This document shows positions 1 through 64,000 of a DNA stretch of 64,000 bases, piece after piece (within the stretch, counting starts at the first letter, position 1; every line of letters starts with the position of its first letter). A program made the translations under genes and the position numbers. The DNA lies in the NCBI GenBank assembly GCA_019752575.1, contig JAIELW010000001.1, forward strand, positions 372,001 to 436,000. The letters run 5' to 3'. This stretch comes from Xanthobacteraceae bacterium (lineage in GTDB: Bacteria; Pseudomonadota; Alphaproteobacteria; Rhizobiales; Xanthobacteraceae). The notes below the pieces were generated by a model, which did no database searches, was not told where the DNA came from, and was given only the letters and a program-made list of their open reading frames with translations.

Positions 1-657
1 GGGCTCGCCACGCTGCGCCTGAAGGGCATGTATTTCGTGATCTTCACCTTCGGGTTAGCCACACTCGTGCGCGAAATCGTCACCTGGTACGAAGCGAGCA
101 TCGAACTGAAGGCCGGGCGCTATCTCTACGGCCTCGAAGTATTCACGAACGACGTTGCGCGCGACATTTATTATCAGCTGCTCGCGCTTTCCGTATTCAT
201 CATCGTGCTGTGGCTGATCCGCGACCGTACCCGCATGGGCTTTGCGATGAAGACGCTCGGTGCCGACGAAACGGTCGCGCGGCAAATCGGCATCAACACG
301 ACGGCCTTGAAAATCGGCACCTTCGTCATCAGCGCGCTCGTGATGACGCTCGCGGGCGCAATCATGGCGCCGCGCGCGAGTTACATCGATCCGACCACCG
401 CTTTCAATCCGACCGTCTCATTTCTCACCGTCATCATGGCGCTTCTCGGTGGTGCCACGTCGGTCTGGGGTCCGATGCTCGGCGTGATCCCGCTTGTACT
501 GATCCAGGACTGGATCTCGATCAATTTCCCGAACTACTTCTCGATCGTACTCGGGCTCTGTTTCCTCGGCATCGTATTCTTCATTCCGAACGGATTGCTC
601 GGGCTGTTGCAGGACTGGCGGCGCAAGTGGCGCGCGCGGCGAGGATATGACGCATGA
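1..657 (+). CDS. livM: Branched-chain amino acid-type ABC transporter permease LivM, C-terminal part (5' end outside window)
   Basis: Partial gene, open from base 1. The 218 visible residues are a hydrophobic LivM-type permease C-terminal half with several membrane segments. They include the GALSA/GAIMAP-like region after a cytoplasmic stretch carrying R-x-M-G-F-A-M-K, which resembles the 'GRAMKAIRDN' segment of LivM proteins, and the conserved 'LLGGATSVWGPMLG' end region. LivM forms the inner-membrane channel with LivH of an importer for branched-chain amino acids or, often in this order, aromatic or dicarboxylic acids. Its stop overlaps the start of the next gene by 4 bases (ATGA), so permease and ATPase are translationally coupled. 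The binding protein and LivH are not in view, so the substrate cannot be judged. The family is clear; the substrate is unknown. Confidence 0.9.
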   Translation, partial: GLATLRLKGMYFVIFTFGLATLVREIVTWYEASIELKAGRYLYGLEVFTNDVARDIYYQLLALSVFIIVLWLIRDRTRMGFAMKTLGADETVARQIGINTTALKIGTFVISALVMTLAGAIMAPRASYIDPTTAFNPTVSFLTVIMALLGGATSVWGPMLGVIPLVLIQDWISINFPNYFSIVLGLCFLGIVFFIPNGLLGLLQDWRRKWRARRGYDA

Positions 658-1382
658 GCGCGCATGTTCTCAACATTTCGAGCGTTTCGCGCCGTTTCGG
701 CGGCCTGAAAGCGGTCGACCGCGTCTCCTTCTCGGTGCCGCGCGGCGAGATCATGGGCCTGATCGGCCCGAACGGCTCTGGCAAAACGACGCTCTTGAAC
801 GTGATCATGGGCCGGCTGAGCCCTAGCGACGGCACCATTTTGAAAGACGGCAAGCGCATTTCCGGCCGCACGCCCGAGCAAATCTGCCGCCTCGGCGTTG
901 CGGGCACGTTCCAGCTCGTGCGGGTTCCCGACGCGCTGAACGCGCGCGATAACGTCGCGGTCGCGGCTATGTACGGCAAGCGCAAAATCGGCGTATCGGC
1001 CGCGCGCGCAGAAGCGGAGCGGCTACTCGACCGCGTACAGTTCGAAGGCAGCCTCGAGGCGCACGCCGACCAGCTTACCTATTTCGACCAGAAGCGGATC
1101 GAGCTTGCGCGCGCGCTCGCCTGCGCGCCGGACGTGCTTTTGCTCGACGAATGGCTCGCGGGCCTCAATCCTTCGGAGCTCGAGCGCGGCATCGAACTCG
1201 TGCAGTCGCTGCGCGGCGAAGGCATCACCATCGTGATGGTCGAGCATGTGATGCACGCGATCCGCTCGCTGTGCTCGCACGTCGTGGTCTTGAGCGCTGG
1301 CAAGGTGATCGCTTCCGGCACGCCTGACGACGCGCTTGCCCATCCCGACGTCATCCGCGTCTATCTCGGAGACGAGCAATGA
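654..1382 (+). CDS. livG: ABC transporter ATP-binding protein, LivG type
   Basis: Cytoplasmic ATPase that powers the LivHM-type importer. It has 242 residues, the family's usual length. Walker A is GPNGSGKT at about residues 38-45. Walker B is VLLLDE at about 161-166, followed by a D-loop-like GLNP. The family signature (LSYGDQ in typical LivG) reads LTYFDQ at 141-146, so the signature glycine is replaced by Phe, and a Trp follows the Walker B Glu where Pro is usual. The other ATPase, LivF, has a normal signature, so the pair may have one degenerate ATP site. It overlaps livM by ATGA upstream and livF by 4 bases downstream. It is certainly an ABC ATPase of a Liv system; substrate unknown. Confidence 0.92.
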   Translation: MSAHVLNISSVSRRFGGLKAVDRVSFSVPRGEIMGLIGPNGSGKTTLLNVIMGRLSPSDGTILKDGKRISGRTPEQICRLGVAGTFQLVRVPDALNARDNVAVAAMYGKRKIGVSAARAEAERLLDRVQFEGSLEAHADQLTYFDQKRIELARALACAPDVLLLDEWLAGLNPSELERGIELVQSLRGEGITIVMVEHVMHAIRSLCSHVVVLSAGKVIASGTPDDALAHPDVIRVYLGDEQ

Positions 1383-2128
1383 TCGAGGCGAAGAATCTCT
1401 CGGTCTCCTACGGACGGCACATCGCGCTCGAAGACGTCTCGATTAAGCTTGAGCGCGGCGATCTGACGGTCGTGCTTGGCGCAAACGGCGCGGGCAAGAC
1501 CACGCTCGTCAACGCGATCGCAGGCACGGTGCCGCTCAGCACAGGCTCGATCACGCTCGACGGCAGGAACATCACGCACGAGCCCGCGCATAACCGCGTG
1601 AAATTCCGGCTCGCGACGGTCCCGCAGGGGCGCGGCCTTTTCCCGGACATGTCGGTCGAGGACAATCTCGCGCTCGGCAGCTTCGTTTCCGACGACAAGG
1701 ACGAGATCGAATTCCGCCGTGCGGAAATTTTCCGCGTGTTCCCGCGTCTCAAAGAGCGCGCGAAACAGGCGTCGAGCACGATGTCCGGCGGCGAGCAGCA
1801 GATGCTGGCGATCGGCCGCGCACTGATGTCATCGCCTGCTTATCTTCTGCTGGACGAACCCTCGCTCGGCTTGAGCCCGGTGCTAACCAGCGAGCTATTC
1901 AAGACGATCCGCAAGATCGCAGATAAAGGCGTCGGCGTGCTGCTGGTCGAACAGAACGCGCTGCAGTCCTTGAAGATCGCGGAGCATGCCTATCTCGTCG
2001 AGACCGGCCGTATTGTCGATCAAGGCCCGGCGCAGGGATTGCGTTACGATGCGAGCGTCATCGAGACCTATCTTGGCGGCCGCAAGGCCCTACCCGCGCC
2101 GGTGAAGCCGAAGCTCATCGGCAACTAG
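1379..2128 (+). CDS. livF: ABC transporter ATP-binding protein, LivF type
   Basis: Second ATPase of the same importer, 249 residues. Walker A is GANGAGKT at about 34-41, a canonical signature MSGGEQQ lies at 135-141, Walker B YLLLDE is at 155-160, and the LivF-typical 'PSLGLSP' follows. The start overlaps the livG stop by 4 bases. This is the last gene of the operon. Its stop lies 8 bases from the end of the convergent dctM gene, leaving no room for an independent terminator between them. The C-terminal 15 residues, rich in Pro and Lys, extend slightly beyond the typical family end. Confidence 0.93.
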   Translation: MIEAKNLSVSYGRHIALEDVSIKLERGDLTVVLGANGAGKTTLVNAIAGTVPLSTGSITLDGRNITHEPAHNRVKFRLATVPQGRGLFPDMSVEDNLALGSFVSDDKDEIEFRRAEIFRVFPRLKERAKQASSTMSGGEQQMLAIGRALMSSPAYLLLDEPSLGLSPVLTSELFKTIRKIADKGVGVLLVEQNALQSLKIAEHAYLVETGRIVDQGPAQGLRYDASVIETYLGGRKALPAPVKPKLIGN

Positions 2129-2136
2129 TTTTTATT

Positions 2137-3453
2137 TTACATCTGCGCCGGCAGCCAGGTCGCAATGGCCGGGAAGATCACGAGAATCGCAAGCCGCAGA
2201 ATATCCGTGATGATGAACGGCAACACACCAAAGAAGATGGTCGAGATAGTAACCTTTTCGACGACGCTTTTTATCACGAAAATATTCATGCCGACCGGCG
2301 GATGGATCAGTCCTAGCTCGACCGTCATCACGATGATGACCCCGAACCAGATCGGATCGAAGCCGAGCGCCTGAATCACCGGGAAGATGATCGGCACCGT
2401 CAGGATAATCATCGCAAGCGCATCCATCAGGCAGCCGAGGATCAGATACATCAAGAGGATCAGGACGAGGACGCCATAGGGCCCGATGCCGAGGCCGGTG
2501 AGGAAAGCCGTCACCTTCTGCGGCGTCTGCGTGATCGTGAGAAAATAGCCGAACAGGATCGCGCCGATCAGGATCGTAAAGACAGCCGCCGTCGTGCGGG
2601 TCGCATCCAGCAGAGATCGCAAAATGTCCGCGCGCGACAAGCGCCCGCGCAAAACGCCGATGATGAACGCGCCGGCCGCGCCCATGCCGGCCGCTTCGGT
2701 CGCGGTAAATTTCGGCATGAATGGCAGGCCGTAAAGACCGCCGATCACGAAAGCGAAAAGCAGAAGCGTCGCCCAGATATCCTTCAGCGAGGCCAAGCGC
2801 TCGCTCCACGATGCGCGCGGGCCAGCGGGAAGAAATTTCGGCCGTGCGATGCTGATCGCGGTGATGGTCAGCATGTACATCGCGACCGCGAGAATGCCCG
2901 GGAGAATCCCTGCGATGAAAAGCTTCGCGACGTCCTGCTCGGTGATCAGGCCGTAGATCGCTAGCACCGTCGATGGCGGGATCATGATGCCGAGCGTGCC
3001 GCCCGCGGCGATCACACCGGTAGAGAAAGAATCCGGATAGCCGAAACGTTTCATCTCCGGATACGCGACTTTGGAGAAGGTGGCAGCAGTGGCGACCGAA
3101 GAGCCGCAGATCGCGGCAAAGCCGCCACAGGCCGCGATCGTCGCGATGCCGAGGCCCCCGCGTAAATGCCCGAGAAAGGCATTGGCTGCGCGAAACAGTT
3201 CGCGGCTCATTCCGGATGTCGTGGCGAACGCGCCCATCAAAAGGAAAAGCGGTACCACCGCAAAATTCCAGTCGGTAACAGTGCGCATCGTCGTGTGGCC
3301 GACGATTTTGAGCGCCGGTCCGGCGCTCGTGAGATAACCGAAGCCCGCGACGCCGACCAAACCCATCGCCATGCCGATTGGCACACGCGCGAGCATCAAC
3401 ACGAACAAAATAACGAAACCGGCGATCGCAACGCCATCAGGGCCGAGTGTCAC
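2137..3453 (-). CDS. dctM: TRAP transporter large permease (DctM type)
   Basis: Large membrane subunit (438 residues, the usual length) of a tripartite ATP-independent periplasmic transporter, which drives substrate uptake with a sodium gradient. About twelve hydrophobic segments run along the whole protein. Typical DctM features include the N-terminal VRVPIGMAMG-like loop ('LARVPIGMAMGLVG') and the 'MIPPS' motif near residue 150. The start is GTG with GGAG upstream, and it lies 5 bases after the dctQ stop. The order dctP-dctQ-dctM is canonical. A TRAP system beside aromatic catabolic genes suggests an organic or aromatic acid substrate, which is an inference from position only. Confidence 0.93.
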   Translation of the reverse strand: MTLGPDGVAIAGFVILFVLMLARVPIGMAMGLVGVAGFGYLTSAGPALKIVGHTTMRTVTDWNFAVVPLFLLMGAFATTSGMSRELFRAANAFLGHLRGGLGIATIAACGGFAAICGSSVATAATFSKVAYPEMKRFGYPDSFSTGVIAAGGTLGIMIPPSTVLAIYGLITEQDVAKLFIAGILPGILAVAMYMLTITAISIARPKFLPAGPRASWSERLASLKDIWATLLLFAFVIGGLYGLPFMPKFTATEAAGMGAAGAFIIGVLRGRLSRADILRSLLDATRTTAAVFTILIGAILFGYFLTITQTPQKVTAFLTGLGIGPYGVLVLILLMYLILGCLMDALAMIILTVPIIFPVIQALGFDPIWFGVIIVMTVELGLIHPPVGMNIFVIKSVVEKVTISTIFFGVLPFIITDILRLAILVIFPAIATWLPAQM

Positions 3454-3458
3454 GCGCT

Positions 3459-3974
3459 TTACTCCACGGCCTTGATCGCGTCCGGCGGCGGCGCAATCAG
3501 ATCAGGATGAAAAACCAGGCGGTAGGTGCGGATCGCGATCAGCAGAACAGCCGCGGCGTCGCCAAGCCAAGCCAGTAAAAAGAACGGCCAGTGCGGAACG
3601 CGCAAGCCGAACGTAAGCACGTTCGCTGCGTAGGTCGTCGAAACCTTATCAAACAAAGTGTAGGTCTGCACCGCCACGACAAAGAGCAACACCAGCGTCG
3701 CGAAGATATCGATAATTCGCTGCCAGTTCTTGTCGACATTCGCCCAGATCAGATCGACGGTAATGTGCGTACCGCGATAGGAGGTCGCCGCGATGCCCCA
3801 GAAAATCAGAATACCGAGAAGCATCTGGCCGAGTTCGTAGCCGTCGGGAACGTCAATCGAAAACAGATTTCGAAGCATGACGGTGACGAAGACGAGGCTG
3901 GCGACAATACCGATAAAGATCGCCGCGATCAGTTCGATCCCGTCGATGAAGCGATCCATCGCGTTGCGTTTCAA
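3459..3974 (-). CDS. dctQ: TRAP transporter small permease (DctQ type)
   Basis: Small four-helix membrane subunit of the TRAP transporter (171 residues, family range). Hydrophobic segments occur near residues 12-35, 48-66, 88-108 and 126-146. The loop with R-G-T-H-I-x-V-D at about 66-73 matches the conserved DctQ 'RxxxHIxVD' pattern. The likely start is TTG at 3974 behind GGGGGA; an ATG five codons inside (3959) is an alternative but is far from that ribosome site. A strong hairpin separates dctP from this gene and would lower permease expression relative to the binding protein. Confidence 0.88.
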   Translation of the reverse strand: MKRNAMDRFIDGIELIAAIFIGIVASLVFVTVMLRNLFSIDVPDGYELGQMLLGILIFWGIAATSYRGTHITVDLIWANVDKNWQRIIDIFATLVLLFVVAVQTYTLFDKVSTTYAANVLTFGLRVPHWPFFLLAWLGDAAAVLLIAIRTYRLVFHPDLIAPPPDAIKAVE

Positions 3975-3994
3975 GAAATCCCCCGGCCGTGATT

Positions 3995-4037
3995 ATTGAT
4001 TTGGGCGGCAGCGGTTTTCCGCCGCCGCCCGATCAAT
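3995..4037 (-). terminator. Intercistronic hairpin between dctP and dctQ
   Basis: GGGCGGCAGCGG (4003-4014) pairs with CCGCCGCCGCCC (4019-4030) across a TTTT loop with one mismatch. The outer bases ATTGAT (3995-4000) and ATCAAT (4032-4037) extend the stem. There is no T-tract, so it is more likely a stabiliser or attenuator that sets a high dctP to dctQM ratio than a full terminator. Confidence 0.65.
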
Positions 4038-4047
4038 GCGGTGTGGC

Positions 4048-5070
4048 TTAATAAGCCGCCTTGTACTTCGCGAGCGCGTCTTTCAGCTCTTTCATTGCCG
4101 CAGCCGCGTCGATGCCGGCCTTGGTCACGCCTTCAGCCCAAGCCTTTTCGAGCGGCTCGGCGGCCTTGCGCCACTGCGCTAGCTGATCCGCGGAGATGTC
4201 GTAAACTTCGTGACCCTTCGCTTCTTTCAGCTTGGTACGGCCGTTCGCTTCGTAATCGGCCCACGGACCGGCAACCTTCAAGGCCCAGTCGGTCGAGCAA
4301 TGGTCGTCGATGACCTTCTTCTGGTTTGCCGACATGCGGTCATAAACGCCCTTGTTCATGACCCAGGCGAACGTGGTCGCGTAAAGCGGCACGTTCATGT
4401 GGAACTTGGTGACGTTGTCGATCTTGAAGAGAAGGATCGAGCCCCACGGGAAGGTCACCGCGTCCGCAACACCCTTTTCGAGAATGTCGCGCACTTCCGG
4501 CGCGGAGGACTGCACGTTGGTGCCGCCGAGAAGCGTCACGAACTGACCCATGGTCGCGTGCGCCGGGCGAATCTTCATGCCCTTGATGTCGCCGGGCACC
4601 ATGACTTTCTTGTTCACCGAATGAACCGCACCGGGATCGTGCACGAAGGCGAGACAGAACTTAACGTCCTTCATCTCTTTGTCGGCATATTTGCGATACC
4701 AGGCATCGAGCGCCTGCGAGCCGCCCTTGCCGTCCGCGATCAGGAACGGAAGCTCGCCGGCGGCGATGACCGGGAAGCGGCCCGGCTGATAGCCGGGATT
4801 GATGTAGGTAACGTCGGCGATACCGTCGCGTGCCATATCGTAATGATCGAAAGCCTTGCCGAGTTGCTGCGCCGGAAACACCGTAAAGGTGATCGTGCCG
4901 TTCGAGGCTTTCTCGACCGATTTGCCCCATTCCTCCATCGCTTTTTGCAGCGGATGTGCGGGCGGAACCCAATGGCCCAACTTCAGATGAACCGGCTTGT
5001 CCTGAGCCGCTGCCGAACCGGCGATGCCGAGTGCAAGCACAGCTCCGAGCGCGGTCGCGCGCAACTTCAT
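4048..5070 (-). CDS. dctP: TRAP transporter substrate-binding protein (DctP family)
   Basis: Periplasmic binding protein that captures the substrate for DctQM. The chosen ATG at 5070 has a strong GGGAGGAC ribosome site and gives a clean Sec signal peptide (MKLRATALGAVLALG, cleavage after AAAQ, about residue 22). A longer in-frame start at 5136 would bury the signal. The mature protein shows the DctP pattern: a 'LKLGHW' first strand, 'FPAQQLG', and a conserved Arg in 'GMKIRPA' that in this family grips the substrate carboxylate. Length 340 is normal. It is transcribed away from a MarR regulator and followed by dctQM. Confidence 0.92.
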   Translation of the reverse strand: MKLRATALGAVLALGIAGSAAAQDKPVHLKLGHWVPPAHPLQKAMEEWGKSVEKASNGTITFTVFPAQQLGKAFDHYDMARDGIADVTYINPGYQPGRFPVIAAGELPFLIADGKGGSQALDAWYRKYADKEMKDVKFCLAFVHDPGAVHSVNKKVMVPGDIKGMKIRPAHATMGQFVTLLGGTNVQSSAPEVRDILEKGVADAVTFPWGSILLFKIDNVTKFHMNVPLYATTFAWVMNKGVYDRMSANQKKVIDDHCSTDWALKVAGPWADYEANGRTKLKEAKGHEVYDISADQLAQWRKAAEPLEKAWAEGVTKAGIDAAAAMKELKDALAKYKAAY

Positions 5071-5269
5071 TGCAGTCCTCCCATTCGCCGGCTTGTTCTG
5101 GCGTGCCGGCATTGTTTGGCCGGCGTGCGCCGGCATCAGATTGTTATACCACGAAACTATTGGTTATTGTCGTTCCCCGTGGCACCCAAGACGCTATCAC
5201 CTCGGGCGCAATTCGCCCGGCAGCTTGTAGCTTTTCCAATTGAGCCAAAGAGCGCTTCGGTTGTAAAGT

Positions 5270-5295
5270 AAATTAGTTGGGTACAAAACCAATTT
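5270..5295. promoter_or_regulatory. Candidate MarR operator (imperfect 26-bp palindrome)
   Basis: In the 292-bp gap between divergent dctP and marR, the arms AAATTAGTT and AACCAATTT frame a short centre. Ten of 13 base pairs are symmetric. AT-rich inverted repeats of about this size upstream of their own gene are usual MarR-family operators. It lies 68 bp ahead of the marR start and could control both directions. Confidence 0.45.
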
Positions 5296-5362
5296 CGGCT
5301 AGTACCTTTCCCGGACCAACGGATTTCCAGCGCAAAGCACAGCCTAACGGACCAGCACGAAA

Positions 5363-5875
5363 ATGAAACAAGAGTCTCTCTCCCGCAGCGCGGAAGCCGA
5401 AGCAGCCTCGCCCCGCAAGAACGCGGCAAACGAGAATGTCGATTTCGGCCCGCTCGCAAACTGGGTCGGGTTCCATCTGCGGCTCGCGCAGACCGCGAGC
5501 TTTCAGGCTTTCGTGCAGGAGGCGCGCTCGGTCGATCTCAGCCCCGGACGCTTCGCGACGCTTCTTTTGATCGGGCGCAATCCCGGTATCAGCCAGACCG
5601 CGCTCGCCGCTGCTAACGGACGCGACAAGTCCACGCTGACCCCGATCCTCGAGGACCTGGAGCGCCGCGGCTTCATCGTGCGCGAGAAAATGAAGACCGA
5701 CCGCCGCAGCTATCAGCTCACGCTGACGGACGCCGGAAAGAAAATGCTCGATCAGCTGACGGTGTGCGCGAAGCGCCACGATGACAATCTCGACCGCATC
5801 ATCGGACCGAAAGACCGCGCGAAGTTTCTGAAGATCCTGCAGAAGATCGCGACCGAGATCGGACGCGGCGAATAA
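5363..5875 (+). CDS. MarR-family transcriptional regulator
   Basis: Predicted DNA-binding repressor of 170 residues with a low-complexity N-terminal tail of about 25 residues. The winged helix-turn-helix runs from about 75 to 122 (ISQTALAAANGRDKSTLTPI), with the basic wing 'KTDRRSYQLTLT'. Dimerisation helices lie on both sides. It stands 21 bases ahead of the indolepyruvate-type oxidoreductase genes on the same strand and is divergent from the TRAP operon, so it probably controls one or both in response to an aromatic acid or its CoA ester. That is the usual ligand class for MarR proteins in aromatic catabolism, but here it is inferred from context. A second MarR gene (13245) has a similar layout. 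Confidence 0.88.
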   Translation: MKQESLSRSAEAEAASPRKNAANENVDFGPLANWVGFHLRLAQTASFQAFVQEARSVDLSPGRFATLLLIGRNPGISQTALAAANGRDKSTLTPILEDLERRGFIVREKMKTDRRSYQLTLTDAGKKMLDQLTVCAKRHDDNLDRIIGPKDRAKFLKILQKIATEIGRGE

Positions 5876-5896
5876 ACAAGCGGAAAGCGAACTCGA

Positions 5897-8047
5897 ATGG
5901 CCGAAGTCTCGTTTCATAGCGAGATCAAAAGTCTCACGCTCGGTAAAGGCGAAACCTTCAGCGGCGAAGGCATCTTGGGTGTTACCAAGGCGCTGCTGCA
6001 ATCCGGGGTCGCCTATGTCGGCGGCTATCAGGGCGCGCCGGTAAGCCATCTTCTCGACGTGCTCGTGCAGTCGGAGGACTTACTATCCGAACTCGGCGTC
6101 CATCTCGAGACCTGCACCAACGAAGCCGCGGCGGCGGCGATGCTTGGCGCTTCGATAAACTATCCGTTGCGCGGCGCGGTGACGTGGAAGTCGATCGTCG
6201 GCACCAATGTCGCGGCCGATGCGCTCTCCAACCTTGCATCCGCCGGAGTGATCGGCGGCGCGCTAATCGTGGTCGGTGAGGATTATGGCGAAGGCGCGAG
6301 CGTAATCCAGGAACGCACACATGCGTTCGCGTTGAAATCTTCGCTATGGCTGCTCGACCCGCGCCCTGAACTTCCGGCGATCGTCAACATGGTCGAAAAA
6401 GGCTTCGAGCTTTCGGAGGCGAGCAGCACACCGGTGATGCTGGAGTTGCGCATTCGCGCCTGCCACGTCTATGGCAGCTTCGAAGCGAAGGATAACGTCG
6501 CTGCAAAATTCTCGGCAAAGCATCGCATCCCGGCGCCGGCGACGTTCGAATACGACCGCCTGAGCCATCCGCCGGCGACGTTCGCGCAGGAAAAACACAA
6601 GACCGAGCAGCGGCTGCCACAGGCACAGAAATTCATTCTCGAGCACAAGCTCAATGAGATTCTCGGTCCCGAGAACGGCGATATCGGCATCATCGTGCAA
6701 GGCGGGCTTTTCAACGTGCTGAACGGGCGCCTTGCGCTCGCGGACCTCTCCGATTCCTTCGGCAACGTGAAAGTGCCGACGCTCGTCCTGAACGTCACCT
6801 ACCCGCTAGTGCCTGCGCAGATCGCGAAATTCTGCGCGGGCAAGAAAGCGGTGCTGATCGTCGAGGAAGGCAATCCGGAATTCATCGAGCAGGCGATCGG
6901 ACAGATCCTGCGCAAGGCGGATTTGAATACGAAGATTTTTGGCAAGGATGTATTGCCAACGGCGGGCGAATACACGCCGCTCGTCGTTGCGCGTGGGCTC
7001 ACGGAATTTTTTGAGGCGAACGGAGGTAAAACACCTCCGCTAAACGACTGGATTGCGCAAACTGACGCGCACCAGAAAGAAGTCGCGGCGGCGCTCGGCT
7101 CCCCGCTGCCGCCTCGCCCGCCGACTTTCTGCACCGGCTGTCCGGAACGTCCGGTCTTCTCGGCAATGAAGTTGCTGAAAAAAGAAATGGGGCCGGTGCA
7201 TGTCGCAGCCGACATCGGCTGCCACGCGTTCGGAACGTTCGCCCCGTTCAGTCAGGGCAATTCCATTCTCGGTTACGGCATGTCGCTCGCGTCCGCCGCC
7301 GCGGTGTCCGGCACGCAGAAGAAGCGTCCGGTCTCGATCATGGGCGACGGCGGCTTCTGGCATAACGGCCTGCTCACCGGCGTCGCGGGCTCCACATTCA
7401 ATAAGACCGATTCCGTGCTGATCGTCATGAACAACGGCTATTCGAGCGCGACCGGCTTGCAGGACATTCCGTCGAGTGCGCCCGAGAAAGACGGGCGCGG
7501 CAACGGATTAGAGATTGAATCCGCGTTGAAAAGTCTCGGTGTGCCTTGGGTGAAACGCCAGCGCACCTATGGCGTCGATGGTATGATGGATACGCTGCGC
7601 GACGCGCTGACTTCGGACGAAAAGGGTTTGAAGGTCGTGATCGCCGATGGCGAGTGCCAGCTCGCGCGCCAGCGGCGCGTGAAGCCTGCCCTCGCGAAGC
7701 TGAAAAACGAAGGCAAGCGCGTGGAGCGTACGCGCTTCTGGATCGACCCGGATGTCTGCACCGGCGATCACTCCTGTATCCGCCTTTCCGGCTGCCCGTC
7801 GCTGACCATCAAGCCGAACGAAGACCCGCTGCGCACGGACCCGATCGCGCATGTGAACAACGACTGCGTCGGTTGCGGCCTCTGCGGCGAGGTCGCGCAT
7901 GCCGCGCAGCTCTGCCCGTCGTTTGCCGAAATCAAAGTGATCGAGAACCCGAATTTCTTCGATCGGCTAAAGCATCGCATTGCTTCGGCGCTGATCCGCC
8001 TCTTTGGCGGCAACCGGACGGCACCGATACCGGCACCCGCGGAATAA
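5897..8047 (+). CDS. iorA: Indolepyruvate ferredoxin oxidoreductase-type alpha subunit
   Basis: Large subunit of a thiamine-diphosphate 2-oxoacid:acceptor oxidoreductase, which converts an aryl pyruvate plus CoA to aryl-acetyl-CoA and CO2 and reduces ferredoxin. It has 716 residues, within the usual range. An N-terminal pyrimidine-binding domain has the family 'GYQGAPVSHLLD' segment and 'TNEAAAAAMLGAS'. The TDP site, with GDGGFWHNG and MNNGYSSATG, lies at about 482-520. The C-terminal ferredoxin-like domain carries two Cys groups, from about 620 (CTGDHSC) and about 657 (CVGCGLCG ending in CP). The second group has an enlarged gap before the last Cys compared with a standard 4Fe-4S motif. It is followed after 3 bases by iorB. 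The true keto acid substrate is not determined by sequence. Confidence 0.88.
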   Translation: MAEVSFHSEIKSLTLGKGETFSGEGILGVTKALLQSGVAYVGGYQGAPVSHLLDVLVQSEDLLSELGVHLETCTNEAAAAAMLGASINYPLRGAVTWKSIVGTNVAADALSNLASAGVIGGALIVVGEDYGEGASVIQERTHAFALKSSLWLLDPRPELPAIVNMVEKGFELSEASSTPVMLELRIRACHVYGSFEAKDNVAAKFSAKHRIPAPATFEYDRLSHPPATFAQEKHKTEQRLPQAQKFILEHKLNEILGPENGDIGIIVQGGLFNVLNGRLALADLSDSFGNVKVPTLVLNVTYPLVPAQIAKFCAGKKAVLIVEEGNPEFIEQAIGQILRKADLNTKIFGKDVLPTAGEYTPLVVARGLTEFFEANGGKTPPLNDWIAQTDAHQKEVAAALGSPLPPRPPTFCTGCPERPVFSAMKLLKKEMGPVHVAADIGCHAFGTFAPFSQGNSILGYGMSLASAAAVSGTQKKRPVSIMGDGGFWHNGLLTGVAGSTFNKTDSVLIVMNNGYSSATGLQDIPSSAPEKDGRGNGLEIESALKSLGVPWVKRQRTYGVDGMMDTLRDALTSDEKGLKVVIADGECQLARQRRVKPALAKLKNEGKRVERTRFWIDPDVCTGDHSCIRLSGCPSLTIKPNEDPLRTDPIAHVNNDCVGCGLCGEVAHAAQLCPSFAEIKVIENPNFFDRLKHRIASALIRLFGGNRTAPIPAPAE

Positions 8048-8050
8048 TCG

Positions 8051-9565
8051 ATGGCTGAACTGCGCCCTGTCCGTCTTCTGATTGCAGCGCTTGGCGGCGA
8101 AGGCGGCGGCGTACTTGCGTCGTGGATTACGAACGCCGCGGTCGCCGCGGGTCACGTTGCGCAGCGCACTTCGATTCCAGGCGTCGCGCAGCGCACCGGT
8201 GCCACGACTTACTATCTCGAAATCGTTCCGGCGGCCGCGAATGGCGCAAAGCCGGTGCTCGCGCTGAACCCCGCGCCGGGCGAAGTCGATGTGATGCTAT
8301 CGAGCGAATTATTGGAAACCACGCGCGCGGTGCAGGCCGGAAGCGTCACGCCCGCACGCACGCATCTGATCGCGAGCACACATCGCGTATTCACAGTGGA
8401 TGAAAAGTCGGCAATGGCCGACGGCCGTGTCGACCCGCTGAAAATGCAGGAAGTCCTGCGACAATTTTCAAAGAGCGCGCTGCTTACCGATCTCGCTACT
8501 GTCGCACGCGAAGTCGACAGCCAATTAAATGCCGTTATGCTCGGCGCGCTTGCAGGCATAAAGGTTCTGCCTATTTCCGGCGATTATTTCCGCGCAGCGA
8601 TTCGCGCCGAAGGCAAAGCGGTCGACGCAAATTTGCGGGGGTTCGAGGCCGGCTATTCGCTTGCATCGAAAGACGTGGAATCGCCGCGCGATTCGAAGCC
8701 GGTTTCCCGCGCGCCGCGCGCCGAGAATCAACTCGAAGCGCGGGCGGTACGCACGTTGCCTCGCGAGGCTGCGGAGATTGCGATCGAGGGTGTGCGCCGT
8801 CTCACCGACTATCAGAACAAGCCCTACGCCGAGCTTTATCTCGACCGGATCGAGCGCTTCGCGAAAAACAAAAGCGCGGACACGAGTTTTCTGCGCGAGC
8901 TTGCGCGGCTGCTCGCGGTCCGTATGTCATTCGAGGACACGATTCGGGTCGCACAGCTTAAAATCCGCGAAGGACGCATTGAACGCTTGCGCCGCGAATC
9001 CGGCGCAGGCGGCGACACGCTGATCCATGTCTTCGAATTCCTCAAACCCGGTCCGGAAGAAATCTTTTCGATGCTGACGCCGGGACTCGGCCGCGCGGTA
9101 CTTCGCTGGATCGAGCGCCGCGGCTGGAGCGAGCGCTCCGTGAAGATGAAGGTCTCGACTACGAGCTTCTCCGGTTTCCTGCGCTTACGCCTGCTCGCGG
9201 GGTTGCGCTGGTGGCGTCCGCGCACGCTGCGTTACGCGGAAGAAAAAGTATGGGTCGAGCGCTGGCTCGATCTGATCGAGCGCACACTCGCACAGGATGC
9301 GGAAGCGGCGAAGGCCGTAGTCGCCAGTGCGACACTCGTCAAAGGCTATGGCGAGACGATGAAGCGCGGCCTGAACAACTGGAACAGGCTCGCGGACTTC
9401 GTGATCGAACCGTTTCTCGAAGGCAAGTTGCCGCGCGATCAGTTCGCCGATGCCGTGACACAGGGCCGGTTAGCCGCGCTCAAAGACCCCGACGGCAAGC
9501 CGCTCGGCGCGCTGATTGAATCCCTTCGGACTTTGCCGCGTCCGCAGCAGATCGCGGCGGAATAA
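8051..9565 (+). CDS. iorB: Indolepyruvate oxidoreductase beta subunit, long form
   Basis: Partner of the preceding subunit. Residues 1-190 are the IorB/gamma-type domain of 2-oxoacid:ferredoxin oxidoreductases (start pattern 'IAALGGEGGGVLASW', then 'PGVAQRTGATTYYLEI'). The remaining 300 residues are the large extra domain found in the 500-residue version of this subunit (recalled as DUF6537), whose role is unknown to me. It is basic and helical. The gene starts 3 bases after iorA, and its stop lies one base from convergent mobB. Spacing and co-occurrence make an alpha-beta complex near certain; the physiological substrate is inferred to be an aromatic 2-oxoacid. Confidence 0.85.
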   Translation: MAELRPVRLLIAALGGEGGGVLASWITNAAVAAGHVAQRTSIPGVAQRTGATTYYLEIVPAAANGAKPVLALNPAPGEVDVMLSSELLETTRAVQAGSVTPARTHLIASTHRVFTVDEKSAMADGRVDPLKMQEVLRQFSKSALLTDLATVAREVDSQLNAVMLGALAGIKVLPISGDYFRAAIRAEGKAVDANLRGFEAGYSLASKDVESPRDSKPVSRAPRAENQLEARAVRTLPREAAEIAIEGVRRLTDYQNKPYAELYLDRIERFAKNKSADTSFLRELARLLAVRMSFEDTIRVAQLKIREGRIERLRRESGAGGDTLIHVFEFLKPGPEEIFSMLTPGLGRAVLRWIERRGWSERSVKMKVSTTSFSGFLRLRLLAGLRWWRPRTLRYAEEKVWVERWLDLIERTLAQDAEAAKAVVASATLVKGYGETMKRGLNNWNRLADFVIEPFLEGKLPRDQFADAVTQGRLAALKDPDGKPLGALIESLRTLPRPQQIAAE

Positions 9566-9566
9566 T

Positions 9567-10091
9567 TCAGGCCTTTTCCGGCAACTTTAGCCGCTCGGCG
9601 GGCATCGCTTCCGCGATCATCGCGTCGGCAATTTTTTCGGCGTCGTTCAGCGAGATCACGGGGATCGGCGCATCGGCGATCGGCGTGTCGGAAGCGAGAG
9701 CGACGATATAATCGTCTTCGGGGTGCAGGAACGGTTTGCCGACTTCAGCGCGATAAATCTCGATCTTGGGATGACGATGGCGCTTGAAGCCTTCGACGAT
9801 CAGAAGATCGACCGGAGACAGCCGCGGCAGGATGTCGGCAAGGTCCGGCTCGGGTTCATTCCGTAGTTCGTGGATCTGCGCCCAGCGGCGTCCGGAGGCG
9901 ATAAAAACCTCGGTCGCGCCGGCCATTCGGTGGGTATGCGAATCCTTGCCGGGAATGTCGATGTCGAAACCCTTGTGAGCGTGCTTGACGGTCGAGACTT
10001 TCAAGCCACGGCCGACGAAAATGGGAATGAGCTTGGCGACCAGTGTGGTCTTGCCCGATCCGCTCCAGCCCGCGAGCCCGATGATGCGCAT
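9567..10091 (-). CDS. mobB: Molybdopterin-guanine dinucleotide biosynthesis protein B
   Basis: Small GTP-binding accessory protein for making the guanine dinucleotide form of molybdenum cofactor. The P-loop GWSGSGKTTL is at residues 7-16 from the chosen ATG at 10091, which places the first strand MRIIGLAGW at the N terminus as in MobB. The longer reading from 10127 adds 12 unlike residues. Downstream come 'VKHAHKGFDID' with the conserved K-H and 'DLLIVEGFKRHRHPKIEIYR', both hallmarks of MobB. Length 174 is usual. It stands alone on the minus strand between unrelated genes, without mobA. Confidence 0.92.
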   Translation of the reverse strand: MRIIGLAGWSGSGKTTLVAKLIPIFVGRGLKVSTVKHAHKGFDIDIPGKDSHTHRMAGATEVFIASGRRWAQIHELRNEPEPDLADILPRLSPVDLLIVEGFKRHRHPKIEIYRAEVGKPFLHPEDDYIVALASDTPIADAPIPVISLNDAEKIADAMIAEAMPAERLKLPEKA

Positions 10092-10197
10092 GCATGCTCT
10101 ATAGCAGGCGTATTGCGGGGCGCCCAAAGCGGCCTCTTGACGCCGGACGAAACTCCGTCAGTCTCGCGCCCAACGCCCTTCGGGTGAGGACTATTCC

Positions 10198-11040
10198 ATG
10201 ATCAGTTTACTGCGCATTTCGGCCCTGCTTGCGGCAATTACCTTCGCGGCACCTGTGCAGGCGCAGCAGCCTTACGATGGACCGATCTTCGATGCGCATC
10301 TGCATTACAACTGGGAGCCGACGCCTCACTACAATGTCGAGCAGGTGTTCGAGTTACTCAAGAAGAACAATGTGCGCGGTATTCTCGCTACCAGCCGCCC
10401 CAACACCGGGACGGTCGCGCTCATGGAAGCGAAGCAGACCGATATCTGGGTCGTGCCTTTCATCCGCCAGTACAAGACGCGCGCGGACATTCCGACCTGG
10501 TTCAGAGACGACTCGATCTATGAAATGACGCTCACCGAATTCAAGCGCGGGTATTATCGCGGCGTCGGCGAGTTTCACATTTACGGAAAGGCGGCCGGAA
10601 CCGAAGGTGCTGCGAAGCTCGTCAAATTCGCGGTCGAGAACGATCTCTATATTCATGCGCATTGCGACGTCGAGGCACTCGAACTGCTTTACTCGCACGA
10701 CAAGCGCGCACGGATCATCTGGGCGCATACCGGCTTCTCGACCCCGGCTGCGGAACTGAAAGCGCTGTTCGCAAAATATCCGTCGCTGATGGGCGAGCTT
10801 TCCTTCCGCGGCGGCATCACCGAGTATGACGGCAAGCTGACCGAAGACTGGAAGGACCTTTTCACGAAGCATTCCGACCGCTTCCTGCTCGGCACCGACA
10901 CCTGGATCACGCCGCGCTGGCTGCAATACGACGCGCTGATCTCCGGTTATCGCGCATGGCTCGGGCAGTTGCCGAAAGAGCGCGCGCAGCGTATCGCCTT
11001 CGGCAATGCCGAACGCCTGTTCCGTTCCGAAAAGAAGTAA
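10198..11040 (+). CDS. Exported amidohydrolase-family protein
   Basis: Predicted periplasmic metal-dependent hydrolase of the TIM-barrel amidohydrolase_2 type (280 residues). A Sec signal peptide ends near residue 22 (APVQAQ). The metal-site pattern 'FDAHLHYN' follows near residue 32. Further candidate ligands are 'HAHCD' (about 151), 'IWAHTGFS' (about 178) and 'LLGTDTW' (about 230), in the order expected for this superfamily. Export is unusual for the superfamily, most members of which are cytosolic. It is followed after 12 bases by a DHDPS-family gene, so the two probably form an operon. No specific substrate can be named. Confidence 0.75.
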   Translation: MISLLRISALLAAITFAAPVQAQQPYDGPIFDAHLHYNWEPTPHYNVEQVFELLKKNNVRGILATSRPNTGTVALMEAKQTDIWVVPFIRQYKTRADIPTWFRDDSIYEMTLTEFKRGYYRGVGEFHIYGKAAGTEGAAKLVKFAVENDLYIHAHCDVEALELLYSHDKRARIIWAHTGFSTPAAELKALFAKYPSLMGELSFRGGITEYDGKLTEDWKDLFTKHSDRFLLGTDTWITPRWLQYDALISGYRAWLGQLPKERAQRIAFGNAERLFRSEKK

Positions 11041-11052
11041 GAAGCACCTGAC

Positions 11053-11937
11053 ATGACCGCAGCAACCGGCATCTGGCCGCCGGCGGCGACGCCGTTTCGC
11101 GAAGACCTCTCGATCGACACGGAGCGCTATGTCGCGTTCTGTCACGAGTTGTTGCGTGACGGCGCGCATGGACTTGCGGTGCTCGGCACGACGAGCGAAG
11201 CGAACTCGCTCGATCTGGAGGAGCGAAAGAGCGTTCTCGAAAAACTCATCGCGTCCGGAATCAATCCGGCGCAATTGCTGCCCGGCACCGGAGCGGCTTC
11301 TTTCGGCGATGCCGTCAAGCTCACGAAGCACGCCGCCGATCTCGGCGTGAAGGGTTCGCTCCTGCTGCCGCCGTTCTATTACAAAGGTGTCACTGACGAA
11401 GGTCTGTTCGAATTCGTTGCGGAGGTCATCAAGCGCGTGACTTCGAAGCGGCTGCGACTTTATCTTTACAACTTTCCGCAGCAGACCGGATTGATCTGGT
11501 CGCCGGAGCTGATCGCGAAGCTGCGCGCCGCGTTCCTTGAAACTGTTGTCGGAATCAAGGACAGCTCCGGCGATGCAAAATATCTGAACAGCCTGCTCGA
11601 AAAATTTCCTGGCTTTGCGATTTTCCCGTCGTCGGAGTCTTTAATGGTCGGCGCGCTCGGCAAAGGTGCTGCCGGCTGCATCTCCGCGACTGCCAATACG
11701 CACGTAAAAGAAATCCGCGCGCTGTTCGACGGATGGAAATCGGCGAACGCCGCGGCGATGAACAAGCGCACGAGCGCGATCCGCGCGCTGATTGCGTCCT
11801 ATCCGCTGATCGCGGCGGTGAAGGCCACGCTCGCCGACCAGCACAAGCATCGCGGCTGGCACCGGCTCCGTCCGCCGCTGACGCCGCTCGACGACCGGCA
11901 GACGGCCGAGCTTCGCGAAAAACTGGCTGAGCTTTAG
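11053..11937 (+). CDS. Dihydrodipicolinate synthase / N-acetylneuraminate lyase family aldolase
   Basis: Class I aldolase-fold enzyme (294 residues) acting on pyruvate-derived substrates through a Schiff base. Lys169 in 'GIKDSSGD' is the Schiff-base residue and Tyr139 in 'YLYNFPQ' the catalytic tyrosine; 'LGTTSEANSL' near 47 corresponds to the GTTGE substrate loop. The loop and the phenylalanine-rich active site differ from housekeeping DapA, so a catabolic aldolase or hydratase-aldolase is more likely than lysine synthesis. It sits in a probable operon after the amidohydrolase. The substrate is unknown. Confidence 0.82.
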   Translation: MTAATGIWPPAATPFREDLSIDTERYVAFCHELLRDGAHGLAVLGTTSEANSLDLEERKSVLEKLIASGINPAQLLPGTGAASFGDAVKLTKHAADLGVKGSLLLPPFYYKGVTDEGLFEFVAEVIKRVTSKRLRLYLYNFPQQTGLIWSPELIAKLRAAFLETVVGIKDSSGDAKYLNSLLEKFPGFAIFPSSESLMVGALGKGAAGCISATANTHVKEIRALFDGWKSANAAAMNKRTSAIRALIASYPLIAAVKATLADQHKHRGWHRLRPPLTPLDDRQTAELREKLAEL

Positions 11938-11997
11938 ACGTCCGGTGCCGCAAGTGGGCCGGCGCGTGGGCGGACCGGTTACAACCAGAAAATAGAG

Positions 11998-12024
11998 CTC
12001 CCGCGCTGCTTCGCAGCGCGAGGT
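11998..12024 (+). terminator. Possible terminator after the aldolase gene
   Basis: CGCGCTGC (12002-12009) and GCAGCGCG (12013-12020) form an 8-bp stem with a TTC loop, flanked by CTC and GAG that can extend it. Only a short T stretch (GTTTGCTT) follows, so efficiency is doubtful. Confidence 0.4.
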
Positions 12025-12088
12025 TTGCTTGGCGTCTGACTTGCGCTAGAACCGCGCCAGAAGAAAAACGTAATAGGACATAACTACC

Positions 12089-13192
12089 ATGCAGAGGAAC
12101 ACAGCCCCGTTTCGCGCCGACCAGGTCGGCAGCATTCTGCGCACCGCGCCGCTGAAGGAAGCGCGTGCAAAGCGCGAGAAGGGTGAGATCGACGAGGCCG
12201 CGCTCAAGGCCGTCGAAAACGCCGAAATCAAGAAGATCATCAGGAAGCAGGAAGACGTCGGTCTGAAAAGCATCACCGACGGCGAATTCCGCCGCTCGTG
12301 GTGGCACTTCGATTTCTTGAAGAAACTCGACGGCGTCGAAGGCTATCAGGCTTCGCAAGGCATCCAGTTCGCGGGCGTGCAGACGCGCGCAGAGAGCGTG
12401 CGCGTCACCGGCAAGATCGGCTTCTCGACGCACCCGATGATCGAGCACTTCAAGTTTCTGAAGGCGAACACCAAAGAAACGCCGAAGATGACGATCCCGG
12501 CGCCGTCGGTGCTGCATTTCCGCGGCGGCCGCAAAGGTATTTCCGACAAGATTTATCCGGATCTCGATCAGTTCTTCAACGATCTGGGCGCCGCCTACAA
12601 CAAAGCAGTGAAGGCATTCTACGATGCGGGCTGCCGTTACCTGCAACTCGACGACACCGTCTGGGCTTATCTCTGTTCGGAAAAAGAGCTGCGGCTCGCG
12701 AAGGAGCGCGGCGACGATCCGGAAAAGCTGCCGATGTGGTACGCGCGCACGATCAATCAGGCGCTTGCGAACAAGCCTGCCGACATGACGATCACGACGC
12801 ATGTCTGCCGCGGCAACTTCCGCTCGACCTGGGTTTCCGAAGGCGGTTACGAACCGGTCGCGGAGCGTCTGTTTCAGGAAGTGAACTACGACGGCTACTT
12901 CCTCGAATACGACAACGACCGCTCCGGCGGCTTCGAGCCGCTGCGCTTCGTGCCGAAGGGAAAAAAGCAGGTCGTGATCGGCCTCATCACCTCCAAGTCC
13001 GGCGAGCTCGAGAGCAAGGATTCGATCAAGCGCCGCATCGACGAAGCGACGAAATACGTCGCGCTCGACCAGCTCTGCCTGTCGCCGCAATGCGGCTTTG
13101 CTTCGACCGAGGAAGGCAACGTGCTGACCGAAGACGAGCAGTGGGCGAAGTTCAAACTGATCGTCGACATTTCGAAGGAAGTCTGGAAGTAA
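12089..13192 (+). CDS. Cobalamin-independent methionine synthase-like (MetE C-terminal family) protein
   Basis: A 367-residue protein equal to the zinc-binding C-terminal barrel of MetE, without the N-terminal half needed for polyglutamyl-folate recognition. Probable zinc ligands are His238 and Cys240 in 'THVCRGN' and Cys335 in 'SPQCGF'. The substrate pocket 'YLQLDDTVW' lies near 184. Proteins like this are often annotated as homocysteine methyltransferases, but several relatives work with other methyl donors or thiols. Its place between catabolic genes and a MarR regulator suggests a role in a catabolic route, possibly methyl transfer from a methoxylated aromatic. That is speculation from context. 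The start 12089 gives the usual N terminus 'FRADQVGSILR'. Confidence 0.8.
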   Translation: MQRNTAPFRADQVGSILRTAPLKEARAKREKGEIDEAALKAVENAEIKKIIRKQEDVGLKSITDGEFRRSWWHFDFLKKLDGVEGYQASQGIQFAGVQTRAESVRVTGKIGFSTHPMIEHFKFLKANTKETPKMTIPAPSVLHFRGGRKGISDKIYPDLDQFFNDLGAAYNKAVKAFYDAGCRYLQLDDTVWAYLCSEKELRLAKERGDDPEKLPMWYARTINQALANKPADMTITTHVCRGNFRSTWVSEGGYEPVAERLFQEVNYDGYFLEYDNDRSGGFEPLRFVPKGKKQVVIGLITSKSGELESKDSIKRRIDEATKYVALDQLCLSPQCGFASTEEGNVLTEDEQWAKFKLIVDISKEVWK

Positions 13193-13197
13193 GACGA

Positions 13198-13221
13198 GGG
13201 GCGGCGCACAAACGCCGCCCC
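13198..13221 (+). terminator. Hairpin after the MetE-like gene
   Basis: GGGGCGGCG (13198-13206) pairs perfectly with CGCCGCCCC (13213-13221) over a six-base loop, 6 bases after the stop codon. No T-run follows, so it may act as an RNA 3'-end stabiliser or a weak terminator before marR. Confidence 0.5.
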
Positions 13222-13244
13222 CTTCCGATTCAGGAACGGATGTG

Positions 13245-13757
13245 ATGGCGAACGGCAAAGCGGCAAAAGCAAAGGACAGCGAAGAAGCACGCGCCGCCGA
13301 TAAACTCGATCTCGGCGAGCTGCCGCTGTTGTCGGGTTACATGCTCCGCCGCGCGCAATTCGCAGCGTTCAACGATTTCCTGCGCTATTTCGAGGATCTC
13401 GGGGTACGGCCCGTGCAGTACGCGGTGCTCACGGTGATCGACCGTAATCCTGGGCTAAAGCAAAGCCAGGTTTCCGAAGCGCTCGGTATCAAGCGTGCGA
13501 ACTTGGTCGCGATTCTCGACGCGCTGGAGCGCCGCGGGCTTGCGCGCCGCGAAGCGGTCGCCACCGACCGCCGGTCTTACGCCTTGCGGCTCACCGACAA
13601 GGGTGCTGCGCTTATGAAAGAACTGCGCGCGCGCTCCGATGCGCACGATAAGCGGCTTGCCGCCACCATCGGCGAAGAAGGCCGCCAGCAGTTGCTGAAA
13701 CTGCTGCATGGAGTGATCGAGGCGGTCGGGCCCGGTAGCGAAGACGACGAAGAGTAA
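13245..13757 (+). CDS. MarR-family transcriptional regulator
   Basis: Second MarR-type regulator, 170 residues, starting at ATG 13245; a GTG directly before it is an alternative start. It has a charged N-terminal tail, then dimerisation helix 'LLSGYMLRRAQFAAF', winged helix-turn-helix from about 70 to 118 (LKQSQVSEALGIKRANLVAI) and wing 'ATDRRSYALRLTDKG'. It closely resembles the MarR at 5363 in layout and in the wing. It is convergent with the phenylpropenoid beta-oxidation operon. MarR regulators of hydroxycinnamate genes commonly respond to the CoA thioester, so this is the best candidate regulator of that operon. The link is positional. Confidence 0.88.
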   Translation: MANGKAAKAKDSEEARAADKLDLGELPLLSGYMLRRAQFAAFNDFLRYFEDLGVRPVQYAVLTVIDRNPGLKQSQVSEALGIKRANLVAILDALERRGLARREAVATDRRSYALRLTDKGAALMKELRARSDAHDKRLAATIGEEGRQQLLKLLHGVIEAVGPGSEDDEE

Positions 13758-13766
13758 TCTTAAAAT

Positions 13767-13852
13767 CGTCATGCCCGCGCTTGTCGCGGGCATCTCGTTT
13801 AATAGGGCAGTACCTTCGGAATCGAGATGGCCGGGACGAGCCCGGCCATGAC
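13767..13852. repeat. Intergenic double-palindrome repeat, copy 1
   Basis: Two hairpins back to back between convergent genes: ATGCCCGCG/CGCGGGCAT (13771-13793) and ATGGCCGGG/CCCGGCCAT (13827-13849), with GTC before the first and GAC after the second. The GTCATGGCCGGG core recurs at 28081-28163. Elements of this kind are scattered between genes in Rhizobiales genomes, from general knowledge. Here it may also serve as a bidirectional terminator. Confidence 0.75.
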
Positions 13853-13859
13853 ATGCTCT

Positions 13860-14297
13860 TTAAACTTCTACGGTCTTCTTTCTGCGCAGCTTGTTCGCGA
13901 CTTCGTCCGGGATCGGCTTCGACTTGATCTTCGATGGATCGTCGGGGTGAGCGCCGACCCAGACGCGCTTTTCGTGCGCTTCGATTGCGAGCTTGTCGCC
14001 CTTCCAGACCTTATGCGAAATCTCGAAGCTCGATTTTCCGAGCTCGGAAATCGTCGACTCGATCACGATGTCGTCGCCGAACTTCGACGGAATATAGAAC
14101 TTCGCGCCGGTATCGATCATCGGAAAGCCGACGAAGTCGTAGACTTCGCGCATCTTATACTTCGTGTGGCCGGTCGCCGCCTCGAGCAGCATCGCGGTCG
14201 AATGGTCGAACATCGCGAAATAGCGCGGGTAATACACGATACCTGCGGGATCGCAGTCGCCCCACTCGATCCTAACTTTGCGGCGATTGACGAACAT
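13860..14297 (-). CDS. Acyl-CoA thioesterase, 4-hydroxybenzoyl-CoA thioesterase family
   Basis: Hotdog-fold thioesterase, 145 residues. The N-terminal 'EWGDCDPAGIVYYPRYF' is the signature of the 4-hydroxybenzoyl-CoA thioesterase family. Asp16 matches the catalytic Asp of the Pseudomonas enzyme, and 'FAMFDHSTAMLLEAATG' is the following hot-dog helix. It is the last gene of the operon ech-fcs-thiolase-SDR-thioesterase, 13 bases after the SDR stop. In that setting it would release the free benzoic acid (4-hydroxybenzoate, vanillate or similar) from the aroyl-CoA made by the thiolase. The reaction class is firm; the exact substrate is inferred from the operon. Confidence 0.87.
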   Translation of the reverse strand: MFVNRRKVRIEWGDCDPAGIVYYPRYFAMFDHSTAMLLEAATGHTKYKMREVYDFVGFPMIDTGAKFYIPSKFGDDIVIESTISELGKSSFEISHKVWKGDKLAIEAHEKRVWVGAHPDDPSKIKSKPIPDEVANKLRRKKTVEV

Positions 14298-14310
14298 TAC
14301 TTGTTTGCTT

Positions 14311-15072
14311 TCACTTGGGCGCCATGCGCAGCGCGCCGTCGAGGCGGACGACTTCGCCGTTGAGATAGTTGTTCTGGATCATCTGCATCGCGAGCGACGC
14401 ATATTGCTCCGGCTTGCCCAAGAGTTTCGGGAACGGCACAGAAGCCGCAAGGCTGCGCTGCACCTCTTCGGAGAGGCCGAGTAGCATTGGCGTCAAGAAA
14501 ATGCCCGGCGCGATCGCGAGCACGCGGATGCCGAACTGCGCGAGTTCACGCGCGGCGGGAAGCGTCAGGCCGACGATGCCACCTTTAGAGGCTGCATAGG
14601 CCGCCTGCCCGATCTGGCCTTCATAGGCCGCAACAGAGGCGGTCGAGATGATGACGCCGCGCTCGCCTTCGGCAAGCGCTTCGGCGTTTTGCAGGTCCGC
14701 CGCCATCAGGCGCATGAGATTAAAGGAGCCGATCAGGTTCACGCGGACGATGCGGTCGAAGTCGGCGAGCGGCTGCGGGCCGTCCTTGCCGAGAATTTTC
14801 TTCGGCGTGCCGATGCCGGCGCAATTGATGAGCACGCGCGCAACGCCATGCTTCTCGCGTGCTTCTTTGACGGCGGCAACGGCGCTGTCGGAATCCGAGA
14901 CATCGCACTTGATCGCAATGCCGCCGATCTTCGCCGCATGCGCTTTCGCGGCGTCCAGATTTACGTCGAGGAGCGCGACCTTTGCGCCCGCGGCTGCGAG
15001 CGCCGACGCGGTCGCCGCGCCCAAACCTGAACCGCCGCCGGTGACCAGCGCGGCATGACCTTTTACGTCCAT
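14311..15072 (-). CDS. Short-chain dehydrogenase, probable 3-hydroxyacyl-CoA dehydrogenase
   Basis: NAD(P)-dependent SDR of 253 residues. The cofactor loop TGGGSGLGAATA is at 11-22, an acidic residue follows at strand 2 (LLDVN, favouring NAD), then NCAG at 83-86. The catalytic set is Ser146, Tyr159 and Lys163 (YAASK). The C-terminal 'PFPKLLGKPEQYASLAMQMIQN' is typical of HSD10-like 3-hydroxyacyl-CoA dehydrogenases. It lies one base from the thiolase stop. It would oxidise the 3-hydroxy-3-arylpropionyl-CoA made by the hydratase to the beta-keto thioester. Family assignment is sound; substrate from operon logic. Confidence 0.87.
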   Translation of the reverse strand: MDVKGHAALVTGGGSGLGAATASALAAAGAKVALLDVNLDAAKAHAAKIGGIAIKCDVSDSDSAVAAVKEAREKHGVARVLINCAGIGTPKKILGKDGPQPLADFDRIVRVNLIGSFNLMRLMAADLQNAEALAEGERGVIISTASVAAYEGQIGQAAYAASKGGIVGLTLPAARELAQFGIRVLAIAPGIFLTPMLLGLSEEVQRSLAASVPFPKLLGKPEQYASLAMQMIQNNYLNGEVVRLDGALRMAPK

Positions 15073-15073
15073 C

Positions 15074-16330
15074 TCAATGCTTCCGTGCGTTCATGTTTTC
15101 GACGAGCAGCGCGATGCCCTGCCCGCCGCCAATGCAAGCCGAAGCGATGCCATAACGCAACCCCGCGCGTGACAGCTCGCGCGAGAGCGTGACCGCGAGA
15201 CGCAGGCCGGTCGCACCGAGCGGGTGACCGATCGCAATCGCGCCGCCGTTCACGTTGAGCTTGTTCTCGTCGAGACCGAGCTCGCGCGCGCAGGCCATGA
15301 CTTGCGCGCCGAAGGCCTCGTTGATTTCGAAGCGGTCGATGTCGGAAAGCTTCAAGCCTGCCTTTTCGATCACAGCCTTGATCGCGGGCACCGGGCCGAT
15401 GCCCATGATTTCCGGAGGGCAGCCCACCGCCACGCCGGCAACAACACGCGCGAGCGGCGTCTTGCCTTTTTTCTTCGCGTATTCGCCGGATGCGACGAGT
15501 GCTGCCGCAGCACCGTCGACGACCGCGGAAGAATTACCGCCGGTCTGCACGCCGCCGAATGCCGGGCGGATTTTCGCAAGCGTCTCGACCGGCGACGGAC
15601 GGATATGCGTATCGTCTTTCAGTTCATCGATCTTACTAGGCAGCTTGATGCCCCGCGCGTTGTAGCTTTCGCGCTCGAACTTCTCGGTTTTCACCGGCGC
15701 GATTTCGCCAGCGAGGAAACCGCTCTTCTGCGCGGCGACCGCGCGCTCGAAAGAGCGCGCCGCATAAGCATCCACTTCGGGCCGCGTGATTTGGTATTTC
15801 TGCGCGAGGTTTTCGGCGGTGTCGCCCATCGTCACACTTGCCGCCGGGTCGAGCAGTGCCTCCCACAAGAAATCCTTGAATTCGACCTGGCCCATACGGA
15901 AACCGTTGCGCGAAGTGTAGCTCGCCACCGGATTGCGGCTCATCGATTCCGCGCCAACGCAAAGCGCGAGATCGACGCCGCGATGCGCGATCGCGTCCGC
16001 CGCCTGCATGATGACTTCGATGCCGGTGCCGCAAACGCGCTGGACCATATGCGCGGGCGCTTCGATCGGCACGCCCGAATAGAGACCGACGTGGCGCGGC
16101 AGCATGTAAGCGTCGAAGCTCGCCTGCGCCATGTTGCCGGTGACGACAATGCCGACGTCTTCGGGCGAAAGTTTCGTCTTCGCGAAAGCCTCGCGCGCAA
16201 CCTTGATGCCGAGGTCGATGGGCGAGACCTGCGACAGCGCGCCGGTGTAATCCGCAAACGGCGTGCGCACGCCGTCGATAATAAATACGTCGTTCCAGCT
16301 TGCCGCGAGCGCTTTTACGTTTGCCGCCAT
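15074..16330 (-). CDS. Thiolase (acetyl-CoA acyltransferase)
   Basis: Thiolase of 418 residues from the ATG at 16330, chosen for its GGAAGGAAAG ribosome site and 1-base spacing to the upstream gene; a longer in-frame start at 16378 lies inside that gene. Acyl-accepting Cys100 sits in 'QRVCGTG'. The C-terminal 'NEAFG', 'GHPLGATG' and 'SACIGGGQG' provide the other catalytic residues. It would split the aryl beta-ketoacyl-CoA into acetyl-CoA and an aroyl-CoA. It belongs to the phenylpropenoid beta-oxidation operon and is distinct from the thiolase at 61435. Confidence 0.92.
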   Translation of the reverse strand: MAANVKALAASWNDVFIIDGVRTPFADYTGALSQVSPIDLGIKVAREAFAKTKLSPEDVGIVVTGNMAQASFDAYMLPRHVGLYSGVPIEAPAHMVQRVCGTGIEVIMQAADAIAHRGVDLALCVGAESMSRNPVASYTSRNGFRMGQVEFKDFLWEALLDPAASVTMGDTAENLAQKYQITRPEVDAYAARSFERAVAAQKSGFLAGEIAPVKTEKFERESYNARGIKLPSKIDELKDDTHIRPSPVETLAKIRPAFGGVQTGGNSSAVVDGAAAALVASGEYAKKKGKTPLARVVAGVAVGCPPEIMGIGPVPAIKAVIEKAGLKLSDIDRFEINEAFGAQVMACARELGLDENKLNVNGGAIAIGHPLGATGLRLAVTLSRELSRAGLRYGIASACIGGGQGIALLVENMNARKH

Positions 16331-16331
16331 G

Positions 16332-18215
16332 TCACTTTCCTTCCGCAACGACGACCCGCGAAGACGGCGGGTTCGCATAAAGTTCTTTTACTAGGTTTGC
16401 ACGGCGCGCAAGCACCGCGCGTTGATTGATCGAACCTTTGTCTGTCATTTCGCCGGCGTCCATCGATGGCGGTTCGTCCATCAAGAGGACGCGCGTGAGC
16501 CGGTTCGAGCTACCGGTGCTCTCGCGCATGAATGAAGTCAAACGCTCTTTGACTTTTGCGCGCACCGCATCCGAGCTCAGCACCTCGGCATCGGACAATT
16601 TCTTGTCGAGTTCGGGATGCAGCGCACGGATCGCAGGCATGTCGGGAATGCCGAGCGCGGTTACTTCGTTCTCGTTTTCGCCCGCGAGCACCACGTCACG
16701 CATGTAAGGCTGGAAACGATTCATGATCTGCGTGCGCAAGGGACCGACGCTGACCCATGTTCCGGTGGAGAGCTTGAAATCTTCGGTGAGACGGCCGTCG
16801 AACAGAAGGCCTTTGCGCGGGTCGTTCGGATTCTCGAACTTCAAGGCATCGCCGAGCTTATAGAAGCCCTCTTCGTCGAAGGCTTTTGCGGTCAGTTCCG
16901 GCTGCCGCCAATAGCCCGGCGTGATGTTCGGACCGCGCAACCGCGCTTCGAGTTTACCTTGCGCGGGAACGAGTTTGAGTTCGATACCCGGACCCGGCAG
17001 ACCCATGTTGGTCGAATAATCGCTGTCCCACATGCGGCCGAGCGCGAAAGGCGCGGTTTCGGTCGAGCCGAGGCCGGTTAGAAACGGAATCCGCTCGCCG
17101 CAGGTTTCGACCGCCATTTCTTTCATCGCGTCGAACACGGGCTGCGAGAGCGCGGCGCCGGCGAACCAGAGCACTTTCAGATTGCTGAAGAAATTTTCCC
17201 GCAGCGCACGGTCCGCGCGCAGAAACGGAATCAGCGCTTCGTAGCCCTTGGGAACTGTGAAGTACCAGGTCGGCGCGACCTCGCGTAAGTTTCGAACGGT
17301 CGCTTCGATCGCGCCCGGCGCGGGCTTGCCTTCGTCGATGTAAAATGTGCCGCCGTTATAAAGCACAAGACCGACGTCGTGATTGCCGCCGGCGGTGTGA
17401 TGCCACGGCGCCCAATCGAGCACGACCGGCGGCTCATCCTGAAAATATTGCAGCGAGCCGCGCAGCATGACCTGGTTCGAGCAAAGCATGCGCTGCGTAT
17501 TGATCACGCCCTTTGGCACGCCGGTCGAGCCGGACGTGAACAGAAACTTCGCGATCGTATCGCCGTTTACTTTCGCGTTGGCCTGCTCGATTACAGATGT
17601 CGGCTTGGTCTTCGCGAGATCGGAAAGCAGCGTTGCCTTGCGGCTCTTCAGTGGATTTTTCGCGACGACGATTTCGACGTCTGCGGGCACCACCGTTTCG
17701 ATCGCTTTCTCGAACGGCGCGCCGTCGGCGACGAATACGAGACCCGGTGTGAGCAGTTTGAAGATATCGCGCAGCTTGCCGAAGTCCGTGGAGATCAAGG
17801 AATAGGCCGGCGAAACTGGCGCGTAAGCGATGCCCGCGTACATTGCGCCGAGTGCGAGCATCTGGTGATCGACGCTGTTACCGGAAAGGATTACGAGCGG
17901 TCGCTCCGCCGAGAGATTTCGTGAAAGCAGCGCCTCGCCATAGCTTTTCGCGAGCGCGAGCGCTTCGGCATACGTGACCTTGCGCCATTCGCCGTGCTCG
18001 TCGCGCTCAGCCATGAACACGCGGCCGGGCGCTTCTTTCGCCCAGTATTCGAGCCGTTCGGTGATTTTTTCGGGATAGGAGCCAAGCTTGTCCTGGCACG
18101 TAATATAGATCGTGCCGTCAGCACGCTTCTCGATGACCGGCTCGAGCCTGCTCAGGCGAACCTTACGCACCGGAATTTCCGCGGCGGAATCTTTCGGCCG
18201 CGCTGCATTGGACAT
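16332..18215 (-). CDS. fcs: Feruloyl-CoA synthase-like acyl-CoA ligase
   Basis: Adenylate-forming CoA ligase of 627 residues, the length usual for the feruloyl-CoA synthase branch, longer than ordinary fatty-acyl ligases. The P-loop-like 'FTSGSTGVPKG' lies near residue 235 and 'GLGSTETAPFAL' near 400. It also has the branch-typical 'PLVILSGNSVDHQMLALGAM' and 'KLSTGTWVSVGPLR' segments, and it lacks the usual C-terminal catalytic Lys stretch in standard form, as in this branch. ATG 18215 follows GGGGAG; a GTG at 18230 is an alternative. Expected reaction: hydroxycinnamate (ferulate, coumarate, caffeate) + ATP + CoA to the CoA ester. Genes for hydratase, dehydrogenase, thiolase and thioesterase surround it. 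Confidence 0.85.
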   Translation of the reverse strand: MSNAARPKDSAAEIPVRKVRLSRLEPVIEKRADGTIYITCQDKLGSYPEKITERLEYWAKEAPGRVFMAERDEHGEWRKVTYAEALALAKSYGEALLSRNLSAERPLVILSGNSVDHQMLALGAMYAGIAYAPVSPAYSLISTDFGKLRDIFKLLTPGLVFVADGAPFEKAIETVVPADVEIVVAKNPLKSRKATLLSDLAKTKPTSVIEQANAKVNGDTIAKFLFTSGSTGVPKGVINTQRMLCSNQVMLRGSLQYFQDEPPVVLDWAPWHHTAGGNHDVGLVLYNGGTFYIDEGKPAPGAIEATVRNLREVAPTWYFTVPKGYEALIPFLRADRALRENFFSNLKVLWFAGAALSQPVFDAMKEMAVETCGERIPFLTGLGSTETAPFALGRMWDSDYSTNMGLPGPGIELKLVPAQGKLEARLRGPNITPGYWRQPELTAKAFDEEGFYKLGDALKFENPNDPRKGLLFDGRLTEDFKLSTGTWVSVGPLRTQIMNRFQPYMRDVVLAGENENEVTALGIPDMPAIRALHPELDKKLSDAEVLSSDAVRAKVKERLTSFMRESTGSSNRLTRVLLMDEPPSMDAGEMTDKGSINQRAVLARRANLVKELYANPPSSRVVVAEGK

Positions 18216-18258
18216 TTCCGCACTCCCCACTTCGAACCGTAGACCGGTCTTCTAAAGT

Positions 18259-19065
18259 TTAGCGGACGACTTTCGGGCCGCGCTTCTCGAGGAAGTCGCG
18301 CAGCCGCTTTTTCGCTTCTTCGTCCGAAGACGCAACCGAAGAAATGATCGACTCGACTACATAGCCGCCAGCGGTGTCGAACTCTGCGATGCGCGGCAGC
18401 ACGTTCGTGATCGCGAAATTCGTGAGCGACGCGTTTTCCGCGATGCGCTTTGCCAGTTCGATGCCTTTCGCAAGACCCGCGCCGTTCTCGACGAGATAAT
18501 TCGAAATCCCCATCGCCTGCCCGTCTTCGGCACCGAAGATGCGGCCCGTGAGCATCATATCCATCATCTTCGCGGTGCCGATCAAACGCGGAATGCGCAC
18601 TGAGCCTCCGCCGCCGACATAGATACCGCGGCTGCCTTCCGGCAGCGCGTAGTACGAGGACTTCTCGGCGACGCGGATGTGCGTCGCGCACGCAAGCTCG
18701 AGCCCGCCGCCGACGACAGCGCCGTGCAGCACGGACACCACCGGCGCCTTGCCGAACTCGATGCGCTCGAAGGCATAGTGCCAGCCGCGCGAGTGGTGGT
18801 AACCCTCAATGAAATCCGTTTCGGTCAGCGAATTAAGATCGAGCCCCGCGGAAAAATGCTCGCCCTCGCCATGCAACACCACCGCCTTCACTTCCGGCGG
18901 CAGGTCGATGAAGAAATTTTCGAGGCCGCGGACGATTTCGTTATTCAGCGCATTGCGCTTGTCCGGCCGCACAAGTTTCAGGATCGCAATTTCGCCGTCG
19001 AATTCGACGGCCATCGAGCGCGGCAACCCTTGTGCGAGCCGGCTCTGGGTGGACATGGCGGCCAT
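18259..19065 (-). CDS. Enoyl-CoA hydratase/isomerase (crotonase family)
   Basis: Crotonase-fold enzyme of 268 residues, first gene of the operon, with AGGGAG ahead of ATG 19065. 'HFSAGLDLNSL' and 'GAVVGGGLELACA' form the oxyanion hole and first catalytic-Glu region, and 'YALPEGSRGIYVGGGGS' carries the second Glu. The latter deviates from the usual 'PE..LG..P.GGG' but keeps the acid. It could simply hydrate hydroxycinnamoyl-CoA (beta-oxidative route) or also cleave it to an aldehyde (FerB/Ech lyase route). The presence of dehydrogenase, thiolase and thioesterase genes, and the absence of a vanillin dehydrogenase nearby, favours hydration. The ligase follows 43 bases downstream. Confidence 0.86.
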   Translation of the reverse strand: MAAMSTQSRLAQGLPRSMAVEFDGEIAILKLVRPDKRNALNNEIVRGLENFFIDLPPEVKAVVLHGEGEHFSAGLDLNSLTETDFIEGYHHSRGWHYAFERIEFGKAPVVSVLHGAVVGGGLELACATHIRVAEKSSYYALPEGSRGIYVGGGGSVRIPRLIGTAKMMDMMLTGRIFGAEDGQAMGISNYLVENGAGLAKGIELAKRIAENASLTNFAITNVLPRIAEFDTAGGYVVESIISSVASSDEEAKKRLRDFLEKRGPKVVR

Positions 19066-19086
19066 TTCAACTCCCTGGTCTTATTT

Positions 19087-19101
19087 GTTATATAATATAA
19101 C
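19087..19101. promoter_or_regulatory. Perfect 15-bp palindrome in the ech operon promoter (candidate operator)
   Basis: GTTATATAATATAAC, symmetric about one base, 22 bp before the hydratase start. It contains a TATAAT-like box on both strands, so a bound repressor would block the promoter. The length and AT-rich core suit a MarR-type site, which fits the MarR gene at the far end of the operon. Confidence 0.55.
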
Positions 19102-19165
19102 TTTCATATCCGCCCGGCAAGTTGCCAATTCTAATAAAGAAAACAATTAGTTAGCGGTGCAATGA

Positions 19166-19618
19166 TCAGAGCACCTCAAACAGATCGAGCTTCACCTTCA
19201 TTTTTTCCCGCGCGCCGACCGCGATCGTCAGTACCCGATTGAGCCAGTCGGCCTGCGGATCAGCGGTTTCAAAGCGCACGCAGGTCCGGAAGTAGTACTG
19301 GTCGCGGGTGACCGGCTCGCCTTTCGCGAGCTTGGCGATGACTTCGGGCGGGCCGTGCCGCAGGCCTGCGCTCGTTACCAGCACCAGACCCCCGCCCTCA
19401 ATCTGGAAGGTGTATTTCGCGTAGATATCCGCGACACCATCGGCGCGGATGATCTGCCAGTCGGCTCCGCCAGGGAGAATCTTTCCCTTGAGCTTTGGGC
19501 CCTTTATTACGCCTCCCACGATATTGATGACGCGCCGCTCGCCATAAGGCGTTTTTCCGAAAAGCTGCGGCTCTTCCAGATCGGCCTCGATATGAATAAT
19601 CGGCTCGTTCGAAAGCAT
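19166..19618 (-). CDS. DUF3237 domain protein
   Basis: Uncharacterised cytoplasmic protein, 150 residues, filled by one DUF3237 domain. Recognisable parts are 'LFGKTPYGERRVINIVGGVIKGP', 'LPGGADWQIIRADGVADIYAKYT' and the C-terminal 'YYFRTCVRFETADP...WLNRVLTIAVGAR'. The family has a beta-barrel fold and no settled activity. Members often sit among aromatic or fatty-acid catabolic genes. No ribosome site is obvious before ATG 19618. It is transcribed toward the ech operon but is separated from it by the operator-bearing gap, and is divergent from tctC. Confidence 0.82.
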   Translation of the reverse strand: MLSNEPIIHIEADLEEPQLFGKTPYGERRVINIVGGVIKGPKLKGKILPGGADWQIIRADGVADIYAKYTFQIEGGGLVLVTSAGLRHGPPEVIAKLAKGEPVTRDQYYFRTCVRFETADPQADWLNRVLTIAVGAREKMKVKLDLFEVL

Positions 19619-19922
19619 TTTCGCTGTCTCGATTGGCTTGCAGTTCGATGCTTAGCGTGCGGTCACAGCGGGCGACATCGTTAAAGGTTATTGCGACTCG
19701 CTCGCGATCTCGGATCATCAATAGATGCGCTCTATTATTTTTTATGAATCGATTCAAATACTCGCACGTGCGGTACGAATATTCGCGCAGTGCATCAACG
19801 ATTTCAGCCACTTCCGTGGAATAATGTATGCACAATTAATTGGACTCCGTGGAAGTTCGGGTTAGCCTCCCACCGTCCCAAGCCGACATCAGATCGAGCG
19901 GGACTTCTCTAGGGAGGACGGG
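19619..19922. other. Intergenic region between DUF3237 gene and tctC
   Basis: 304 bp without a credible gene, AT-richer than its surroundings. It must hold the divergent promoters. A perfect 12-bp palindrome TGAATCGATTCA lies at 19745-19756 and an AT-rich run at 19824-19845. The strong ribosome site AGGGAGGACGGG for tctC is at its right end. No RNA gene seen. Confidence 0.6.
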
Positions 19923-20924
19923 ATGATCCAATCGAAATCTAGTTCGTTGTTTGTTGCCGCGGCTGCGCTCGGTGTTGCGCTCAGCGGTACACCTGCCAGT
20001 GCGCAATGGGAGCCGCAGCGCCCCGTTGAAATTATCGTACCCGCCGGCACCGGCGGCGGCGCCGACCAGATGGCGCGCGCGATCCAGGGCATCGTCGCCA
20101 AGCACAATTTGATGAAGCAGCCGATAATCGTGATCAATAAGGCTGGCGGCGCGGGAAGCGAAGGCTTCCTCGACGTGAAGGGCTCGGCTGGCAATCCGCA
20201 CAAGCTCATCATTACGCTGTCGAACCTGTTCACGACCCCGCTCGGCACCAACCAGCCGTTTAGCTACAAGGACTTTACCCCGGTTGCGATGCTCGCGCTC
20301 GACGAGTTCGTGCTCTGGGTGAACGCCGAGAAGCCCTACAAGAACGTGAAGGAATTCCTCGCCGCGGCGAAGGCCGGCGGCTTCAAGATGGCCGGCACCG
20401 GCTCGCGTCAGGAAGACCAGATCATCACCGCCGCGATCGAAAAAGCCGCGGGCGTCAAGTTCATTTACGTTCCGTATCGCGGCGGCGGCGAAGTCGCCGT
20501 GCAGCTCGTCGGCAATCACGCCGATGCGACCGTGAACAACCCGATCGAAGCAGTCGCGCACTGGCGCGGCGGCAAGCTTCGTCCGCTGTGCGTCTTCGAC
20601 GCGAAGCCGCTGCCCTATAACGAGAAAATCGCAGGCGACGCGGCGTGGAGCTCGATTCCGACCTGCAAGTCGCAGGGTCTCGACGTCGAGTATCTCATGC
20701 TCCGCGGCTTCTTCATGACGCCTGGCGCCACCCCGGATCAGGTCAAGTTCTATGTCGACCTGTTCCAGAAAGTCCGCGCCACGCCGGAGTGGAAGGATCT
20801 GATGAACAACGGCGCGTTCAACACCACCTTCATGACCGGCAAAGAATATGTGGAGTGGGTCGCGAGAGAGCACACCCGCCACTTCAACCTCATGAAGGAA
20901 GCGGGCTTCCTCTCGACCAACTAA
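19923..20924 (+). CDS. tctC: Tripartite tricarboxylate transporter substrate-binding protein (TctC/BugT family)
   Basis: Periplasmic binding protein of 333 residues with a Sec signal peptide (cleavage after PASAQ, about residue 28). Family marks are 'RPVEIIVPAGTGGGADQMAR', 'IVINKAGGAGSEG' and 'FIYVPYRGGGEVAVQLVGNHADATVNNP', typical of Bug proteins that bind a dicarboxylate through main-chain contacts to two carboxylates. The ligand of this copy is unknown. Location beside oxalyl-CoA decarboxylase makes oxalate or a related short dicarboxylate a good candidate (inference). A strong hairpin with a T-run separates it from tctB. Confidence 0.92.
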   Translation: MIQSKSSSLFVAAAALGVALSGTPASAQWEPQRPVEIIVPAGTGGGADQMARAIQGIVAKHNLMKQPIIVINKAGGAGSEGFLDVKGSAGNPHKLIITLSNLFTTPLGTNQPFSYKDFTPVAMLALDEFVLWVNAEKPYKNVKEFLAAAKAGGFKMAGTGSRQEDQIITAAIEKAAGVKFIYVPYRGGGEVAVQLVGNHADATVNNPIEAVAHWRGGKLRPLCVFDAKPLPYNEKIAGDAAWSSIPTCKSQGLDVEYLMLRGFFMTPGATPDQVKFYVDLFQKVRATPEWKDLMNNGAFNTTFMTGKEYVEWVAREHTRHFNLMKEAGFLSTN

Positions 20925-20930
20925 GTCTTG

Positions 20931-20960
20931 CGCCGGCGGAGCAGTCCGCCGGCGTTTTTT
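20931..20960 (+). terminator. Terminator/attenuator between tctC and tctB
   Basis: CGCCGGCGGA (20931-20940) pairs perfectly with TCCGCCGGCG (20945-20954) over a GCAG loop, followed by six T. It fits an intrinsic terminator that lets only part of transcription reach tctBA, keeping binding protein in excess. Confidence 0.85.
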
Positions 20961-20988
20961 CATTTCTCGTCTGACAAGGAACAACGTC

Positions 20989-21489
20989 ATGAGTGGTGAC
21001 GGAAAAGCCGCGAACCAAGGTCCTGCCCATCGCAATATCGAACTTGCGGCAGCCGGATTGATGGGAGTGTTCGCTATCCTCGTGGTCTACGGAGCGCTGC
21101 AGGCTGGCATCGGCTGGGGCTTCGAGGGACCGAAGGCGGGCTTCTTCCCGTTCATCATGGGGAGCATCCTGCTCATCGCCACGGCCGTGAACCTCTGGAA
21201 CGGTTGGCAGGGCAGCAAGACCAAGATTTTCGCCGAATGGGACCAGCTCAAGCAGGTCGGCGCGGTAACGATCCCGATCGCCATCTATATCGCGGCCATT
21301 CCCTTTATCGGCATCTACGTCGCGTCGGTATTGCTGATCGCCTACTTCATGATGCGGATCAGCAGCTACGGCGCGGTGCGCACCGCGCTCGTCGCGATCG
21401 GCGTACCGCTCCTCACCTTCATCGTGTTCGAACGCTGGTTCTTGGTCACGCTGCCCAAGGGCCCGCTCGAAGCAGTGCTCGGCTACTGA
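20989..21489 (+). CDS. tctB: Tripartite tricarboxylate transporter small membrane protein (TctB)
   Basis: Small integral membrane subunit, 166 residues, with four hydrophobic segments near 20-42, 54-72, 92-122 (two close helices) and 133-150. The 'WGFEGPKAGFFPFIMGSILL' loop matches the TctB pattern 'GP..FP...G'. The ribosome site AAGGAACA precedes the start. It sits between tctC and tctA in the standard order and works with TctA as the membrane complex driven by ion gradients. Confidence 0.88.
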   Translation: MSGDGKAANQGPAHRNIELAAAGLMGVFAILVVYGALQAGIGWGFEGPKAGFFPFIMGSILLIATAVNLWNGWQGSKTKIFAEWDQLKQVGAVTIPIAIYIAAIPFIGIYVASVLLIAYFMMRISSYGAVRTALVAIGVPLLTFIVFERWFLVTLPKGPLEAVLGY

Positions 21490-21528
21490 TCACCAAGTCT
21501 CGCAACCGCAAAACATCGAAGTGTCGCC

Positions 21529-23079
21529 ATGGCTGAATTTGTAAATCTGTTCAACGGTTTCGCGACGGTGCTCGCGTTCCAGGACGTCAATATCTTCGGA
21601 ACCACGCTGAGCCTTCCGTTCAACGTGTTCATCATGATCGTCGGCATCGTGCTCGGCGTCATTATCGGTGTGTTGCCGGGCCTCGGCGGCGCGAACGGCG
21701 TTGCGATCCTGCTGCCGCTTACTTTTTCGATGCAGCCGACTTCGGCGATCATTCTTCTGTCCTGCATCTACTGGGGCGCATTGTTCGGCGGCGCGATCAC
21801 TTCGATCTTGTTCAACATTCCCGGCGAACCGTGGTCGGTCGCGACGACCTTCGACGGCTATCCGATGGCGCAACAGGGCAAGGCGGGCGAGGCGCTCACC
21901 GCTGCCTTTACCTCGTCCTTCATCGGCGCGTTTTTCGCGGTCATCATGATCACACTGCTCGCCCCGATGGTGGCGGCTTTTGCATTGCGATTTGGTGCGG
22001 CGGAAAAATTCGCAGTCTATTTCCTCGCATTCGCGAGCTTCGTCGGCCTGTCGAAGGAACCGCCGTTCAAGACACTTGCGGCAATGCTGATCGGCTTCGC
22101 GCTCGCCACCTTCGGCACCGATCACATGACCGGCTCGCTGCGGCTTACCTTCGGTACGGAGATTCTATTGCCCGGCTTCGACTTCCTGATCGCCGTGATC
22201 GGCCTGTTCGGTATCGGCGAAATTCTTCTGACGATGGAAGAAGGACTGAAGTTCAAGGGTAAGGACGCGAAAATCAATCTGCGCGTCGTGCTGCAGACCT
22301 GGGCGAAACTGCCGCAATACTGGTGGACCTATCTGCGCTCCTGCGTGATCGGCTGCTGGATGGGTATTACGCCGGCAGGCGCCACCCCGGCATCGTTCAT
22401 GAGTTATGGCATCGCCAAGCGCGTATCGAAGAACGGCAAAAACTTCGGCAACGGCGAAATCGAAGGCGTGATCGCGCCGGAAACCGCGGCGCACGCGGCC
22501 GGCAAGTCGGCGCTGCTCCCGATGCTTGCGCTCGGCGTCCCCGGTTCGCCGACGGCGGCGGTGCTCTTGGGCGGCCTGCTGATCTGGAACCTGCAGCCCG
22601 GCCCGATGCTCTTCGTCGAGAACAAGGAATTCGTCTGGGGCCTGATCGCTTCGATGTATCTCGGCAACGTGGTCGGCCTCATCATCGTGCTGACCTGCGT
22701 GCCGCTGCTCGCTGCGATCCTGCGCATCCCGTTCGGCATCATCGCGCCGATCATTCTGATGTTCTGTGCGATCGGCGCCTACACGGTGCGTAACAGCTTC
22801 TTCGACGTGATCATGATGCTGGCCTTCGGCGTCCTCGGCTATCTCCTGAAGAAGACGAACTATCCGCTCGCGCCGCTGGTGCTCGCGATGGTGCTCGGCG
22901 ACCGCGCAGAGGAAGCCTTCCGTCAGGCGCTCGTCGGATCCGGCGGCAGCCTCGGGGTGTTCTTTGCGAACGGCTTGGTCAGTTCGATCATGCTGCTCGG
23001 TTTTATCGCCCTGTTCTGGTCGGTGATCTCGGCCGGCATCAGCCGCGTCCGTGGCGTGAAGCCGGCAACCGCTGGATAA
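21529..23079 (+). CDS. tctA: Tripartite tricarboxylate transporter large membrane protein (TctA)
   Basis: Twelve-helix membrane permease, 516 residues. The family fingerprint 'GVLPGLGGANGVAILLPLTF' lies near residue 47 and is repeated in the second half ('GVPGSPTAAVLLGGLL'). 'YWGALFGGAITSILFNIPGEPWSVATTFDGYPMA' follows the first one. It is the transport pore of the Tct system. It ends the tctCBA unit; a GC stem follows before gntR. Confidence 0.93.
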   Translation: MAEFVNLFNGFATVLAFQDVNIFGTTLSLPFNVFIMIVGIVLGVIIGVLPGLGGANGVAILLPLTFSMQPTSAIILLSCIYWGALFGGAITSILFNIPGEPWSVATTFDGYPMAQQGKAGEALTAAFTSSFIGAFFAVIMITLLAPMVAAFALRFGAAEKFAVYFLAFASFVGLSKEPPFKTLAAMLIGFALATFGTDHMTGSLRLTFGTEILLPGFDFLIAVIGLFGIGEILLTMEEGLKFKGKDAKINLRVVLQTWAKLPQYWWTYLRSCVIGCWMGITPAGATPASFMSYGIAKRVSKNGKNFGNGEIEGVIAPETAAHAAGKSALLPMLALGVPGSPTAAVLLGGLLIWNLQPGPMLFVENKEFVWGLIASMYLGNVVGLIIVLTCVPLLAAILRIPFGIIAPIILMFCAIGAYTVRNSFFDVIMMLAFGVLGYLLKKTNYPLAPLVLAMVLGDRAEEAFRQALVGSGGSLGVFFANGLVSSIMLLGFIALFWSVISAGISRVRGVKPATAG

Positions 23080-23091
23080 GCAAATAAATAG

Positions 23092-23121
23092 GCGGAGGCG
23101 GCAAAGAACAGTCGCCTCCGC
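23092..23121 (+). terminator. Hairpin after tctA
   Basis: GCGGAGGCG (23092-23100) pairs with CGCCTCCGC (23113-23121). No strong T-run follows. It is adjacent to the GntR candidate operator and shares one base with it. Confidence 0.55.
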
Positions 23122-23139
23122 TGTAATTATGTATTACAG
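23121..23139. promoter_or_regulatory. Inverted repeat ahead of gntR (candidate GntR operator)
   Basis: CTGTAAT and ATTACAG, perfect 7-bp arms with a 5-base centre, 38 bp before the gntR start. Short AT-rich inverted repeats of this geometry are typical of FCD-type GntR regulators, so autoregulation is likely. Confidence 0.55.
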
Positions 23140-23176
23140 TAACCGTATCATGCAGTTAGCATGAAGGTTTTCGAGT

Positions 23177-23902
23177 ATGAGCACGCCGTTTTCCGGAGCG
23201 AGTGTCCCCCAGGACGAGGCCGAGCGGATCACCGCGGAGCCGCTTGAGGGCACCGCGACCTTCAAAGACCGCGCCTACAACGCGCTGAAAGATGTTTTGC
23301 TCTCGCTCGATATCTACGGGCGGCGCGGGGAAATCCGTCTCGACGAGCGCGCACTGGCGCTCCAGTTCGGTATCAGCCGCACGCCGGTGCGCGAAGCGAT
23401 GGCGCAATTGGAGCGCGAAGGCTTCGTTCGCTCGGTCCCCCGCCGCGGCATCTACATCGTCCGCAAGACCAAGCGCGAAGTCGTCGAACTGATCGAAGCC
23501 TGGGCTGCGCTCGAAAGCATGGCCGCCCGGCTCATCACCGAGAACTGCTCGGATGAAGAAATCTCCCATTTGCGCGAAATGTTCGCGAAATTTGAGAACG
23601 GCAAGCTCCATGTGAGGCTCGACGAGTACTCCGAGGTGAACATCCAGTTTCACCAGACCATCATTTCGATGAGCAAGAATGCGACGCTCATTCGCCTCGC
23701 CGAAAATCTTTTCACGCATATGCGGATGATCCGCCGCAAGACCATCGTGGAAAAGAACCGCGCCGACCGCTCGATCCACGATCACCTGAACATCATCGAA
23801 GCGATTGAGTCCCGCGACACCGAACGCGCAGGAACTCTCGTTCGTCAGCACGCGCTCGGCCTCGCCGATCACGTCGCCAAGAACGCCGACTATCTCGACT
23901 AA
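23177..23902 (+). CDS. GntR-family transcriptional regulator, FCD (FadR-like) subgroup
   Basis: Regulator of 241 residues. The N-terminal winged helix is at about 27-97, with the GntR hallmark 'ALQFGISRTPVREAMAQLEREGFV' and wing 'PRRGIYIV'. The C-terminal all-helical FCD ligand domain (about 100-230) carries 'EVNIQFHQTII' and 'DHLNIIEAIESRD'. The acid and His residues there could hold the metal that helps bind carboxylate ligands. It lies between the Tct transporter and oxc-frc on the same strand, only 30 bases before oxc, so it most likely controls oxalate uptake and catabolism in response to a carboxylate. Confidence 0.9.
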   Translation: MSTPFSGASVPQDEAERITAEPLEGTATFKDRAYNALKDVLLSLDIYGRRGEIRLDERALALQFGISRTPVREAMAQLEREGFVRSVPRRGIYIVRKTKREVVELIEAWAALESMAARLITENCSDEEISHLREMFAKFENGKLHVRLDEYSEVNIQFHQTIISMSKNATLIRLAENLFTHMRMIRRKTIVEKNRADRSIHDHLNIIEAIESRDTERAGTLVRQHALGLADHVAKNADYLD

Positions 23903-23932
23903 CGAGCAAGAAAAGTTTTCTGGAGGGAGACC

Positions 23933-25657
23933 ATGGCAGAAGCGGCACTCAAAGCAGCCGGACCGGAAGAAGAACTGACCGACGGCTTTAACCTGATCAT
24001 CGACGCGCTGAAACTGAACGGCGTGAAAACGATCTACGGCGTGCCGGGCATTCCGATCACGGATTTCGGCCGCATGGCGCAGGCATCCGGAATCCGCGTG
24101 CTTTCCTTCCGCCACGAGCAGAACGCAGGCTATGCCGCCTCGATCGCGGGCTGGCTCACGAAGCAGCCGGGCATCTGCCTCACGGTTTCTGCGCCGGGCT
24201 TCCTGAACGGTCTCACCGCGCTCGCGCATGCGACCACCAACTGCTTCCCGATGATCCTGATCTCGGGCTCTTCGGAACGCGAAATCGTCGATCTGCAGCA
24301 GGGCGACTATGAAGAAATGGATCAACTCGCCGTCGCCAAGACCATGTGCAAGGCGGCCTATCGCGTGCTGCATGCGCAAGACATCGGCATCGGCATTGCA
24401 CGCGCGATCCGCTCCGCGGTCTCAGGCCGTCCCGGCGGCGTTTATCTGGATCTGCCGGCGAAGCTGTTCGGCCAGGTAATGGGCGCGGAAGCGGGCCGCA
24501 AATCGCTTGTGAAGGTAATCGACGCGGCGCCCGCGCAGATTCCGGCACCGGACGCGATCAAGCGCGCGCTCGACGTAATCAAAGGCGCGAAGAAGCCGCT
24601 GATTATTCTCGGCAAGGGCGCGGCTTACGCGCAATGCGACGACGCGATCAAGAACTTCGTCGAAAAGACCGGCATTCCGTTCCTGCCGATGTCGATGGCG
24701 AAGGGTCTGCTCCCTGATACGCACCCGCAATGCGCGGGTGCCGCCCGTTCGCTCGTACTCAAAGACGCCGACGTCGTCATCATGGTGGGCGCGCGTCTCA
24801 ACTGGCTGCTTTCGCACGGCAAGGGCAAGAACTGGGGCGATGCGCCGAAGAAATTCGTGCAGCTCGACATCGAGCCGCGCGAAATGGACAGCAACGTCGA
24901 GATCGTGGCCCCCGTCGTCGGCGACATGGGCTCGTGCGTCAATGCGCTTCTCTCCGCGATGGGCAACGGCTTCCCGAAAGCGAACAGCGATTGGGCTGCG
25001 ACGGTCGCCAAGAAGCGCGACGAGAACGTCGCCAAGATGGCGCCGAAGCTCATGAACAACAACGTGCCGATGGATTATCACGGCGCGCTCGGCGTAATTA
25101 AGAACGTCATCAAGGAACGCCCTGACACGATCTTCGTCAACGAAGGCGCGAATACGCTCGACCTCGCGCGCGGCATCGTCGACATCTACAAGCCGAGGAA
25201 GCGCATCGACGTCGGCACCTGGGGCATCATGGGTATCGGCATGGGGTATTCGGTCGCGGCCGCGGTCGAAACCGGCAACAAGGTGCTCGCGGTCGAAGGC
25301 GACAGCGCGTTCGGCTTTTCGGGTATGGAGGTCGAAACCATCGCCCGCTACAAGCTGCCGGTCTGCGTCGTCATCTTCAACAACGACGGCATCTATCGCG
25401 GTACCGACGTGAACACGGCGGGCGACGACCCGGCAACCACCGTATTCGTCAAAGGCGCGCGCTACGACAAGATGATGGAAGCCTTCGGCGGCGCCGGCGT
25501 GAACGCGACTTCGCCCGACGAACTCCGTCAGGCGATCAACGCCGCGCTCGACGGCGGCAAACCCACTCTCATCAACGCGGTGATCGATCCGGCGGCGGGC
25601 TCCGAGTCCGGCCGCATCGGCAATCTCAATCCGCAAAGCGCACTCAAGAAAAAGTAA
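23933..25657 (+). CDS. oxc: Oxalyl-CoA decarboxylase
   Basis: Thiamine-diphosphate enzyme converting oxalyl-CoA to formyl-CoA and CO2. It has 574 residues, close to the Oxalobacter formigenes enzyme, and shares long identical runs with it, such as '[12 protein letters not shown]' (catalytic Glu62, equivalent to Glu56), '[11 protein letters not shown]', '[10 protein letters not shown]' and '[11 protein letters not shown]'. The TDP motif starts with GDSAFGFSG at about 456-464 and continues to 'FNNDGIYRG'. GGAGGGAG precedes the start. It is followed 24 bases later by the CoA-transferase gene that supplies its substrate. This is the key enzyme of oxalate catabolism, and the assignment is firm. 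Confidence 0.96.
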
Positions 25658-25681
25658 TTCTCTGACTTAGCGAGAACAGTC

Positions 25682-27076
25682 ATGGCAAAAGCGAAAAAAT
25701 CGAAACTCAAAATCGTGAAGGCGAAAAAGGCGAAGAAGCCTGTCGCCAAGAAGGCGAACGGCCTGCCCTCGCCCTCGAAGAAACCGTTCGGCCAGGCGGG
25801 CCTTGCGCTCGATGGCGTCCGCATCCTCGACTTCACCCACGTTCAATCCGGCCCGACCTGCACGCAGTTGCTCGCATGGTTCGGCGCGGACGTGATCAAG
25901 ATCGAGCGTCCGGGCATCGGCGACATCACCCGCGGCCAGCTCGTCGACGTGAAGGGCGCGGATTCGCTCTACTTCACGATGCTCAATCACAACAAGCGCT
26001 CGATCACGATCGACTCCAAGCACAAGAAGGGCAAGGAGATCCTCGATCGCCTCATTAAAGAGTGCGACGTGCTCGTGGAAAATTTCGCGCCCGGCGCGCT
26101 CGATCGTATGGGCCTCACCTGGGAACACATCCACAAACTCAATCCGCGCATGATCGTGGCGTCGGTGAAGGGCTTCGGCCCCGGCCCATACGAAGACTGC
26201 AAGGTCTACGAAAACGTCGCGCAGTGCACCGGCGGCTCGGCTTCGACCACCGGCTTCCGCGACGGTCCGCCGCTCGTTACCGGCGCGCAAATCGGCGATA
26301 GCGGCACCGGCCTTCACCTCGCACTCGGCATCGTGACTGCGCTCTATCAGCGAAGCCGCACCGGCCGCGGCCAGAAAGTGCTCTGCGCGATGCAGGACGG
26401 CGTTCTCAATCTGGCGCGCGTGAAGCTGCGCGACCAGCAGCGCCTGAAGCACGGCCCGCTCACGGAATTCAGCCAGTACGGCGAAGGTATTCCGTTCGGC
26501 GATGCCGTGCCGCGCGCTGGCAACGACTCCGGCGGCGGCCAGCCGGGCCGCATCCTGAAGTGCAAGGGCGCGCCGCAGGATCCGAACGCTTACATCTACT
26601 TCATCACGCAGGCGCCGGTCTGGGAGCCGATCTGCGACGTGATCGGCGAGCCGACCTGGAAAACCGATCCGGAATACGCAACGCCGAAAGCGCGTCTGCC
26701 GAAGCTGAACCAGATTTTCAGCCGTATCGAGCAGTGGACCATGACCAAGACCAAGTTCGAGGCCATGGAAATTCTGAACAAGTACGACATTCCGTGCGGC
26801 CCGATTCTTTCGATGAAGGAGCTCGCGGAAGACCAGTCGCTGCGCAAGACCGGCACGGTCGTCGAAGTCGATCATCCGAAGCGCGGCAAGTACCTCTCGG
26901 TCGGCAACCCGATCAAGCTCTCCGACTCGATCTCGAAGGTGAAGCGCTCGCCGCTCCTGGGCGAACACACCGACGAAATCCTGAAAGACGTTCTCAACTA
27001 TTCGGCCAAGGAGATCGCCGACATCAAGTTGTCTGGCGCAATCACCGCGCCGGAGAAGAAAGAGAAAGCGGCTTAA
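25682..27076 (+). CDS. frc: Formyl-CoA:oxalate CoA-transferase with lysine-rich N-terminal extension
   Basis: Class III CoA-transferase that moves CoA from formyl-CoA to oxalate, feeding Oxc. The core from about residue 40 matches Oxalobacter Frc: '[15 protein letters not shown]', catalytic Asp206 in 'QIGDSGTG' (equivalent to Asp169), and '[10 protein letters not shown]'. The glycine loop reads SGGGQPG where Frc has GGGGQPG. The first 36 residues are extra compared with the roughly 428-residue family: more than a third Lys, with Ala, Pro and Ser, resembling a histone-H1-like tail. No other ATG exists before the core, so the tail is probably real unless a GTG near codon 12 is used. A perfect terminator follows. 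Confidence 0.94.
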
Positions 27077-27086
27077 CGACAAAACA

Positions 27087-27115
27087 CCCCGCCCCGAAAA
27101 CGGGGCGGGGTTTTT
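27087..27115 (+). terminator. Intrinsic terminator after frc
   Basis: CCCCGCCCCG (27087-27096) and CGGGGCGGGG (27101-27110) form a perfect 10-bp stem with an AAAA loop and five T after it. It ends the oxc-frc transcript. Confidence 0.93.
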
Positions 27116-27144
27116 AAGAACAGAATTCGCGGGGAGATTTGACG

Positions 27145-28071
27145 ATGCGTATCGTCGTGCATGGCCAGCAGGCCTTCGGTAAAGCCGTTCTCGAAGCGCT
27201 CTTGAAGCGCGGTGAAAATGTCGTCGGCGTCTATGTCGCGCCGGAAAAGGAAGGCCAGAAAGCGGACCCGCTGAAGGAAGCGGCGCTAGCGGCGAAGCTC
27301 CCGGTGTTCCAGCCGGACTCCTACAAGAAGCCGGAAGTCTGGGAGCAGTTCAAATCGCTCAAACCCGATCTTCAGGTGATGGCGTTCGTCACGCTGTTCG
27401 TGCCGGAAGAATTCCTCAACATCCCGACGCACGGCTCGATTCAGTATCACCCGTCGCTCTTGCCGCTCTATCGCGGCGCGTCGGCAATCAACTGGCCGAT
27501 CATCAAGGGTGAAAAGGAAACCGGGCTTTCGATTTTCTGGCCGGATAACGGTTTAGACACCGGCGACATCCTCGTGCAGAAGAAAACGCCGATCTCCGGC
27601 AAGGACACGCTCGGCACGGTCTACTTCGACCGACTGTTCCCGATGGGCGTCGACGCGATGATGGAATCGGTCGATCTCGTCAAAGCCGGTAAAGCACCGC
27701 GCATCAAGCAGGACGAATCGAAGGCGACCTATGAAGGTCTCTGCCGCGCGGACAATGCGCGGATCGATTTCGGCAAGCCGTGGGAACAGATCGATCGTCT
27801 GATACGCGGCTGCAGCCCAGCTCCCGGTGCGTGGGCCACAATCAACGGCGTGAAGCTGAAAATTCTCGAAGCCACGCCGCTGCCAGCGCGAGACCCGAAG
27901 GGCATCGCCGGAAAGCTCGGCGAGGTCGTCGTGGTCGACAAGGACAGCATCACCGTGGTCTGCGCCGACGGCCGCATCAAGCTCACGCGCGTGCAGGCCG
28001 ACGGGCCGAAGGTGGGCGCGGGCGAATGGGCGGCGGCTGCGAAGATCGAAAAAGGTGCGCGCTTTACATAA
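27145..28071 (+). CDS. Formyltransferase / 10-formyl-THF hydrolase-like protein (single-domain relative of formyl-THF dehydrogenase)
   Basis: A 308-residue protein with the formyltransferase fold and a C-terminal Fmt_C-like domain (about 205-300). The active-site stretch 'YHPSLLPLYRGASAINW' and 'FWPDNGLDTGDILVQ' is nearer to the hydrolase domain of eukaryotic 10-formyl-THF dehydrogenase than to methionyl-tRNA formyltransferase. His102 and Asp138 have the same 36-residue spacing as His106 and Asp142 there. The Asn of Fmt is replaced by Gln100, where the dehydrogenase has Ile. No aldehyde dehydrogenase part is present. It lies between oxc-frc and fhs, so it probably moves or releases formyl groups in this C1 route. 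Start ATG 27145 has GGGGAG upstream. Housekeeping Fmt is a less likely reading. Confidence 0.8.
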   Translation: MRIVVHGQQAFGKAVLEALLKRGENVVGVYVAPEKEGQKADPLKEAALAAKLPVFQPDSYKKPEVWEQFKSLKPDLQVMAFVTLFVPEEFLNIPTHGSIQYHPSLLPLYRGASAINWPIIKGEKETGLSIFWPDNGLDTGDILVQKKTPISGKDTLGTVYFDRLFPMGVDAMMESVDLVKAGKAPRIKQDESKATYEGLCRADNARIDFGKPWEQIDRLIRGCSPAPGAWATINGVKLKILEATPLPARDPKGIAGKLGEVVVVDKDSITVVCADGRIKLTRVQADGPKVGAGEWAAAAKIEKGARFT

Positions 28072-28080
28072 ACCCAACCG

Positions 28081-28163
28081 CGTCATGGCCGGGCTGGTCC
28101 CGGCCATCCACGCCTTGCTGTTTGGCAAAGACATGGATGCCCGGCACGAGGCCGGGCATGACG
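28081..28163. repeat. Intergenic double-palindrome repeat, copy 2
   Basis: Two hairpins, ATGGCCGGG/CCCGGCCAT (28085-28107) and ATGCCCGGC/GCCGGGCAT (28137-28159), bounded by CGTC and GACG so that the whole element is an imperfect inverted repeat. It shares its core with the element at 13767-13852 in opposite arrangement. It occupies most of the gap before fhs. Confidence 0.75.
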
Positions 28164-28207
28164 AGGAGAGAAATCAGCGAATCTGAACTTTCATTGGATT
28201 GAACAAC

Positions 28208-29905
28208 ATGCCTGCTTCACAACATCAGAATCCGAAATCGGACATCGAAATCGCACAAGCCGCGAAGATGCGGCCGATCATGGATGTCGCCAAAGAACGT
28301 CTCGGCATCGAGACGAAGAATCTCGAGCCTTACGGCCACTACAAGGCCAAGGTTTCGATGGACTACATCAAATCGCTGAAAGGCAAGAAAGACGGCAAGC
28401 TCATTCTTGTCACCGCGATTTCGCCGACGCCCGCGGGCGAAGGCAAGACTACGACCACCGTTGGCTTGACGGACGCGCTCAATCACATCGGCAAGAAAGC
28501 GATGTGCGCGCTGCGCGAGCCTTCGCTCGGTCCCTGCTTCGGCGTGAAGGGCGGTGCCGCCGGCGGCGGTTACGCGCAGGTCGTGCCGATGGAAGACATC
28601 AACCTGCACTTCACCGGCGACTTTCACGCGATTACATCCGCGCACAATCTGCTTTCCGCGCTGATCGACAATCACATTTATTGGGGTAATGCGGCCGGGC
28701 TCGACTCGCGCCGCGTTGCCTGGCGCCGCGTCATGGACATGAACGACCGCGCGCTACGCGAAATCGTTTGTTCGCTCGGTGGAGTCGCGAACGGCTATCC
28801 GCGCGAGGCCGGTTTCGACATCACGGTCGCATCTGAAGTAATGGCGATCTTCTGCCTTGCGAAAGACCTCGACGATCTCAAGACGCGTCTCGGCAACATC
28901 ATCGTGGGCTACACCCGCGACCGTAAACCGGTGCGCGCGAAGGAAATGAACGCGCATGGCGCGATGACCGCGTTGCTCAAGGACGCCATCGCACCTAACC
29001 TCGTGCAGACGCTGGAAGGCACGCCCGCTTTCATTCACGGCGGTCCGTTCGCGAATATCGCGCATGGCTGCAATTCGGTGTCGGCGACGACCTCGGCGCT
29101 GAAGCTCGCCGATTACGTCGTGACCGAAGCCGGTTTCGGCGCCGATCTCGGTGCGGAGAAGTTCCTCGACATCAAGTGCCGCAAGGCGGGTCTCAAGCCC
29201 GACTGCGTCGTGATCGTCGCGACCATCCGCGCGCTCAAGATGCATGGCGGGGTCGCCAAGACCGATCTCAAAAAGGAAGACCTGAAGGCGCTCGAAGCCG
29301 GCATGTCGAATTTGCAGCGCCACATCGAGAACGTGAAGAAGTTCGGGCTTCCGGCGGTGGTTTCGATCAACCGCTTCTCGGCCGACACCGATGCCGAAAT
29401 CAAGCTCGTGAAGGACAAGTGCAAGGCGCTCGGCGTCGAAGCCTTGATGGCCGATCATTGGGCCGAAGGCGGCGCGGGTGCCGCGGACGTCGCGAAAGCC
29501 GTGGTCAAGGTCTGCGACGAAGGCAAAGCGAACCTGAAGCTGCTTTATCCCGACGAGATGCCGCTATTCGACAAGATCCGCACGATCGCGAAGGAAATCT
29601 ATCGCGCGGACGACGCCACCGCCGATAAGTCGGTGAAGGACCAGCTCAAGACCTGGGAAGAAATGGGCTTCGGCAAGCTGCCGGTCTGCATCGCGAAAAC
29701 GCAGTACTCGTTCTCGACCAATCCTGATGCGAAAGGCGCACCTACCGGCTTTAACATCCCGGTGCGCGAAGTCCGTCTCTCCGCAGGCGCGGAATTCATC
29801 GTGGCGATCTGCGGTGAGATCATGACCATGCCGGGCCTGCCGAAAGTGCCGTCGGCGGATTCGATCGATGTCAGCGCCGAAGGCAAGATCGTCGGCCTGT
29901 TCTAA
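28208..29905 (+). CDS. fhs: Formate-tetrahydrofolate ligase
   Basis: ATP-dependent synthesis of 10-formyl-THF from formate. 565 residues from ATG 28208 (a TTG three codons earlier is possible), the normal family size. The P-loop [12 protein letters not shown] lies at 73-84. '[23 protein letters not shown]', '[18 protein letters not shown]' and '[13 protein letters not shown]' are family signatures. It completes the cassette: formate released by Frc and by the formyltransferase-like protein can enter the folate pool and be assimilated or oxidised. A terminator follows at 29940. Confidence 0.96.
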
Positions 29906-29939
29906 GAAATAACGAGAGGGACTCCCGTCCCATAAACTT

Positions 29940-29970
29940 GAAGCCGCCCTCCGGGACGGCTTCTTTTTTT
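29940..29970 (+). terminator. Intrinsic terminator after fhs
   Basis: GAAGCCG (29940-29946) and CGGCTTC (29957-29963), with an inner CCC/GGG pair, then eight T in a row (one base shared with the stem). It lies 34 bases after the stop codon. Confidence 0.88.
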
Positions 29971-30379
29971 ATTCGATTGTCACCTCGACGCGCCTGTTCT
30001 GCGGTTCCCGGATGTTCGGACCGGTTCTGATGAGCGGCCGCGAGATGCCGTTCGCGACGACATTGAAGCGCACTTTCACGAGCGACTGCTTGCGCAGGAA
30101 ATGCTTCAACACTTCGTTGCCGCGCGCATAGGAAATATTGTCCGGCCGCGTTTCCGCGGTATCGGCATTGCCGGCGAGCGTCACGCGCGCGCTCGGCAGG
30201 ATTTCCCGGGCGAGCGTGTCGGCGAGCTCGGCGGCGCCCGGCGACAGTTCGGTGCTTTCAAAATCGAAGAAGATATTGAACGTGCGCGGCTGCAAAGAAG
30301 CCGGGACGGAGGTTAGCGGAAACAGGCTGAACGCGACGGCGAGTTGCAGAACGCTTCGGCGGCTTGGTGCAGTTTGCAT
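29969..30379 (-). CDS. Small OmpA-family peptidoglycan-binding protein
   Basis: Exported 136-residue protein. The N-terminal RRS-containing signal (residues 6-28) could be Tat- or Sec-type. The rest is one OmpA-like C-terminal domain: 'FFDFESTELSPGAAELADTLA', 'VTLAGNADTAETRPDNISYARGNEVLKHF' and the terminal 'PQNRRVEVTIE', where the last Arg pair contacts peptidoglycan in this family. The 'GHADT' motif reads GNADT, so one usual His is missing. It has no beta-barrel and no lipobox, so it is a free periplasmic domain. Ribosome site AAGGTGG. Convergent with fhs. Role unknown. Confidence 0.8.
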   Translation of the reverse strand: MQTAPSRRSVLQLAVAFSLFPLTSVPASLQPRTFNIFFDFESTELSPGAAELADTLAREILPSARVTLAGNADTAETRPDNISYARGNEVLKHFLRKQSLVKVRFNVVANGISRPLIRTGPNIREPQNRRVEVTIE

Positions 30380-30430
30380 GGTCCACCTTTGCTGTTTCAG
30401 GCCCGAAAAGGGCGATCACTACAACAAACG

Positions 30431-31354
30431 CTAAACCCCGCTTTCGGTCTGCTTGCGAGCCTCGATATTGAGATCGGAGCCGATTCGCCGCGCTTCGGCA
30501 ACGAGCGCCGCAGCAAGCGGCGTCATCGGCTCGCGCGGCGGCACGACGAGGCCGATCGTGTGCACCGCTTCGGGTTCGGTGATCGGAATGGCGCGAATGG
30601 TTTCGGTGAGACCCAGGGTTTCAGCGAGCTTCTCCGGCATAACGCTCGCCCATTGCCCGGTGCGGACGTGCGCGAACAGCACGATCATCGAATTCGATTC
30701 CAGCATTGGCCGCGGCTCGCCGCCGGCCGCGCGTAACAGGCTCTCGATGATGCGCCGGTTCTGCATGTCGGGCGTGAGCAGGCAAAGCGGCACGCGCGAG
30801 ACTTCCGCCCAGGTAACGCTGTCGCGATTGCCGAGCGCCGCTTCGGCGGAAGTCAGCAGGCAATAGCGCTCGCGATAGAGCGGTACCATGTTCACGCGGC
30901 CCAGCGGCTCGTTATCGAGATAAGTAATGCCGGCGTCGATCTCGAGATTCTCGAGCGCGGTCAGAATCTGGATCGAGGTCATCGAGAAGATCGTGAAGCG
31001 CACCTCGGGGTGCCGCAAGCGATACGGCGTCGTGAGTTCGGCGACCATCGCGAGCGCGGTCGGGATCGCGGCAATGCGGAGCTGACCGGCAAGACCGGAC
31101 TTCAGCGCGCGCATCTCTTCCTGCAATGTGCGGCTGTCGGCAAGAATACGGCGGGCCCAATCGAGGGTGCGCTCGCCCTCCGGCGTGAAGCCGATAAAGC
31201 GGGAGCCGCGCTGAACCAGGAGGACGCCAAGTTGCGCCTCAAGCTGCTTAATACCCGCAGATAAAGTCGGCTGCGTCACGCCGCAGGCTTCCGCGGCGCG
31301 GCCGAAGTGGCGTTCGCGCGCGAGCGCCATCAGATATTCGAGCTTGTCTATCAA
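30431..31354 (-). CDS. LysR-family transcriptional regulator
   Basis: LysR-type regulator of about 307 residues. The likely start is TTG 31354 behind AGAGGC, which sets the winged helix at the N terminus ('IDKLEYLMALARERHFGRAAEACGVTQPTLSAGIKQLE' in pieces), as in relatives. The longer reading from 31390 would run through a palindromic site. The effector-binding domain follows from about residue 90. The sequence resembles LysR proteins that I recall near formate dehydrogenase operons, but no such operon is in the window. It might respond to C1 compounds and act on the neighbouring formate genes. That link is a guess from position. Confidence 0.87.
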   Translation of the reverse strand: MIDKLEYLMALARERHFGRAAEACGVTQPTLSAGIKQLEAQLGVLLVQRGSRFIGFTPEGERTLDWARRILADSRTLQEEMRALKSGLAGQLRIAAIPTALAMVAELTTPYRLRHPEVRFTIFSMTSIQILTALENLEIDAGITYLDNEPLGRVNMVPLYRERYCLLTSAEAALGNRDSVTWAEVSRVPLCLLTPDMQNRRIIESLLRAAGGEPRPMLESNSMIVLFAHVRTGQWASVMPEKLAETLGLTETIRAIPITEPEAVHTIGLVVPPREPMTPLAAALVAEARRIGSDLNIEARKQTESGV

Positions 31355-31362
31355 TGGCTTGC

Positions 31363-31378
31363 CTCTGGTATACCAGAG
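31363..31378. promoter_or_regulatory. Perfect 16-bp palindrome ahead of the LysR gene
   Basis: CTCTGGTATACCAGAG, with its near edge 8 bases upstream of the preferred TTG start, overlapping the likely ribosome site or promoter. LysR proteins usually bind an interrupted dyad near their own gene, so autorepression is plausible. It also argues that translation starts after, not through, this element. Confidence 0.5.
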
Positions 31379-31440
31379 TAGCCGGAGCAATAGGTTTTTT
31401 CAATCGTTCTAAGCGGCGCGGGGCTTCTGGCACCTGAAGC

Positions 31441-31470
31441 AAAGAGCCCCGCGCTTTCGCGCGGGGCTCT
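31441..31470 (-). terminator. Terminator of the small exported protein gene
   Basis: AGAGCCCCGCG (31443-31453) pairs with CGCGGGGCTCT (31460-31470), an 11-bp perfect stem with a 6-base loop. On the minus strand it is followed by TTT. It lies 23 bases after the stop at 31494. Confidence 0.85.
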
Positions 31471-31493
31471 CAATAAGTCAGGCTGTTAGAGGC

Positions 31494-31856
31494 CTACCAG
31501 AACAAGAAAGCCTGGCGCTTCGGACCGACATATTTGCCGTTCTTGCAGCCCGCGCCGCGGAAGATGGCGTGGAAGCCGGTGCACGGCGTGGTCAGCGCGT
31601 GGATCATGGTCGCGGTCGCGACACCAGCAATCAGGCCGCCGCTGACAGCAGCGCCCGTCGAGCTAGCAGCGAGCGTGGAGCTGCCGAGCCAGCTCGAGCC
31701 TTCGTAGATGCTGATGCCAACAATCGTGCCGACGATCACGCCGGTAACGATCGTAGCCTTGTGCGGGTGCCGCTTGAGGCCACCAGCGTCAGCCGGAGAG
31801 AACGAAGCAAACGCTACCGCTACAGCAGCAACCAGCGTCAGAATAATCTTGCGCAT
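31494..31856 (-). CDS. Small exported glycine-rich protein, paralogue A
   Basis: Unrecognised 120-residue protein with a clear Sec signal (cleavage near SPADAG, residue 24). Then comes a short basic His/Lys stretch, a long Gly/Ala/Ser-rich hydrophobic segment with small-residue spacing like a glycine zipper (about 36-95), and a C-terminal motif C-x-GFHA-x-F-x-G-x-GC-x-NG-x-YVG with two Cys that could pair. The same motif and plan occur in the gene at 32111-32476, so this is a tandem duplicate. Ribosome site GGGAG and its own terminator show it is a real gene. A small membrane or cell-envelope protein is likely; function unknown. Confidence 0.7.
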   Translation of the reverse strand: MRKIILTLVAAVAVAFASFSPADAGGLKRHPHKATIVTGVIVGTIVGISIYEGSSWLGSSTLAASSTGAAVSGGLIAGVATATMIHALTTPCTGFHAIFRGAGCKNGKYVGPKRQAFLFW

Positions 31857-32057
31857 TTATGCACTCCCAATTGTTGCGTCATCCACCCAGCCGGGAGGAC
31901 GCGCGACAGAAAAGGCCACCGGAAACCGCTGGCCCGTTTGTTATGCCGCGAGGCGCAAAAAGCTGATTCTTGAGAAAAAAGCAAAAGGAAAAGGCAGCGC
32001 TGCACTCATATTTGATTGACGCAGATTGATTCAGTTTCTGTTCATCCGGCGTTCATT

Positions 32058-32094
32058 TAAAAGGGCCCCGCGGTATTGCTGCGGGGCCCGGAAA
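32058..32094 (-). terminator. Terminator of paralogue B gene
   Basis: GGGCCCCGC (32064-32072) and GCGGGGCCC (32083-32091) form a long stem. On the minus strand it is followed by TTTTAAAT. It is placed 20 bases after the stop at 32111. Confidence 0.82.
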
Positions 32095-32110
32095 ATGGAG
32101 TTTACCTACG

Positions 32111-32476
32111 TCAGCGACGACGCGGGGCTCTGTCGCCAACATATTGTCCGTTGACGCAGCCGCCGCCGCCGAACAGCGCGTGGAAGCCCTGACACGGCGC
32201 GGTCGCTGCGTGGATGAGCGCCGCAGTGCCTGCGCCGGCAATAACGCCGCCGGTGATCGCGCCGCCGGTCGAGGCGAAACTGGTGGCGAACGAAGAACTG
32301 CCCCACCAGCCTTCATAAAGGCCGACGCCGACAACAGTACCGGTTACCGCGCCAACGGCCGGTGCAGTCAACCAACCCTGATGATGATGGTGGTGCCGCG
32401 GATTCGCGACAGCCGGCGAGGCCGCCGTGGCAGCAAGCGCGGCAGCAGCCGACAGGGCAATAAGAGTTTTACGCAT
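32111..32476 (-). CDS. Small exported glycine-rich protein, paralogue B
   Basis: 121-residue protein from ATG 32476 (GAGGAAAA ribosome site); an open reading extends upstream but lacks any signal or ribosome site. Signal peptide to about residue 24 (SPAVAN), then a His-rich patch RHHHHHQGW that may bind metal. A Gly/Ala/Ser hydrophobic stretch with 'GGVIAGAGTAALIHA' follows, and the C-terminal motif C-x-GFHALF-x-G-x-GC-x-NG-x-YVG. The His patch is absent from paralogue A, where the site is 'KRHPHKA'. Each has its own terminator, so they are independently transcribed. Function unknown. Confidence 0.7.
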   Translation of the reverse strand: MRKTLIALSAAAALAATAASPAVANPRHHHHHQGWLTAPAVGAVTGTVVGVGLYEGWWGSSSFATSFASTGGAITGGVIAGAGTAALIHAATAPCQGFHALFGGGGCVNGQYVGDRAPRRR

Positions 32477-32695
32477 TGCGATTTTCCTCACGTTTGATCG
32501 CCCTCCGCCACAGAGAAAAACGCTGCTTTCGCAACTGCGTTCCTCGCAAATGCGCGGCGCGCGACATTTGCTGAAGCGTGGCATCATCGTGACGATTCTG
32601 CGGAGGAAAGAAATCGTTAAGCTCACGCAGCATGCGCGGGTGAAATATTTTGTTACCGGAAATTCGCGCAACCAAGTCGCGAAATCGCGGCAGGA

Positions 32696-33169
32696 TTATT
32701 TCTCCTGCGCGTTCTCAGGCGCCGCGCGAATTGCCTTATCGAGCAACTCATAAAGTGTTTTCAATTCGCTCGAGCCGATGCGCCGCTCGATCGATGCGTA
32801 GATTTGCTCCGACTCTTTCGCGACACGCTGGAATAGCGCTCTGCCCTTCGCGGTGATCGAAACAATGATGTAACGCTGATCGTCGCGATCGTTACGCCGC
32901 TCGATGCGGCCCTCGCTCTCCAAATTGGGCAGCATGCGCGAAAGGCTCGCGGGGTGAATCTGGCACATCTCGCCGAGCGCATTGATATCCATTGATCCCG
33001 CTTCCGCGAGCGCGCGCAGCACGCGCCACTGTTGTTCGCTCAAGCCGTGCTTTCTGAGATGCGGGCGGAATTCCTGCATCAGCGCCTCGCGGGCGCGCAG
33101 CAACTGCATCGGCAGCGAGCGCGCAAAGGGACGCATCGCAAGACCGTTGCCTTTCTTCTTCTCGCTCAT
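32696..33169 (-). CDS. hpaR: MarR-family regulator, HpaR-like
   Basis: 157-residue MarR protein matching the HpaR subgroup that represses homoprotocatechuate degradation. 'LRAREALMQEFRPHLRKHGLSEQQWRVLRAL' is its characteristic start, followed by helix-turn-helix 'INALGEMCQIHPASLSRMLPNLE' (62-84) and wing 'NDRDDQRYIIVSIT'. Its start overlaps the stop of the FAH-family gene by 4 bases (ATGA), so regulator and enzyme are co-translated. The palindrome at 34045-34060 between the divergent hpa genes is its likely operator. Confidence 0.88.
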   Translation of the reverse strand: MSEKKKGNGLAMRPFARSLPMQLLRAREALMQEFRPHLRKHGLSEQQWRVLRALAEAGSMDINALGEMCQIHPASLSRMLPNLESEGRIERRNDRDDQRYIIVSITAKGRALFQRVAKESEQIYASIERRIGSSELKTLYELLDKAIRAAPENAQEK

Positions 33170-34002
33170 TGTTCGGCGGCGACCTTGTTCGAAAGCAGCC
33201 CGATACCCGGCACTTCGACTTCAACAACATCGCCGGCTTTGAGCCATTTCGGCGGATCGAAACGCGCGCCGGCGCCCGTGGGCGTTCCGGTCACGATCAG
33301 GTCGCCCGGGTTCAGCGTCGTGAAAGTGGTGATGTAGGCTATGAGATCGGCGAACGGAAAAATCAGGTTCTCGGTCGTGTCCTGCTGGCGTATTTCGCCG
33401 TTGACACGCGTTGTCAGCGAGAGCGGCTTCGCCGGGTCGAGTTCGTCGCGCGTCACGAGCCAGGGTCCGATGCTGCCCGAGGCGTCGAAATTCTTCCCTT
33501 GTGTCACGTTGAATTTGCCGTGCCGCAGCCAGTCGCGGACCGAACCTTCGTTGCACAATGTCATGCCGGCGACATGATCGAGCGCATGCTCGCGCGGAAT
33601 CCGTCTGCCCGCCTTACCGATCACAAGTGCGATCTCGCCTTCATAGTCGAATTGATCCGACTCGCGCGGCTTGATCAGCGGTATGCCGTGGCCGACAAAC
33701 GAGCCCGGCGTGCGCATGAACAGGCTCGGATATTTCGGGCGCTCGCTGCCGTCTTTGTATTCTTCGTTGCGATTCGCGTAGTTGACGCCGACGCAGATGA
33801 TTTTCTCGGGCGCCGTCACCGGCGGCAGCAGCGTCACGTCCGCGAGCGCGTATTCGGTGCCGCCCGGCTTTAGCGTACCAAGCCCGCTTTCGCGCAACAC
33901 GCCGAGTAACGACGCGCTCTGCCCGCCCGCGTCTGTGACGCGGCTGCCGCTCACGATGCCGAAACTTTCCTTTTCGCCCTTGCGAAAACTCGCGATTTTC
34001 AA
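33166..34002 (-). CDS. hpaG: Fumarylacetoacetate hydrolase-family protein, probable homoprotocatechuate-pathway isomerase/decarboxylase (HpaG-like)
   Basis: FAH-fold enzyme of about 278 residues from a TTG start at 34002 (AAGGTG upstream); longer readings run into the operator and the divergent hpaF promoter. Metal-site acids occur in 'FDYEGEIALVIGKAGRRI', and 'ICVGVNYANRNEEY' is the usual substrate-loop start. 'SVRDWLRHGKFNVTQGKNFDASGSIGPWL' and 'LNPGDLIVTGTPTGAG' are family hallmarks. In this context it would decarboxylate and isomerise 5-oxo-pent-3-ene-1,2,5-tricarboxylate to 2-hydroxyhepta-2,4-dienedioate. It is a single-domain enzyme, not the fused HpaG of enterobacteria. Which of the two reactions it does is uncertain. 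Confidence 0.82.
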   Translation of the reverse strand: MKIASFRKGEKESFGIVSGSRVTDAGGQSASLLGVLRESGLGTLKPGGTEYALADVTLLPPVTAPEKIICVGVNYANRNEEYKDGSERPKYPSLFMRTPGSFVGHGIPLIKPRESDQFDYEGEIALVIGKAGRRIPREHALDHVAGMTLCNEGSVRDWLRHGKFNVTQGKNFDASGSIGPWLVTRDELDPAKPLSLTTRVNGEIRQQDTTENLIFPFADLIAYITTFTTLNPGDLIVTGTPTGAGARFDPPKWLKAGDVVEVEVPGIGLLSNKVAAEQ

Positions 34003-34044
34003 ACCACACCTTTTCCGCTTGACGGCAGACCGCTCCCGCCAGAT

Positions 34045-34060
34045 ACTTAACATGTTAAGT
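34045..34060. promoter_or_regulatory. Perfect 16-bp palindrome between divergent hpa genes (candidate HpaR operator)
   Basis: ACTTAACATGTTAAGT lies 43 bp from the hpaG-like start and 37 bp from the hpaF start. A single site in this position can control both directions. MarR-family proteins usually bind AT-rich palindromes of this size. Confidence 0.6.
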
Positions 34061-34096
34061 TTATAGACGAGGCGGGTCAACCGCCAAAGGTACGCC

Positions 34097-34482
34097 ATGC
34101 CCCATTTCGTCGTCGAATATTCGGCCAACCTGGAGCCCGACATCGACCCGCGCGCGATCGTCGATGCCGTGCACAAGTCGGCGGTAGAGTCCGGTCTTTT
34201 CAAGATCGGCGGCATCCGCGTCCGCACGCTGAAGCATGAGATCTACAAGATCGCCGACGGCAATCCGGAACATGCTTTCCTGCATGTGCGCGCGAATATT
34301 CTCGAAGGCCGCTCGATCGCAGACCGCGAACGGCTCGGCAACATGACAATCGGCGCAGTCGATGCGTTGCTTGCGAAAGCCCACGCGAAACGCGGCATCG
34401 CGCTTTCGGTCGAGGTGAGCGAGATCGATCACAATATGAGTTTCAAGAAGAATTCGCTGCATGCCGGCAAAGGAAATGCGGC

Positions 34483-34486
<4 letters not shown>
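34097..34486 (+). CDS. hpaF: 5-carboxymethyl-2-hydroxymuconate delta-isomerase
   Basis: Tautomerase-superfamily enzyme, 129 residues. After Met removal the N-terminal Pro (MPHFVVEYS) is the catalytic base, as in CHMI and 4-oxalocrotonate tautomerase. 'YKIADGNPEHAFLHVRANILEGRS' and 'ALSVEVSEIDHNMSFKKNSLH' are CHMI features. It isomerises 5-carboxymethyl-2-hydroxymuconate in homoprotocatechuate meta-cleavage. It overlaps hpaE by 4 bases (ATGA). Confidence 0.92.
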
Positions 34487-35991
<1,505 letters not shown>

Positions 35992-36005
35992 AGGTCAGAA
36001 TAGCG

Positions 36006-36986
36006 ATGCCCATTCCGAAACCGGTTTTCAATCCTCCTTTCAATGTCGTGCGGGTTTCGCACGTGGAGTTCGGTGTTACCGATCTCGAGCGTTCGCGCGC
36101 TTTTTATGTCGATTGCCTGGGTTACACCGTGACCGCGACCTATAAAGACGCGATCCATCTGCGCGCGATCGAGGAGCGCAATCATCACTCGATCATTCTG
36201 AAGAAAGCGGATGCGAAGGCGCGGGCGCTCGGCTTCAAGATCGGCAGCGAAGAAGACCTGGACCGCGCCAAGCACTGGTTCGAGAAAAAAAGTCTGCCTG
36301 CGAAGTTCGTGGAGATTCCGCACCAGGGCCGGACGCTGCACGCGAGCGATCCGCTCGGCATGCCGCTCGAATTCTATTTTTCGATGGATCAGGCAAATTC
36401 GCTCCTGCAGAAGTACGGCGACCATCGCGGTGCGCGCATCCAGCGCATCGATCACGTCAACTGCTTCACGCCGAATGTGCAGGCAAGCGTCGATTTCTAT
36501 ACCGAGCTTGGTTTCCGCACGACCGAATACACCGAAACCGAGGACACCGATCCGAAGCTCTGGGCGGTGTGGATGCACCGCAAGGGCAACGTGCACGACC
36601 TCGCCTTCACCAATGGCTACGGGCCGAAGCTGCATCACATTGGCGTCTGGACCGCGACGCCGATGGACATTCTCAATATCTGCGACGTGATGGCGACGAC
36701 GGGCTTCTTGAAGAACATGGAACGCGGGCCGGGACGCCACGGCATTTCCAACGCATTCTTCTTATATGTCCGCGATCCGGACGGACACCGCATCGAATTA
36801 TTCACGAGCGACTATCTGACCGCCGATCCCGACCACGCGCCGATCCGATGGACCTTGCGCGATCCGCAGCGGCAGACGCTCTGGGGGCATCCGGCGCCGC
36901 AATCGTGGTTCGAGGAAGGTTCGGAATTTCCGGGCGTCACAGTGAAAGAGCCCGCGCTGAAAGCGCAGCCGATCGTCGCGCGTTAG
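36006..36986 (+). CDS. hpaD: 3,4-dihydroxyphenylacetate 2,3-dioxygenase
   Basis: Type I extradiol ring-cleavage dioxygenase, 326 residues from ATG 36006. It has two vicinal-oxygen-chelate domains. The metal ligands are His150 ('RIDHVN'), His211 ('LHHIGVW') and Glu264 ('GHRIELFT'); the spacing matches homoprotocatechuate dioxygenases (His155, His214, Glu267). It opens 3,4-dihydroxyphenylacetate to the semialdehyde for HpaE. A longer in-frame TTG start (35988) is possible but overlaps hpaE. It is the last gene of hpaFED. The later enzymes HpaH and HpaI are not in the window. Confidence 0.93.
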   Translation: MPIPKPVFNPPFNVVRVSHVEFGVTDLERSRAFYVDCLGYTVTATYKDAIHLRAIEERNHHSIILKKADAKARALGFKIGSEEDLDRAKHWFEKKSLPAKFVEIPHQGRTLHASDPLGMPLEFYFSMDQANSLLQKYGDHRGARIQRIDHVNCFTPNVQASVDFYTELGFRTTEYTETEDTDPKLWAVWMHRKGNVHDLAFTNGYGPKLHHIGVWTATPMDILNICDVMATTGFLKNMERGPGRHGISNAFFLYVRDPDGHRIELFTSDYLTADPDHAPIRWTLRDPQRQTLWGHPAPQSWFEEGSEFPGVTVKEPALKAQPIVAR

Positions 36987-37005
36987 ATTCTATTTGCACG
37001 TGATC

Positions 37006-37040
37006 TTATCCGAAAACCGGTTCCCGCTTTTCGGGATTAC
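37006..37040. repeat. Short Rhizobiales-type intergenic repeat
   Basis: CCGAAAA (37011-37017) and TTTTCGG (37029-37035) frame a CCGGTTCCCGC-like centre. I recognise this string, with small variations, as a repeated intergenic element in many Rhizobiales genomes (recollection, not searched). It lies between convergent hpaD and tadD and may also terminate transcription. Confidence 0.55.
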
Positions 37041-37057
37041 GCGCGAACGCGAGAAAT

Positions 37058-37696
37058 TCATCGCGCGTTGCGGATCGAATCTTCCAGAAGATCGATATTA
37101 TTCTGGATGTATTTGTTGTTCGGGTCTTTCGACTTCGCTTCGGCAAGCTTGATGCGCGCGTTCTTGTAATCGCCGCGCAGAATGTACGAATAGCCGTGAT
37201 TGTTGAGCAGCTCGGGCGTGGGGCCGCGGATCGAGAACGCTTGACTGTAGGCGCGGTCGGCAAGATCGAAACGGCGAAGCTTGTCGTAGGAGGCGGCAAG
37301 CCCCATCCAGGCTTCTGCGTTCTGCGGCGCGGCCTCGACGGCACGGCGGAAATGGCGCTCCGCAAGCCCGAAATTCTGCTCGCGATAATGCTTCTTGCCG
37401 AGCTTGATATCGTCGGTGGGATTGTTGCCGAGAAGCGCCTGACCCTGCGGCGTATTGTTTGCCGGATTGTTGTAGACCGGCTGCTGCTCCGCTGCGGGCG
37501 GCGGCGGCAGGTCCTGTTCCTCGAAGCTGTTTGCCTGCCGCGCCGGCGGCTGATCGAGCGCGACATTCGCATTCGGCGCGGGCTGCTCGAACGACCCGAA
37601 CAGATCGAACGAGCCGTCGGTCTTGCAGCCGGCAAGCGTCAACGCGAGAAGCGCTGCGAAGAAGACTGATCGCGCGGCCACATTACGCATAAGCAT
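37058..37696 (-). CDS. tadD: Tad pilus lipoprotein with TPR repeats (TadD-like)
   Basis: Lipoprotein of about 212 residues. The likely starts are ATG 37696 or 37690 (MLM-RNVAARSVFF), giving a lipoprotein signal ending in 'LTLAGC'. An upstream extension to 37807 lacks a ribosome site. The central region is Pro/Gln-rich and low-complexity. The C-terminal half has three to four tetratricopeptide repeats ('AEAWMGLAASYDKLRRFDLADRAYSQAF', 'NNHGYSYILRGDYKNARIKLAEA'). TadD-type TPR lipoproteins assist secretin assembly in the outer membrane. It ends the tadA-B-C-D run. Confidence 0.85.
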   Translation of the reverse strand: MLMRNVAARSVFFAALLALTLAGCKTDGSFDLFGSFEQPAPNANVALDQPPARQANSFEEQDLPPPPAAEQQPVYNNPANNTPQGQALLGNNPTDDIKLGKKHYREQNFGLAERHFRRAVEAAPQNAEAWMGLAASYDKLRRFDLADRAYSQAFSIRGPTPELLNNHGYSYILRGDYKNARIKLAEAKSKDPNNKYIQNNIDLLEDSIRNAR

Positions 37697-37824
37697 ACAA
37701 CCTGGGTTGTCGAAGCAGATCGTGCCCCGCGCCCGAGCGCCGCGGCGCGGCGATCCTGAACGGACCCTTACGGGGACGAGCCTAAAAGCGGGCGGTAAAC
37801 AAACCATTGCAGGCGCGTTCCTCG

Positions 37825-38805
37825 TTAGAAGGGGCCGAATTTCACGCGGATATAGGCGGGCAGCATGGTGACGATGATCAGCACCGGGAAGATGCAGAGT
37901 ACGAGCGGCACTGAGAGCTTCGCGGGCAGGCTGTAGGCCTTCTCCTCCGCGGTGGAGAGGCGCTTGTGGCGCATGTCGTCGGAATAAACGCGAAGCGCGT
38001 CGGTCAGACTCGAGCCGAGTTCGGCAGATTGCTGAAGGAGTGTCGCGAATTGCCGCGCCTCTTCGAGTCCCAAGCGATCCGCGAGATGTTCGAGCGCTTC
38101 GCTTAAAGTTCGGCCCGCGCGAATTTCAAGCGTAGCCATATGAATGTTCGAACTCAACGAAGGATATGAGTCGGAGAGCTCGCGTCCGACGCGGTCGAGT
38201 GCGGCTTCCATCGAAAGCCCCGCGTCGGCGCAGACGACGAGCAGGTCCATGAAGTCCGGGAAGCCGGCGCGATGCTCGTTCTGGCGTGTCTTGATGCGCC
38301 GGTCGAGATAGAGACTCGGCGCCATGTATCCCATCATTCCCGAAGCGAGCACGCACATCCAGAACCAAGTCGGCGTCAGATTTGCGAGTAGCATCGGTAC
38401 GACCGGCATTGCGGCCGCTGCAAATACGATCGCGAGCACAGTGCGCGCGATGAAGAAAAATCCCGACGCACGCGGGTCGAGGATGCCGGCCTCGATCATG
38501 CGGCGGCGCAGCACCTTCATGTTCGCGTTGTCGGCGGCCGCGTAATGCTTGGTCGTGTATTCGATCAACCGTTGCGCGGCTGCGATGCTCGCGTAACGCA
38601 GCGAACGTTTGTCGGAGGAATCGTTTACGCGGCCCGGCACATCGATTGTGATCGCATTCGCACGGCGTTTCAGTTCCGCGCGATTGCGTAATACAGACAT
38701 GATGCCTAGCGCGAGCGCGGCTGTGGCAAAGAAGATCAGCGCGCTGACCAGTGTCACCGGATTGTTGCCAACCAGCGGCGCTATCGCGGAATAGATGCCA
38801 TCCAT
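37825..38805 (-). CDS. tadC: Tad pilus assembly inner-membrane protein TadC
   Basis: T2SSF/GspF-like polytopic membrane protein, 326 residues from ATG 38805; an in-frame extension to 38877 lies within tadB. An N-terminal helix lies near 18-38, a helix pair at about 123-162, then the cytoplasmic GspF domain with 'FPDFMDLLVVCADAGLSMEAALDRVGRELSDSYP', and a C-terminal helix pair near 290-315. Together with TadB it forms the inner-membrane platform on which the CpaF ATPase acts. It starts 5 bases after tadB. Confidence 0.9.
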   Translation of the reverse strand: MDGIYSAIAPLVGNNPVTLVSALIFFATAALALGIMSVLRNRAELKRRANAITIDVPGRVNDSSDKRSLRYASIAAAQRLIEYTTKHYAAADNANMKVLRRRMIEAGILDPRASGFFFIARTVLAIVFAAAAMPVVPMLLANLTPTWFWMCVLASGMMGYMAPSLYLDRRIKTRQNEHRAGFPDFMDLLVVCADAGLSMEAALDRVGRELSDSYPSLSSNIHMATLEIRAGRTLSEALEHLADRLGLEEARQFATLLQQSAELGSSLTDALRVYSDDMRHKRLSTAEEKAYSLPAKLSVPLVLCIFPVLIIVTMLPAYIRVKFGPF

Positions 38806-38810
38806 GCCGG

Positions 38811-39779
38811 TCAGATCCTGAAGTTCACGAGCCGCCACATGATGTAATTCCCGGTCAGCATCCAGGCGCCCGCACAAGCGAGCACGACCTTGGTAAGGTC
38901 GATGTGCCAGACCTTGCCGTAGAAGTCCGGCGTCATGCCTTGCAGGATCGAGAACATCGCGATCGGAAGCCCGGAGAGAATGATCGCCGAATATTTGCCT
39001 TCGGCGGCGAGCGCTTTGACCTTGCGCCGCATCTTGAAGCGCAGGCGAATGATCGCGGAAAGGTTCTGCAGAATTTCGCTCAAGTTGCCGCCGGTGGAGC
39101 CTTGAATAGCAACCGCCGTCACGAACAGCGGCAGGTCGTCCTGCCCTACCCGGAAATAAAGCGAGCGCATCGCCGTTTCGAGATCGGCGCCATAGGTGAC
39201 CTCGTCCGACACCATGCCGAACTCGGAGCCGATGGGATCGGGCATTTCACGCGCGACCATCGAGATTGCGACCGGAACCGGATGGCCCGCTTTCAGGCTT
39301 CGCACGATGATGTCGATGGCGTCCGGAAACTGTGCGCCGAACGCCTTGTGGCGCTTGTTGCGCTTCATCCGCAGCACCATCAGCGGCAGGAAAGTCGAGC
39401 AGAAGATCGCCGCAAGTGTCGCGTGCAGAAGGTTGTCGCGCACCATCCAGACGGCAACAAACACAAGCCCGAAAACGAACGCGCAGACGACACCGAGCTT
39501 GCCGACCGAAAGCTTCAAACCCGACTGCAATACGAGACGATTGAGCGACGTAAAGGCGCTCGAATACGTGCCCGCGGCGGTCAGCGAGCGTTCGCGGCGC
39601 AGTTGCACGAGAATCTGTTCCCGGTTCGGCTGATGCTTCATCAGCCGCAGGCGCCGATTGAGCTGGCTGCGATAAGACGCCTTGTTGTAGAAAAACAGAT
39701 ACGCCGCTTCCGCAGCCAGGATCGCGGAGATCGCCGCCAGGAAATAGAAAAGGTGTAGCTGATCGATTTCGAACGGCAT
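38811..39779 (-). CDS. tadB: Tad pilus assembly inner-membrane protein TadB
   Basis: GspF-domain membrane protein, 322 residues from ATG 39779. A GTG at 39788 overlaps the cpaF stop (GTGA) and could be the real start by coupling. An N-terminal helix is followed by a basic cytoplasmic loop and a helix pair near 95-130. Then 'FPDAIDIIVRSLKAGHPVPVAISMVAREMPDPIGSEF', the TadB/GspF pattern, and a C-terminal helix pair. It forms the platform with TadC. Family and place in the operon are clear. Confidence 0.9.
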   Translation of the reverse strand: MPFEIDQLHLFYFLAAISAILAAEAAYLFFYNKASYRSQLNRRLRLMKHQPNREQILVQLRRERSLTAAGTYSSAFTSLNRLVLQSGLKLSVGKLGVVCAFVFGLVFVAVWMVRDNLLHATLAAIFCSTFLPLMVLRMKRNKRHKAFGAQFPDAIDIIVRSLKAGHPVPVAISMVAREMPDPIGSEFGMVSDEVTYGADLETAMRSLYFRVGQDDLPLFVTAVAIQGSTGGNLSEILQNLSAIIRLRFKMRRKVKALAAEGKYSAIILSGLPIAMFSILQGMTPDFYGKVWHIDLTKVVLACAGAWMLTGNYIMWRLVNFRI

Positions 39780-39784
39780 CGCGA

Positions 39785-41206
<1,422 letters not shown>

Positions 41207-41212
41207 CGGTGC

Positions 41213-42412
41213 TTACCCCGCTTTACTGAACAGGCGCGAGAGTGCGCCGGATTGCTTGGTGTCTTTGGCCGCCGGAAGAATGAGTTTCTTCAGCGCCAGC
41301 ACGACATTGTTGCCCGGCTTCACTTCTTCGAGCGGAATGCCGCGGTCGATCGCTTCGCGGACGATGCGGAAATTGTTCGGCACCGAACCCGCAAAGGCGC
41401 CACCGAGGGCGCTCTGAATGTCGGCAAGACGCAAGCCCGGCACGAACATGCGCGATTCGAAACGGTTCACGATCACCTGCGGGTTCGCACTTTCGCCGAG
41501 ACGCTCGCTGATCGCGGAGACGAGCTTTTTCGCGTGGCGCAGACCAGGAATCGTCATCTCGCTGACGATGAAAAGCTTGTTGGAGCCGAGCAGCACGCTG
41601 TCGGTCCATGGAAACCAGGTGCGCGGCATGTCGATCACGACATAGCGGAAGTGCGACGAAACGAGATCGAGCAGCCGCGTCACCATGACCGGATCGAACG
41701 AACGCATCTCGGCGGGACGATTGGGCGCGGCGATAATCGACAGACCCGAGGAATGATGCGTGAGCATGACTTCGAGCAAATGCCGGTCGAGGCGTTCCGG
41801 ACGCGGCTCGATTTCGCTCAAGTCGAGTCGCGGCTCGATATCGAGATAGTCGGCGACGGCGCCTTGCTGAAAATCGAGATCGACGAGGCAGGTCGAGGAG
41901 CCGCCGCGCGTCGAGCCTTGCAAGAGAAGCGCGGACTGAATCGCAATCGAGGTCACGCCGACGCCCCCGGCAGACGGCAGGAACGTGAAAATTTCGGCTT
42001 CGGCTGTGGCGTCGCCTTGCGCCGGCTTCTTCGCTGCGCGGGCGCAGGCGCGTACCAGTTCGATCGGCGCTACCGGCTTCACGAGAAAATCGGCGACGCG
42101 GATCTGCAGCAAGCGGCGGGCGACGTTCTCGTCGAAAAACTGGGTAACGACCACCGCTGGCGCGCTGCCCGGTTTCGAAGTCATACGCGCGAGCGCCGCG
42201 ATCTGCGCTTCGTTCGCGGCATCGAGATCGACGATGACGACCGCTGCACCCTCGAGCGGCGCGTCCTCGATCTGCGTGAGGCCGCTTTCCAGCATTTCGA
42301 GCGAAATCTGAAGCTGCGACGAAAACGTGGTCTCGACCATCTGCCGGAATTGCTTATCCGACGAGATCGTCACGACATGCGTCGTTCCGCCTTTCCTGAT
42401 CTGATCGTTCAT
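41213..42412 (-). CDS. cpaE: Tad pilus localisation protein CpaE/TadZ
   Basis: 399 residues from ATG 42412; a TTG five codons upstream is an alternative. Residues 1-120 are an atypical receiver-like domain ('VVIVDLDAANEAQIAALARM', 'FLVKPVAPIELVRACARAAK'). Residues 130-390 are a MinD/ParA-type ATPase. The deviant Walker A reads SAGGVGVTS and lacks the lysines needed for normal ATP turnover, a feature reported for some TadZ proteins. CpaE marks the cell pole for pilus assembly. First gene of the cpaE-cpaF-tadBCD unit; its promoter must lie in 42413-42560. Confidence 0.9.
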   Translation of the reverse strand: MNDQIRKGGTTHVVTISSDKQFRQMVETTFSSQLQISLEMLESGLTQIEDAPLEGAAVVIVDLDAANEAQIAALARMTSKPGSAPAVVVTQFFDENVARRLLQIRVADFLVKPVAPIELVRACARAAKKPAQGDATAEAEIFTFLPSAGGVGVTSIAIQSALLLQGSTRGGSSTCLVDLDFQQGAVADYLDIEPRLDLSEIEPRPERLDRHLLEVMLTHHSSGLSIIAAPNRPAEMRSFDPVMVTRLLDLVSSHFRYVVIDMPRTWFPWTDSVLLGSNKLFIVSEMTIPGLRHAKKLVSAISERLGESANPQVIVNRFESRMFVPGLRLADIQSALGGAFAGSVPNNFRIVREAIDRGIPLEEVKPGNNVVLALKKLILPAAKDTKQSGALSRLFSKAG

Positions 42413-42567
42413 GCGCGCGTCCGCCAATTCCCCGGGCCTCTGCCGCGATTTGTTCGCGGGTCTCTTTGTCCGGAAAGTTGTAACGCAGGCGCCTTTCGGC
42501 CGGATGAAATTGCGAAATTGAATTGAATAGAACTTTATCGATCGCGCTGACGCGGCGGAAAGAAATG

Positions 42568-42590
42568 CCGCCCGCGCAAGCGCGGGCGGG
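42568..42590 (-). terminator. Terminator-like hairpin after the cpaD-position gene
   Basis: CCGCCCGC (42568-42575) pairs with GCGGGCGG (42582-42589) over a GCAAGC loop that can itself pair at its ends. On the minus strand it is followed by CATTTCTTT. It separates cpaBC-lipoprotein from cpaE, so the pilus cluster is two transcripts or an attenuated one. Confidence 0.65.
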
Positions 42591-42616
42591 TCTGTGTTCC
42601 AATGGTAGTACGAAGA

Positions 42617-42925
42617 TTACTTGTTCTCGCCGCCCGGGCTCGTCGAAAGTTCGATCGAGCTGGTGCCGAGACCACGCGGCGGAGTGACCTTGCCTTCCTT
42701 ATAGCGCTGGATCGCGGGCTGGATCTTTTCGCCGTTCACGAGGATATTGCGGTTCGCGGCATAGCGCGGCCACGGATCGATGGTCTGCACCGCGATGTTG
42801 CTCGCATTCGCATTGCCCGCGGTGAGATGAACCGTGTCGCGGCGGTCGTAGTAAATATCCGCGCAGGCAGCGAGCGAAAGCGAAAGCGCTACCGCGGCTG
42901 CGGCGGGTTTCAGATTAGTTCGCAT
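42617..42925 (-). CDS. Short lipoprotein in the cpaD position of the Tad cluster
   Basis: 102 residues from ATG 42925, whose start lies inside the last codons of cpaC (11-base overlap). Lipoprotein signal ends in 'LSLAAC' (Cys near residue 21). The mature part 'DIYYDRRDTVHLTAGNANASNIAVQTIDPWP', then a Lys-rich and Ser/Thr-rich tail, resembles the N-terminal part of CpaD pilus proteins, which are about twice as long. It is either a shortened CpaD or a distinct companion of the secretin. No frameshift remnant is visible downstream; only the terminator-like hairpin follows. Confidence 0.7.
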   Translation of the reverse strand: MRTNLKPAAAAVALSLSLAACADIYYDRRDTVHLTAGNANASNIAVQTIDPWPRYAANRNILVNGEKIQPAIQRYKEGKVTPPRGLGTSSIELSTSPGGENK

Positions 42926-44357
42926 TGGCGATCTCCGGGAAATCGAGTTGGTGACCGACATGCGGACGACGGGACACAGGGCCGTAAATCTTGCGGATGT
43001 CGGTCGGCGTCATTTCGGTCTTGCCGTAGAGGAAAAGATCGTTGTCGTTCGGCGGCACCGTCTCGTCGAGCGGTGTGCGGAGCATGTCGCCGGGGCGCGC
43101 CGGGCGCACTAGGCGCGGTGTCACGATGATCACGAGATCGGTTTCGCGCTTCTGGAACGAAGCCGAGCGGAACAGCGAGCCGAGCACGGGCACATCGGCG
43201 ATCCAGGGCAACTGGTCGGCCGCGGTGCTGGTCGTGGACTGCAACAGGCCCGCAATCGCAAAGCTTTGGCCGTCACGCAGTTCGATCGTGGTGCTCGCAC
43301 GGCGCACGATCAGGCTCGGCACCGAGATGTTGCCGACCTGCACGACGTTGGTCGGGTCGAGCTGGCTGACTTCCGGCTCGATCTTGAGATTGATCAGACC
43401 ATGCGACAGCACGGTCGGCGTGAAAGCGAGACCGACGCCGAACTTCTTGAACTGAATGGTGATCTGGTTGAACTGCGAGGCGACCGGGAACGGAAACTCG
43501 CCACCCGCGAGAAAGCTCGCGGTATCGCCCGAGAGCGCCACGAGGTTCGGCTCGGCGAGGCGGCGGGCGACGCCCTTCTGCTCGAGAGCGTTGATCATGG
43601 CGTCCACTTTCACGCCGCGATCGACGAGGCGGCCGAGGACCGCGCCAAAGGGCGTGGTTCCGGAAAGCACGCCGGCGGTGCCGGCCGTGGCGGCGATGTT
43701 GTTGCCGACCGCTTCCCACTGCACGCCAAGCTCGCGGCCCGCGTTGCGCGAGGCTTCGACGAAGCGGACTTCGAGCAGAACCTGCTGCGGCGCGGCGACG
43801 CTCACGGAATTGATGACGTCAGGCGAGAACTGCCTGGCAAACTGCAGCGCCTTGTCGAGCGTCACGGCATCCGGCACTACGCCCGAGAGCATGATGCGGC
43901 CGTTAACGGTCGAGACACGAACCTTCGCTTCCGGATACTGCTGGCGGATCGCAGCAGCGATCGCGTTGGTATCGTGCGAAACTTCGACGTCGAACACACC
44001 GACGAGTTGCTTGCCTTCGCCATAGACCGAGATGCGGGTAAGGCCGACCTTGCGGCCGAGCACCGAAAGCGTGCGGTCGGTAAGCGGCATCACGTCCGCG
44101 ATTTCCGGATCGCCGACGATGACATCGTTAAAGCCGGTGCTCGTGCGGATGTTTTCGGACTTTCCGATCGGAACCAGAACCTGTGAAGTGCGGTTTTCCG
44201 GCGAAAGCTTGACCACGCGCATTTTCGATTGCGCCTGCGCTTCAACGGACACAATCGTCGCAAGCGGGCTCGAGAGCGCAAGGAGCGCAACCAGCCATGA
44301 GATCGTGGCGCGTTTGAAAACCGCCCATCCGATCACGTTCGAGTGCAAGTTGTTCAC
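42915..44357 (-). CDS. cpaC: Tad pilus outer-membrane secretin CpaC/RcpA
   Basis: Secretin of 480 residues. Signal peptide to about residue 43 (VEAQAQ). Periplasmic N domain with 'KSENIRTSTGFNDVIVGDPEIADVMPLTDRTLSVLGRKVG', a BON-like domain ('VRVSTVNGRIMLSGVVPDAVTLDKAL'), then the secretin beta domain from about 195 ('QVLLEVRFVEASRNAGRELGVQWEA') to 'SFQKRETDLVIIVTPRLVRP'. It forms the outer-membrane ring through which the pilus passes. It follows cpaB by 35 bases. Confidence 0.94.
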   Translation of the reverse strand: MNNLHSNVIGWAVFKRATISWLVALLALSSPLATIVSVEAQAQSKMRVVKLSPENRTSQVLVPIGKSENIRTSTGFNDVIVGDPEIADVMPLTDRTLSVLGRKVGLTRISVYGEGKQLVGVFDVEVSHDTNAIAAAIRQQYPEAKVRVSTVNGRIMLSGVVPDAVTLDKALQFARQFSPDVINSVSVAAPQQVLLEVRFVEASRNAGRELGVQWEAVGNNIAATAGTAGVLSGTTPFGAVLGRLVDRGVKVDAMINALEQKGVARRLAEPNLVALSGDTASFLAGGEFPFPVASQFNQITIQFKKFGVGLAFTPTVLSHGLINLKIEPEVSQLDPTNVVQVGNISVPSLIVRRASTTIELRDGQSFAIAGLLQSTTSTAADQLPWIADVPVLGSLFRSASFQKRETDLVIIVTPRLVRPARPGDMLRTPLDETVPPNDNDLFLYGKTEMTPTDIRKIYGPVSRRPHVGHQLDFPEIANAN

Positions 44358-44392
44358 GACTGTAGCCCCTGTTTGCCCGCGCCGTTTTCGGC

Positions 44393-45271
44393 TTATCGGG
44401 TGACGCCCTGATTGACTGCGCTGTTGGTCATATTGGCTCCAGCTTCCGCAGGAACGCTGTAGTTTTCTTTTTTATTTCCGCGGGTGACCGTGATGGTCGA
44501 GAAACTGCCGTTCGGCGTATCTTTTTTCTGCGGCTTGCCGAGATCTTCCGCCGTGATCTGGCGCACGGGCTGCGCCGCCTGATCGCCGGCTTTGCGCAGG
44601 GCGAGCGTGAGCGTGCCGAGCGAAGCTGCGAGCGAAAGCTTCTGGCCTTCCGCCATTTCCACTTCGAGCGTGACCGCCTTCACCACCGCGGGCTTATCGA
44701 GGCGGTCGTCCGCGATCTGGTCGATCGCGAGCACGCGGACGTTCTGGAGCACCACATCTGAGCTGCTGCTGGTATTGGTGCCGCGTTCGCTCGAGATATT
44801 GCGGGTGAGAAGAATATCGACACGGTCGCCGGGCAGCACGAAACCGGCAACGCCTTCGATGTCGTTCACGCGAACGGTAACAGCCTTCATGCCGGGCGTG
44901 AGCACCGCGGAAAGCGTCGCGCGCTGGCCTGGGCCGGTGATTTTCGACGCAAGCACGGGTTCGTTTTCGGCAATCGCGGTGAGCACCATCCGCTTGCCAG
45001 CGGAAAGCAGCGCGTCGATCGAGGCGAAAGCGCCGTCCGGAATCGCATTATCGGGCCACGGTACTTCGCGCAGATTGCGCGCGTTCATCTCGATGCCGAA
45101 GCGAAGCGGTGCGCTCGCGACCACGATGGTGCGTGTTTTCACGGCGACCGGCGCGGGAACATTTTTCAACCGTGCGTCGTTCTGGCTGTTAAGCCAGGAC
45201 TGCGCCACGAAAACGGCGAGCGCGCCGAAAACGAGCGCGACAACGATCATAAGAACTGCGCTGATCCGCAA
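44393..45271 (-). CDS. cpaB: Tad pilus assembly protein CpaB/RcpC
   Basis: 292 residues with an N-terminal membrane anchor (about 5-25), then a SAF-like domain ('VVASAPLRFGIEMNARNLREVPWPDNAIPDGAF' and 'LTAIAENEPVLASKIT'). The RcpC domain follows, with 'VTVRVNDIEGVAGFVLPGDRVDILLTRNIS', 'VVLQNVRVLAID' and 'VTLEVEMAEGQKLSLAASLGTLTLALR'. It is thought to stabilise the secretin in the periplasm. First gene of the cpaBC unit; the 486-bp gap upstream carries a CtrA-like inverted repeat. Confidence 0.92.
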   Translation of the reverse strand: MRISAVLMIVVALVFGALAVFVAQSWLNSQNDARLKNVPAPVAVKTRTIVVASAPLRFGIEMNARNLREVPWPDNAIPDGAFASIDALLSAGKRMVLTAIAENEPVLASKITGPGQRATLSAVLTPGMKAVTVRVNDIEGVAGFVLPGDRVDILLTRNISSERGTNTSSSSDVVLQNVRVLAIDQIADDRLDKPAVVKAVTLEVEMAEGQKLSLAASLGTLTLALRKAGDQAAQPVRQITAEDLGKPQKKDTPNGSFSTITVTRGNKKENYSVPAEAGANMTNSAVNQGVTR

Positions 45272-45757
45272 GACGAGGTACCCCAGGAACGAGAACGTAT
45301 TCTTGTTGCCTAATGGAACATCGTCCGCAGTATGGATTCAGTGAAAGAATTCCGCGCATTTGATTTATAATGAAGCGCAACTGAAGCGGTATCCTTGGCG
45401 CTTCGTTACTCGCGCGGCGATTGCGCGGCAGGCGCGATTTTCGTTCGCAAACGATTCACGATAAAGACAGAACGCGCGCGTGGTGCCGGAACGTTCTCGC
45501 TGCGGGAAGAAAAGCCCGGCCTTGGCGATGCCTCACCAGTTTTCGGGATACGCGGCCTACCGTCACATTGGTATGGTTAATGCATGTTAACCATTTTAGG
45601 CAAAAGCCCGCCGTTATGGTGAAGGGCAGGTTAATGTGTATGCGTTCGGCGGCGGACCCGATGCGGCGATTTTCGGTGTTCCCAATCAGATTGGCATGAT
45701 TAGCAGCCTTTTTGTGCCTGCCGGACTTGTGCCTGTTGCGTGTGGGGATACGTGACT
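45272..45757. other. Divergent upstream region between cpaB and rpfF
   Basis: 486 bp with no credible gene. A Flp pilin gene (about 60 codons, hydrophobic N terminus with Glu5) was sought here on both strands and not found. It should hold promoters for cpaB leftward and rpfF rightward. The right half contains several TTAA-bearing strings, including the inverted pair at 45573-45594, and the ribosome site GGGGA lies just before rpfF. Confidence 0.6.
45573..45594. promoter_or_regulatory. Inverted pair of TTAACCAT half-sites (CtrA-like)
   Basis: ATGGTTAA (45573-45580), six bases, TTAACCAT (45587-45594). TTAACCAT is the known half-site motif of the alphaproteobacterial cell-cycle regulator CtrA, whose full site is TTAA-N7-TTAA. 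Here there are two half-sites in inverted orientation and a TTAA-N6-TTAA spacing. It lies 163 bp before rpfF and 302 bp before cpaB. CtrA drives pilus genes in Caulobacter, which fits the neighbourhood. Confidence 0.5.
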
Positions 45758-46723
45758 ATGAGTTTTCCGAAGTACGCCTTGATTTCGAACCCGTGGTTCG
45801 TGCCGCCGGAAAATTATGGCAACGCCTACCGGGTGCCGCCTTCGCAGGCGAAATTCCCGAACCAGCGCTTTGCCGAGCTTGACGTCGAGTTCGACGAAAA
45901 AACGCGGGCCTGCTGGTGCTTCATGAAACCGAACGGCCGGCCGAGCTACACGCCGGGCTTGCTGCGCGATCTCGATACGCTGCAGCAGGCAATTAAAAAG
46001 GCGAGCACCGAAGCGCGCGCGAACGGCGAGGCGCCGGTGCAGTGTTTCGTGCTTGGCTCGCGGATTCCGGGGATATTCAATCTCGGCGGCGATCTCACGC
46101 TACTCGCGCGTCACATCCGCGCGCAGGATCGCCACGGGCTGATGTCCTATGCCCGAGCCTGCATCGACGTGCTGCACTCGAACGCCGTCGGTCTCGATGT
46201 GCCGCTGATGACCGCGGCGCTCGTGCAGGGCGACGCGCTCGGCGGCGGTTTCGAATCCGCGCTCGCGTGCGATTTCGTCGTGGCTGAGCGGCAATCGAAA
46301 TTCGGTTTCCCGGAAATCCTGTTCAACCTGTTTCCGGGCATGGGCGCCTACAGCCTGTTAAGCCGCAAGCTCGATGCCGCGAGGGCGGAGCGCATGATCC
46401 TCTCCGGCAAGGTCTACGGCACCGAGGAGCTTTACGAGCTGGGTCTCATTAATCTCATCGCCGAGCCGGGCCACGGCGAAGCGGTGATGCGCGAATATCT
46501 CGCGGGCCGCGGCCGCCGTTTTACGTCGCAATGTGCGGTCTATGAGGCGCGGCGCAAAGCGCAGCCGCTGCCTTACCAGGAGCTGCGCGACATCGTCGAG
46601 ATCTGGGTCGAGACCGCGCTGCGGCTGCAGGATATCGATCTGCGCAAGATGGAGCGCCTGGTCGCTGCGCAGGACAAGCGCAGGAGCGCAGGCGGCAGCC
46701 TGCGCCCGATAATGCAGGACTAA
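45758..46723 (+). CDS. rpfF: DSF synthase-like enoyl-CoA hydratase/thioesterase (RpfF homologue)
   Basis: Crotonase-fold enzyme of 321 residues from ATG 45758 (GGGGA upstream). It matches RpfF, which makes cis-2-unsaturated fatty acid signals (DSF) by dehydrating 3-hydroxyacyl-ACP and then cleaving the thioester. 'FVLGSRIPGIFNLGGDL' is followed by 'GDALGGGFESALACD' with Glu166 and 'FGFPEILFNLFPGMGAYS' with Glu186, 20 residues apart like catalytic Glu141 and Glu161 of Xanthomonas RpfF. The C terminus 'RDIVEIWVETALRLQDIDLRKMERLV' is RpfF-specific. Its stop lies 2 bases from the convergent RpfC-like kinase gene. No rpfB is present. Function is strongly suggested by motif and partner; the signal's chain length is unknown. 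Confidence 0.88.
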   Translation: MSFPKYALISNPWFVPPENYGNAYRVPPSQAKFPNQRFAELDVEFDEKTRACWCFMKPNGRPSYTPGLLRDLDTLQQAIKKASTEARANGEAPVQCFVLGSRIPGIFNLGGDLTLLARHIRAQDRHGLMSYARACIDVLHSNAVGLDVPLMTAALVQGDALGGGFESALACDFVVAERQSKFGFPEILFNLFPGMGAYSLLSRKLDAARAERMILSGKVYGTEELYELGLINLIAEPGHGEAVMREYLAGRGRRFTSQCAVYEARRKAQPLPYQELRDIVEIWVETALRLQDIDLRKMERLVAAQDKRRSAGGSLRPIMQD

Positions 46724-46725
46724 AC

Positions 46726-49284
46726 TCAAGCCTGCTGCGGGACGTCGGTTCCGGTGCTGCGGTGCGTCGAATAGGACGTGAGCGCATCGCGCACGCCATC
46801 GAATTCCGCGCCGAGTTTCGCGAGATAATCGGTGCCGCGCATTTCCAGTTCGCGCTCGCCGATATGACGCCAGGACAGGCACATCTTGTAGATGCGGCGG
46901 GCGCCGATATTTGCGGCGCCGCTGCGCATGGCGTGGAGTTGCTCGCGGAACGCGGTTACGTCGCCTGATTTCGCCGACTGCTTCAGCTCGACCAGCAACG
47001 CCTCGGTATCGCGGTTGAAGTCCGCGATCAGTTCATCGACAAACTTGGCGCCGCCGAGCGCTTCAAGGTCGGTAAGCGCTCGCAGATCGATCGAGGACGC
47101 GTCCGACGACTTGAATTTCGGATGCGAGGTGATGCGCTTCACGGTCTCGCTTTCGGCGAAGGCCTGCTCGTCGCTGATCTGCTTTTCGCCAACGATGGAT
47201 TCGACGATATTCAGGAGACGTGCGGGCTCGATCGGCTTGATCACGCAGGCGTCCATACCCGCTTCCTCGCAACGCTGCTTGGTTTCCGGCGTAGCGTCGG
47301 CGGTCAGCGCGACGATCGGCAGCCGCTGCTTGCCGAGCGACGCGAAGCGATGAAGCTTGGTCGCTTCGATACCGTTCAGCACCGGCATGTTCACGTCCAT
47401 GAGCGCGATGTCGAAAACCTTGGCCTGCATCGCGTCGAGCGCCTGCTCGCCGTTATCGACAATGCTGACGTCGTGGCCGGCGCGCTCGAGAATCTTGCCG
47501 ATGACCTTCTGGTTGGTGCGGTTGTCGTCGGCCACGAGAATGGAAAGCTTGCGGGTCGAGCGTTCGCGCTCGACGTTGCCGTCCTCGTCGATGCCGGCGG
47601 CGTCGCCCGCCTTCGCAATCCGCAGTGCCGCGCCAAGCTGGCGCAGTTCGGCGGGTTTACCGAGATAGGACACGAAATCGAAACGCGCGGGCAGCGGCAG
47701 CATGCCGGCAGCCGGGTTTTTTGACATCAGAACGACGGACATATTGGTGCCGTGATGCATCTTGTTCAGCGTCGCGCCGACGGTCGCGAGATCGGGCTGC
47801 AGTTCGTGGTCGTCCACGATCACGATCGTGCGGCGGATGCCGCTCGCTTCCGGCAGTGCGATCTGGTCGCAGGCCTGTCCCGGCGTGCGCGCGATTTCCA
47901 GTGTCGCGCCGGAAGGTTCGAGCATGCGCTCGATTTCCGCGGCGCTGTCGTTGTTGCGCGCAAGCAGGATCACGCGTGAGTCCGACAGATCGGGGATCGC
48001 GTCGCCGTCGTTCGCACAAATGCGATAGTTGAGTTCGAACCAGAACGTACTACCCTCGCCGAACTTGCTATCGACGCCGATCGTGCCGCCCTGACGCTCG
48101 ACAAGCTGCTTGACGATGGCAAGGCCGAGGCCGGTGCCGCCAAAGCGATCGACGATGCTCTCGTCCGCCTGTGTAAAGCTCTGAAAGATTTTCTCTCGCG
48201 CCTCTTCGGCGATGCCGATGCCGGTGTCGGTCACTTCTAAGCGGATGCGGGCCGAGCCGTCTTTCTGCTCGATCATGGCGGCCGCGATCGAAATGTTGCC
48301 GCGATCGGTGAATTTCACCGCATTGGCAGTAAGGTTGGTCAGTACGTCGTGCAGCGCACGCGAATTTCCGTGCAGCATGAACGGTGTCTGCGGCGCGGCA
48401 TGCAGCGAAAGGCGAACGCCTTTCTCCTTCGCTTGCGCGACCAGCATGGAACGCACCTGCCCCATGATCGCATGAAGGTCGAAATCCACCGACTGATCCG
48501 GCATCTGGCCGGCTTCGATTCGCGAGTAATTCAGAATATCGTTGATCTGCGCGAGCAACGCGCGCGCCGAGCCGCGAATCGTCTGCGTCATATCGAGCTG
48601 CTCGGCGTTCAGCTTGGTGTCGCGAAGCATGTCGCTCATGCCGATCACGGCATTCAGCGGTGTGCGGAATTCGTGGCTGACGCTCGCAAGGAACAGGCTC
48701 TTTGCCTTGTTCGCCTGCTCGGCTTCATTCTTCGCGGCCTGCAACTTCTTGATCAGCGTGGCGGCATAAAGCGGAAGAATGACAAGGCCGCCGATCAGGC
48801 CATAGGCAAGCTTGTAGTGTGCTTCCCAATATCCCGTCGTGGCAACAACCGCGGTGAACCCCGCGACCGCAACCAGCATCGCGCCGAAGAGATACTTCAG
48901 ACCGAAGCGGAAGCCGTTGCCGAAAATGATCCAGAGATAGATCGGATAGAGCAGCGAGAGTGCTTCGTCGCCGGCGTGAATACCCCAGGACAGAAACCCG
49001 AGATCGGAAATGAGCGCAATCACGCGCCGCGGCACCGATACGCCGGGCTGATGAAGCATATGGGCCAGGAACGCAAACGAAATGCCGAAGAACAGCGACG
49101 TAAGCACGGCCGCCTGCAGCGGGATGTGCGCGCCGAACATCGCCGCGCCGCCGAGGTAGGCCAGAATCAGCGCGCTGATGGCGACGCGGTTGACGACCAT
49201 CTCATGCTCGCCGTCCGGCCGGTTCTTGAGACGGCTTTTGAGGAAGCCGATGAGCGAGAAGCGGGATTTCGTGGCTGCGGTCAT
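46726..49284 (-). CDS. rpfC: Hybrid sensor histidine kinase, RpfC-like
   Basis: 852 residues. Membrane sensor of five or six helices (about 32-176) with the RpfC-type 'SLLYPIYLWIIFGNGFRFGLKYL'. A HisKA domain carries His204 ('SVSHEFRTPLN'), and a full ATPase domain has N box 'LTANAVKF', 'DTGIGI' and 'GGTGLGLAI' (382-390). Next come a degenerate receiver-like segment (about 435-560), a true receiver with phospho-acceptor Asp630 ('ALMDVNMPVLNG'), and an HPt domain with His784 ('LHAMRSGAANIGA'). This is RpfC's phosphorelay order plus one pseudo-receiver. In Xanthomonas RpfC senses DSF and restrains RpfF. GAGGAG precedes the start, 10 bases after the GGDEF-EAL gene, so the two are co-transcribed. 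Confidence 0.87.
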   Translation of the reverse strand: MTAATKSRFSLIGFLKSRLKNRPDGEHEMVVNRVAISALILAYLGGAAMFGAHIPLQAAVLTSLFFGISFAFLAHMLHQPGVSVPRRVIALISDLGFLSWGIHAGDEALSLLYPIYLWIIFGNGFRFGLKYLFGAMLVAVAGFTAVVATTGYWEAHYKLAYGLIGGLVILPLYAATLIKKLQAAKNEAEQANKAKSLFLASVSHEFRTPLNAVIGMSDMLRDTKLNAEQLDMTQTIRGSARALLAQINDILNYSRIEAGQMPDQSVDFDLHAIMGQVRSMLVAQAKEKGVRLSLHAAPQTPFMLHGNSRALHDVLTNLTANAVKFTDRGNISIAAAMIEQKDGSARIRLEVTDTGIGIAEEAREKIFQSFTQADESIVDRFGGTGLGLAIVKQLVERQGGTIGVDSKFGEGSTFWFELNYRICANDGDAIPDLSDSRVILLARNNDSAAEIERMLEPSGATLEIARTPGQACDQIALPEASGIRRTIVIVDDHELQPDLATVGATLNKMHHGTNMSVVLMSKNPAAGMLPLPARFDFVSYLGKPAELRQLGAALRIAKAGDAAGIDEDGNVERERSTRKLSILVADDNRTNQKVIGKILERAGHDVSIVDNGEQALDAMQAKVFDIALMDVNMPVLNGIEATKLHRFASLGKQRLPIVALTADATPETKQRCEEAGMDACVIKPIEPARLLNIVESIVGEKQISDEQAFAESETVKRITSHPKFKSSDASSIDLRALTDLEALGGAKFVDELIADFNRDTEALLVELKQSAKSGDVTAFREQLHAMRSGAANIGARRIYKMCLSWRHIGERELEMRGTDYLAKLGAEFDGVRDALTSYSTHRSTGTDVPQQA

Positions 49285-49294
49285 GGCGTACTCC

Positions 49295-51439
49295 TCACGC
49301 CGTTCGCGCCAGCAAATTCTGCTGGTTGAACAGGAAAGCGAAGTCCTCCGCCGGCACCGGCGGACTGAAATAGAATCCCTGCACCTCGTCGCAACCTTCG
49401 CTGCGCACGAAAGCGAGCTGTTCCGCGGTTTCGACGCCTTCGGCCATGATCTTGAGGTTCAGGCTGTGGCCGAGATTGATGATCGCGCGCACGATCGCGG
49501 CGTCGTTCGGATCGGTGTTGACGTTGCGGATGAAGCCCTGATCGATCTTGAGACGATCCACCGGCAGGTTCTTCACATAAGAAAGCGAGGAATAGCCGAC
49601 GCCGAAATCGTCGATGGAGAAGGTGATGCCCTTCTCCTGCAGGAACCGCACATCGCTCGCAGCCGATTCCGGATTCTGCATCAGGATGCTCTCGGTGAGC
49701 TCGAGCTCAAGCGAGCGCGGATCGAGACCGGTTTTCTCGAGCGCGTCGAGTACGTGCTGGCGGATGTCCTGCTTACGGAACTGCACCGGCGAAAGGTTCA
49801 CGGCGATACGGAAGTCGGGGTGATCCTTCGACCAGCGCTTCGCCTGATGGCAGGCTTCGATCAGCACCCATTCGTTGATCGGAACGATGAGGCCGTTCTC
49901 TTCCGCAAGCGGCAGGAACTCCGCCGGACGCACAAGACCCGAGCCCGGACGGCGCCAGCGCAGCAGCGCTTCCGCGCCGATGATCTGGCCGGAGCGCAGA
50001 TCGATCTGCGGCTGGTAATTGAGCAGGAACTGCTTCTTTGCGAGCGCCTGACGGAGATCGCTTTCGAGCACGATCGCCTCGCGCGCGATCGCATGCATGT
50101 CGGACGCAAACACGCGCCAGGCGTTCCGGCCTTCGGCCTTGGCCTGGTACATCGCAAGATCGGCGTTCTTCAACAGCGCATCGACATCGACGCCGTCGGT
50201 CGGATGCACGGTGATGCCGATGCTCGCGGTGGTGTTGATTTCCTGACCTTCCAGTTCGAAAGGCTGCTCCAGCAATTTGATGACTTTCTCCGCGAGCGTC
50301 ACCGCGTCGTCGGTGCGGCCGATCTCGGTCTGCAGGATCGCGAATTCGTCACCGCCAAGGCGCGCGACAATATCGGTTTCGCGCAAGGCATTGCACAGGC
50401 GCTGCGAGACCGCCTTCAGGAGTTGATCGCCCTGATGATGGCCAAGCACGTCGTTCACGCCCTTGAAACGGTCGAGATCGAGGAGAAGCAGAGCGAACTG
50501 TTTGTCGCCGCGGCGCGTGCGCGCGATCTGCTTGCGAACGCTGTCGTGGAAGTAAGTGCGGTTCGGCAGACCCGTGAGCGGATCGTGATGCGCCAGGTGG
50601 TGGAGATGTTCCTCCGCCTGCTTGCGCTCGGTGATGTTGAGCGAGGTGGTGAGTACGTTAATGACCTTGCCGGCGCGGTCGCGCAGCGGCGATTTTGTGG
50701 TCAGGAACACATGGCGATTGCCGGCGCGATCCACGATCTCTTCTTCATAGCTCGGGAGACCCTTGCCGTTCTCGAACACGACACGGTCGAGGCCCGCGCT
50801 CTGCGGTCCAAAGTTCGAGCCGAAGATCTCGGCGGCAGTCTTGCCGCTCGCCTGCGCGGCATCGACGCCATAGAAGTTCGCCGTGAAGGCATTGAGAAAT
50901 ACGCAGCGGCCGTCCTTGTCGGTTGCGGAAATCAATGCGGGGACGGTATCGATGACCTGCGCCAAGCGCTCGCGGTTGTCGCGCAACACTTCCTTGCGGA
51001 AGCGCTCGCTGTCCATCAATTCGCGCTCGAGCTCGGTCGCGCGGCTCTTAATCACAAGCTGCTGCTTGCGGAGCTGCAACAGATTGCGGGCGCGCGTCAG
51101 AAATTCGTGATGATCGACCGGGCTTTGCAGAAAGTCGGTGGCGCCGGCCTCCAATGCATTGATCCGGTGCGAGCGCTCTTCGTAAACGGTGATGACGACC
51201 GCCGGCACGTCGGCGCATTCCGGAAGTTGACGGAAGCGGCGCACTAACTCAGCGCCGTCGATATTCGGCATCTTGTAGTCGGTGACAACGAGATCGGGCG
51301 TATTATCCTTGAGCCAGTCGAGCGCTTCGATGGGATCGCCGAACGCGCGCACAGCCACGCCCTCTTCGATCGAAGTAGCGAGCTTCGCAAAGATGTTCCG
51401 GTTCGTAACCCGGTCATCGACAATGACGATCAACGACAT
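49295..51439 (-). CDS. Response regulator with REC-PAS-GGDEF-EAL domains (cyclic di-GMP turnover)
   Basis: 714 residues, cytoplasmic. Receiver at 1-120 with phospho-acceptor Asp54 ('VVTDYKMP'), a coiled linker, PAS at about 155-270, then GGDEF at about 280-440 with intact GGDEF (362-366) and an inhibitory RxxD site (RETD, 353-356) five residues before it. The EAL domain (about 455-700) keeps EALLRW (490-495), 'NLSPVQF', the double Asp 'DDFGVGYSS' (610-618) and 'EGVET'. Both activities could work, so it may switch between making and degrading cyclic di-GMP. It lies just ahead of the RpfC-like kinase, occupying the position of RpfG, an HD-GYP phosphodiesterase. It is the likely phosphorelay output. 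Confidence 0.92.
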   Translation of the reverse strand: MSLIVIVDDRVTNRNIFAKLATSIEEGVAVRAFGDPIEALDWLKDNTPDLVVTDYKMPNIDGAELVRRFRQLPECADVPAVVITVYEERSHRINALEAGATDFLQSPVDHHEFLTRARNLLQLRKQQLVIKSRATELERELMDSERFRKEVLRDNRERLAQVIDTVPALISATDKDGRCVFLNAFTANFYGVDAAQASGKTAAEIFGSNFGPQSAGLDRVVFENGKGLPSYEEEIVDRAGNRHVFLTTKSPLRDRAGKVINVLTTSLNITERKQAEEHLHHLAHHDPLTGLPNRTYFHDSVRKQIARTRRGDKQFALLLLDLDRFKGVNDVLGHHQGDQLLKAVSQRLCNALRETDIVARLGGDEFAILQTEIGRTDDAVTLAEKVIKLLEQPFELEGQEINTTASIGITVHPTDGVDVDALLKNADLAMYQAKAEGRNAWRVFASDMHAIAREAIVLESDLRQALAKKQFLLNYQPQIDLRSGQIIGAEALLRWRRPGSGLVRPAEFLPLAEENGLIVPINEWVLIEACHQAKRWSKDHPDFRIAVNLSPVQFRKQDIRQHVLDALEKTGLDPRSLELELTESILMQNPESAASDVRFLQEKGITFSIDDFGVGYSSLSYVKNLPVDRLKIDQGFIRNVNTDPNDAAIVRAIINLGHSLNLKIMAEGVETAEQLAFVRSEGCDEVQGFYFSPPVPAEDFAFLFNQQNLLARTA

Positions 51440-51737
51440 TTCGCGAACGCAGTCCCCTGGCCTCGCCGCATTCTGGCGGCGTCATTCTTGTTGGGCCGCA
51501 TTGCGTTTCGCATGCCTCCCGCACGCGAGACGCGGTGCGCCCGCGTTTTTTCTAGCAATTATTGTTGAAGAAGCTGCTAATCGCGCGGCTACGAATTGTT
51601 AGCGTTGTTCCTATGATGCGAGGGAACTTCGGTAAGGATTCCGGAATCGTTAAGGCTAACGAAGCGTTGATTCAAAAGAAAACTCCCCGCCTTGCGGCGG
51701 GGAGTCTTTATATATGCGTATCGTGGCTGCAGAACGC
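51440..51737. other. Intergenic region between the GGDEF-EAL gene and livK
   Basis: 298 bp. Apart from the livK terminator at its right end, it holds the promoter of the signalling operon. The stretch 51545-51665 is AT-richer and has TTAAGGCTAACG-like strings. No open frame with gene character was seen. Confidence 0.5.
51682..51705 (-). terminator. Intrinsic terminator after livK
   Basis: ACTCCCCGCC (51682-51691) and GGCGGGGAGT (51696-51705) form a perfect 10-bp stem with a 4-base loop. On the minus strand TTTTCTTTTGAA follows. It ends the livGFHMK transcript. Confidence 0.9.
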
Positions 51738-52958
51738 TTAGCTGCCGCGCACCTCACCGGAGATGATCGGGCCGAAGAATTCCCAATTGCCGCCCTTGAA
51801 GCGCATCATCTGGTTCTGTTCGATCGGATAGAAATCCGTCGCGCTGGTATTGATCTTGATGCCGGGCAGCAAGAGATCGAGCTCGAGATCCTTCATGCTG
51901 GCCGCGGCCTTCATGACGCCTTCGCGCGTCAGGTTCTTGCCGGCCGCCAGCAGTACCTTATGCAGGTTCTGCGCGACAGTGTAGCCATAGACGTTGAAGC
52001 TCGAGGTCTTGTCGCCGTCCGGATAATACTTGTCCATGAAAGCGAACCACTTCTTCATGCCGGCGTCGTTTTTCCACTGCGGGTCGTTCTGATCCTTCAA
52101 ATAGCCCGTAGAGAAGATGCCTTCCGCGTTGTCGAAACCGGCCGGCTTCAGCACGCCGCCCACCGAGTTCGAGACCTGATTGAGGAAGTGCGCCGGCTTC
52201 CAGCCGATCTCCGCCATTTTCTTGATCGACTGCGCGGCGAATTTTGGCGTGCTCGCATTGAAGAACACGTCGGCACCAGACGCCTTCAGCGCGATGATCT
52301 GGCTATCGACCGTCGGATCGGCGACTTCGTAAGGCTGTTCGGAAACGATCATGGTCTTGGCTTTCGCGCCGAGACCGTCTTTCAGGCCCTTCACGTAGTC
52401 TTTGCCGTAGTCGTCGTTCTGGAACAGGATGCCGATCTTCGCATTCGGATAGTTCTTTAGAATGTAGTCCGCGTAGATGCGGCCTTCGCTCTGATAGTTG
52501 GGCTGCCAGCCCATGGTCCACGGAAACTTCTTCGGGTCACCCCACTTGGTGGCGCCCGTCGCGACGAAGAGCTGCGGCACTTTCTTGCCGTTGAGGTAGC
52601 CCTGGATCGCGGTGTTGCCCGGCGTGCCGAGCGGCTGGAACATTAGGAGCACGTTGTCGGACTCGACAAGCTTGCGGGTCTGCTCGAGCGCCTTCGGCGG
52701 CGAGTAGCTATCGTCGTAAGAGATAAAGTTGACCATGCGGCCGTTGATGCCGCCTTCGGCGTTGACCATCTTGAAGTAAGCGGCGATCGACTTGCCGATC
52801 GTGCCGTAAGCGGATGCGGGACCGCTATACGGATTGATATTGCCAATCTTGATTTCCTTGTCCGTCACGCCCGGCGTCTGGGCGGAGGCGGAGCCGGCCA
52901 TTGCTACGGCGAAGCCCAGCGCGAGCGCGGGGATAATTCCGTATTTCTTGATCTGCAT
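51738..52958 (-). CDS. livK: Liv-type ABC transporter substrate-binding protein
   Basis: Periplasmic binding protein (Peripla_BP_6 family), 406 residues from ATG 52958 with the ribosome site AAGGGAGGT. Signal peptide to about residue 26 (GSASAQ). The mature start 'GVTDKEIKIGNINPYSGPASAYG' is characteristic, followed by 'MVNAEGGINGRMVNFISYDDSYSPPKALEQTRKLVE' (given in part) and 'IGILFQNDDYGKDYVKGLKDGLG'. Members of this subgroup in Rhodopseudomonas and relatives often bind aromatic or dicarboxylic acids rather than amino acids. Linked to a pim-like operon through the IclR gene, so a fatty or dicarboxylic acid is the likely ligand (inference). Confidence 0.92.
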   Translation of the reverse strand: MQIKKYGIIPALALGFAVAMAGSASAQTPGVTDKEIKIGNINPYSGPASAYGTIGKSIAAYFKMVNAEGGINGRMVNFISYDDSYSPPKALEQTRKLVESDNVLLMFQPLGTPGNTAIQGYLNGKKVPQLFVATGATKWGDPKKFPWTMGWQPNYQSEGRIYADYILKNYPNAKIGILFQNDDYGKDYVKGLKDGLGAKAKTMIVSEQPYEVADPTVDSQIIALKASGADVFFNASTPKFAAQSIKKMAEIGWKPAHFLNQVSNSVGGVLKPAGFDNAEGIFSTGYLKDQNDPQWKNDAGMKKWFAFMDKYYPDGDKTSSFNVYGYTVAQNLHKVLLAAGKNLTREGVMKAAASMKDLELDLLLPGIKINTSATDFYPIEQNQMMRFKGGNWEFFGPIISGEVRGS

Positions 52959-52984
52959 TGTTACCTCCCTTGGAAAAAGACCGT

Positions 52985-54082
52985 TCACCCTCTCGCTCGC
53001 GCGAGACGCTGCACGGCCAGTCGAAGCAATCCGGCGAGGCCGGACGGCATGATGTAGATGAGCAGAATGAGGAAGACGCCATAGACCGTGCCGGTCAGGC
53101 CCTTCGCGCTCTGCTCACCGATTGACGGAAAGAACGGAATGACTTTGCGGATCAGATCGAAGAACGCCGCAAGGCCGAAAGCGATGTGTTCGGCGATATT
53201 CGGTACGAACAGAATAAAGAGACCGCCGAGGAACGCGCCCGGAATCCAGCCGACCCCGCCGACAACCATGCCGACGAAGATCGCGACCGCGAGCGTGATC
53301 TGGAAACTATCGGGCGCCACGAAAGCGATGAGCATTGCGCTCAGCGCGCCCGCGACGCCTGTGAAGAGCGCGCTCACGCCGAAGGTGAGGGTCTTGAACA
53401 GCGAAAGATCGATGCCGGTAACTTTCGCGGCGATCTGGTTGTCGCGGATCGCTTTCATCGCGCGGCCCGAGCGGCTGTTCACGAGACTGAAGGCGATGAA
53501 GAACATCAGGATTGTGACCGCGAAGGTGACGTAGAAGGTCCATTGATCCTGATCGAACGGCAGGCCGAACGGCGCTTCGGGCTTGAGATGAAAGAGCGCC
53601 AGACCCTGCACGCCGCCGGTCAGATGTTCGACCGGCTTGAATTTCAGGATCTGCGGCGTCGCGATCGCGAGCGCGAAAGTCGCAAGCGCGAGATAGATGC
53701 CTTCAAGGCGGAGTGCGGGTAGCCCGAACAAGAAACCAAACACGAAGCAGACCGCCGCGGCGATAGGGATCGTGAGATAAAACGGAATGTCCCATTGCGT
53801 CATCATGACGGCCGAGACGTAGGCGCCGATGGCGTAGAAGGCGCTGTGGCCCAGCGAAAACTGACCGTTGAAGCCGGTGAGAAGGTTTAATCCTGCGATT
53901 GCGATCGCGTAGATCAAGAGCTGCGAGATTTGGAAAGTAAACACTCCCGACGCCCAAAGCGGGAAGATTGCGCCGATAATCAAGATGAAAATAAAACCGG
54001 CGACTTTCCAGTTCTGCGCGAGCGTAATCACTGTCGCGCCGATGGCGGCGATGATCGTGGTGATAGGCGAAGTGGTTTTCAT
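52985..54082 (-). CDS. livM: Liv-type ABC transporter permease LivM
   Basis: Permease of 365 residues with about ten membrane segments. Contains 'GLNLLTGFNGQFSLGHSAFYAIGAY' and the cytoplasmic coupling loop 'SRSGRAMKAIRDNQIAAKVTGIDLSLFK', both diagnostic of LivM. It pairs with LivH to form the channel. Lies 4 bases downstream of livH and 26 bases before livK. Confidence 0.94.
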   Translation of the reverse strand: MKTTSPITTIIAAIGATVITLAQNWKVAGFIFILIIGAIFPLWASGVFTFQISQLLIYAIAIAGLNLLTGFNGQFSLGHSAFYAIGAYVSAVMMTQWDIPFYLTIPIAAAVCFVFGFLFGLPALRLEGIYLALATFALAIATPQILKFKPVEHLTGGVQGLALFHLKPEAPFGLPFDQDQWTFYVTFAVTILMFFIAFSLVNSRSGRAMKAIRDNQIAAKVTGIDLSLFKTLTFGVSALFTGVAGALSAMLIAFVAPDSFQITLAVAIFVGMVVGGVGWIPGAFLGGLFILFVPNIAEHIAFGLAAFFDLIRKVIPFFPSIGEQSAKGLTGTVYGVFLILLIYIMPSGLAGLLRLAVQRLARARG

Positions 54083-54086
54083 CGGA

Positions 54087-54962
54087 CTACACCCGGTTCA
54101 CGATCTTGCGGCCGAAGAGGCCGTTCGGTTTCAAGGTCAGCACGAGAATAATGAGCGCCAGCGCAATCGAGAGTTTCATCTCGGCGCCGAAATGCGGCAC
54201 GAAGGATGCGAGATTCTCGATCACGCCGACCGCGAAACCGCCAAAGACCGCGCCGCCGGGGCTCGTCAAGCCCCCGACCACTGCGCCGGCAAAGCCGTAC
54301 AACAGGATCGTCACCATCATGTTCGGCTCGAGGAATACGACTGGAGCGATCATGATGCCCGCGACCGCGCCGATCGCCGCCGCCATGCCCCAGCCGAGCG
54401 CATTCATAAAACCCACGCGAATGCCGACGAGACGCGCCGAGTCGGGATTTGCCGAGGCCGCGCGCATCGCAAGGCCAACGCGCGTGTAGCGGAAGAAGAG
54501 ATAAAGGAACCCCAGCATAATGCCGGTCACTGCGATCATGCCGGCGCCATGCGCGCTCAAGAGACCTTCGCCGAGCACGGACTTCGTGCCGAACGGCGTC
54601 GGAAACGGCTTGATCGTGAATTCCCAGATGAAGCCGGCCATCGAGTTGATGATCGCGAACAGCGCGATGAAGATCACGATGTGGCTCAGAACCGGCGCGT
54701 TATGCACCGGCTTGAAGACGGCGCGCTCGATCACGTAGCCGAGCACGAACGAGATCGCGATGGTGATGAAGAACGCGCCCCAATAGGGCATGCCCCACTG
54801 CATCAACTGCCACGCGATGTAGGTCGAGAACATCGCCATCTCGCCTTGCGCGAAGTTCAGGTGATCGATGGCCTGGTAGATCATGACGATGGAAAGCGCG
54901 ATGCAGGCATAGATCGCGCCAGTGGCGAGGCCGCCGATGATCTGTTGTACGACTTGTTCCAT
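54087..54962 (-). CDS. livH: Liv-type ABC transporter permease LivH
   Basis: Permease of 291 residues with about eight membrane segments. 'QQIIGGLATGAIYACIALSIVMIYQAIDHLNFAQGEMAMF' (in part) is the LivH start, 'TRVGLAMRAASANPDSARLVGIRV' the coupling loop, and 'GGLTSPGGAVFGGFAVGVIENLA' the late conserved region. Lies 9 bases after livF. Confidence 0.94.
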   Translation of the reverse strand: MEQVVQQIIGGLATGAIYACIALSIVMIYQAIDHLNFAQGEMAMFSTYIAWQLMQWGMPYWGAFFITIAISFVLGYVIERAVFKPVHNAPVLSHIVIFIALFAIINSMAGFIWEFTIKPFPTPFGTKSVLGEGLLSAHGAGMIAVTGIMLGFLYLFFRYTRVGLAMRAASANPDSARLVGIRVGFMNALGWGMAAAIGAVAGIMIAPVVFLEPNMMVTILLYGFAGAVVGGLTSPGGAVFGGFAVGVIENLASFVPHFGAEMKLSIALALIILVLTLKPNGLFGRKIVNRV

Positions 54963-54971
54963 CGTTCTTCC

Positions 54972-55685
54972 TCAGTAACCGAGATAAGCGCGCCGGATGT
55001 TTTCATCCTGGCTGAGTTCTTTGGCGGGACCCGACATCACGACACGTCCGGTTTCCAGTAGGTAAGCGTGATCGGCTAGCTCGAGCGCGAGCGAGGCGTT
55101 CTGCTCGACCAGGAACATCGAGACTTTTTCTTTCTCGTTGAGCCTGCGGAGAATCGAGAACATTTCTTGCACGATCAGCGGCGCGAGACCGAAGGAGGGT
55201 TCGTCGAGCAGCATAACCTTCGGCCGCAACATCAGCGCACGGCCGATCGCGAGCATCTGCTGCTCGCCGCCGGAAAGCGTGCCGGCCTGCTGGCGGAAAC
55301 GCTCTTTCAGACGCGGAAAATAGGTAAAGACGAGATCGATGTCGGATGCGATCTGCCCAGCGGGTTGCGTGATGCCCCCGAGCTGGAGATTTTCCTCGAC
55401 CGTCTGGCGGACAAACGTGCCGCGGCCCTCCGGCACGTGCGCAACACCGAGACGGACGATGTCGGCAGTGTCCTTGCTCGAGATCAGCTTGCCGTCGAAG
55501 CGAATTTCACCGCCGGTTTTCACCATGCCGGAAAGCGCGCGCAGCGTCGTGGTTTTTCCGGCACCGTTCGCGCCTAAAAGCGTCGTGATGCCGCCTTTCT
55601 GCATGTCGAAGTTGAGATCGTAGAGAATCTGCGTCGGGCCATAGAAGGCGCGGAGATTCTTCGCGCTAAGAAGCGGCGTGCTCAT
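54972..55685 (-). CDS. livF: Liv-type ABC transporter ATP-binding protein LivF
   Basis: ATPase of 237 residues, the usual LivF length. Walker A GANGAGKT is at about 38-45, signature LSGGEQQ near 137-143 and Walker B 'VMLLDEPSFGLAP' near 158. Unlike the LivG at 654, all motifs are canonical. The start overlaps the livG stop by 4 bases (ATGA). Confidence 0.94.
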   Translation of the reverse strand: MSTPLLSAKNLRAFYGPTQILYDLNFDMQKGGITTLLGANGAGKTTTLRALSGMVKTGGEIRFDGKLISSKDTADIVRLGVAHVPEGRGTFVRQTVEENLQLGGITQPAGQIASDIDLVFTYFPRLKERFRQQAGTLSGGEQQMLAIGRALMLRPKVMLLDEPSFGLAPLIVQEMFSILRRLNEKEKVSMFLVEQNASLALELADHAYLLETGRVVMSGPAKELSQDENIRRAYLGY

Positions 55686-56512
55686 TTCTTGCCGCTCCCG
55701 AGATAAGCGCGGATCACTTCCGGGTCCTTCTGCACTTCGGCCGGCGTGCCTTCACTGATCTTCTTGCCGAAATCGAGCGCCACGACCTTGTCGGAGATCG
55801 ACATCACAAGGCTCATGTGATGCTCGACGAGCAACACGGTGACGCCGCGCTCGTCCCTGATCTGTTTGATGAGATCGCCGAGTTCGCCGACGTCGTTGTG
55901 GTTGAGACCCGCGGCCGGCTCGTCCAGCAAAAGCAGCGTCGGCTTCGCCGCCAGCGCGCGGGCTAGCTCGACCCGCTTCTGCGTACCGATCGGAAGGCCG
56001 GACACCAGCGTGTCCGCGACCTTGCGCAGTTCCAGATAATCGACGATCGCGCGCGCCTGCGCGTCGATGTCGCGCTCCTGCCGCTTCACCCAGGGCAGAC
56101 GGAGGGAGTCGCTGAAATAGTCGCTCTTCGTGACCGGATGAAATCCGACCTTGATGTTGTCGAGCACGGTCATGTTCTTGAACAGCGCGAGATTCTGGAA
56201 GGTGCGCGCGATGCCTAGGCCCGCGATGTGATGCGGCGCGAGTTTCAGGATCGATTTTCCGTGGAAGGCGATGTCGCCGGAATTCGGCGTGTAAAGCCGG
56301 CTCAGGCAATTGAACATCGTGGTCTTGCCCGCGCCGTTCGGCCCGATCAGGCCGAGAATCGTGCCGTCGTCCTGCTCGAAGGAGATGCCGTCGAGCGCGA
56401 TGATGCCGCCGAAGCGGACGCCGACATTCTGCACCGACAGGATCTGGCGGGACGATTTCGATCTTTGTGCTGCGCCTGACGCCGAAGTCCCGGCTACACG
56501 CATGTCCATCAT
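55682..56512 (-). CDS. livG: Liv-type ABC transporter ATP-binding protein LivG
   Basis: ATPase of 276 residues. The first 25 residues, rich in Ser and Arg, are extra compared with typical LivG. A start at the internal Met4 (56503) is as likely, since no clear ribosome site marks either. Walker A GPNGAGKT is near 57-64. The signature position reads 'LPIGTQKRVELARAL', the usual variant for this subfamily, Walker B is 'LLLLDEPAAGLNH', and 'LLVEHHMSLVM' is the H-loop. First structural gene of livGFHMK, 73 bases after the IclR gene on the same strand. Confidence 0.92.
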   Translation of the reverse strand: MMDMRVAGTSASGAAQRSKSSRQILSVQNVGVRFGGIIALDGISFEQDDGTILGLIGPNGAGKTTMFNCLSRLYTPNSGDIAFHGKSILKLAPHHIAGLGIARTFQNLALFKNMTVLDNIKVGFHPVTKSDYFSDSLRLPWVKRQERDIDAQARAIVDYLELRKVADTLVSGLPIGTQKRVELARALAAKPTLLLLDEPAAGLNHNDVGELGDLIKQIRDERGVTVLLVEHHMSLVMSISDKVVALDFGKKISEGTPAEVQKDPEVIRAYLGSGKK

Positions 56513-56585
56513 CGCATATGAAAGCGATGATGCAGTTCTTCCTTACTGCCCACGTTGCCTTCCCCTGGCTAAAGCGTTTCTTCCC

Positions 56586-57410
56586 TTAACCGCCGCTTAA
56601 TGCGGCTTCTATGTTCTTTGCGAGATTAACGAGACGCGGCCCGATCTCCCCTTCGAGCTTCTCCCGCGATGTCTGGTAGACGTTGGCGCCGCAATTAAAC
56701 GCGTAGACGCCGGATTCGTCCGGCGGAATCAGCGGCACGCCGACGGCGTAAACGTCTTTTTCCCATTCGCCGAACGAGGTCGTGAAGCCGCGCTCGGCGA
56801 GATCGCGGATCGCTTTTTCGATGCCGGCCTTCACTTCATTCCAGTTCTCGGCGGCATGGCGCTTGATGTGACCCATAAGCCAGTCGCGCTCGTCTTCCGG
56901 CAATGCGGCGACGAGCGCGCGGCCCATCGCCGTGGTCCCGATCGGAATACGCGAGCCGAGATTGAGACGCAGCAGACCGTCGGATTTCGAGCGGCAATGC
57001 TCGATGTAAATGAGATGCATGCGGTCGCGGCTGCCGAGCGCGACCGACGCGCCTGCGTAATTCGCGAATTCCTGCATCTGCTTGCGCGCGACCTGGCGGA
57101 TGCGCAGGTTCGCGAGCGTCGAGTAGCCGATCGAGAGCGCCGCCGGCGCGAGCGAATACTTACCCAGCCGCTCGACATGCGTGAGGTAGCCGAGTTTCGT
57201 CAGCGTATAGGTCAGCCGCGAGATCGTGGTCTTCGGCAGACCGGTGCGTTCGGCGATTTCGTTGTTGCCGAGGAGCCATTCGCCCGGCGTGAAAGCGCGA
57301 AGCACGTCAAGACCGCGCGCCAGCGCCACTACAAACTTGCGGTCGTTACCCTCGTCGAGTTCGGAGAACTGACTGTCGGTACGTTTTACCGCTGCACCCG
57401 GACTATGCAC
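56586..57410 (-). CDS. IclR-family transcriptional regulator
   Basis: Regulator of about 274 residues. The start is taken as GTG 57410, since a longer frame from 57494 would place coding sequence across the palindrome that is the likely operator. Winged helix-turn-helix at about 30-88 ('ALARGLDVLRAF', 'NEIAERTGLPKTTISRLTYTL'). The effector domain follows with 'LGSRIPIGTTAMGRALVAALPEDE' and a C-terminal 'SGVYAFNCGANVY' in place of the more common AINV..P. It lies between livG and the divergent pim-like operon, so it probably controls both in response to a pathway acid or CoA ester. Confidence 0.88.
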   Translation of the reverse strand: MHSPGAAVKRTDSQFSELDEGNDRKFVVALARGLDVLRAFTPGEWLLGNNEIAERTGLPKTTISRLTYTLTKLGYLTHVERLGKYSLAPAALSIGYSTLANLRIRQVARKQMQEFANYAGASVALGSRDRMHLIYIEHCRSKSDGLLRLNLGSRIPIGTTAMGRALVAALPEDERDWLMGHIKRHAAENWNEVKAGIEKAIRDLAERGFTTSFGEWEKDVYAVGVPLIPPDESGVYAFNCGANVYQTSREKLEGEIGPRLVNLAKNIEAALSGG

Positions 57411-57496
57411 GCCTAAGCCCCTGCTCTTATGCGCGAACTTTTGTTGACTTGGATCGCACCACTTTCTAGCTTTCGCGTCAAGAATGCAGAACAATG

Positions 57497-57511
57497 TTCC
57501 GCTAAGCGGAA
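57497..57511. promoter_or_regulatory. Perfect 15-bp palindrome (candidate IclR operator)
   Basis: TTCCGCTAAGCGGAA, symmetric about its central base, in the gap between iclR and pimF. It lies 102 bp before the pimF start and 86 bp before the chosen iclR start. IclR-family regulators commonly bind TTCCGC-type palindromes like this (family knowledge). Confidence 0.65.
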
Positions 57512-57613
57512 TTGCCCTTTGGACGCTGCAAGAGTGACTTGAGTGGGGAACGGCTCGCCGCGCAGCAAAAATCCGCTACGCTTCGGCCAAGAGGAAACGC
57601 CAAGGAAAATAAA

Positions 57614-59716
57614 GTGAGCGAACCCGTTACGCTGCGCCGCGAAGGCGCGATAGCCGTTATTACCGTCAACAATCCGCCCGTGAACGCGCTGAAGCAAGCC
57701 GTGCGCGCGGGCTTGCAAAAACTTTTTAAGGAAGCGGATGCGGATGCGAACGTGCAGGCGATCGTGCTCACCTGCGCGGGCCGCACTTTCATCGCGGGCG
57801 CGGACATCACCGAGTTCGGCAAGCCGCCGATGGCGCCGAGCCTGATCGAAGCGATCACCGATATCGATAATGTGTCGAAGCCGACCGTTGCCGCGATCCA
57901 CGGCACCGCGCTCGGCGGCGGCCTCGAAGTCGCGCTCGGCTGCAATTATCGCGTGGCGAGCAAGGACGCGAAGCTCGGGCTTCCCGAAATCAAGCTCGGA
58001 CTTATTCCCGGTGCCGGCGGCACGCAGCGCCTGCCGCGCCTGATCGGAATCGAGAAAGCATTGCCGGTCATTTTGAGCGGCAATCCGGTTTCGGCTTCGC
58101 AGGCGCTCAAGGACGGCTTGGTCGACGAAATCGTCGAAGGCGACCTGACCGCTGGCGCAATCGCTTTTGCGAAGAAAGCCGTCGCGGAAAAGAAGCCGCT
58201 GAAACGCGCGAGCAAGATGGACGAAAAACTCGCGGCGATTCGCGCCAATCCAGATTCATATAATGAGATCGCAGCGAAGGCCGTCGGCCGCAACAAGGGC
58301 CTGAAAGCGCCGATGGCCGCGGTCGAGGCCGTCAAATGGACGCTCGACGTTCCCTTCGAGGAGGCGATCAAGCGCGAGCGCAACAAGTTCATCGAGCTGC
58401 TCGTGACCGACGAATCGAAATCGCAGCGCCATGCGTTCTTCGCCGAGCGCGAAGCGACCAAGGTCCTCGACATGCCCGCCGACACCAAGGCGCGCGAGGT
58501 AAAGCGGGCCGCCGTGATCGGTGGCGGCACCATGGGCGGCGGCATTGCGATGTGTTTCGCGAACGCCGGGATTCCGGTGACGTTAATCGAGACCACCGAC
58601 GAATTCCTGAAGAACGGCCTCGCCAAGATCAAAACGAACTACGAGAACACGGCGAAGCGCGGCGGCATGTCTGAAGCCGATGTCGAAAAGCGTTTGAGCC
58701 TGATCGAGGGCGCCGTCGGCCTGGAAGCCGCGAAAGACGCGGACATGGTGATCGAAGCCGTGTTCGAGGAAATGGGCCTGAAGAAAGAAATCTTCGGCAA
58801 GTTAGATGCGATCACGAAGAAGGGCGCGATCCTCGCCACCAATACCTCGACGCTGGACGTGAACGAGATCGCGAATTCGACCTCGCGGCCGCAAGACGTG
58901 ATCGGCATGCACTTCTTCAGTCCCGCGAACATTATGAAACTCTTGGAGATCGTCCGCGGCGAGAAGTCGGCGTTCGACGCGCTGCAGACCGCGATCACCG
59001 TCGGCCGCAAGATCGCAAAGGTGCCGGTGGTCGTCGGCGTTTGCTACGGCTTCGTCGGCAATCGCATGCTGCATCGCCGCGGCGTGCAGGCGGATCGCCT
59101 CGTGCTCGAAGGCGCGCTGCCGCAGGAAGTAGATGGCGCAACCACCGAATTCGGTTTCCCGATGGGCCCGTTTGCGATGGGCGATCTTGCCGGCATCGAT
59201 GTCGGCTGGCGTATCCGCCGCGCGCGCGGCGAGAGGAACGAAGTCGCCGATACGCTCGCGGAAGCCGGACGCTTCGGCCAGAAGACCGGCAAGGGCTACT
59301 ATATCTATGAGAAGGGCTCGCGGACCCCGATCCCGGATCCGGAAGTTGAGAAGATCATTCTCGATGCTAGCGCGAAGAAGGGCATCGCGCGCCGTCCGAT
59401 CTCGAAGCAGGAAATCATCGAGCGCACGGTTTATCCGATGATCAACGAAGGCGCGCGCATCCTCGAAGAGGGGATCGCCTCGCGTCCCGGCGATATCGAT
59501 GTGATCTGGCTCTATGGCTATGGCTGGCCGGTGTGGCGCGGCGGCCCGATGCATTACGCCGACACCGTCGGCCTGAAGCATGTGCGTGATCGTCTCGCGC
59601 ATTACGCGAAGGGGTCAGGCGACAAGACGCTGGAGCCCGCGAAACTCTTGGAGCGGCTCGCCAACGAAGGCAAAACTTTCGCCTCGCTCGCCAACGAGAT
59701 GAAGAAGGCGTCATGA
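57614..59716 (+). CDS. pimF: Enoyl-CoA hydratase / 3-hydroxyacyl-CoA dehydrogenase fusion (PimF-like)
   Basis: Bifunctional beta-oxidation enzyme, 700 residues from GTG 57614 with AAGGAAA upstream; an ATG at 57512 is in frame but lies just past the operator. Crotonase part at 1-190 with 'FIAGADITEFG', Glu105 ('GTALGGGLE') and Glu125 ('LGLPE'). The NAD-binding dehydrogenase starts at 300 with GGGTMGGG (303-310), with 'GMHFFSPANIMKLLEIVRG' as the His-containing catalytic strand. Two C-terminal helical domains follow, the last with 'GYGWPVWRGGPMHYAD'. It performs hydration and oxidation steps. The order F-A-B-C-D matches the Rhodopseudomonas palustris pim operon for pimelate and other dicarboxylic or fatty acids. 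Confidence 0.9.
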   Translation: MSEPVTLRREGAIAVITVNNPPVNALKQAVRAGLQKLFKEADADANVQAIVLTCAGRTFIAGADITEFGKPPMAPSLIEAITDIDNVSKPTVAAIHGTALGGGLEVALGCNYRVASKDAKLGLPEIKLGLIPGAGGTQRLPRLIGIEKALPVILSGNPVSASQALKDGLVDEIVEGDLTAGAIAFAKKAVAEKKPLKRASKMDEKLAAIRANPDSYNEIAAKAVGRNKGLKAPMAAVEAVKWTLDVPFEEAIKRERNKFIELLVTDESKSQRHAFFAEREATKVLDMPADTKAREVKRAAVIGGGTMGGGIAMCFANAGIPVTLIETTDEFLKNGLAKIKTNYENTAKRGGMSEADVEKRLSLIEGAVGLEAAKDADMVIEAVFEEMGLKKEIFGKLDAITKKGAILATNTSTLDVNEIANSTSRPQDVIGMHFFSPANIMKLLEIVRGEKSAFDALQTAITVGRKIAKVPVVVGVCYGFVGNRMLHRRGVQADRLVLEGALPQEVDGATTEFGFPMGPFAMGDLAGIDVGWRIRRARGERNEVADTLAEAGRFGQKTGKGYYIYEKGSRTPIPDPEVEKIILDASAKKGIARRPISKQEIIERTVYPMINEGARILEEGIASRPGDIDVIWLYGYGWPVWRGGPMHYADTVGLKHVRDRLAHYAKGSGDKTLEPAKLLERLANEGKTFASLANEMKKAS

Positions 59717-61425
59717 TCTACAGCCGCCCCTATCCTTGGGAGAAATCTTATCCCGCTGGTGTCGACTGGGCGGCGCCGGTCCGCGCCGGTACGGTCAATG
59801 AATTGTTTGATCGCGCCGTCGCGAACTATCCCGACAGCTACGCGATCGAATATCGCGACAAGCGCACGACATACAAGGCACTCGGCGATCTCGTTTCGCG
59901 CGCGGCGGCGGGATTGATTTCGCTCGGCGTGAAGCCGGGGACGGCGGTCGGCCTCTATCTGCCGAACACGCCGGTACACCCGATCCTGTTCTTCGCGGTG
60001 CTGAAAGCGGGCGGCCGTGTCGTGCACATGTCGCCGTTAGACGCCGAGCGCGAACTTGCGCACAAGCTGAAAGACTCCGGCGCGCGGATCATGGTGACGA
60101 CGAATTTTCCGGGAATGGTCACCCGCGCCCTGAAACTCGATGCCGAAGGCCTGCTGGATCACCTGATTGTCGGCGATGACGCCGAATTCGGCGCAGCACC
60201 AATACAATATGATCCGATTCCGGCAAACGGCCGCTCGATCACGCTGAAGAGTTTGCTCTCTCTCGCCTCGCCTCCGGCAAAATGGCCGACCGTGAATGAG
60301 AACGACATCGCGCTGCTGCAATACACCGGCGGCACCACCGGATTGCCGAAAGGCGCGATGATCCTGCATCGCAATCTGACTTCGACGAATTCGATTTATC
60401 GCAACTGGGCGGCGGCGCAGCGCGAACTGAAATCCGGCGAGAAGGTCATTATCGTTCTCCCGCTTTTTCATATTTACGCGCTGAGCTCGGTCTTCTTGCG
60501 TGCGATCGACCAGGGCAATGAGTGCATGCTCCGCCCGCGCTTCGATGTCGAAACCACGTTCCGCGACATCGAAGAGAAGAAGGCGAATTATTTTCCCGCC
60601 GTACCGACGATCTGGATCGCGCTTACTTCCACGCCGGGTTTGGAGAAGCGTGATCTGTCGTCGCTTTCGATGTGCGCGTCCGGCGGCGCGCCGTTGCCGG
60701 TCGAAGTGTTCGACCGCTTCAAGAAGCTCACCGGCATTTCGCTGCGCGGCGGCTGGGGCATGACGGAGACCGCGCCGGCCGGCACCAACCTCCCCTATGA
60801 CGGCGACGTGCCGCCGGGCACCATCGGTCTGCCGCTGCCGGGACTCGTGATGGATATCGTCGCGCTCGACGATCCGACGCGAATTTTGCCGTTCGGCGAA
60901 ACCGGCGAGATGCGGATCAAGGGTCCGAATGTTTTCGCAGGCTACTGGAACAAGCCGGAAGAAACCAAAGCCGCCTTTGTCGATGACGGGTATTTCCTCA
61001 CCGGCGACATCGGCTACATGGACGAGAACGGCTGGCTGTTCCTGGTCGACCGCAAGAAGGACATGATCATCTCAGGCGGCTTCAACGTCTATCCGAGCGT
61101 GATCGAGCATGCGTTGTTCGAGCATCCGGACGTCGAGGGTGTAATCGTAATCGGCGTGCCGGACGACTATCGCGGCGAGGCCGCCAAGGCTTTCATCAAG
61201 ATGAGAAAGGGTGCAACGCCGCTCACCCTTGAAGCCGTTAGGGAATTTCTCGCCGACAAGGTCGGCAAGCACGAAATGCCGGCTAGCGTTGAAATTCGCG
61301 ACGCGCTTCCGATGACATCGGTGGGCAAGCTTTCGAAGAAAGAGCTTGTCGAGGAAGAGCGCCGCAAATACCAAGCTATGAAGCAACAAAATCCGTCCGT
61401 CAGTGCGGACGCAAGCAAACAGTGA
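59713..61425 (+). CDS. pimA: Acyl-CoA ligase (PimA-like)
   Basis: AMP-forming acyl-CoA ligase, 570 residues. ATP-binding 'LLQYTGGTTGLPKGAMI' near 200, 'GGWGMTETAPAGTNLP' near 350, hinge and adenylation motif 'YFLTGDIGYMDENGWLFLVDRKKDMIISGGFNVYP', and a C-terminal catalytic Lys in 'TSVGKLSKKEL'. It activates the free acid to its CoA ester, the entry step of the operon's pathway. Overlaps pimF by ATGA. Chain or dicarboxylate preference cannot be read from sequence. Confidence 0.9.
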   Translation: MIYSRPYPWEKSYPAGVDWAAPVRAGTVNELFDRAVANYPDSYAIEYRDKRTTYKALGDLVSRAAAGLISLGVKPGTAVGLYLPNTPVHPILFFAVLKAGGRVVHMSPLDAERELAHKLKDSGARIMVTTNFPGMVTRALKLDAEGLLDHLIVGDDAEFGAAPIQYDPIPANGRSITLKSLLSLASPPAKWPTVNENDIALLQYTGGTTGLPKGAMILHRNLTSTNSIYRNWAAAQRELKSGEKVIIVLPLFHIYALSSVFLRAIDQGNECMLRPRFDVETTFRDIEEKKANYFPAVPTIWIALTSTPGLEKRDLSSLSMCASGGAPLPVEVFDRFKKLTGISLRGGWGMTETAPAGTNLPYDGDVPPGTIGLPLPGLVMDIVALDDPTRILPFGETGEMRIKGPNVFAGYWNKPEETKAAFVDDGYFLTGDIGYMDENGWLFLVDRKKDMIISGGFNVYPSVIEHALFEHPDVEGVIVIGVPDDYRGEAAKAFIKMRKGATPLTLEAVREFLADKVGKHEMPASVEIRDALPMTSVGKLSKKELVEEERRKYQAMKQQNPSVSADASKQ

Positions 61426-61434
61426 GGAAGTAAA

Positions 61435-62616
61435 ATGCGCGAGGCCGTCATCGTTTCCACCGCCCGCACCCCGATCGGCAAGGCCTATCGCGGCGCTTTC
61501 AACAACACCGAAGGCGCGACCCTGTACGGTCACGCCATCGAACATGCCGTGAAGCGGGCCGGCATCGACGGCGCCGAAGTCGAGGATGTGGTGATGGGCA
61601 CCGCGCTCCAGCAGGGCACGACCGGCGGCAACATCGCGCGCAAGTCGCTGTTGCGCGCGGGACTTCCGGTATCGGTCGCCGGCACCACGATCGACCGTCA
61701 ATGCGCTTCGGGCTTGCAGGCGATTGCGCTTGCTGCGCGCTCGGTGATTTTCGACGGCGTCGAGATCGCGGTCGGCGGCGGCGGCGAATCGATCAGCTTA
61801 GTTCAGAACGAGCACATGAATATGTTTCACGCGGTCGATCCCGAACTGAAGAAAATAAAGGGCGACGTCTACATGCCGATGCTGGACACCGCCGAAGTCG
61901 TGTCCAAGCGCTACAAGATTTCGCGCGAAGCGCAGGACGAATATTCGCTGGAAAGCCAGCGCCGCACGGCGAGCGCGCAACAGGGCGGACGCTTCAAGGA
62001 AGAAATCGCGCCGATCTCCACCAAGATGGCGCTCGTGGACAAGGCGACCAAGGAAGTCTCCTACAAAGACATCACGCTGTCGCAGGACGAAGGCCCGCGT
62101 CCCGAAACCACGCCGGAAGGTTTGGCTTCTCTGAAGCCGGTGCGCGAAGGCGGCTCGATTACCGCCGGTAACGCGAGCCAGCTTTCGGACGGCGCGAGCG
62201 CGACCGTCATCATGAGCGCCGAGACCGCTGCCAAGAAGGGCCTGAAACCGCTCGGCATTTTCCGTGGCTTCGTCGCAGCCGGCTGCGAGCCGGACGAGAT
62301 GGGGATCGGGCCGGTGTTCGCAATCCCGCGCCTCTTGAAGCGTCACGGCCTCAAGATCGACGACATCGGCATCTGGGAATTGAACGAGGCCTTCGCGGTG
62401 CAAGTGATCTATTGCCGCGACAAGCTCGGCATCGATCCGGAAAAGCTCAACGTCAGTGGCGGCTCCATCGCGGTCGGCCATCCTTACGGCATGACCGGCG
62501 CGCGTCTTACGGGCCATGTGCTGATCGAAGGCAAGCGCCGCAAGGCAAAGTACGGCGTTGTCACGATGTGCGTCGGCGGCGGCATGGGTGCCGCAGGCCT
62601 GTTCGAAATCCAATAA
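61435..62616 (+). CDS. pimB: Acyl-CoA thiolase (PimB-like)
   Basis: Thiolase of 393 residues, standard length. Nucleophile Cys90 is in '[11 protein letters not shown]', with 'NEAFAVQ', 'VGHPYGMTG' (catalytic His) and 'MCVGGGMG' (second Cys). It cleaves 3-ketoacyl-CoA to acetyl-CoA and a shortened acyl-CoA. The ribosome site GAGGAAGT lies in the 9-base gap after pimA. Less similar to the thiolase at 15074 than to the FadA/PimB type. Confidence 0.92.
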
Positions 62617-62631
62617 CGCGGGAGCGCGGCC

Positions 62632-63831
62632 ATGGACCTGAATTTCACCAAGGAAGAAATCGCATTTCGCGACGAAGTGCGGGACTTCTTCAAGAAGAAT
62701 GTACCGGCCGACACGAAGAGGAAACTGATCGAAGGCCGCAAGATCGAGAAGGCCGACATCGTCAACTGGCAGCGCATCCTGAACAAGAAGGGTTGGGCGG
62801 TTTACCAGTGGCCGAAGCAGTATGGCGGCACCGGCTGGACGCCGGTGCAGAAATATATCTTCCTCGAAGAGTTGCAGCGCGCGCCCGCGCCGGATCCGCT
62901 TCCCTTCGCGGTGAGCATGGTCGGCCCCGTGATCTACACTTTCGGCAACGATGAGCAGAAGAAACAATTTCTGCCGCGCATCGCGAACTTGGACGACTGG
63001 TGGTGCCAGGGCTTCTCGGAGCCGGGGGCGGGCTCCGATCTCGCCGGCCTTTCCACGAAAGCCGTGCGCGAGGGCGATCACTGGATCATCAACGGCCAGA
63101 AGACCTGGACCACGCTCGCGCAATACGCCGACTGGATTTTCGTGCTCGCGCGCACCGACCCGAAAGCCAAGAAGCAGGAAGGTATTTCCTTCATCCTCGC
63201 TGATATGAAGACGCCGGGTATCACCGTGCGGCCGATTCAGCTGATCGACGGCGGCAAGGAAGTGAACGAGGTCTTCTTCGACAACGTGAAGGTGCCTTAC
63301 GAGAATCTGGTCGGTCAGGAAAATCGCGGCTGGGATTACGCGAAATTCCTCTTGGGCAACGAGCGCACGGGCATCGCGCGTGTCGGCATCTCGAAAGAGC
63401 GTATTCGCCGCCTGAAAGAGCTTGCCTCGCTCGAAGTTTCCAGCGGCAAGCCGATGATGGAAGACGCTCGCTTTCGTGCGAAAGTTTCGGAAATCGAGGT
63501 CGAGCTCAAAGCGCTGGAGATGACGCAGATGCGCGTGGTCGCCGCCGAGGGCAAGCGGCGCGACAACAAGCCGGACCCCGCCTCCTCGATTCTGAAAATA
63601 AAAGGCTCGGAAATTCAGCAGAACATCACGAACTTGCTGATGGAAGTGGTCGGCCCCTTCGCGCTGCCCTATGCGGAGGAAGACGACGCAAGCTCGAACG
63701 AGTTTCCGGTCGCCCCCGACTATGCCGGTCCGCTTGCGCCGATCTATTTCAACTATCGCAAGGTTTCGATCTACGGCGGATCGAACGAGATTCAGAAGAA
63801 CATTATCGCGAAAGCGATCCTCGGCCTGTAA
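62632..63831 (+). CDS. pimC: Acyl-CoA dehydrogenase, large subunit (PimC-like)
   Basis: FAD-dependent acyl-CoA dehydrogenase, 399 residues. 'CQGFSEPGAGSDLAGLSTKAVREGDHWIINGQKTW' is the flavin region. The C-terminal position that carries the catalytic Glu in MCAD ('IYEGT') reads 'IYGGSNEIQKNII', so that Glu is absent. Enzymes of this kind often work as a heteromer with a second subunit; the next gene starts such a partner. It would introduce the double bond used by PimF. GGGAG precedes the start. Confidence 0.88.
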   Translation: MDLNFTKEEIAFRDEVRDFFKKNVPADTKRKLIEGRKIEKADIVNWQRILNKKGWAVYQWPKQYGGTGWTPVQKYIFLEELQRAPAPDPLPFAVSMVGPVIYTFGNDEQKKQFLPRIANLDDWWCQGFSEPGAGSDLAGLSTKAVREGDHWIINGQKTWTTLAQYADWIFVLARTDPKAKKQEGISFILADMKTPGITVRPIQLIDGGKEVNEVFFDNVKVPYENLVGQENRGWDYAKFLLGNERTGIARVGISKERIRRLKELASLEVSSGKPMMEDARFRAKVSEIEVELKALEMTQMRVVAAEGKRRDNKPDPASSILKIKGSEIQQNITNLLMEVVGPFALPYAEEDDASSNEFPVAPDYAGPLAPIYFNYRKVSIYGGSNEIQKNIIAKAILGL

Positions 63832-63865
63832 CGGCCGGGGCGAGGGAAGCAGAAAGACAAGCTAA

Positions 63866-64000
63866 ATGGATTTCGAGTTTTCGGAAGAGCAGCAGTTGCT
63901 GAAAGACAGCATCGAGGGCCTGCTCGGCGACAAGTACGGTTTCGAACAGCGCAGGAAAGTTCTGGAAAGCGCCGACGGCTGGAGCCGCGAAATCTGGAAG
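63866..64000 (+). CDS. pimD: Acyl-CoA dehydrogenase, small subunit, N-terminal part (PimD-like)
   Basis: Only the first 45 codons are in the window. The start MDFEFSEEQQLLKDSIEGLL is the usual N-terminal helix of acyl-CoA dehydrogenases. It begins 34 bases after pimC on the same strand and matches pimD of the R. palustris order. It is presumably the second half of a PimC-PimD heteromer. Confidence 0.8.
   Translation, partial: MDFEFSEEQQLLKDSIEGLLGDKYGFEQRRKVLESADGWSREIWK

Follow-up and report, generated by a model that had tools for sequence, protein, structure and literature searches.

The window, as we call the whole 64,000-nucleotide stretch analysed here, encodes a REC-PAS-GGDEF-EAL response regulator in the place that RpfG takes in classical systems, next to an RpfC-type hybrid kinase and a convergent rpfF homologue. 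DSF is a fatty-acid "crowding" signal, and RpfG couples its sensing to c-di-GMP. We consider it quite probable that the locus specifies a DSF-type phosphorelay with a rebuilt response regulator, probably an RpfG-type receiver that was kept while its output domain was replaced. In the literature searched, which was accessible in part and left subscription papers mostly aside, RpfC-RpfG and RpfR are the two DSF cores, and no description of an RpfC paired with a GGDEF-EAL regulator in alphaproteobacteria was found; RpfC-type relays would thus be extended to an order for which this literature holds no description. Beyond the preliminary description of this DNA, the interest of the locus lies in the apparently retained RpfG-type receiver with a swapped output, in a missing switch lysine and in the loss of Asp54 together with the kinase. 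The features discussed are as follows.

51679..51708, minus strand: terminator-like hairpin separating the regulator gene from the ABC-transporter gene upstream of it (pattern scan, weak)
49295..51439, minus strand: response regulator of 714 aa with REC-PAS-GGDEF-EAL architecture, encoded upstream of its partner kinase (Pfam)
51077..51439, minus strand: receiver domain, RpfG-type, Response_reg at residues 4-116 (Pfam; receiver tree)
51278..51280, minus strand: Asp54 codon GAC, predicted phospho-acceptor, D in 35/35 family members
51122..51124, minus strand: Ser106 codon AGC, at the conserved receiver lysine position, S in 35/35
50618..50950, minus strand: PAS_4 domain, residues 164-274 (Pfam; AlphaFold PAS fold)
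50123..50593, minus strand: GGDEF domain, residues 283-439 (Pfam), with the GGDEF motif at 50342-50356
50372-50383, minus strand: I-site RETD (R353-E-T-D356), five residues before GGDEF (362-366)
49358..50059, minus strand: EAL domain, residues 461-694 (Pfam), E490-A-L present
46726..49284, minus strand: RpfC-type hybrid kinase with hydrophobic sensor, HisKA (H204), HATPase_c, REC (D630) and HPt (H784) (Pfam)
49198..49221, minus strand: juxtamembrane sensor motif RPDGEHEM, kinase residues 22-29, compared with Xcc R15-A-D17-S18-E19-H-A-Q22 as given in the accessible part of PMC5391125
45740..46723, plus strand: RpfF-type DSF synthase homologue, facing the kinase gene in convergent orientation at a distance of 2 bases from its end

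Pfam and a motif check agree with the preliminary description that the regulator joins a receiver and a PAS domain to intact GGDEF and EAL motifs. The letters N548, E580, E583, D610, D611, K631, E667, E670 and Q687, which we take to be the catalytic letters of EAL, are all present. The 10-base gap between the regulator and kinase genes was confirmed (GGAGTACGCC, with the kinase starting at 49284). An I-site RxxD had also been described; it is present here, though family-wide it is intact in 19/35 members alone, so that product inhibition would mark some members, the window regulator included. The 35 family members are the window regulator, 28 from a sample of the order, five from close MAGs and L185, and the regulator is 36-97% identical to its 34 aligned relatives. 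The GGDEF motif occurs in 35/35 members, as do the checked EAL letters, except for Q687 (34, with a gap at the L087 contig end). The named NCBIfam equivalogs listed for the regulator (best DibA, then a PRK10060-type phosphodiesterase) were below their cut-offs and are not used. Promoter and terminator scans gave results near chance, the terminator-like pattern yielding 9 sites where 6.3 were expected by chance. The genome has 3.0 Mb and is 99.99% complete. A scan with the upstream ABC-transporter gene gave five MAGs of Hyphomicrobiales/Xanthobacteraceae as the closest named relatives, whose longest aligned blocks are 84-87% identical in DNA. Four of them (L086, L088-L090) share the arrangement of regulator, kinase and rpfF, and the contig of L087 ends inside the regulator.

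The kinase has the architecture of RpfC, with HisKA, HATPase, REC and HPt behind an N-terminal sensor homologous to that of the RpfG-linked kinases. Its HPt match is marginal (23.9 bits, 0.7 under the Pfam cut-off); H204, D630 and H784 are invariant in an alignment of 12. Simple hydropathy gives about four clear hydrophobic stretches in residues 28-181, where five transmembrane helices characterise RpfC. The product of the convergent gene matches the solved RpfF (PDB 3m6m) with an E value of 7.9e-50 and is a crotonase with both active-site glutamates: E172 and E192 align with E141 and E161 of Xcc RpfF (counted from the alignment to 3m6m), presumably the catalytic glutamates under that numbering. 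It scores over the PRK08788 cut-off. We term it an RpfF homologue only, because its 204.4 bits against the NCBIfam RpfF equivalog fall under the cut-off of 550.

The pairing of regulator and kinase was followed through a sample of 297 genomes of the order. The N-terminal sensor of the kinase (E<=1e-10) was matched in 34 of them, and 35 loci of the 33 other sensor-bearing genomes were read in addition to the window. The REC-PAS-GGDEF-EAL gene lies directly upstream, on the same strand, in 29/34 sensor-bearing genomes (the window and 28 others); two more, of family f31, have a REC-histidine-kinase protein at that place, and three (five loci, weak sensor matches) have neither. When the receiver was used as the query (E<=1e-20, same sample), the long regulator was found in 32 genomes, and the kinase is present in the same 29 of these; the three others are the f44 orphans described below. 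Counts of 29/34 and 29/32 rule out chance adjacency. A convergent rpfF homologue adjoins the pair in 17/29 pair-bearing genomes (16 and the window), and one occurs anywhere in 21/29, against 18/268 other sampled genomes (Fisher p 2e-15), which is a strong association only, the genomes being related and not independent. There was no rpfF match at E<=1e-40 in 8/29. Two of the 18 order-sample genomes that have an rpfF homologue and lack the pair belong to f31, where the neighbour of the kinase (L072 6994-8583, L073 9595-11229) is the REC-histidine-kinase of the same receiver lineage, with rpfF beside. The rpfF match in G277 and G093 contains a stop codon. Family f44 (L075, L076, L078, L081, L083-L085) has the pair adjoining HlyD/TolC-like secretion genes, and no rpfF was found in its seven sampled kinase-bearing genomes.

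Sensing of DSF by Xcc RpfC requires R15, D17, S18, E19 and Q22; only Thr is tolerated at position 18, and the changes Q22A, Q22E and Q22N lowered sensing (accessible part of PMC5391125). Three of these five residues are kept in the window kinase (R22, D24, E26), in which S18 is replaced by G25 and Q22 by M29. The place of Q22 holds Q in 9/9 HD-GYP-linked kinases and M, I or L in 26/26 GGDEF-EAL-linked kinases of the order outside f44 (the window and 25 others); f44 kinases have other letters there. The sensor motif thus varies with the output, and these kinases may respond to a ligand other than Xanthomonas DSF. These substitutions, together with the 8/29 pair genomes without an rpfF match, would suit an RpfC-like two-component system with a non-DSF ligand, beside which the rpfF homologue would be an unrelated neighbour. 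We regard such a system as unlikely in view of the co-occurrence of rpfF with the pair (p 2e-15), its convergent placement in 17/29, the equivalents of R15, D17, E19 and H20 kept in the window kinase, and the conserved active-site glutamates of the RpfF homologue.

A phylum sample of 398 genomes included 60 with a sensor match, and 40 loci of 38 genomes were read; six of the 22 others also belong to the order sample, and 16 lie beyond what was read. The sensor search of the phylum sample, the receiver and rpfF searches of the order sample, and the search that yielded L290 scored no more than a few top candidates in each genome, and second copies may be missed. The classical order of REC-HD-GYP gene, kinase and convergent rpfF was found in nine loci (9/38 genomes read), and the same arrangement with a REC-PAS-GGDEF-EAL regulator in one, L185, from another order of the class. 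Neither regulator was seen beside the sensor in 28/38 genomes, in a few of which a contig end lies close by (L195, L196, L198). The window locus shares with RpfC-RpfG-RpfF of Xanthomonadaceae the kinase architecture, the regulator-kinase order with convergent rpfF and the ancestry of the receiver; it differs in having PAS-GGDEF-EAL for HD-GYP, serine for the receiver lysine, and methionine and glycine for Q22 and S18 of the sensor.

The ancestry of the receiver was examined in trees that rest on short alignments, carry flags for long branches and had bootstraps that were still unsettled. The main tree used 116 columns, with those of Asp54 and Ser106 excluded, and omitted the RpfG rows L179 and L190 (like L178), the HD-GYP rows L245 and L250, L251 and L252 (no HD-GYP motif), L289 and 19/28 other receivers of the genome. 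The receivers of RpfC-linked RpfG, the GGDEF-EAL regulators, their kinase-less orphans and the f31 regulators form a clade in it (95/86) that excludes the 13 receivers taken from REC-HD-GYP proteins of other systems. Within that clade, all members but RpfG group together (99/90), and the GGDEF-EAL regulators taken by themselves are only weakly one group (81/66). In an earlier tree with all 28 other receivers of the genome, RpfG and the GGDEF-EAL regulators grouped at 100/99 and the GGDEF-EAL regulators at 97/87. Because the receiver tree groups the regulator with RpfC-linked RpfG, it is most simply read as an RpfG-type receiver that was retained under a new output domain, and the basal spread of RpfG suggests, not firmly, that the HD-GYP output came first. 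The claim that the regulator takes RpfG's place beside the kinase is supported: it occupies the same slot, its receiver falls in the clade of RpfC-linked RpfG, it lies beside the kinase in 29/34 sensor-bearing genomes, and an HD_5 search of its own genome found no REC-HD-GYP. It belongs to the RpfC-linked receiver clade and adjoins rpfC; it is not an RpfG because the HD-GYP output domain is absent.

The domain order of the regulator is also that of CfcR (Rup4959) of the CfcR/CfcA system of Pseudomonas putida, a protein that makes c-di-GMP and depends both on a histidine kinase and on phospho-Asp D65 (accessible part of PMC4951495). This likeness would be all there is to the window regulator if it were an ordinary CfcR-type protein beside a kinase and no relative of RpfG. 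Such an origin is very improbable, since the receiver groups with RpfC-linked RpfG and not with the other receivers compared (the trees were built without CfcR), and the only unrelated REC-PAS-GGDEF-EAL protein read, L290, which comes from a different part of the phylum, retains the lysine in a receiver that is unlike this one. CfcR differs further in that the P. putida gene is an orphan, apart from its kinase, and that the accessible part of PMC4951495 reports no link to RpfF.

The preliminary description had noted no HD-GYP gene nearby, and had named an HD-GYP response regulator elsewhere in the genome, preferred by the kinase, as a finding that would speak against it. A Pfam HD_5 (HD-GYP-type) search of the whole genome, using this one HD model, detected a single protein (G000:C13:69342-70232), which is encoded on another contig than the window and consists of HD_5 and a C-terminal LuxR-type HTH without a receiver; no REC-HD-GYP was found in the genome by this search. 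A REC-HD-GYP is encoded at another locus in three of the 29 pair-bearing genomes, G010 (L248), G027 (L239) and G277 (L247), where it lies near a hybrid kinase core other than that of the pair. Within the order, REC-HD-GYP proteins of other systems (15 loci: L239-L250, L256-L258) resemble the window system in having a related receiver and, in 12/15, a related kinase core within the 8 kb read; they differ in that the 13 included in the tree lie outside the RpfC-linked clade and keep the lysine, and that no RpfC-type sensor match is next door.

The preliminary description overlooked that the switch lysine of the receiver is absent throughout the family. Its place, which we take to be that of K109 in CheY, is occupied by serine (Ser106) in 35/35 members. 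In the joint alignment the same position is K in 6/7 and R in 1/7 RpfG receivers, and K in 12/12 receivers of the RpfC kinases; it is K in 13/13 other REC-HD-GYP receivers, and K in 27/28 and R in 1/28 of the genome's other receivers included in the alignment (28, where the genome has 35 other matches). The f31 regulators have L and T. A loss inherent in the REC-PAS-GGDEF-EAL architecture was considered and discarded on the single unrelated example read, L290, which keeps K. The other receiver residues checked are conserved: Thr84 in 35/35, and Asp8 and Asp9 in 34/35, the exception being L056. The receiver frame of L056 (6623-7008, G170) is broken near residue 31, by sequencing error or decay. 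Loss of the lysine in CheY still allows phosphorylation and weakens activation. The textbook receiver mechanism is for this reason unlikely in the window regulator; phosphorylation may not switch it, and a receiver that does signal must work non-canonically, for instance by means of Thr84 and the acidic pocket without the lysine, or under a threshold that the PAS domain sets.

The link between Asp54 and the kinase, which the preliminary description had proposed as a phosphotransfer partnership, is supported by natural deletions. Asp54 is present in 35/35 members, and the kinase was seen next door in 34. Three genomes of family f44, G084 (L253), G197 (L254) and G288 (L255), carry the regulator without a following kinase. 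The orphans are flanked, as judged by eye, by the same genes as in kinase-bearing relatives, namely TolC- and HlyD-like genes upstream and a flavoprotein-like or other conserved gene downstream, and the kinase has thus been lost by deletion in place. With an f44 kinase as the query, the sensor was recovered in four positive-control genomes, and the three orphan genomes gave only partial matches of the HisKA region, starting at query residue 170 or beyond (at least 170). Asp54 is replaced in 3/3 orphans (Ser, Ser, Gly), which fall in two tree lineages; they keep Asp8, Asp9, Thr84, Ser106, GGDEF and the checked EAL letters, and lack the I-site, as do their kinase-bearing f44 relatives. The joint loss of kinase and Asp54 is the strongest sign so far that the kinase targets Asp54. 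A fourth orphan, L289 (G604), from another order, keeps Asp54 without a kinase and counts against the relay as a partial exception; it has lost the first residue of the acidic pocket and GGDEF, and has Ala at the place of Ser106.

The same observations bear on whether the receiver transmits a signal at all. It could be a docking or phosphate-sink module, with the activity set by the PAS domain through a ligand of its own, possibly the fatty-acid signal as in RpfR/RpfS. Serine in place of the switch lysine in 35/35 would fit this, as would the f44 orphans, in which kinase and Asp54 are gone and all checked GGDEF/EAL letters remain; enzyme activity there seems to be selected without phosphorylation. 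A PAS domain that aligns in 20/20 members aligned would also be expected. Asp54, however, is kept in 35/35 members and lost in all three f44 orphans, and the PAS domain bears no special likeness to that of RpfR, so we think a docking or sink role doubtful.

The PAS domain of RpfR binds DSF through S169, N172, Y183, R187 and N202. The AlphaFold model of the window PAS domain (pLDDT 91.8) is an ordinary PAS fold. RpfR is absent from the 44 PDB sequences found to match it at E<=0.01, and the RpfR PAS structures 6dgg and 6dgj rank 42 and 48, with Z of 12.5 and 12.4, among the best 50 folds listed (VIA). Direct binding of DSF by the regulator PAS is thus possible but unsupported. RpfR-RpfF of Burkholderia/Cronobacter is alike in tying a PAS-GGDEF-EAL protein to RpfF through convergent genes (accessible parts of PMC6361424 and PMC4504480); it differs in having an N-terminal FI domain and no receiver, where the N-terminus of the window regulator is a Response_reg by Pfam. 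RpfG and RpfR both hydrolyse c-di-GMP upon signal (accessible parts of PMC4504480 and PMC13220807), so a net phosphodiesterase here would preserve the old logic. In our judgement, which is not a measurement, a net phosphodiesterase is the most likely output, by a modest lead over even chances; a net cyclase is a possibility we do not expect, and two-way switching is unlikely. That the signal could either raise or lower c-di-GMP, as the preliminary description suggested, is in our reading a hypothesis prompted by sequence.

Taken together, a relay can be proposed in which the RpfF homologue would make a fatty-acid signal and the RpfC-type kinase would sense it. Phosphate would then pass from H204 to D630, H784 and Asp54 of the neighbouring regulator, as synteny and the natural loss of Asp54 suggest. 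The receiver of the regulator has, by the tree, a common origin with those of RpfC-linked RpfG, and carries PAS-GGDEF-EAL in the place of HD-GYP. In the structure predicted for the full-length regulator (mean pLDDT 87.9, pTM 0.47), a single helix, residues 110-165, lies between receiver and PAS, and Ser106 ends the strand 102-106; given this long helix, phosphorylation would probably alter the dimer and so shift the balance of both enzymes. Several points weigh against the relay: the lysine loss, the changes at S18 and Q22, the 8/29 genomes without rpfF, the 3/29 with a REC-HD-GYP elsewhere, the score of the RpfF homologue under the NCBI cut-off, the weak 81/66 grouping and the long branches. 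A more elaborate version is distinctly unlikely, namely that the fatty acid acts twice, on the lysine-less receiver by way of the kinase and on the PAS domain directly, as a two-input gate tipping GGDEF-EAL either way, with receiver, output and sensor motif having changed together on leaving the RpfG design.

At least three kinds of output are found on the RpfC-linked receiver lineage, namely HD-GYP, PAS-GGDEF-EAL and a histidine kinase (the last in f31), and DSF-type signalling therefore appears modular at its output. Signalling by a lysine-less receiver can be tested directly here, given the family-wide change from lysine to serine and the naturally occurring kinase deletions in which Asp54 was lost as well. 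Other arrangements were seen around the sensor in the phylum sample: family f81 (loci among L171-L208) makes up 23/28 of the regulator-less genomes and has convergent rpfF in 21/23, and suf-like genes, labelled by eye, lie upstream of its sensor kinases in several loci read. In the window, a Flp/Tad pilus cluster at 39785-45271 (CpaB by NCBIfam, its neighbours labelled by eye) directly adjoins rpfF and is a possible target of c-di-GMP control; the DNA blocks of L086 and L088-L090 partly span this cluster.
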